From positions 1 to 22,685 of IMG/VR virus record IMGVR_UViG_3300034107_000040: a DNA stretch of 22,685 nt; one strand, written 5' to 3'. The notes beneath the pieces were generated by a model. That model worked only from the letters and a program-made list of their open reading frames with translations, was not told where the DNA came from and ran no database searches. Below, in pieces: positions 1 to 22,685 of this stretch (position 1 is the first letter of the stretch; each line of letters begins with the position of its first letter). The translations under genes were made by a program, and so were the position numbers. The stretch comes from a virus.

Positions 1-555
1 TGGTGGTATCAAGTGGTTCGAGGCGAAATTCACGTTATTGATTTTCACGCGGTCTCTGGCGCATCCATCTCGGATTTGGCGGATGTTGTTAAGAGCCGTC
101 CATATCACTATGGGACGCATTATCTTCCGCACGATGCTAGGGCTAAGACGCTAGCCGCGCAGGGCAAGTCCGTTATTGAGCAACTTGCCGACCATTTGGG
201 TTTCCAGAACCTTCGCATTGTGCCGGATCTTTCGGTGCAAGACGGCATTCAGGCGGTCAGACAGGTTCTGCCGCGTTGCTACTTCGACGAACGCAAGTGC
301 GTGGACGGGATTGAGGCGCTCAGACAGTACGAGCGCGAATACGATGAAGACAAAAAGGCATTTCGTGCTACACCTAAGCACAATTGGTGCTCCCACCCCG
401 CCGATGCGTTCAGAATGATGGCAATTGCATGGCGATCAGAGCCTACCGCAAGGGCAAGCAGCGTGGAGAAACCTCTTATTGTTGGACCTGGCAACACTGT
501 TACGCTAAATGACATGTGGGCCACCCAGCGCAAAGCTAAAAGGACAAGAATATGA
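1..555 (+). CDS. terL: Terminase large subunit, C-terminal part (5' end outside window)
   Basis: ATPase/nuclease motor subunit that cuts and packages phage DNA through the portal. The frame is open from base 1, so the gene starts upstream; a GTG at 13 is only an internal codon. What is present matches the RNase H-like nuclease half of TerL. A LPHDA motif carries a likely metal-binding Asp, and the near-terminal HPADAFR motif is typical of the last catalytic Asp of this family. The ATPase half (Walker A and B) is not in the window. The stop overlaps the next start (ATGA at 552-555), which implies translational coupling. The portal gene follows closely, as in most tailed phages. The family assignment is strong; which TerL subgroup (headful or cos) cannot be told from this part. 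Confidence 0.9.
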   Translation, partial: WWYQVVRGEIHVIDFHAVSGASISDLADVVKSRPYHYGTHYLPHDARAKTLAAQGKSVIEQLADHLGFQNLRIVPDLSVQDGIQAVRQVLPRCYFDERKCVDGIEALRQYEREYDEDKKAFRATPKHNWCSHPADAFRMMAIAWRSEPTARASSVEKPLIVGPGNTVTLNDMWATQRKAKRTRI

Positions 556-863
556 GCGGAATTTCCAGTCCATATCGTTTTCAGTATGAGCATGTGGCAG
601 CAGGCCAAACCGCACAGGTTCTTGGCGGCACTGGCGCGGTTGGTGACTACCTTCATCGCCTCGTTTGCACCGTGACGATTGCCGCGACCGGAAACGTCGT
701 TATTGGCGACGGTGCGTTTAGCCATACGATCTTGCCAGCATTGCAGGGACACGGCATCGGCGTCTACGATGTCGAAATTAACGCTGCTTCCGCCTCCGGA
801 GCGTGGAAAATCACGACCGGCGCAGGCGTTGAAGTTATGGCCGTTGGTATCTTCTCTGCTTAA
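552..863 (+). CDS. Small beta-rich phage protein between terminase and portal
   Basis: A 103-residue protein of unknown function. It is rich in Gly, Ala, Val and Thr, has almost no charged residues after the first 15, and alternates short hydrophobic strands with Gly turns, as small phage decoration or head-surface proteins do. No signal peptide or membrane segment is visible. The ATG overlaps the terminase stop, and the portal gene starts 12 bases after its stop, so it belongs to the head operon. The central part resembles phage proteins that bind capsid or fibre surfaces, but I do not recognise a named family. The coding call is firm from frame, spacing and composition; the role is inferred from neighbours only. 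Confidence 0.8.
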   Translation: MSGISSPYRFQYEHVAAGQTAQVLGGTGAVGDYLHRLVCTVTIAATGNVVIGDGAFSHTILPALQGHGIGVYDVEINAASASGAWKITTGAGVEVMAVGIFSA

Positions 864-875
864 GGACTAGGCCAC

Positions 876-3167
876 ATGGAACTTCCTGAGACGCCAGTGC
901 AAAAGTGGCTCAATGTCATTAGCGCCTATGACAACGAGTACAAAAAGTGGGATGCGCGGGCAACTAAGATTGTCCGCCGCTACCGCGACGACACGCGCAC
1001 GGCGTCCGGTGCGGAAACCGCCAAATTCAACGTCCTTTGGTCCAACGTCCAAACCCTAGTCCCCGCTGTCTATGCCCGTATGCCAAAAGCGGACGTAGCA
1101 CGGCGCTTTGGCGACAATGATCAGGTGGGGCGCGTTGCGTCCCTTTTGATCGAGCGGGCACTAGACTACGAAATTGAGCACTATCCCGACTTCCGGTCGG
1201 CCATGAAGAACTCTGTAGAGGATCGTTTCCTTGGTGGACGTGGTGTTGCGTGGGTTCGGTACGATCCGCGCATCAAAACCGTAGACATGCCGGAAGACGG
1301 CTATCAGATCACCGAAGACGTCGAATCCGAGGGCGTAGAATACGCCTCCGAAGAAAACCCAATGGCGGGCACGGGATCAGATCCCGGCGACTTCACAACC
1401 GCGCCAGAGCCTGTTGAAGAAATTGAGTACGAGTGCTCCCCGACCGATTATGTCTACTGGAAGGACTTTGGCCACTCCTGTGCGCGGACGTGGGAAGAGG
1501 TCACTTGCGTCTGGCGCTGGGTCTATATGTCCAAAGAATCGCTTACGGAGCGATTCGGCCCAGAGATGGCGCGTAAAGTGTCGTTTGACACGTCGCCCGA
1601 CCAATATGGCGGCGTTAAAAACAGCCAAAACAACAACAAGGCCAAGATTTGCGAACTTTGGGACAAGGAATCCGGCAAGGTCTATTGGATCTGCAAGGAT
1701 TGCCCAGATTTCCTAGACGAGCGCGAAGATCCCTTGGAGCTTGAGGGCTTTTTCCCATGCCCTAAGCCCCTGTACGCCACGACCACCAGCGATACGCTTG
1801 TCCCCGTACCTGATTTCGTCCTTTATCAGGACCAGGCTAACGAAATGGATATCCTGACCGACCGTATTGACGGTCTGGTTAAGGCCTTGCGCGTTCGAGG
1901 CGTCTATGATCAGTCTCAGCCTGCTTTGCAGCGTCTGTTGACGGAAGGCGACAACAACACCCTTATTCCCGTCGATAAATGGATGGCATTCAGCGAAAAA
2001 GGTGGCCTTAAGGGGTCTATCGACATCCTGCCCATTAACGACATCGCCGCTACCCTGCTTCAGTGCTATCAGGCCCAACAGCAGATCAAGGGCCAGATCT
2101 ACGATATTACGGGCATTTCTGACATTATCCGTGGCCAGTCCGTGGCGTCAGAAACCGCAACGGCCCAGCAGATTAAAGGCCAATATGCAGGCCTACGCCT
2201 ACGCGCCATGCAAGACGGCGTGGCCATGTTTGCCAGCGAATTGCTGCGTCTTAAGGCGCAGATCATCTGCTCCAAGTTTCAGCCTGAGACAATCCTGAAA
2301 TACGCCGCTGCGGACCAGATGTCGGCTGAAGATCAGCAAATGATCCCTGCGGCCATGCAGTTGCTCCAAAGCGATCCTTTGCGGTCTTTCCGCATTGAAA
2401 TCGCCGCAGATAGTCTGGTGCAAATTGACGAAAACCAAACCAAGCAAGACCGCATGGAGTTTTTGACGGCTCTGTCCAACTTCATGCGAGAAGCCTTGCC
2501 GGTCGGTCAATCGTCGCCTGAAATGGTCCCGGCTATCGTTGCGGTAATGAAGTTCGGTATTGGCGGGTTTAAGCAGGCCAAATCAATTGAAGGCATCTTG
2601 GACGCCGCTTTGCAACAGATGACCAAGAAGTCAGCCGAAGCCGCGCAAGCGCCACCGCCACCAGATCCTGAGACCGTTAAGGCCCAGGCATCACAAGCTG
2701 CCGCGCAGGCCAAGACGCAAGCCGACGCGCAGATGGTGCAAATGAAAACTCAGGCTGATTTGCAAATCGAGCAAATGAAGGCTCAATTAGCCCAGCAGAT
2801 GGAAGCCTCACGCCAACAGCATGAGGCACAGATGCAAATGCAGGAAGTGGCGGCAAAGCAGCAGTTTGAACGCTACAAGGCGGATCTCGAGGCTGCGACC
2901 AAGATTACGGTTGCCAAGATTTCGTCTAACAATGGCGTCGATCCTGAGCAACAAGAACAGGAAAAGGCTACGCATATTGACCTTATGCGCGGCGTCAATG
3001 ATGTGATAAGTCAAGTGGCGGCAGAGCTAGCCACTACCCGCGATCAAATTTCTAGCCTTCATAACCAATCTGTGGCTACAATGCAGGATGCAATGCAATC
3101 CATGAAGGCATCAAAACGGATTATCCGTGGCCCTGATGGACGCGCTATTGGCGTCGAAACGGTTTAG
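876..3167 (+). CDS. Portal protein (P22-like family, long C-terminal barrel helix)
   Basis: Dodecameric ring at one head vertex through which DNA is packaged and ejected. The protein has 763 residues, in the range of the large P22-type portals. The N-terminal 130 residues (KIVRRYRDD, WSNVQTLVPAVYARMPKADV) and the region near residues 290-340 (FFPCPKPLYATTTSDTLVPV, then YQDQANEMDILTDRI) are typical of this family. A Cys pair (ICKDC, 272-276) precedes the FFPCP segment. After a PPPP break (593-596) comes a long Gln/Ala-rich helix (about 599-682), comparable with the portal barrel of P22. The C-terminus (RIIRGPDGRAIGVE) is also typical. The start has an AAGGA Shine-Dalgarno sequence (863-867 region) and sits 12 bases after the previous stop. 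Confidence 0.92.
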   Translation: MELPETPVQKWLNVISAYDNEYKKWDARATKIVRRYRDDTRTASGAETAKFNVLWSNVQTLVPAVYARMPKADVARRFGDNDQVGRVASLLIERALDYEIEHYPDFRSAMKNSVEDRFLGGRGVAWVRYDPRIKTVDMPEDGYQITEDVESEGVEYASEENPMAGTGSDPGDFTTAPEPVEEIEYECSPTDYVYWKDFGHSCARTWEEVTCVWRWVYMSKESLTERFGPEMARKVSFDTSPDQYGGVKNSQNNNKAKICELWDKESGKVYWICKDCPDFLDEREDPLELEGFFPCPKPLYATTTSDTLVPVPDFVLYQDQANEMDILTDRIDGLVKALRVRGVYDQSQPALQRLLTEGDNNTLIPVDKWMAFSEKGGLKGSIDILPINDIAATLLQCYQAQQQIKGQIYDITGISDIIRGQSVASETATAQQIKGQYAGLRLRAMQDGVAMFASELLRLKAQIICSKFQPETILKYAAADQMSAEDQQMIPAAMQLLQSDPLRSFRIEIAADSLVQIDENQTKQDRMEFLTALSNFMREALPVGQSSPEMVPAIVAVMKFGIGGFKQAKSIEGILDAALQQMTKKSAEAAQAPPPPDPETVKAQASQAAAQAKTQADAQMVQMKTQADLQIEQMKAQLAQQMEASRQQHEAQMQMQEVAAKQQFERYKADLEAATKITVAKISSNNGVDPEQQEQEKATHIDLMRGVNDVISQVAAELATTRDQISSLHNQSVATMQDAMQSMKASKRIIRGPDGRAIGVETV

Positions 3168-3178
3168 GAAAGCAATAA

Positions 3179-3688
3179 ATGGCCGATAACGTCGTCCTAC
3201 CAGGTACAGGCTCCAGCGTTGCTACCGACGAAATCGACGGCAACCAATTCCAGCGCATGAAGCTAACGCTTGGCGCTGACGGCGTGAATGATGGCGACGT
3301 TTCGTCTACGAATCCAATTCCCGTCATTGGCGGACTGACAGACGCGGAATTAAGAGCGGCTGCGATTGATGTTTTAGGGCCGCTAACAGACGCAGAACTA
3401 CGGGCCTTGCCGCTGGTCGTCACCGACACGACCGCAGCCGAATTGCTGGACGGTTTGCAAACGCTGTTGCTTCGATTGCTAAACGCTACGAATAGCCCAC
3501 GCGGTTACGATGTGGCGTTGGGCCGGAACCGGATGACGGCGATCATTGAAAGCGGCACGGTTACCACGGTTAGTAACGTCGGTACGGTCGGCAACCAAAC
3601 TTTAATGGGCGGTCAGCAAGCCCAACTGCTTTCTAACGGTCAAAACGTGTCCGCGTGGGCCGCAACCGTTCGTTCGAGGATCACATAA
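3179..3688 (+). CDS. Virion-associated protein with LTDAELRA repeats
   Basis: A 169-residue protein of unknown function. Its N-terminus (VLPGTGSSVATDEIDGNQFQRMKL) and the twice-occurring LTDAELRA motif (about residues 52-60 and 69-77) are familiar from phage structural proteins, where such short segments precede beta-rich shaft or appendage domains. The C-terminal third (SGTVTTVSNVGTVGNQT) is a Val/Thr alternation suggestive of beta structure. It starts 11 bases after the portal stop with an AGGAAA ribosome site, and its stop overlaps the next ATG (TAATG, 3686-3690). Together with the following 538-residue protein it forms an insertion between portal and scaffold. A head-fibre or neck-appendage role is plausible but unproven. 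Confidence 0.75.
   Translation: MADNVVLPGTGSSVATDEIDGNQFQRMKLTLGADGVNDGDVSSTNPIPVIGGLTDAELRAAAIDVLGPLTDAELRALPLVVTDTTAAELLDGLQTLLLRLLNATNSPRGYDVALGRNRMTAIIESGTVTTVSNVGTVGNQTLMGGQQAQLLSNGQNVSAWAATVRSRIT
3676..3680 (+). promoter_or_regulatory. Ribosome binding site fixing the start at 3688
   Basis: GAGGA lies 7 bases before the ATG at 3688. This supports the start at 3688 over an upstream in-frame start at 3655, which would overlap the preceding gene by 34 bases and lacks a comparable site. Confidence 0.75.
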
Positions 3689-5304
3689 TGGCTAACACCT
3701 TCAAGAAAGTCATCGACCGCCAAATGTGGGTGCAGGTAGCGCCCGCGCCAACCTTCACGGGGGCTGCAACATGCTTTTGTTCCGACTTGCGCTCCGACCT
3801 GAGCCGCAATCCATTTGTGTATCAGCTATCAAGTGCCACGGTTCTAAACCGCTACAACATCGTCTCCAAGGCATGGAACTTTGTTCAATCCCCCGCGCTG
3901 GCAGGCACGTTCGGTGCAGGGGCGGCTATGGTGTTTGCGCCGTCTCAGGGTCTGAAAGGCGTCTTGGCTGCGGGCAACACGACGTCTTCGATTGTCGTCT
4001 CCACCGCGTTTCCAACCGCAGTCGGCCTCAACATGCTGGCCAATCGCGGCGGATCTGGCGAGTACGGCTTCAAGATCCGCATCATCGGCAAGGCCGCTGG
4101 CAAAATTGAAGAGCGTTATATTGTTGGAAACACGCTCGGCACGACACCAACCATCACGCTTGACAATCCCTTGACGTTTACCCCCGCCACGGGCGACGGG
4201 TACGAAATCCTATCTGGCCGGGTCTTTATGTTGTCCGCTGGCGTCATGGCGGCGAACGCTTGGCGATCTTTTGAAGTCGCTTCTAACACCCTGTCAACGG
4301 GTCTGAGTATCGTCAACCTTCCAGCAACGGTCGGCACCGATACGTCATTGATGGCGCTAGACGAGCAATACACGCCTTACGACTGCGCCCCCGGCGAAGG
4401 CATGGTTAAAGGCACGTTCCTTTACGACACCAACATTGCGGCTCGATACGCTCTCGCGGCCACGGCGGCGGGTGCTAGCAGCATCACGGGCCAAGCCACA
4501 AACGGCGATAGTGTCGTAAAAGCTAACGAATATCGCAACTTCCAAATCCGCATTGTGCAGGACCTGACTAACCCAACGGCTGTCGGCCAGCGGGCAATCA
4601 TCGCCTCGCACACGGCGGGTCCATCGCCTGTCTACACTCTGGGAGCGGCTTGGGCTGTCGCGCCGTCATCGTCGGCTAAGTACGTCATCGAACTGCCGAA
4701 CCTGATCCTCGGCAGGTCCACGGCGACCACAACGGTTTACACTTGGAACTACAACGACACGACCATTAACAACGGAACCAACAGCATTGTGACCAACGCT
4801 TGGTCGACAACGTATTTTGGCGCGGCCCCTGCTGCCAACGGTGTGAGCGGAACATGGATGCAGTCGTTCGGCATTCAGCCTGATCCGGCTCGATATGCTC
4901 GCCAATCCTTTAACTATTTCTTCCGCGCCAACGGTTCGCCAACCATCGACGTTTTAGACATCGCTGGCGCAATCGCTGGAACTTGGACTAGCGCCGTTGT
5001 CTATGACGGGGCTTTGTCGCTCACAACCGGCACCTGCGGCGCTTACGCACCATTTTCTAATGAAGGCCGGATGTTTTATCTTAACATTTACGCAGCCAAC
5101 ACCGTTAACCAAATCCACAGGTTTGACGTGAAAAACCGAGTGTTGTCACCATTTACGGCGACGGACAACATTCAATCTGGCACGGCGGTTTTGGGCCAGC
5201 GCATGGCGGCTTATGCGGCGCTTGACGGCACTGACACCTATGACGTCGTGCTGCTGGCGTCTCACCTATCTGCAACGGCGCAAGAATTAGTGGTGCTGGT
5301 CTAA
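3688..5304 (+). CDS. Large beta-rich virion protein with duplicated module (possible head fibre or appendage)
   Basis: A 538-residue protein with no enzyme motif, rich in Thr, Ala, Ser and Asn. Two stretches resemble each other: about residues 125-181 (F-K-I-R-I ... E-R-Y-I-V-G-N-T ... G-Y-E-I-L) and about 280-342 (F-Q-I-R-I ... Q-R-A-I-I-A-S-H-T ... K-Y-V-I-E-L). This type of module recurs in phage surface proteins. Segments near 56-70 (YNIVSKAWNFV) and 478-490 (FDVKNRVLSPF) look like kelch-type propeller strands. The start at 3688 overlaps the previous stop by one base (TAATG), and the stop overlaps the next ATG in the same way. Its position between portal and scaffold, away from the tail fibre genes, suggests a head or neck component. 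Function is inferred only. Confidence 0.78.
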   Translation: MANTFKKVIDRQMWVQVAPAPTFTGAATCFCSDLRSDLSRNPFVYQLSSATVLNRYNIVSKAWNFVQSPALAGTFGAGAAMVFAPSQGLKGVLAAGNTTSSIVVSTAFPTAVGLNMLANRGGSGEYGFKIRIIGKAAGKIEERYIVGNTLGTTPTITLDNPLTFTPATGDGYEILSGRVFMLSAGVMAANAWRSFEVASNTLSTGLSIVNLPATVGTDTSLMALDEQYTPYDCAPGEGMVKGTFLYDTNIAARYALAATAAGASSITGQATNGDSVVKANEYRNFQIRIVQDLTNPTAVGQRAIIASHTAGPSPVYTLGAAWAVAPSSSAKYVIELPNLILGRSTATTTVYTWNYNDTTINNGTNSIVTNAWSTTYFGAAPAANGVSGTWMQSFGIQPDPARYARQSFNYFFRANGSPTIDVLDIAGAIAGTWTSAVVYDGALSLTTGTCGAYAPFSNEGRMFYLNIYAANTVNQIHRFDVKNRVLSPFTATDNIQSGTAVLGQRMAAYAALDGTDTYDVVLLASHLSATAQELVVLV

Positions 5305-5465
5305 TGTCACTCACGGAACTGATTTCAATCTTGTCTGCAACACTGGCAACCCACAACGGGGCGATGGCTGACGCGGTAAAGCGCGGAGATTTGACGGAAA
5401 TTGCTAGGTTGACGCCTATCATTTTCGAGACCGAGCGCACACTGGCGCAACTCAAAACGCTTTAA
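5304..5465 (+). CDS. Small 53-residue phage protein
   Basis: A short open frame starting in a TAATG overlap with the preceding gene and ending at TAA 5463-5465, 18 bases before the next start. It reads MSLTELISILSATLATHNG and ends ERTLAQLKTL. It looks alpha-helical, with a likely amphipathic C-terminal helix and no membrane segment. The one-base stop/start coupling repeats what the two preceding genes do. That, plus the fact that it fills an otherwise empty gap of about 180 bases, supports it as a real gene. I do not recognise the family. It could be a small head-assembly or head-completion helper. Confidence 0.65.
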   Translation: MSLTELISILSATLATHNGAMADAVKRGDLTEIARLTPIIFETERTLAQLKTL

Positions 5466-5483
5466 AATGATTGGGGCGCGGCA

Positions 5484-5831
5484 ATGAGCCTCCTTCTTCT
5501 GTTTAACCAAGGCGGGGTAATACCCCCGCCTGTTATTCTTATGGATATGCACGACGGAGACTTTCGTAAGAAAGTTTTCGACAAAGAAATTTCAGCCAAG
5601 GCATTCAAACGCGAAGATCTGATTGAAGCGTATGAACGCCTGGTTGAAGGCAAAGTTCGTGCCGTCCAAGCTATTGTTAAGCCATTTGCGGAAACACCCG
5701 CAAAGGCAAATAAAACGATTGCTGCCCATAAAATTGACTTTGACAAGATGTTGGCAGATATTGACCGCACAGAACGGCTCTGGAACCTGTACGTTGAAAT
5801 GGATGATGAGGATATTTTGTTACTCCTATGA
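5484..5831 (+). CDS. Small phage protein with MSLLLLFNQGG N-terminus
   Basis: A 115-residue protein of unknown function. The hydrophobic start followed by Pro (IPPPVI) resembles the N-termini of many phage structural genes. The rest is charged and probably helical (residues about 25-105, rich in Lys, Glu and Asp). The upstream Shine-Dalgarno is weak (GGGGCG about 6 bases before the ATG). In-frame ATGs at 5541 and 5547 could also serve but have no ribosome site at all, so 5484 is kept. Codons 9 to 16 contain a strong GC hairpin (listed separately). The stop overlaps the next gene (ATGA type, 5828-5831). It lies between virion proteins and the scaffold, so a role in head assembly is likely but unspecified. 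Confidence 0.72.
   Translation: MSLLLLFNQGGVIPPPVILMDMHDGDFRKKVFDKEISAKAFKREDLIEAYERLVEGKVRAVQAIVKPFAETPAKANKTIAAHKIDFDKMLADIDRTERLWNLYVEMDDEDILLLL
5510..5531 (+). promoter_or_regulatory. GC-rich hairpin inside the start of the 5484 gene
   Basis: An 8-base-pair stem (AGGCGGGG with CCCCGCCT) closes a 6-base loop (TAATAC). It is followed by a T-rich stretch (GTTATTCTT). It lies 26 bases into the coding region. It could be a weak terminator or attenuator, or it could limit translation of the gene. It may also be a chance product of Gly and Pro codons. Confidence 0.35.
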
Positions 5832-6184
5832 GCAAAAGATATAGAGCAATCTATGACGCCAAGGGCCTCGCCTACGAGATCGAGAATGGCGAAGTCACCT
5901 TTATGCGTGACGATCACGACGACGACGCCCAGACTGGGCCACAGGTTATCCGAGACATAGAGCCGTACCAAAGCATGGTAGACGGCTCTATGATTACTAG
6001 CCGATCACAACATCGCGACCACCTCAAGCGCCATAACTGCTTTGAGGTCGGCAACGAAAAGATGGAATCAAAGCCGCCAGCGCCGCAAGGCCGCGACAAC
6101 GAACGGCGCATCGCACTTCACCGGCAGCTTGGCGATATGAGCGATCGACAGGCAAACCAGATTTTGAAGCAACTCCGTAGATAG
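5828..6184 (+). CDS. Conserved phage protein upstream of scaffold
   Basis: A 118-residue protein. The central motif I-E-P-Y-Q-S-M-V-D-G-S-M-I-T-S-R-S-Q-H-R, followed by DHLKRHNCFEVGNE, is widespread in phages directly upstream of scaffold genes. The function of the family is not established to my knowledge. The His and Cys residues of this motif recall a degenerate metal-binding ribbon, but only one Cys is present, so zinc binding is doubtful. The C-terminal 35 residues are basic and helical (ERRIALHRQLGDM, then QILKQLRR). The start overlaps the previous stop by 4 bases, and the scaffold gene starts 8 bases after its stop. The coding call is firm; the role is open. Confidence 0.8.
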   Translation: MSKRYRAIYDAKGLAYEIENGEVTFMRDDHDDDAQTGPQVIRDIEPYQSMVDGSMITSRSQHRDHLKRHNCFEVGNEKMESKPPAPQGRDNERRIALHRQLGDMSDRQANQILKQLRR

Positions 6185-6192
6185 GAACCCCT

Positions 6193-7146
6193 ATGGACCC
6201 CGAAGAAGCTAACGGTACTGACACAAACGAGCCACTAGACCGCAAAGAAATGCTGATGCAGCAGTTCGATGAGGTGGCCCAGCCTACCGAAGAGCCTATC
6301 GCCGCCACTACCGCTGCCCCTACAGAAGACCCAGAGCCAGAGGTTGAAGAGCCTGTCTGGAAACGTCCGCCGTCAAGCTGGAAGAAAGAGTTCCACGAGA
6401 CCTGGCAGACCGCAGATCCTCGCTTGCAGGAATATGCCTGGCAGCGTGAAGAGGAAATGCGTAAGGGCGTAGAGCCGCTTCTCTCCAAGGCCCAGTACGC
6501 CGATCAAATGCAAAAGGCTATGGAGCCTTACATGCAGACCATTCAGGGGCTGGGCGTGGCTCCTACGGACGCTGTGAAGGCATTGATGGAAGCAGACCAT
6601 ATTCTGCGCCACAGCCCTCAAGATCAAAAGCAAGCGTACCTAGCGCAACTCGCGCAGCAGTACGGCGTCAACATGGGCGGCGTTAACTTCCAACAAAACG
6701 GCCCGGTCGATCCAACCATCTATGCGCTTCAGAACGAACTAAACGCCGTGCGCGGCGAAGTGGTCGGCTGGAAGCAACGCCAAGAGGAAGCTCAGACCGA
6801 AAGCCTGAGATCCGAGATTGATACCTTTGCCCAACGGGCAGAGCATTTCGAGACTGTGCGTCCGACAATGATCCAGTTGCTTAACACGGGGGTTGTCAAC
6901 ACACTAGAAGAGGCCTATGAAAAGGCTATCCGCCTTGACGATGATCTTTTCAAGGAAATCCAGCAAGGCCAACAAGCCGAGCTAGAAGCCCAGAAAAGAG
7001 AATCGGCCAATCGGGCTGCGAAAGCAGCTAAGGCAGCAGCGGTCAGCGTTAAAAGCTCTACACCCGGAGTTCGCACGACAACCAAAGCGCAAGACAGGCG
7101 TTCAATGTTATCTGAGCAGTTCAATGACATGAATGAACGTTTTTGA
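6193..7146 (+). CDS. Scaffolding (capsid assembly) protein
   Basis: Internal chaperone that guides coat protein into a closed procapsid and then leaves. The protein has 317 residues. It has a very acidic, Pro-rich N-terminus (about 1-55), then a conserved W-K-R-P-P-S-S-W-K-K segment (57-66). A long helical, Gln/Glu-rich middle includes the FETVRPTMIQLLNTG block (219-233) typical of this phage family. The C-terminus is basic, with Ala/Lys helix (271-285) and a final amphipathic stretch (DRRSMLSEQFNDMNERF). A basic C-terminal coat-binding region is a feature of P22-type scaffolds. It sits directly before the major capsid gene, as expected. No protease domain or protease gene is seen nearby, so the scaffold is probably released intact. 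Confidence 0.85.
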   Translation: MDPEEANGTDTNEPLDRKEMLMQQFDEVAQPTEEPIAATTAAPTEDPEPEVEEPVWKRPPSSWKKEFHETWQTADPRLQEYAWQREEEMRKGVEPLLSKAQYADQMQKAMEPYMQTIQGLGVAPTDAVKALMEADHILRHSPQDQKQAYLAQLAQQYGVNMGGVNFQQNGPVDPTIYALQNELNAVRGEVVGWKQRQEEAQTESLRSEIDTFAQRAEHFETVRPTMIQLLNTGVVNTLEEAYEKAIRLDDDLFKEIQQGQQAELEAQKRESANRAAKAAKAAAVSVKSSTPGVRTTTKAQDRRSMLSEQFNDMNERF

Positions 7147-7166
7147 TTTAACTGAAAGGGACTGTC

Positions 7167-8168
7167 ATGGCCTTCGCCAACAGCGCAATCAGCGACATCA
7201 TTGCGACGAACATCCAAAGCCGCAGTGGTGAGCTAGCTGACAACGTGACGAACAACAATGCGTTGCTTCGTCGCCTTAAGGACCGTGGGAACATCAAGAC
7301 GTTCTCCGGCGGTAACGTGATTTTGCAAGAAATCATGTACAACGATTCCACCACCAACAACACCAACAGCTATTCGGGCTACGAAGTTCTGAACGTCTCT
7401 CAGAATTCGCCCATTTCGGCTGCTCAGTTTGGCATCACCCAGTACGCTGCTGCTGTGACCATTTCGGGCCTCGAAATGATCCAGAACAGCGGCAAGGAAG
7501 CAATCATCGACCTTCTCGACGGTCGCATGAATGTTGCTGAAGCCCAATTGCAGAACCGCCTTGGTGGCGACATCTATCTCGACGGAACCGGCAACAGCGG
7601 CAAGAACATCACCGGCCTCGCGGCTGCTGTTCCTGACGCGCCTTCGTCCGGAACCTACGGCGGCATCAACCGCGTCTCGTTCAACTTCTGGCGTTCGCTG
7701 AAGTATTCGGGCGTGACCGATGGCGGTTCGGCTGTCTCGGCCTCCAACATCCAATCTTACATGGATGCTCTGGCCGTCCAACTGATCCGTGGCACCGACA
7801 AGCCTGACCTGATCGTTGCAGACAGCAACTATTACCGTTTGTACCTTCAGTCGCTGCAAGCCATTCAGCGCATTTCGGACTCCGGTTCAACTGCCGCTGG
7901 CGCTGGCTTTGCCTCGCTGAAGTACTACGGTGCGGGCATGGCCTCCGACGTCGTTCTCGACGGCGGTATCGGTGCCAGTGCAACGGCCAACCACATGTGG
8001 TTCTTGAACACCAAGTACCTGATGTGGCGTCCTCACGCCGACCGTAACTTCGTGCCAATTGGCGGTGAGCGCCAAGCGGTTAACCAAGACGCCATTGTGA
8101 AACTGATCGGCTGGGCAGGCAACATGACCTGTTCCGGTGCTCAGTTCCAGGGAGTTTTGATAGCGTGA
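7167..8168 (+). CDS. Major capsid protein (HK97-fold, predicted)
   Basis: A 333-residue main shell subunit. It begins M-A-F-A-N-S-A-I-S-D-I-I and continues with a helix-rich N-arm region (about 10-45). The A-A-V-T-I-S-G-L-E-M block and the D-G-R-M-N-V-A-E-A-Q-L-Q-N-R-L helix (about 111-133) read as the spine helix of phage coat proteins. The C-terminus (FVPIGGERQAVNQDA, then KLIGWAGNMTCSGAQFQGVL) is also characteristic. A good ribosome site (AAAGGGA, 7155-7161) precedes the ATG. Codon use is more biased to C-ending codons (ATC, CTG, TTC) than in neighbours, as expected for the most highly expressed phage protein. The preceding scaffold and following decoration-like gene support the call. No processing site is evident. 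Confidence 0.9.
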   Translation: MAFANSAISDIIATNIQSRSGELADNVTNNNALLRRLKDRGNIKTFSGGNVILQEIMYNDSTTNNTNSYSGYEVLNVSQNSPISAAQFGITQYAAAVTISGLEMIQNSGKEAIIDLLDGRMNVAEAQLQNRLGGDIYLDGTGNSGKNITGLAAAVPDAPSSGTYGGINRVSFNFWRSLKYSGVTDGGSAVSASNIQSYMDALAVQLIRGTDKPDLIVADSNYYRLYLQSLQAIQRISDSGSTAAGAGFASLKYYGAGMASDVVLDGGIGASATANHMWFLNTKYLMWRPHADRNFVPIGGERQAVNQDAIVKLIGWAGNMTCSGAQFQGVLIA

Positions 8169-8190
8169 TTGCTTAAGAAGGAATTGAACC

Positions 8191-8457
8191 ATGCCTAGTA
8201 CCTTCACTGCTACCCCTCTTGCTGGCGTAACTTTTGCCGACCGCAAGACGACCCCTGATTTCGGCCTTGGCACCCCCGTCTTGGGAAGCCAGAACGACAC
8301 TTGGGTCTACGTTAAGGCGACGGAAACCGTTGCTACCGGCACCTGTTCGGTTGACGCTTCGTTCAACCTGACTGACACTGCTGGTAGTTACACGGCTGCA
8401 ACTGCTTTTGCCTCTGGCGAATACGGTTGGGTCTATAAGACCACCTCGCCGCTGTAA
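8191..8457 (+). CDS. Small capsid decoration-like protein
   Basis: An 88-residue protein directly after the major capsid gene, with a strong ribosome site (AAGAAGGAA ending 8 bases before the ATG). The segment F-G-L-G-T-P-V-L-G-S-Q-N-D-T-W-V-Y-V-K-A is a pattern I associate with small beta-rich proteins that follow phage capsid genes. It likely binds the outside of the shell and stabilises it. Composition is mostly Thr, Ala, Ser and Gly. There are no membrane or signal features. It ends in a double stop (TAATAA) and is followed by the only long intergenic gap, with a hairpin, so the capsid and decoration genes may form a highly transcribed unit. The exact fold is unproven. Confidence 0.75.
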   Translation: MPSTFTATPLAGVTFADRKTTPDFGLGTPVLGSQNDTWVYVKATETVATGTCSVDASFNLTDTAGSYTAATAFASGEYGWVYKTTSPL

Positions 8458-8463
8458 TAACGA

Positions 8464-8505
8464 TTGGGGAGGGCCTCGGCTCTCCCCAACTCCTTTAGGG
8501 GTTTT
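8464..8505 (+). terminator. Intergenic hairpin(s) after the capsid/decoration genes
   Basis: An 11-base-pair stem (8464-8474 with 8479-8489, loop CTCG, one G-U pair) is followed by a second possible stem (8488-8493 with 8498-8503, loop TTTA) that ends in TTTT. The position after the capsid and decoration genes parallels terminators that partly stop transcription after coat genes in other phages. The second stem contains the AGGGG (8497-8501) that is the only ribosome site for the gene at 8511. The T-run is short, so termination would be partial at best. Confidence 0.55.
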
Positions 8506-8510
8506 CCAAA

Positions 8511-8867
8511 ATGACCATTCCTTCCCGCGTTATGGGTTCTGGCAATTCGTCGCTCGCGACCACTTCGATCTGCGGTTATGCCGCGACCGGCTTGACCGCT
8601 GCTGGCACGAACTTGGCCACCGGCCTGCAACTCAATGCAGATGTTAACGTCGTTGGCACTACCGCCGCTTCTACCGGCGTTGTGCTGCCCTCGGCTGAAA
8701 ACGGTTCTCAGGTTGTTGTCGCCAATAACGGCGCAAGCTCCCTTACCGTTTATGCGAAATCTGGCTCTACGATTGATGGATCGGCATCGGTAGCGATTGC
8801 CACCACCAAGCGGAGGGTCTTCTATGGGACCAGCGAAACAACGTGGGTCTCCGTCCTTGGAGCTTAA
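8511..8867 (+). CDS. Small beta-rich virion protein
   Basis: A 118-residue protein of unknown function with almost no charged residues except near the end. The second half (V-V-L-P-S-A-E-N-G-S-Q-V-V-V-A-N-N-G-A-S then Y-A-K-S-G-S-T-I-D-G, ending T-T-K-R-R-V-F-Y) is a beta module. It resembles the last 70 residues of the fibre-like protein encoded at 18104-18853 (ITLPASPVAGQKPIIIFDAG, NGSTIHG, FEYIAGTWRL). Such modules occur in phage decoration and fibre proteins. The ribosome site AGGGG lies 9 bases upstream, within the hairpin region. It opens the connector/tail gene group. It could be a second decoration or neck-surface protein; the evidence does not decide. Confidence 0.74.
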   Translation: MTIPSRVMGSGNSSLATTSICGYAATGLTAAGTNLATGLQLNADVNVVGTTAASTGVVLPSAENGSQVVVANNGASSLTVYAKSGSTIDGSASVAIATTKRRVFYGTSETTWVSVLGA

Positions 8868-8870
8868 TGA

Positions 8871-9440
8871 ATGTCTTTAGATAGTGATGTCAACAATGCC
8901 GATTCTCACCTCCATGTAGAATTTTATGAGAACACGAAAGAGCCTTACGTTGGCGTTCCTTTCGTCGTTATCATGGCACCTGGCGATAAAACTAGCATCT
9001 TTGACCAACCGGCAAATGAGGATCACAAGATCCGTTTTCCACGTCAGTGGTTTCATTTCCAATCTAAGACAAACGGCGCTCAATATATCGGAACGCCTCT
9101 GCGTAAGTGGCATGAGGATGAACCTAGCGTATTGAACGAAGCTCAACTCATTGAGCTTGAGATCCTACGGTTCCAGACTGTTGATCAGGTCGCCACGGCG
9201 TCCGATTCGCAGATCCAGCGCGTAGGGATGGGCGGTCTTGGTTTGCGTGAGCGGGCTAGGGCCTATCTGAATAAGAAGGCCAATAACACTGCGTCTCTTG
9301 AGTTGGCCGAAACACGCGAAGAGCTTTCCGAGCTAAAGGCCCAAATTGCTATTTTAATGGCGGCTCGCAAGCCTGGTCGCCCACGGAAAGAGGAAGCCGA
9401 TGAGTTCGACAATGCTCCAGTTGGTGACACAGGTCACTAG
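8871..9440 (+). CDS. Conserved phage head protein with AT-hook-like C-terminus
   Basis: A 189-residue protein of a family common between capsid and connector genes of phages. Conserved-looking blocks are VGVPFVVIMAPGDKTSIFDQ (27-46), K-I-R-F-P-R-Q-W (53-60), GTPLRKW (74-80) and RVGMGGLGLRERA (117-129). A short coiled coil (about 143-164) leads to a basic KPGRPRK motif (167-173), which resembles the AT-hook core GRP and could touch packaged DNA. The function is not established; a role in head completion or DNA contact is inferred. The start is 3 bases after the previous stop, with GGAG about 10 bases upstream. Its last 41 bases overlap the next gene in another frame. Confidence 0.8.
   Translation: MSLDSDVNNADSHLHVEFYENTKEPYVGVPFVVIMAPGDKTSIFDQPANEDHKIRFPRQWFHFQSKTNGAQYIGTPLRKWHEDEPSVLNEAQLIELEILRFQTVDQVATASDSQIQRVGMGGLGLRERARAYLNKKANNTASLELAETREELSELKAQIAILMAARKPGRPRKEEADEFDNAPVGDTGH
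9389..9396 (+). promoter_or_regulatory. Ribosome binding site fixing the start at 9400
   Basis: AGAGGAAG lies just before the ATG at 9400, with 5 bases between AGAGGA and the start. It is embedded in the codons of the basic tail of the upstream gene. It favours the start at 9400 over the in-frame ATG at 9412, which has no such site. Confidence 0.7.
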
Positions 9441-10305
9441 CGAACTTGGTATTCCCGTCCCGGTAACGGTAGCGGGCAATGTCAATCAGGATACTGTTCA
9501 GATCTTGGCGCTTATGAACGCCAGTGGATATGAACTCCTGAGAAAGAGCGATTGGCGAGAACTGACGAAGCCCCACAGCTTCTTCACGGAATACACGACA
9601 ACGACGGGTACATACGACCCTTCTACGCTCCAGATCACTGGCATCCCGTCCACTGCCAGTCTGGACACCACCTACATGATTGTTGGCCTTGGCTGGCCCA
9701 ACGGCACGTTTATCTCTAGCGTCGATTCCGCTAGCCAAGTGACTGCCAGCACCTATCCCGAAAACACCGTAGTTAGCGGCGTGATTTACTTCCAAAAGGT
9801 GAAGTACGCACTGCCGTCTGATTACGACGCCATTGTGCCTCGTACACAATGGGACAAGTCCAAGCACTGGGAAATGCTTGGCCCCGAAAGCGCCCAACAA
9901 TGGGAATGGATTCTGAGCGGCTATATCAGCACCGGCCCGCGCATTCGCTGGCGCTTGTATGGCGAATATTTTCAGATCTGGCCCGGCACATCCACCAACG
10001 AATTTCTTGGCTTTGAGTACCGCTCTAAGGGCTGGGCAACGGCTGCTGACGGTACGCCAAAAAATAGCTTCACGGCTGACAACGACACTTGCATCTACCC
10101 AGATCGCGTCATGGTTCTCAGCACCAAGCTAAAGTACTTCCAAGCCAAGGGCTTTGACACCACCGCGCTGTTCCGCGACTATATGACGGAACTTGAGACC
10201 TCTATGGCTCAAAACATATCCGGCGCAAACCTGTCGTTCGCCCCGCGCCCTGGCAGCGTCCTAATTGGTTACGACAATATTCCGGACAGCGGCTATGGCT
10301 CTTAA
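9400..10305 (+). CDS. Head-to-tail connector / neck protein (putative)
   Basis: A 301-residue protein. The N-terminus (MLQLVTQVTSELGIPVPVTV, then a helix ending G-Y-E-L-L-R-K-S-D-W) is a pattern I know from podovirus-like genomes in the gene just before the Gp10-like hub. The middle and end are rich in aromatic residues (QWDKSKHWEMLGP, QQWEWILSGY, IRWRLYGEYFQIWPG) and probably form a beta sandwich with helices. No catalytic motif is seen. By position it would close the portal and start the tail, like P22 gp4 or tail-tubular proteins, but homology to those is not visible by eye. It overlaps the previous gene by 41 bases and the next by 11. The coding call is firm. Confidence 0.75.
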   Translation: MSSTMLQLVTQVTSELGIPVPVTVAGNVNQDTVQILALMNASGYELLRKSDWRELTKPHSFFTEYTTTTGTYDPSTLQITGIPSTASLDTTYMIVGLGWPNGTFISSVDSASQVTASTYPENTVVSGVIYFQKVKYALPSDYDAIVPRTQWDKSKHWEMLGPESAQQWEWILSGYISTGPRIRWRLYGEYFQIWPGTSTNEFLGFEYRSKGWATAADGTPKNSFTADNDTCIYPDRVMVLSTKLKYFQAKGFDTTALFRDYMTELETSMAQNISGANLSFAPRPGSVLIGYDNIPDSGYGS

Positions 10306-11848
10306 ACCTTCGCGCCTCGTACAGCGCAATGACGCTATGGTCGATTCGCTTCCGTCGCCAATTGGCGGCTGGAATGCGCGTGATTCCATTGCCAATATGG
10401 AACCAACCGACGCTGTAACGATGATCAATATGTTCCCCACCGTGTCGTCTGTCACTATGCGCGGTGGGTACACTGAGTTTGCGACCGGCCTAGACGGCAA
10501 GGTCCAAACGCTCATGACCTACAATGCCGGTGCAAACTCCAAGATGTTTGCGGTCACTAGCACGGGCAAGATTTACGATGTGACAACGGCAGGCCCCGTG
10601 GGTGCTCCGCTCATCACCGGCCTGTCCAACGGCATCTGGGAATACATCAACATCACGACCCCCGGCGGTAGCTTCTTGATGGCCGTCAACGGCATCGACT
10701 TGCCAATTCTATATGACGGAACAACCGTTACAAATCCGTCCATCACGGGCGTTACACCATCAGACCTGAAAAACATTATGCTGTTCAAAAACCGCATTTG
10801 GTTCATTCAGAAAGAGACGCTGATAGCGTGGTATCTGCCAACCAGTGCAATCGGCGGCGCGGCCCAACAGTTTGACTTTAGCCAGCTTGCCCGCTTTGGC
10901 GGTCGCTTGGTCGATCTGGATAGCTGGACCATCGACGCAGGCTACGGCGTTGACGACAATCTGGCCTTCATCACCAGCGAAGGTGAGGTCATTATCTACC
11001 GAGGCACCGACCCCGCTAGCATTGCGACTTGGGGCCTAATCGGTATCTGGAAGATGGGTTCGCCTATCGGTGAACGCTGTATGCTCAAGTGGGGCGGCGA
11101 CCTTCTCATTTTGACCTATGACGGCCTTATACCTATGGCGCAGTCATTGCAGTCATCCCGCCTAGATCCCCGCGTAGCCTTCTCTGACAAGATCCAAGGG
11201 GCCATTACGCAGGCAACGACGGATTACGGCGGGGACCATGCCGAAGTGGGCTGGGAAATTGCCGACAGCGCCAAGCAAAATGCTGTGTGGATTAACGTCC
11301 CTGTGGCGGACGGCAAGCAAGAACAATATGTCATGAACACCATCACAAAGTCGTGGTGCCAGTTTCAAGGCTGGGCGGCGTACTGCTGGGCGACCTATGT
11401 GGACGATCCTTATTTCGGTAGCGATGGCTATGTTGCCAAGGCGTGGGACACCATCAATTACACAGACGGCGGCTCCAACATCGTCACTCAAACGCTCCAA
11501 GCGTTTAACTATTTTGGCTCACGCGGCGTAAAGAAGTACTTTACGCGGGCGCGGCCTAGCTTCTTTAGCAATGGCCTTCCGTCTATTCAAGTCGGCATGA
11601 ACATTGACTTTGACGTATCCGATACGACCGCCCCTGTCTCAGCGCCTTACATCTCGTTTGGCCTATGGGACGGCGGCATCTGGGATGCTTCTTTTTGGGG
11701 TTCGGGCGGGCAGAGCATTAACCCTTGGCTTGGTGTCACGGGCATTGGATACTGCGGTGCTCTTCAAATGAAAACGGCTAGCTCTGGCATTTCGCTACAG
11801 TGGGCCTCTACGGATGTGGTGTATCAAACCGGATGGTCTGGCATATAA
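10295..11848 (+). CDS. Tail hub / packaged-DNA stabilisation protein, Gp10-like (putative)
   Basis: A 517-residue protein probably forming a beta-propeller hub below the portal that seals packaged DNA, as P22 gp10 does. Visible features are I-N-M-F-P near residue 48, followed by M-R-G-G-Y-T-E-F. Repeated strand pairs follow (SKMFAVTSTGKIYDVTTAG, FLMAVNGIDLPILYDGTTV, FKNRIWFIQKETLIAWYLP). A WDGGIWDASFWG segment comes near the end. This order matches the gp10 type in which ordered blades are followed by a C-terminal domain. The ATG at 10295 is chosen over an upstream TTG at 10265 because it gives a short (11-base) overlap and a conventional M-A-L-K-P start; the ribosome site is weak (GGACAG). 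The length is slightly above P22 gp10. The assignment is by pattern and position. Confidence 0.7.
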   Translation: MALKPSRLVQRNDAMVDSLPSPIGGWNARDSIANMEPTDAVTMINMFPTVSSVTMRGGYTEFATGLDGKVQTLMTYNAGANSKMFAVTSTGKIYDVTTAGPVGAPLITGLSNGIWEYINITTPGGSFLMAVNGIDLPILYDGTTVTNPSITGVTPSDLKNIMLFKNRIWFIQKETLIAWYLPTSAIGGAAQQFDFSQLARFGGRLVDLDSWTIDAGYGVDDNLAFITSEGEVIIYRGTDPASIATWGLIGIWKMGSPIGERCMLKWGGDLLILTYDGLIPMAQSLQSSRLDPRVAFSDKIQGAITQATTDYGGDHAEVGWEIADSAKQNAVWINVPVADGKQEQYVMNTITKSWCQFQGWAAYCWATYVDDPYFGSDGYVAKAWDTINYTDGGSNIVTQTLQAFNYFGSRGVKKYFTRARPSFFSNGLPSIQVGMNIDFDVSDTTAPVSAPYISFGLWDGGIWDASFWGSGGQSINPWLGVTGIGYCGALQMKTASSGISLQWASTDVVYQTGWSGI

Positions 11849-12246
11849 TCAGCAACGAACTGGTCGGCCATTGGGTGGCCGAAAAGCTAGGCTCTGGATA
11901 CTTTGCCGCTCGCTCCAACGCCATTGGATTGGTGAAGGACGATAGGCTTATAGCCGGGGTGATATACGAGAATTGGAACGGGCGCTCAATCATGTGCCAC
12001 ATCGCTGTAGAAGGCCGTTTAACGCGGCGCTACCTCGGTGCGATCTTTGATTATGCGTTCAATGTGTGTAATGTGGAAAAGATAATTGTTCCGGTCGAAA
12101 GCCACAATTTGAGAAGCGTTAAGCTCATTGAGAACATGGGCTTCACCGAAGAGGGACGCATCAAGGATTGCCAGCCTGAAGGTGATACAATCTTGTACAC
12201 CATGACCAAGGGCGATTGTAGATTTCTAGGGGATCGTTATGGGTAA
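11833..12246 (+). CDS. GNAT-family N-acetyltransferase
   Basis: A 137-residue predicted acyltransferase using acetyl-CoA. The fold pattern is clear. V-K-D-D-R-L-I-A-G-V-I-Y (34-45) and CHIAVEG (55-61) are the central strands. The region around R-R-Y-L-G-A-I-F-D-Y-A-F (65-76) takes the place of the CoA-binding motif. S-H-N-L-R-S-V-K-L-I-E-N-M-G-F-T-E-E-G-R (90-109) is the typical second half. The CoA loop lacks the usual Q/R-x-x-G-x-G/A pattern, so activity should be tested. Small GNAT genes in this place between tail and ejection genes recur in podovirus genomes; the substrate is unknown. The ATG at 11833 overlaps the hub gene by 16 bases; the longer GTG-start version (11800) would overlap it by 49. 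The next gene starts within its last 8 bases. Confidence 0.87.
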   Translation: MVWHIISNELVGHWVAEKLGSGYFAARSNAIGLVKDDRLIAGVIYENWNGRSIMCHIAVEGRLTRRYLGAIFDYAFNVCNVEKIIVPVESHNLRSVKLIENMGFTEEGRIKDCQPEGDTILYTMTKGDCRFLGDRYG

Positions 12247-14029
12247 AAAAACTCCAGCACCGCCGCCAGCGCCCGATTACGCAGCAGCAGCGACCGCTCA
12301 AGGCCAAGCTAACAAAGAGGCGGCGTTGCAAACGTCCGTCTTGAGCAATCCCAACATTATCAGTCCCTACGGCAACCAGACTGTAACGTACAGCCAAGAT
12401 CCCAATAACCCCGGCGGCGGTTCGCAGGCGACGGTTACACAGACCTTGACGCCAGAAGCACAGGCCGCGCTTAACGCGCAGCAGAAGACTCAGTTGGAAT
12501 TTGCCAACCTTGGCCTTCAGGGCATTGGTCAAGCAAAGAACATCCTTTCGACGCCATTTGATCCAAAACTGCCCAACCTTCAGACTTCCGTTGCCCCTAG
12601 CCCAGAACTAAATTTCGGACCTAATGCGGCAGACTATGCGGCTACTAGCAACGTTCAAGGCGACACCTACGGCAAGGCTGGGACGGTTGACGCTGGAATG
12701 TACGGCCAAGCTGGAACCGTCGCAGGCGGCGCTTACGGCACCGCGCAGGGCTTTGGGGCTGGTGACTTTGGCCTTGCCAAGGGAATCAATGCTTCTGACT
12801 TTGGCCAAGCCCAAGGCGTTAATTCCGAAAAGTACGGACTGGCCCAAGGCATCAATGCCGGAGACTATGGTCAAGCGCAGGGCATCAATGCCCAAGATTA
12901 TGGTCAGGCCCGTCGAAACATTGACACGTCCAACGTAGCGGCCATGCCGGTCAATGCGGGCATGACGGGCCAACAGGCCATCATGAGCCGCTTGCAGCCA
13001 CAGTTGCAGCAGTCCCGCGACGCTATGAGCCAGAACCTGATCAATCAGGGCATCACTCAAGGCAGCGAGGCGTACAACCGCGCTATGACCCAACAGGGTC
13101 AGCAAGAGAACGATATGCTGACGCAGGCCGCAGTGCAGGGCCTTAACCTTGATATGTCTGCCAATCAGCAGGGCTATAATCAAGCCGCGCAGAACGCCAA
13201 CTTCTATAACCAAGGTTTGGGCCAAGACTTTGGCCAAGGCACGACAGCGCAACAGATGCAGAACCAAGCCATTGCCCAGAATTTCGGGCAAGGGGCGCAG
13301 GCGCAGGAAATGCAGAACGCGGCCATTGGTCAGAACTTTGGCCAAAGCGCGACTGCCCAGCAAATAGGGAATGCCGCTATTGGCCAGAACTTTGGACAGG
13401 CGCTTAGTGCGAATCAATCGCAGAACCAAGCAATTGCTCAGAATTTTGGACAAGGCCAAGCCGCCAACCAAGCCCAGAACGCTGCCATTGCCCAAAACTT
13501 CGGGCAGGGTATGTCGTCTCAGCAGATGCAAAACCAAGCAATTGGTCAAAACTACGGACAAGGCGTCACGTCTCAGCAATTGCAAAATCAGGCCATTTCC
13601 CAAAACTACGGTCAGGGCATGTCGGCTCAAGACGCTGCAAACGCCGCACGGGCGCAGAACTATGGCCAAGCCTCTTCTTCTGCCGGCATGTACAATCAGG
13701 CCGCAGCGCAGCAGCAGAACCAGAACCTTCAGAATGCTCAGTTTGGCAACACTGCGCTTCAGCAGTCGCTTGCCCAGCAGTTGGCTTTGCGCAACCAACC
13801 CATCAACGAGATCAACTCGCTGATGAGCGGTTCGCAGATTCAAAACCCGCAGTTCCAAGCCTATTCGGGATCTAACGTCACAGCGGCCCCAATCTTCCAA
13901 GGGCTACAAGCTCAAGGCCAGTATGCTCAAAATCAGTACGGCCAACAGATGGCAGGGGCTAACGCAAACACCTCTGGCGTTATGGGCTTGCTGGGATCTG
14001 CTGCAATGGCTGGCGGGATGGCGTTTTAA
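12239..14029 (+). CDS. Repeat-rich internal virion (ejection) protein, putative
   Basis: A 596-residue protein. The Pro/Ala-rich N-terminus (GKKTPAPPPAPDYAAAATAQ, then N-P-N-I-I-S-P-Y-G-N-Q-T-V) is typical of a phage family encoded after the tail hub, usually taken as internal virion or tail-tip proteins. Residues 134-221 are eight 11-residue units with a G-Q-A-Q-G-I-N-A-x-D-Y-type consensus. Residues 334-477 are eight 18-residue units ending Q-N-[FY]-G-Q. Composition is dominated by Gln, Asn, Ala and Gly, with almost no Lys or Cys after the N-terminus. The C-terminus (GVMGLLGSAAMAGGMAF) is a Gly/Ala-rich hydrophobic tail that could insert in a membrane. A good ribosome site (AGGGGA) precedes the start. 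The precise role is inferred. Confidence 0.75.
   Translation: MGKKTPAPPPAPDYAAAATAQGQANKEAALQTSVLSNPNIISPYGNQTVTYSQDPNNPGGGSQATVTQTLTPEAQAALNAQQKTQLEFANLGLQGIGQAKNILSTPFDPKLPNLQTSVAPSPELNFGPNAADYAATSNVQGDTYGKAGTVDAGMYGQAGTVAGGAYGTAQGFGAGDFGLAKGINASDFGQAQGVNSEKYGLAQGINAGDYGQAQGINAQDYGQARRNIDTSNVAAMPVNAGMTGQQAIMSRLQPQLQQSRDAMSQNLINQGITQGSEAYNRAMTQQGQQENDMLTQAAVQGLNLDMSANQQGYNQAAQNANFYNQGLGQDFGQGTTAQQMQNQAIAQNFGQGAQAQEMQNAAIGQNFGQSATAQQIGNAAIGQNFGQALSANQSQNQAIAQNFGQGQAANQAQNAAIAQNFGQGMSSQQMQNQAIGQNYGQGVTSQQLQNQAISQNYGQGMSAQDAANAARAQNYGQASSSAGMYNQAAAQQQNQNLQNAQFGNTALQQSLAQQLALRNQPINEINSLMSGSQIQNPQFQAYSGSNVTAAPIFQGLQAQGQYAQNQYGQQMAGANANTSGVMGLLGSAAMAGGMAF
12638..12901 (+). repeat. Eight 33-bp units encoding 11-residue repeats
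   Basis: Eight units of exactly 33 bases, in frame. Each encodes an 11-residue unit with an aromatic residue (Tyr or Phe) at the end and Gly at the start of the next. Later units (GQAQGVNSEKY, GLAQGINAGDY, GQAQGINAQDY) are most alike and the first (AATSNVQGDTY) is most diverged. Confidence 0.85.
13238..13669 (+). repeat. Eight 54-bp units encoding 18-residue repeats
   Basis: Eight consecutive units of exactly 54 bases, in frame. The consensus is G-x-x-A-x-Q-x-Q-N-x-A-I-A-Q-N-F-G-Q. The A-I-x-Q-N-[FY]-G-Q core is kept in seven units; the last has A-R-A-Q-N-Y-G-Q. Positions 2-6 vary. No unit is gapped. Confidence 0.9.
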
Positions 14030-14724
14030 TGCTGGGACTAGCGTTCTCAGGCGGTAAGGATTCCTTGGCCTGCTGGTACTTGTACCGTGACCAGCAGCCT
14101 ATTGTAATATTTGTCAATACCGGCAAAGCGTATCCAGAAACCCTTGAACTCATTGAAGAAATCCGCAAAGAAGCCAAGGAATTTATTGAGGTAATGACGG
14201 ACCAAGAAGGGCAAACCAAGATCAACGGCATTCCGTCTGATATTGTCGCCATTGATTGGACGCCTTTTGGTCAATCCCTGTCAGGGGAAAAAGAGACCAA
14301 GATGCAGCCCTACCTCAATTGCTGCTACGAAAACATCTCTGGGCCTTTGATGCGGGCCGCTAAAGAGCGCGGGATAACCGAGCTTATACGCGGGCAGCGC
14401 ATTGACGATTCCCATAAGTCACCGGCCCGCCACGGTTCGGTGGTTGATGGCATAACCTTTATCCAGCCAATCGAAGACTGGACAGAAAAGCAGACGTTTG
14501 ATTTCGTGCGGTCTCAGCGAGGCTTTTTGCCCGACCATTACAAAATTGAACATACGAGCCTAGACTGCTATGACTGTACAGCGTTCATGGCGCACTCTGC
14601 CGACCGCATCGCGTGGACCAAAGAGAAGTACCCTGAGTTTTACGAGAAATATTCGGCCAAGATGTGCGCCCTAAAGGCCGCTTTGAAGCCCACCCTTGAT
14701 GCACTGGAGCGGGCCAATGGCTAA
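14029..14724 (+). CDS. PP-loop APS/PAPS reductase-like protein (CysH family)
   Basis: A 231-residue adenosine nucleotide alpha-hydrolase-fold enzyme of the phosphoadenosine phosphosulphate reductase family. The PP-loop motif SGGKDS is at residues 7-12. R-G-Q-R-I-D-D-S (121-128) is the family's second nucleotide-binding signature. Four cysteines, C98-C99 and C180-x-x-C183, are spaced CC-X80-CxxC, the pattern known for 4Fe-4S ligands in bacterial APS reductases. The usual C-terminal E-C-G-[IL]-H catalytic motif is absent; the only later Cys is C213 (KMCA), 30 residues after C183. The substrate may therefore differ from APS or PAPS. The gene lies between two putative ejection proteins and overlaps both (TAATG upstream, 8 bases downstream), so it is co-expressed with the virion. 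No dnd, tRNA-thiolation or sulphate-assimilation gene is nearby. Its phage role is unknown. Confidence 0.88.
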   Translation: MLGLAFSGGKDSLACWYLYRDQQPIVIFVNTGKAYPETLELIEEIRKEAKEFIEVMTDQEGQTKINGIPSDIVAIDWTPFGQSLSGEKETKMQPYLNCCYENISGPLMRAAKERGITELIRGQRIDDSHKSPARHGSVVDGITFIQPIEDWTEKQTFDFVRSQRGFLPDHYKIEHTSLDCYDCTAFMAHSADRIAWTKEKYPEFYEKYSAKMCALKAALKPTLDALERANG

Positions 14725-16180
14725 GATCAGCCTTACAGATTTTTCGTCTCAGGCCGCAGAAAACGCCCGTCGTCAACGCTTGGCTGAAATGCTGCAACAG
14801 CAGGGCATGGAACCTGAGAAGGTCTTTGAGTACAACGGCGTTCAAGCCCCAATATCGCCATTGGCTGGCCTTGGTAAGGCCCTGCAATTGGGCGTCGGCG
14901 CGTACATGGAAGCCAAGGGCGCAAAGAAGGCCACGGATCTTGAGAAGGCAAAACGCGAAGAAGCCATTCGTTTCCTGACCAAAGACATCAAGGGTTCTGA
15001 GCTAACCAAGTTTGAAGATCCGGCAACGGCTGGCGCTAGGTTCATGCCCGTTGAGCAACCGAAACCGCAAGCCATTAATACGGCTGTTCCGACCCTGCAA
15101 AACCCGTCTCCCGTTCCGCAAATGCAAGCCGCGCCTACGCAGCAAATGTACCAAGCGCCGCAAGCCGCACAGGCAACGGCTGCTGGGAATGTTGCGCCGC
15201 AGCCGGAAGAGCTTCAAAGGATGTATCTGCAAGCGGCCTTAAGCGGAAATGACATTCTGGCCCCCATTGCGGCTGATCGCTTCAAGAGCGGTCAGGCCAC
15301 TGCCGCCGTGCTTGCTGAAGACGAAGACTTCGCCCGCAAGGTTTCGGAAATCCCCGGCCTGTCTGAAGGCCAAAAAAGGCAGATCATTGCTACGCGGTCG
15401 GCAAATCCGCAAGCCGCTGGCGTGGCATTGGGTGAAATGTTGACGCCTGAAAAGCCAAGCGCCGGTCCATCTGGTGTTCAAGAATACGAATACGCTAAGA
15501 ACCAAGGCTACAAGGGATCTTATATGGACTTTGTGGGGGCCAAGCGTGAGGCAGGGCGAGCGCCTCCGCGTCAGGCCGCTCCCGCAAGCGGTAAGCCCGC
15601 CGCTCCGGCAATGCCATCAATCCCCGGCGTTCCCGAAGGATTTAAGCCAACCGCAGCGCAACTAAAGGAATTAACGGGTATTTCCCAAGCATCAAGCGCC
15701 GTAGACCAAGGACTAGAAGCTCTGGCTTCCGCCCCTGGCGCGTTTACCTTTACAAGAGGACTGGCGAGCCTAGGCGGAGAAATGGGCGAGGCTTTGGCGG
15801 CAAAGAACGACACTGAGGCAGATCGTGTTGCGCGATATGCGGTTTTTAACAATGTTTCCTCTACGATTAAGGAGCGAGCCGGTACCGCTCAATCTAAATC
15901 TGAAAAAGAAACATTGATGGCGTTCTTGCCAACTAAATTTGACAGCGACGATGTTGTTAAAAGCAAATTCATTGCTTACAAAAATTATTTAGTGAGCAAG
16001 CGAGAAGCCACATTAAATCCCATGGCACCACTGAAAGACACGTCTCGCGCTCCTGCGTCAGGTGGCGGGTCTTCAGCGCCAGCGGGCGCAATTGATATGC
16101 TCAGAAAAAACCCCAGTATGGCCCCGGCCTTTGATGCTAAATATGGGGCTGGCGCATCTAAAAGGGCTTTGGGGGGATAA
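14717..16180 (+). CDS. Internal virion (ejection) protein, putative, 487 residues
   Basis: A 487-residue protein with helical, charged ends and a low-complexity Pro/Gln/Ala linker (about 110-165). Three parts look familiar from phage internal virion proteins. These are an N-terminal L-A-E-M-L-Q-Q-Q-G plus G-K-A-L-Q-L-G-V-G-A-Y amphipathic region (about 22-63), a Q-E-Y-E-Y-A-K-N-Q-G-Y-K-G-S-Y-M-D-F motif (255-272), and a C-terminal A-I-D-M-L-R-K-N-P ... F-D-A-K-Y-G-A-G-A segment. The ATG at 14717 has GGAGCGGG just upstream and overlaps the previous stop by 8 bases; the TTG at 14696 would give a 29-base overlap and was rejected. Its stop abuts the next ATG. No enzymatic motif is seen. Ejection with the DNA is inferred from gene order. 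Confidence 0.72.
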   Translation: MAKISLTDFSSQAAENARRQRLAEMLQQQGMEPEKVFEYNGVQAPISPLAGLGKALQLGVGAYMEAKGAKKATDLEKAKREEAIRFLTKDIKGSELTKFEDPATAGARFMPVEQPKPQAINTAVPTLQNPSPVPQMQAAPTQQMYQAPQAAQATAAGNVAPQPEELQRMYLQAALSGNDILAPIAADRFKSGQATAAVLAEDEDFARKVSEIPGLSEGQKRQIIATRSANPQAAGVALGEMLTPEKPSAGPSGVQEYEYAKNQGYKGSYMDFVGAKREAGRAPPRQAAPASGKPAAPAMPSIPGVPEGFKPTAAQLKELTGISQASSAVDQGLEALASAPGAFTFTRGLASLGGEMGEALAAKNDTEADRVARYAVFNNVSSTIKERAGTAQSKSEKETLMAFLPTKFDSDDVVKSKFIAYKNYLVSKREATLNPMAPLKDTSRAPASGGGSSAPAGAIDMLRKNPSMAPAFDAKYGAGASKRALGG

Positions 16181-18100
16181 ATGGCAAATCCGTTTGATCA
16201 GTTTGATTCTGCCCCCGCCACAGGCGGAAATCCCTTTGACGCATTTGACGCTCAAGCAAAGCCAAAGCGTCAAACCGGCATTGCCGACATCTATAACCGC
16301 CGTGTTCGCGAAGGCCGAGAGGGCGTTTCCGAGGGCGTGAAGCAGGGCGGATTTGCTGGGTATGGCAAGGCCGCGCTTGGTGCTCTTGATTACCTTGGCG
16401 CTCCTGTGTCGGCGGCTTTTGAGCGCGGCATTGGCGTTCCCGTCGAAACCATGACCGGGCTTCCGCAAGCCGCCGTTGGTGACGTTGCTAGCATGGTTAC
16501 GCCGTTTGCCCCGCTGGCAGCCTCCAAGACGGCGCAGGGCGGGCGGGCAATCGCCAAGGCCCTCAAGTATGGAACGAAAGCCAAGGCCACTGCTGACGCC
16601 ACCAAAAGACAAGCCACGGCCCTTCTGTTGCAAGAGCGTGATGCTGCTGCGACCGCCGCCAAGCGAGCCGAAACCAAGGCCATTACGCAAGGGAAGCGGT
16701 CAGAGGGTCTTTTAGTTAAACAATCAAGCGCCGAGGGGGCGTCAACGCCTAAGCCATTCACAGAAGGCAATGTCACGACCCTTAGCGAGCGCGGTAAGCC
16801 TGTTCAAGACGCGGCAATGGCGGCTAAGGCCAAGATCATTGGCGCTCGCAAAGAAGAATACAACGTCCTCAAGAAGCCCGTGAACGACACCGTTGCGGCC
16901 AAGGAAGCGGCTGGCGAATACATCTCCGACATTCCAGAGGCCAAGGCGCTTCTTAAGGAATCACGCAACGCCGTCAATCCAAGCGGAACAAAGTCCGCAA
17001 CCGCCACATCCTTGCCTACTCGTGAAGAAACCGCTGTGTATCGCAAGGTCATTGATGCTTTGGCCGACCGCCGCGTTGAGGTGCCTGAAACCTACGTCAA
17101 ATCCCCGGCGGCGGCTGATGCCAAGATTATCACGGTCAATACCCTTGACCCTGTGACCGGTACCGCTTCACCCACATATTACCGCGTGTTTAAGACCCAA
17201 TACGAGGCTGTGGATAACCTTCGCCGCCGCTTTGGTGATGCCTTCCAGGGCAAGGACGCTACGGGCTTTGAAGGCGTGCCAGAGGCGCTCATTAAGGACA
17301 CCTATGGCAAGATTGGAAACATCCAAAGAAGTTACGTTGGCAAGGATCTGTACGATCCGCCCCAAGAAAGCTATGCCGCGTACACCAAGATGCTTGCGCC
17401 TTATAACGAGACACTGATTGGCAAGTCCCTTTCGGGAACCCAAGGGACAACGGGCGTTCCTAGGCTGACTGCATCGCAGATCCCCGGCGCTGTTCTTGGC
17501 AAAGGATCTGGGGGCTTGGCCCAAGCTAAGGCCCTTGGTGCGTCCGACACTAAATTGCTGTCCGACCAACTGGCCACGGCGCTTTATGATCCGGCCACAA
17601 AAGCCCCCATCTCAGCGGCTAAGGCACGGTCATTGCTGTACGACACTCAATTGGGCGATGCTGTTTCGGCTAACCCCGCTTTGAAAGAGGCCGTAAAGAA
17701 GCACATCACCCAGCTTGAAGACGCAGAGATGATGGGCGTTCGGGCCAAGGACTTTGGGAAAAGCGCCGAGGCGCTGGCCACTAAATCCGGCAAGAGCGCC
17801 AAGGCCGCTGAGAAGGCTACGGAAAAGGCAAGGGGCTATGAGGTAGATGCCTCAAGCCTTCAAAGCCTGCCGTATGACAAAATCGCTTCTCGCGCAGAAA
17901 CAATTTTCAATGATATGGCCAAAAATAATGTTATTAGTCGCCAGAAGCATTCTGAGCTTTTGTCTGCCGTTCGAAGTGCAGAAAAAGAGCTAACCAAAGA
18001 AGCACTCAGAAAGCGAATCATTGGCTTGGCAGCAACAGCCGCAGGGCTGGGCGCTGCTAGCAAGGTCGGTGCCGACGTGTATACTGGTATGAAGGATTAA
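16181..18100 (+). CDS. Internal virion (ejection) protein, putative, 639 residues
   Basis: A 639-residue, Ala/Lys-rich, largely helical protein. The N-terminus has N-P-F-D-x-F-D twice (residues 3-9 and 17-23), a motif seen at the start of internal virion proteins of related phages. A Gly/Ala-rich, weakly hydrophobic stretch (about 53-115) follows. A basic helical region (about 120-180) is followed by a long domain with no recognised fold. The last 30 residues (K-R-I-I-G-L-A-A-T-A-A-G-L-G-A-A-S) form a hydrophobic or amphipathic helix. The ATG follows the previous stop directly, with GGGGGG 4 bases upstream. No lytic transglycosylase motif (E-S-x-G-x-x-Q) was found. Role and membrane contact are inferred. 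Confidence 0.72.
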   Translation: MANPFDQFDSAPATGGNPFDAFDAQAKPKRQTGIADIYNRRVREGREGVSEGVKQGGFAGYGKAALGALDYLGAPVSAAFERGIGVPVETMTGLPQAAVGDVASMVTPFAPLAASKTAQGGRAIAKALKYGTKAKATADATKRQATALLLQERDAAATAAKRAETKAITQGKRSEGLLVKQSSAEGASTPKPFTEGNVTTLSERGKPVQDAAMAAKAKIIGARKEEYNVLKKPVNDTVAAKEAAGEYISDIPEAKALLKESRNAVNPSGTKSATATSLPTREETAVYRKVIDALADRRVEVPETYVKSPAAADAKIITVNTLDPVTGTASPTYYRVFKTQYEAVDNLRRRFGDAFQGKDATGFEGVPEALIKDTYGKIGNIQRSYVGKDLYDPPQESYAAYTKMLAPYNETLIGKSLSGTQGTTGVPRLTASQIPGAVLGKGSGGLAQAKALGASDTKLLSDQLATALYDPATKAPISAAKARSLLYDTQLGDAVSANPALKEAVKKHITQLEDAEMMGVRAKDFGKSAEALATKSGKSAKAAEKATEKARGYEVDASSLQSLPYDKIASRAETIFNDMAKNNVISRQKHSELLSAVRSAEKELTKEALRKRIIGLAATAAGLGAASKVGADVYTGMKD

Positions 18101-18103
18101 ATC

Positions 18104-18853
18104 ATGTCTTTTAACGGCACCGGCATATTCCAGATCAACACCCCCGGCCAGCCCGTTGTTTCGGGCACGACCATCACCGCCACGGCGTTCAACACGCTGA
18201 TGACTGACATTGCCACGGGCCTGACCAACTGTCTGACCAAGGACGGACAATCCACCCCGACCGCTAACATTAAGATGGGTAGCTACAAGCTCACCGGCCT
18301 TGGCGCTGCGACGACGGCGGGCGATGCCCTGTCGTTCGGCAACATAGCAACCATCAGCACGTTGACGCTTACGAATGCCCTGTCTGTGGCAAACGGCGGC
18401 ACGGGCCTAACGACGCTGACATCCAAGGGCGTACTGATCGGGAACGGCGCGGCTGCGCCTACGTTTGTGGTCGGTGGAACCACCGGATATGTGCTGACCT
18501 GGGATGGCGCCGACTGGGTGTCATCCGCCCCAGCCTCAAGCGGCCTAGCCGCAGCCACGACCAAGACGGCCAACTACACGGCGGTCGCTGGCGACGTGCT
18601 GGCCTGCGACACCATTGCCGTGGGCGCGTTCTCCATCACCCTGCCCGCCTCGCCGGTCGCAGGGCAGAAGCCCATTATCATCTTCGACGCAGGCACGACC
18701 GACACGGTTAACGGCTTTGCGACCAACAACCTGACCGTCCTGCGTAACGGCTCGACCATTCATGGTTTGTCAGATGACGTGGTCTTCTCAACCAAAGGCG
18801 TCAGCGTTATCTTTGAATATATCGCCGGAACATGGAGATTGAGAATTGGTTGA
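18104..18853 (+). CDS. Tail-fibre-type protein
   Basis: A 249-residue protein with several hallmarks of phage tail fibre proteins. T-A-T-A-F-N-T-L-M-T-D-I-A-T-G-L-T followed by LTKDGQSTPTANIKMGSYKL (about 43-62) is a widespread fibre motif. SVANGGTGLTTLTSKGVLIG (about 93-113) with T-T-G-Y-V-L-T-W-D-G-A-D-W is the repeat-type shaft segment seen in many fibres. The last 70 residues form a compact beta module similar to that encoded at 8511-8867. It starts 3 bases after the previous stop, with AAGGA about 9 bases upstream. The protein is short for a fibre, so it is probably an adaptor or short fibre, and the propeller proteins that follow are better candidates for receptor contact. Confidence 0.78.
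   Translation: MSFNGTGIFQINTPGQPVVSGTTITATAFNTLMTDIATGLTNCLTKDGQSTPTANIKMGSYKLTGLGAATTAGDALSFGNIATISTLTLTNALSVANGGTGLTTLTSKGVLIGNGAAAPTFVVGGTTGYVLTWDGADWVSSAPASSGLAAATTKTANYTAVAGDVLACDTIAVGAFSITLPASPVAGQKPIIIFDAGTTDTVNGFATNNLTVLRNGSTIHGLSDDVVFSTKGVSVIFEYIAGTWRLRIG
18834..18838 (+). promoter_or_regulatory. Ribosome binding site supporting a TTG start at 18846
   Basis: GGAGA lies 7 bases before the TTG at 18846. This start aligns the protein's N-terminus with that of its paralogue (ATG at 19946), and no in-frame ATG lies in the conserved N-terminal segment. Confidence 0.65.
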
Positions 18854-19943
18854 CGCATCAAGCCTTCTTAATTTCAGTTCGTCGCCCCTTGCTGTCGGGG
18901 ACTGGACCTACTCTGCCTATGCGCGGAGTGCGCCGTCCTATCTGCCTCTGAACAGTTACACGGCGTCTTATCTCGTGTCGTCTTATCCGGCTTTAGGGGC
19001 GCTGATTGTGCCGGTGATTACGCCCGTGAGCTATACGGCTACGGCTAGGACGCTATCAAGCGCAGGAACTTGGATATCGGTGGCTTACGGCAACGGCATT
19101 TTTGTTGCTGTAGGAGGAAGTGCAACTGTTGCGGCCTCAAGCCCAGACGGCATTACATGGACCTCTAGGACCATGCCTTCAGCGGGCTGGAGTGCGGTCA
19201 CTTTTGGCAATGGGGTATTTGTTGCGGTGGCAACCGGTTCCAATGTTTCTGCCACCTCTGTGGATGGCATCACTTGGACGGCCAGAACCATATCTGCGAC
19301 AACGGCATGGTATGGCGTTGGGTATGGCAACGGACTTTTTGTGGCCGTGTCAAACACATCCGGCACGATTGCATCCTCTTCGCCAGACGGTATCACTTGG
19401 ACAGCTAGAACTTTGCCCGCGACCCAAAGCTGGACTTCGGTTGCCTATGGCAATGGGGTTTATGTTGCTATCGGACAAACAGCCACGGGCGCTGTTTCTA
19501 CAGATGGGATCACTTGGCGCTCAACCACCCTGCCAAGTGCGATAAGCTGGCAAAGCGTAACCTTTGGGAATGGTGTTTTTGTTGCCATCCCCTTTGGTGG
19601 AGCGGTGGCGGCAACATCCACAAATGGGATCGATTGGGTGTCAAGAACCTTGCCATCCAATTCAAATTGGTCATGTGTAACCTATGGCAACAATGCGTTT
19701 GTTACGGTTGCCTATGGCTCAAATATAGCCGCAACATCGCCCGACGGCGTCACATGGACCTCCAGAACGCTTCCGTCATCAAGCAACTGGTTTTCCGTTG
19801 CGTATGGTGCCTCTAAATTTTCAACAGTAGCGTCGGGATCAACTGTGGCCGCCACCATAGACTACGCCGTAAACGCCACGTCCTTCGTTCTCCCCGTCGT
19901 CGCGCCCCGATCCGGAACCACCCCATACGTTAAGGCGACTTAA
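18846..19943 (+). CDS. Putative receptor-binding propeller protein, copy 1 (TTG start)
   Basis: A 365-residue protein, likely at the tail tip. Residues about 1-62 (L-P-L-N-S-Y-T-A-S-Y-L-V-S-S-Y-P-A-L-G-A) match the second copy and probably anchor it to the tail. Then come seven repeats of about 40 residues, each W-x-x-V-x-[YF]-G-N-G-x-[FY]-V-A-[VI] followed by S-x-D-G-I-T-W-T-x-R-T. Seven such units predict a seven-bladed beta-propeller. The S-x-D-G-x-T-W motif resembles the sialidase Asp-box, one residue shorter. The C-terminus (AATIDYAVNATSFVLP) is shared with copy 2. The start is a TTG with a GGAGA site, overlapping the previous gene by 8 bases. A glycan- or protein-binding role is inferred; sialidase-type catalytic residues were not identified. 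Confidence 0.82.
   Translation: MVDASSLLNFSSSPLAVGDWTYSAYARSAPSYLPLNSYTASYLVSSYPALGALIVPVITPVSYTATARTLSSAGTWISVAYGNGIFVAVGGSATVAASSPDGITWTSRTMPSAGWSAVTFGNGVFVAVATGSNVSATSVDGITWTARTISATTAWYGVGYGNGLFVAVSNTSGTIASSSPDGITWTARTLPATQSWTSVAYGNGVYVAIGQTATGAVSTDGITWRSTTLPSAISWQSVTFGNGVFVAIPFGGAVAATSTNGIDWVSRTLPSNSNWSCVTYGNNAFVTVAYGSNIAATSPDGVTWTSRTLPSSSNWFSVAYGASKFSTVASGSTVAATIDYAVNATSFVLPVVAPRSGTTPYVKAT
18939..19051 (+). repeat. Direct repeat A, copy 1 (N-terminal anchor region)
   Basis: A 113-base block near the start of the first propeller gene. It is nearly identical in protein and largely identical in DNA to 20042-20154 in the second gene, with no length change. Confidence 0.8.
19848..19940 (+). 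repeat. Direct repeat B, copy 1 (C-terminal region)
   Basis: A 93-base block at the end of the first propeller gene, matching 20957-21049 at the end of the second. Its final AAGG (19932-19935) doubles as the likely ribosome site of the next gene. Confidence 0.78.
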
Positions 19944-19945
19944 TC

Positions 19946-21052
19946 ATGGCCGTAAACGCATCCGCCCTTGTGAATTTCAGCACCACGGGCTTGAACGTCG
20001 GGGACTACACCTACTCGCTCTATGCGCTGTCGGCTCCGGGGTATTTGCCTCTGAACAGCTATACGAGCAGCTATCTGGTTTCTAGCTATCCGGCTTTGGG
20101 GGCTTTGATTGTGCCGGTGATTACTCCGGTTAGCTATGTGGCTACGGCTAGGACAATGCCCGTTGGTGCATCTTGGATTTCTGCGGCCTACGGTAACGGC
20201 GTTTTTGTAGCCGTTGGCTTTAACTCTTCTAATGCCGCGAGCAGCACAGACGGCATCACTTGGACGACGCGAACGCTGCCATCCGTTTCAAGTTGGTATC
20301 ATGTGGCCTTTGGCAATGGCATCTTTGTCGCCGTCAGTCAGTCGGGAACGGCAATGGTGGCCACATCCACGGATGGCATCACTTGGACACAAAGAACCGC
20401 TCCTTTTGGAACGAATTACTCGGTTTGTTTTGGAAACGGTAGGTTTGTCACTGTCGGCGGCGGCGGTGGGTCTATGGTGTCTACCGATGGTATTAATTGG
20501 ACCTCTGGGTCTTTTGCTAACGGTTTTACTGACGTAGTTTACGGTAATGGCGTTTTTGTTGCTGTTAACGATAGCTTTGCAAACGTATGCCTTGTTTCCA
20601 CCGATGGACTTACAACAACTGCCACGGGAACAATGCCCGCAACCACTAACTATTATGCCGTAGAGTTTGGCGGTGGTTTCTTTGTGGCCATATCGCGCAT
20701 TTCTGGGACTATGGCAGCTAGATCGGTTAACGGTATTGATTGGGTGTCCAGCACCCTCCCCACAACGGCGATTTGGCAAAATATCACTTACGGAAACAAC
20801 TCGTTTCTTGCCATCGGCAATGCCACCAACGGTGCCACTTCGCCAGACGGCATCACTTGGACGGCCCGCACTTTGTCGTCTTCAACCTCTTGGCGCGGGG
20901 CAACCTTTGGCGCTGGCAAGTTTGTAATCACCTCTGCCTTTGTCGGAACTACCATAGCCGCCACCATCGACTACGCCGTCAACGCCACCTCATTCGTCCT
21001 GCCCAACGTCCAGACCCTCACCGGCACCACCGCTTACATAAAGGCGACATAA
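19946..21052 (+). CDS. Putative receptor-binding propeller protein, copy 2
   Basis: A 368-residue paralogue of the preceding protein, starting 2 bases after its stop. The first 62 residues and last 40 are closely shared (YLPLNSYT, SYLVSSYPALGALIVPVITP; AATIDYAVNATSFVLP). The seven central repeats have diverged: blades 3 and 4 (SVCFGNGRFVTVGGGGG and DVVYGNGVFVAVNDS) have lost the full S-x-D-G-I-T-W-T-x-R pattern, and blade 4 reads S-T-D-G-L-T-T-T. Part of the centre is visibly more A/T-rich than the flanks. It is probably a second tail-tip adhesin with different specificity, or a hetero-oligomer partner. The ribosome site is AAGG in the end of copy 1, 10 bases upstream. The function is inferred. 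Confidence 0.82.
   Translation: MAVNASALVNFSTTGLNVGDYTYSLYALSAPGYLPLNSYTSSYLVSSYPALGALIVPVITPVSYVATARTMPVGASWISAAYGNGVFVAVGFNSSNAASSTDGITWTTRTLPSVSSWYHVAFGNGIFVAVSQSGTAMVATSTDGITWTQRTAPFGTNYSVCFGNGRFVTVGGGGGSMVSTDGINWTSGSFANGFTDVVYGNGVFVAVNDSFANVCLVSTDGLTTTATGTMPATTNYYAVEFGGGFFVAISRISGTMAARSVNGIDWVSSTLPTTAIWQNITYGNNSFLAIGNATNGATSPDGITWTARTLSSSTSWRGATFGAGKFVITSAFVGTTIAATIDYAVNATSFVLPNVQTLTGTTAYIKAT
20042..20154 (+). repeat. Direct repeat A, copy 2
   Basis: Second copy of the 113-base block at 18939-19051. Differences are mostly at third codon positions. Confidence 0.8.
20957..21049 (+). repeat. Direct repeat B, copy 2
   Basis: Second copy of the 93-base block at 19848-19940. As in copy 1, the terminal AAGG (21041-21044) serves as the probable ribosome site of the gene that follows. 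Confidence 0.78.
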
Positions 21053-21053
21053 C

Positions 21054-21539
21054 ATGCTCACCTATTACGCCTACGACAGCCAAGCCATCTACACCAACCC
21101 GGTGACGTTCGACCGCTTCGGGTCGATTCCACCAAACTCGACGCCAATCGCGCCTCCCGCCCTCACAGGCACTGAGGTCGCGCAGCTTCAGTCTGACGGC
21201 TGGGTGATCCTGTCTGAGCGCCCTCCTGCACCGCCTGAGCCTACGCCCGCTCCGCCGCCTCCCGTGATCCTGAACAAGGTGGACTTCCTGCGCCTGTTCT
21301 ATCAGCAGGAGCGCATCGACATCCGCGCCGCTGGCTTGGTCAACCCCATCATTGGCGACTACCAGTACATGCTGGACGCGGCTGTGACGGTGTCTTTGGA
21401 TGACCCTGACATCCTGACGGGCGTTCCCCTTCTTGAGGCCGCTGGCCTAATCGGTCCCGGTCGCGCTGCCCAAATCCTTGCCAACGAGCCGCCAGTGCCG
21501 AACGGTGAGCCCGTCCTGCCTGACGAGGCCATCGTATGA
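21054..21539 (+). CDS. Tail-fibre-associated protein with Pro-rich linker
   Basis: A 161-residue protein in two parts. The N-terminal part (about 1-54: aromatic strands ending A-Q-L-Q-S-D-G-W-V-I-L) resembles small proteins that follow fibre genes. A Pro-rich linker (56-71) leads to a helical domain (N-K-V-D-F-L-R-L-F, about 74-82, then A-A-V-T-V-S-L-D-D-P and A-A-G-L-I-G-P-G-R-A-A-Q-I-L). The helical part is a module I have seen in phage fibre-associated proteins, whose function is not clear. By position it could be a fibre chaperone or attachment subunit for the two propeller proteins. It starts one base after their stop and overlaps the next gene by 4 bases. The coding call is firm. Confidence 0.75.
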   Translation: MLTYYAYDSQAIYTNPVTFDRFGSIPPNSTPIAPPALTGTEVAQLQSDGWVILSERPPAPPEPTPAPPPPVILNKVDFLRLFYQQERIDIRAAGLVNPIIGDYQYMLDAAVTVSLDDPDILTGVPLLEAAGLIGPGRAAQILANEPPVPNGEPVLPDEAIV

Positions 21540-21805
21540 ACCAAGACCCCTTCCTGACAAAGCGCAAGGGCATCGTGGGCTATCTGGCCCGCGTGTTCGT
21601 GGCCATTGACCAACTCCTCAACGCCCTCTTGGGTGGCGACGAGGATGAAACCCTATCGTCCCGCCTGGGTAAGGACGCAAGGCGCGGTCGCTACGTCGGG
21701 TGTGTGTTATGCAAATTGCTAGACTTGATTGATAAGAACCATTGTGAGAAAGCTATTGAGCGGGACGAAGGAAAGCGGCCCGATCAGTACAACCCACCTT
21801 CTTGA
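21536..21805 (+). CDS. Small conserved phage protein before the lysis cassette
   Basis: An 89-residue protein of unknown function. The pattern A-I-D-Q-L-L-N-A-L-L-G-G (about 23-34), then D-E-T-L-S-S-R and a C-terminal C-V-L-C-K-L-L-D-L-I-D-K-N-H-C-E-K-A-I-E is found in many phages next to lysis genes. The two Cys, one His and one Cys (C-x-x-C ... H-C) could bind a metal, which is an inference. The first 35 residues are amphipathic or hydrophobic and may touch the membrane. It starts in a 4-base overlap with the previous gene, and its stop sits inside the next gene's ribosome site. The coding call is firm; the role is open. Confidence 0.78.
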   Translation: MNQDPFLTKRKGIVGYLARVFVAIDQLLNALLGGDEDETLSSRLGKDARRGRYVGCVLCKLLDLIDKNHCEKAIERDEGKRPDQYNPPS

Positions 21806-21807
21806 GG
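21804..21807 (+). promoter_or_regulatory. Ribosome binding site fixing the holin start at 21816
   Basis: GAGG overlaps the upstream stop codon and lies 8 bases before the ATG at 21816. An earlier in-frame start at 21729 would add 29 residues, overlap the previous gene by 77 bases and has no such site. Confidence 0.7.
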
Positions 21808-21815
21808 CTAGACCT

Positions 21816-21998
21816 ATGACCGACAAATTGACCGACCTTGAGATTGATATGATTGCCGAACGGGCGGCTGAGAAAGCCATCGTCAAGGTCTATGAACAGA
21901 TCGGTAGATCCGTGGCCGAAAAGGTATTCTGGTTTATAGGCGTGGTCGTTGTCGGTATGCTGGTCTTAGTCTCAGGCAAAGGCATTCTAAACTCGTGA
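21816..21998 (+). CDS. Holin candidate with one membrane segment
   Basis: A 60-residue protein. It begins M-T-D-K-L-T-D-L-E-I-D-M-I-A-E-R-A-A-E-K-A-I, a charged amphipathic helix, followed by one hydrophobic segment (about residues 38-55, F-W-F-I-G-V-V-V-V-G-M-L-V-L-V). It ends in a short tail (SGKGILNS). Size, one membrane span and position directly before the endolysin (GTGA overlap) fit a holin that makes lesions in the inner membrane. The amphipathic N-terminus resembles small phage membrane proteins of this kind. The family is assigned from context, not from a catalytic feature. A second small membrane protein follows the endolysin, so which of them is the main holin is uncertain. Confidence 0.7.
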   Translation: MTDKLTDLEIDMIAERAAEKAIVKVYEQIGRSVAEKVFWFIGVVVVGMLVLVSGKGILNS

Positions 21999-22396
21999 CC
22001 TTCCACCTTAGCCAACGCTCAAGCCTAAACCTGACCGGCGTCCATCCCGATCTGGTCAAAGTCGTTATGCGGGCGCTTGAGATCTCGCCGCTAGACTTCA
22101 CGGTTATTGAGGGCCTACGCACCGTCAAACGCCAGCAGGAGCTATTCGCTTCAGGCGCGTCCAAGACTATGCGGTCTCGCCATATACATGGCTTCGCCGT
22201 GGACGTAGCGCCGCTCGTGGCGGGTTCTATCCGCTGGGACTGGCCTTTGTATGATCGGCTGATCTTGGCTTTCAAGCAGGCCGCTAAGGACGTCAAGGTC
22301 AAGGTCGAGTTTGGTTACGACTGGAAGACTTTCAAGGACGCCCCGCACCTTCAACTCCCCCATGCGGCTTATCCAGATCCAATGAAAAATGCTTAA
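21995..22396 (+). CDS. Endolysin, M15-family zinc peptidase (L-Ala-D-Glu or D-Ala-D-Ala type)
   Basis: A 133-residue single-domain peptidoglycan peptidase acting on peptide stems. Visible motifs are F-T-V-I-E-G-L-R-T (35-43), where the Arg helps bind substrate. S-R-H-I-H-G-F-A-V-D (61-70) follows, giving zinc ligands H63 and D70. Then D-W-K-T-F-K-D-A-P-H-L-Q-L (109-121) provides probable catalytic D115 and third zinc ligand H118. There is no signal peptide and no cell-wall-binding domain, as expected for a holin-dependent Gram-negative endolysin. The start is a GTG overlapping the previous stop by 4 bases. The next gene starts within its last 8 bases. The family call is strong; which bond is cut cannot be told by eye. 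Confidence 0.92.
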   Translation: MTFHLSQRSSLNLTGVHPDLVKVVMRALEISPLDFTVIEGLRTVKRQQELFASGASKTMRSRHIHGFAVDVAPLVAGSIRWDWPLYDRLILAFKQAAKDVKVKVEFGYDWKTFKDAPHLQLPHAAYPDPMKNA

Positions 22397-22550
22397 GTTC
22401 ATCAAGGCCCGCCTTAGCGAACGCTCGACCTGGCTGCTGATTGGCGCGAGCATCACCACAGCCGCGTATCTGTCCGATCCTTGGTCCTACGTCTCTATGG
22501 CTGTTGGGGTAGTCGCGGCTTTTATTCCTGACGGAGATATCCGCCAATGA
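22389..22550 (+). CDS. Small membrane protein, possible second holin
   Basis: A 53-residue protein. A basic N-terminus (M-L-K-F-I-K-A-R-L-S-E-R-S) leads to two hydrophobic segments (about 15-28, W-L-L-I-G-A-S-I-T-T-A-A-Y, and 33-47, S-Y-V-S-M-A-V-G-V-V-A-A-F-I-P). They are joined by L-S-D-P-W, and the protein ends PDGDIRQ. This two-helix form with a short polar end is common among small phage membrane proteins beside endolysin genes, often called holin. It could be a holin partner, an antiholin or the true holin. It overlaps the endolysin by 8 bases and the next gene by 4 (ATGA), which supports a real gene although it is short. Confidence 0.75.
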   Translation: MLKFIKARLSERSTWLLIGASITTAAYLSDPWSYVSMAVGVVAAFIPDGDIRQ

Positions 22551-22685
22551 GCAATCTGGCCGTTATCATTGGCATCGTTATTGCCGCATTCTTTCTTGGG
22601 TGCATTAACGGCTACGTTGTCCGCGACGGCGCGGCTAAGTCATCCGCCGCCAAGGCATACAGGGCCGCAGAGGGCCAGCGCATTA
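22547..22685 (+). CDS. Rz-like inner-membrane spanin, N-terminal part (runs off the window)
   Basis: The first 46 residues of a gene that continues past the window. An N-terminal membrane anchor (about residues 4-18, L-A-V-I-I-G-I-V-I-A-A-F-F-L-G) is followed by a polar, Ala/Lys-rich start of a periplasmic helix (R-D-G-A-A-K-S-S-A-A-K-A-Y-R-A-A-E-G-Q-R). Position after holin and endolysin and the anchor-plus-helix form fit an i-spanin that helps rupture the outer membrane. The C19 in FLGC does not make a good lipobox, so a lipoprotein is less likely. The start overlaps the previous stop (ATGA). The C-terminus is not visible, so the assignment is tentative. Confidence 0.65.
   Translation, partial: MSNLAVIIGIVIAAFFLGCINGYVVRDGAAKSSAAKAYRAAEGQRI

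Follow-up and report, generated by a model that had tools for sequence, protein, structure and literature searches.

The 231-amino-acid protein encoded on the plus strand at positions 14029-14724 of the window, by which is meant the whole 22,685-nucleotide stretch of viral DNA analysed here, belongs to the PAPS_reduct (PF01507) family of PP-loop proteins, as indicated by Pfam and phrog matches, by its relatives and by a structural model. With a probability of roughly 0.6, it represents a PF01507 clade of ATP-pyrophosphatase type that carries a predicted [4Fe-4S] cluster and adenylates some other substrate, rather than a sulphonucleotide reductase, and that is borne by phages as optional cargo. 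The family is already known and is annotated as PAPS reductase in Bcep22-like phages; the function assigned to it looks wrong.

The protein matches PF01507 with an E value of 8e-14 (52.5 bits, against a cut-off of 22.5) and also the phage family phrog_424. Its scores against the NCBIfam models TIGR02055, TIGR00434 and TIGR02057 (29-36 bits) are below the respective cut-offs of 165-254, and the best NCBIfam match, PRK08557, lies far under its own cut-off; a weak profile match to Cap9 was also obtained. A canonical PP-loop, SGGKDS, occupies residues 7-12 (14047-14064; this and the following motifs are on the plus strand), as seen in both the translation and the alignment. Cysteines are located at residues 15, 98, 99, 180, 183 and 213, and the predicted [4Fe-4S] ligands are C98-C99 (14320-14325) and C180-x-x-C183 (14566-14577), with exactly 80 residues between C99 and C180. 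The sequence RGQRIDDS at residues 121-128 (14389-14412) is aligned with TGQRREQS of APS reductases. These motif positions and the spacing, first described in a sequence-only reading, were confirmed residue by residue. The same reading had noted that the ECG[IL]H motif is missing and that only C213 (14665-14667) lies downstream; the motif was indeed not found in the 231 residues, and C213, having no equivalent among catalytic cysteines, can be ruled out as a displaced catalytic residue because its position is not conserved.

When the phage proteins were aligned with the hosts' own CysH proteins from prophage-carrying genomes, E. coli CysH and CysD, the four cysteines fell in the same columns as the CC and CxPC cluster ligands of APS reductases, as had been supposed from their spacing. 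The PP-loop of the phage proteins is SGGKDS, as in CysD and DndC, whereas the reductases instead have SLAAED, SFGAED or SFGIQA. The sulphonucleotide-binding segment IRKVEPL is absent from the phage proteins in this alignment, and so is the ECGLH tail, ECG[IL]H being present in all six reference reductases. In a tree of 43 sequences, the phage sequences come together in a single clade (98/97), apart from the joint group of APR and PAPSR (100/97), CysD and the DndC group, the branches that join these PP-loop clades being weak (52/14 at the root fork). The earlier suggestion of a different substrate is thus strengthened by a PP-loop that is not of the APS-reductase type, a feature that had been missed.

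The AlphaFold model of the protein (pLDDT 93.6, pTM 0.88) shows the reductase/PP-loop fold. Residues 7-12, which carry the SGGxDS/T sequence of N-type ATP pyrophosphatases, directly follow the strand formed by residues 2-5. The nearest solved folds are those of PAPS/APS reductases (VIA Z 12-14), followed by GMP synthetase, NcsA, TtuA and LarE (Z 10-12).

The whole window gave no megablast match to phage records. Matches of the PP-loop protein were found by tblastn in Bcep22-like Burkholderia phages, an Aeromonas phage and a Manatee Spring phage, and profile scans detected the gene family in hundreds of viral contigs and in prophages of Nitrosovibrio, Caballeronia, Burkholderia, Comamonas and alphaproteobacterial genomes. 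SGG[KR]DS and CC-x(~80)-CxxC are kept together in all 89 distinct relatives, the most remote of which are about 30% identical, so the expectation that homologues would retain the four cysteines was borne out. This count is partly circular for two of the motifs, since some of the set came from searches whose patterns included the PP-loop or CxxC. The CC pair, however, featured in none of these patterns, and the capsid-selected members show all of the motifs too. ECG[IL]H occurs in none of the 89, and there is no conserved cysteine downstream. Purifying selection on the gene is strong (dN/dS of 0.07 against the nearest relative). Several individual sequences are worth recording. In a prophage of Comamonas sp. 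JUb58 (L099:7425-8705, L146), a class I methyltransferase domain (Methyltransf_11, E 1e-18) precedes the PP-loop enzyme within one fusion protein. The annotated coding sequence in Aeromonas phage phiA008 (L005:9941-10663) starts late, at 10130, and omits the PP-loop, and the open frame upstream carries SGGRDS. In the Nitrosovibrio tenuis relative (L092), the match begins only at residue 62 and the PP-loop is missing; it could be a prophage copy that has decayed. Three hits in the phage collection with genuine cysH or cysD (H31, H33, H34) look like bacterial contigs.

The window corresponds to the region of structural genes in a tailed phage, in the order terminase, portal, capsid, head-stabilisation-like gene, GNAT gene, internal virion protein gene, PP-loop gene, further virion-type genes and repeated tail genes. 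The latter include tandem paralogues at 18846-19943 and 19946-21052, which are 57% identical and carry WTxRTLP-type repeats. The head-stabilisation-like gene (10265-11848, plus strand; phrog_5107, where it is labelled amidase) served as the synteny anchor. Its end is overlapped by the GNAT acetyltransferase-like gene (11800-12246, plus strand; Acetyltransf_4, E 3e-5), the start of which is uncertain (11800 or about 11833) and which is nearly universal in the relatives. The upstream internal virion protein (12239-14029, plus strand; phrog_6121) begins with MGKK..PPPAPD. Its homology to BcepIL02 gp66 is not detectable directly by profile; a link between the two is suggested by gene position and by an N-terminal segment shared through intermediates such as L098. 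The upstream virion gene contains 54-bp tandem repeats (13487-13618), and an antisense ORF of 430 amino acids across it (12608-13900) is probably an artefact of the repeats. Downstream of the PP-loop gene lies the gene for a virion-type protein without a Pfam match (14717-16180, plus strand); ATG 14717 is its most likely start, the mechanically listed TTG 14696 being less likely. Homology, together with the proteomics of a relative, identifies the products of the genes next to the PP-loop gene as virion proteins, which are presumably ejected.

The PP-loop gene overlaps both of these neighbours. At TAATG (14027-14031, plus strand), the final A of the upstream stop codon TAA is shared with the ATG of the PP-loop gene, and at the other end its stop lies within an 8-nucleotide overlap with the downstream gene (14717-14724, plus strand). 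Exactly the same 1-nucleotide overlap with the upstream stop is seen in 73 of 90 distinct relatives and is an old, kept trait. Because of this conservation, late co-translation of the PP-loop gene is well supported, and the stop-start arrangement points to translational coupling with the upstream virion gene. Neither a promoter nor a terminator of the gene's own was found above shuffled background. The overlaps had earlier been taken to indicate synthesis late in infection in step with virion proteins, and this part of the proposal is likely to be correct, whereas a role tied to the virion is not supported. A metabolic role of the enzyme would still be compatible with late expression.

The order head gene, GNAT gene, virion protein gene, PP-loop gene, virion protein gene is found in nearly all close relatives and also in BcepIL02. 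A survey of gene position in related phages, proposed earlier as a check, shows that the slot is kept in these phages, but also that the gene is absent from most capsid-selected relatives: among the best 80 loci, and as a rough estimate, it occurs in 3 of 31 such relatives and the GNAT gene in 29. In relatives that lack it, the two virion genes (or a small ORF) are adjacent; L175, unlike its partner L045, lacks the PP-loop gene, and the alignment of the two picks up again where that gene ends. The head-gene tree forces at least 11 gains or losses. Distances between the PP-loop proteins nevertheless track those of their neighbours (Mantel r of 0.91 with the head gene and 0.90 with the GNAT gene, 55 core members), which makes recent repeated capture into the slot less likely, even with the gains or losses that the tree demands. 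The gene is widespread and optional in phages, and its pattern fits that of an old gene often lost. An obligatory pair of GNAT and PP-loop genes can be ruled out, given that the former is nearly universal and the latter optional.

We infer ATP-pyrophosphatase chemistry with a [4Fe-4S] cluster because of the type of PP-loop, the position in the tree, the fold neighbours and the precedent of CasCysH, although ATP turnover does not follow from an intact PP-loop alone. SGGKDS would bind ATP, which would be split to AMP and PPi while the substrate is adenylated. The cluster, placed beside the pocket, would position the substrate or join in a second step, either sulphur transfer or a reaction with another nucleophile. 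The enzyme would be synthesized late, through translation together with the upstream internal virion protein, and would probably act in the infected (or lysogenic) cell, outside the particle.

A specific form of this explanation, which does not exclude the general one, is a sulphur transferase resembling DndC, TtuA or NcsA that adenylates and then thiolates a nucleic acid or a small molecule. It is conceivable but tentative. A canonical PP-loop combined with [4Fe-4S]-type cysteines is what these three enzymes have, and NcsA, TtuA and LarE are among the structural neighbours; on the other hand, the phage proteins lie outside the DndC clade, and none of the window proteins that were scanned was recognised as a cysteine desulphurase or a sulphur carrier. 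The cluster of APS reductases has a structural or electrostatic role, and by analogy such a role may suit four ligands better than sulphur transfer does. Sulphur transfer by TtuA, NcsA and LarE needs an open iron site in a cluster held by three cysteines (PMC9283937). The sulphur-transfer version is weakened because the phage protein has four APR-type ligands, one more than the cysteines that hold the open clusters in TtuA, NcsA and Thermotoga maritima LarE. Cysteine quartets can also bind zinc, so that the four residues might hold a structural metal in a protein that merely binds nucleotides; this is quite improbable, as the CC and CxxC columns are those of [4Fe-4S] ligands in APS reductases and the PP-loop is invariant, as expected for an active enzyme.

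The established annotation implies a genuine APS/PAPS reductase, an auxiliary metabolic gene (AMG) whose product would enhance sulphate assimilation in the host, another residue or a partner acting in trans providing the catalytic thiol. Such cysH-type phage genes have been treated as sulphate-assimilation morons (PMC9144972, PMC10269572, PMC2920897), the first two of these sources so annotating the gene in Bcep22-like phages, and the PF01507 match, the APR-type cluster ligands and the APS/PAPS reductases as best structural neighbours agree with this. Nevertheless, the catalytic cysteine motif is absent throughout the family, the degenerate sulphonucleotide P-loop is replaced by an ATP-type PP-loop, and the clade is separate. 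All seven prophage host genomes checked have a cysH-type gene of their own, which rules out, for these seven, the supply of a step missing in the host. With cysH present in the hosts and the catalytic residue missing from the phage proteins, the metabolic reading is unlikely here. Also unlikely is an enzyme linked to the virion, either packaged or modifying the upstream internal virion protein, perhaps together with the GNAT protein. Maintenance of the gene order across distant phages and the conserved stop-start overlap would fit such a link. Virion proteomics, the check proposed for packaging, is available for one relative, JC1, whose gene product is 94% identical to BcepIL02 gp67: the virion list includes gp64 (the upstream neighbour) as well as gp67 and gp68, whereas gp63 (GNAT) and gp65 (the PP-loop family) do not appear in it (PMC9144972), a non-detection that is negative evidence from CsCl virions of a single phage. 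A packaged or essential virion enzyme is argued against because gp65 is missing from this list and because the gene is optional, having been lost repeatedly while the neighbouring virion genes stay; a role tied to the virion is thus not supported. A highly speculative variant is a pathway in which the GNAT protein and the Fe-S PP-loop enzyme (with the fused methyltransferase in the one Comamonas prophage) would modify the internal virion protein whose gene lies between theirs, or else a target in the host met by that protein, amounting to Fe-S-dependent modification of an ejection protein.

Viral cysH is a recurrent item in virome AMG papers, where it is regularly scored as a sulphur AMG and cited as evidence that viruses direct the sulphur cycle. 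As reductase chemistry is very unlikely in this large family, tallies of this kind may be misleading, and the name cysH conceals a widespread enzyme of Fe-S type. Since close relatives with and without the gene exist naturally, its role is directly testable.

Among known systems, assimilatory APS reductase (CysH with [4Fe-4S]; PDB 2goy, 7lhr/7lhs) shares the fold and the four cluster cysteines, with 79-81 residues between the pairs; the phage protein differs in lacking the ECG[IL]H cysteine and IRKVEPL, in its ATP-type PP-loop and in its separate clade. The PAPS-reductase-like protein of Bcep22-like phages (BcepIL02 gp67, JC1 gp65) belongs to the same clade, has the same motifs and is likewise encoded directly behind the genes for a GNAT and an internal virion protein, although it is only about 36% identical to the window protein and comes from a different podovirus group. 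CysD, the small subunit of ATP sulphurylase, has the SGGKDS PP-loop and the same fold, but is without the four-cysteine site and works with CysN. DndC, which functions in phosphorothioation, is related and combines a PP-loop of the sequence SGGKDST with an Fe-S site; it has a single cysteine where the phage protein has CC, is longer, forms a separate clade and is encoded in a dnd operon, whereas the window and its relatives show a virion-gene operon and no dnd context. TtuA, NcsA and T. maritima LarE likewise combine a PP-loop with [4Fe-4S], but their clusters are open, three-cysteine ones (the fourth cysteine of T. maritima LarE is present and is not a ligand; PMC9283937), and the sequence relation is very remote. 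Type IV-B CasCysH, for which AMPylation of a substrate has been predicted, is CysH-like, carries SGGXDS/T and lacks the catalytic cysteine (PMC8175902); it differs in belonging to a CRISPR RNP locus.
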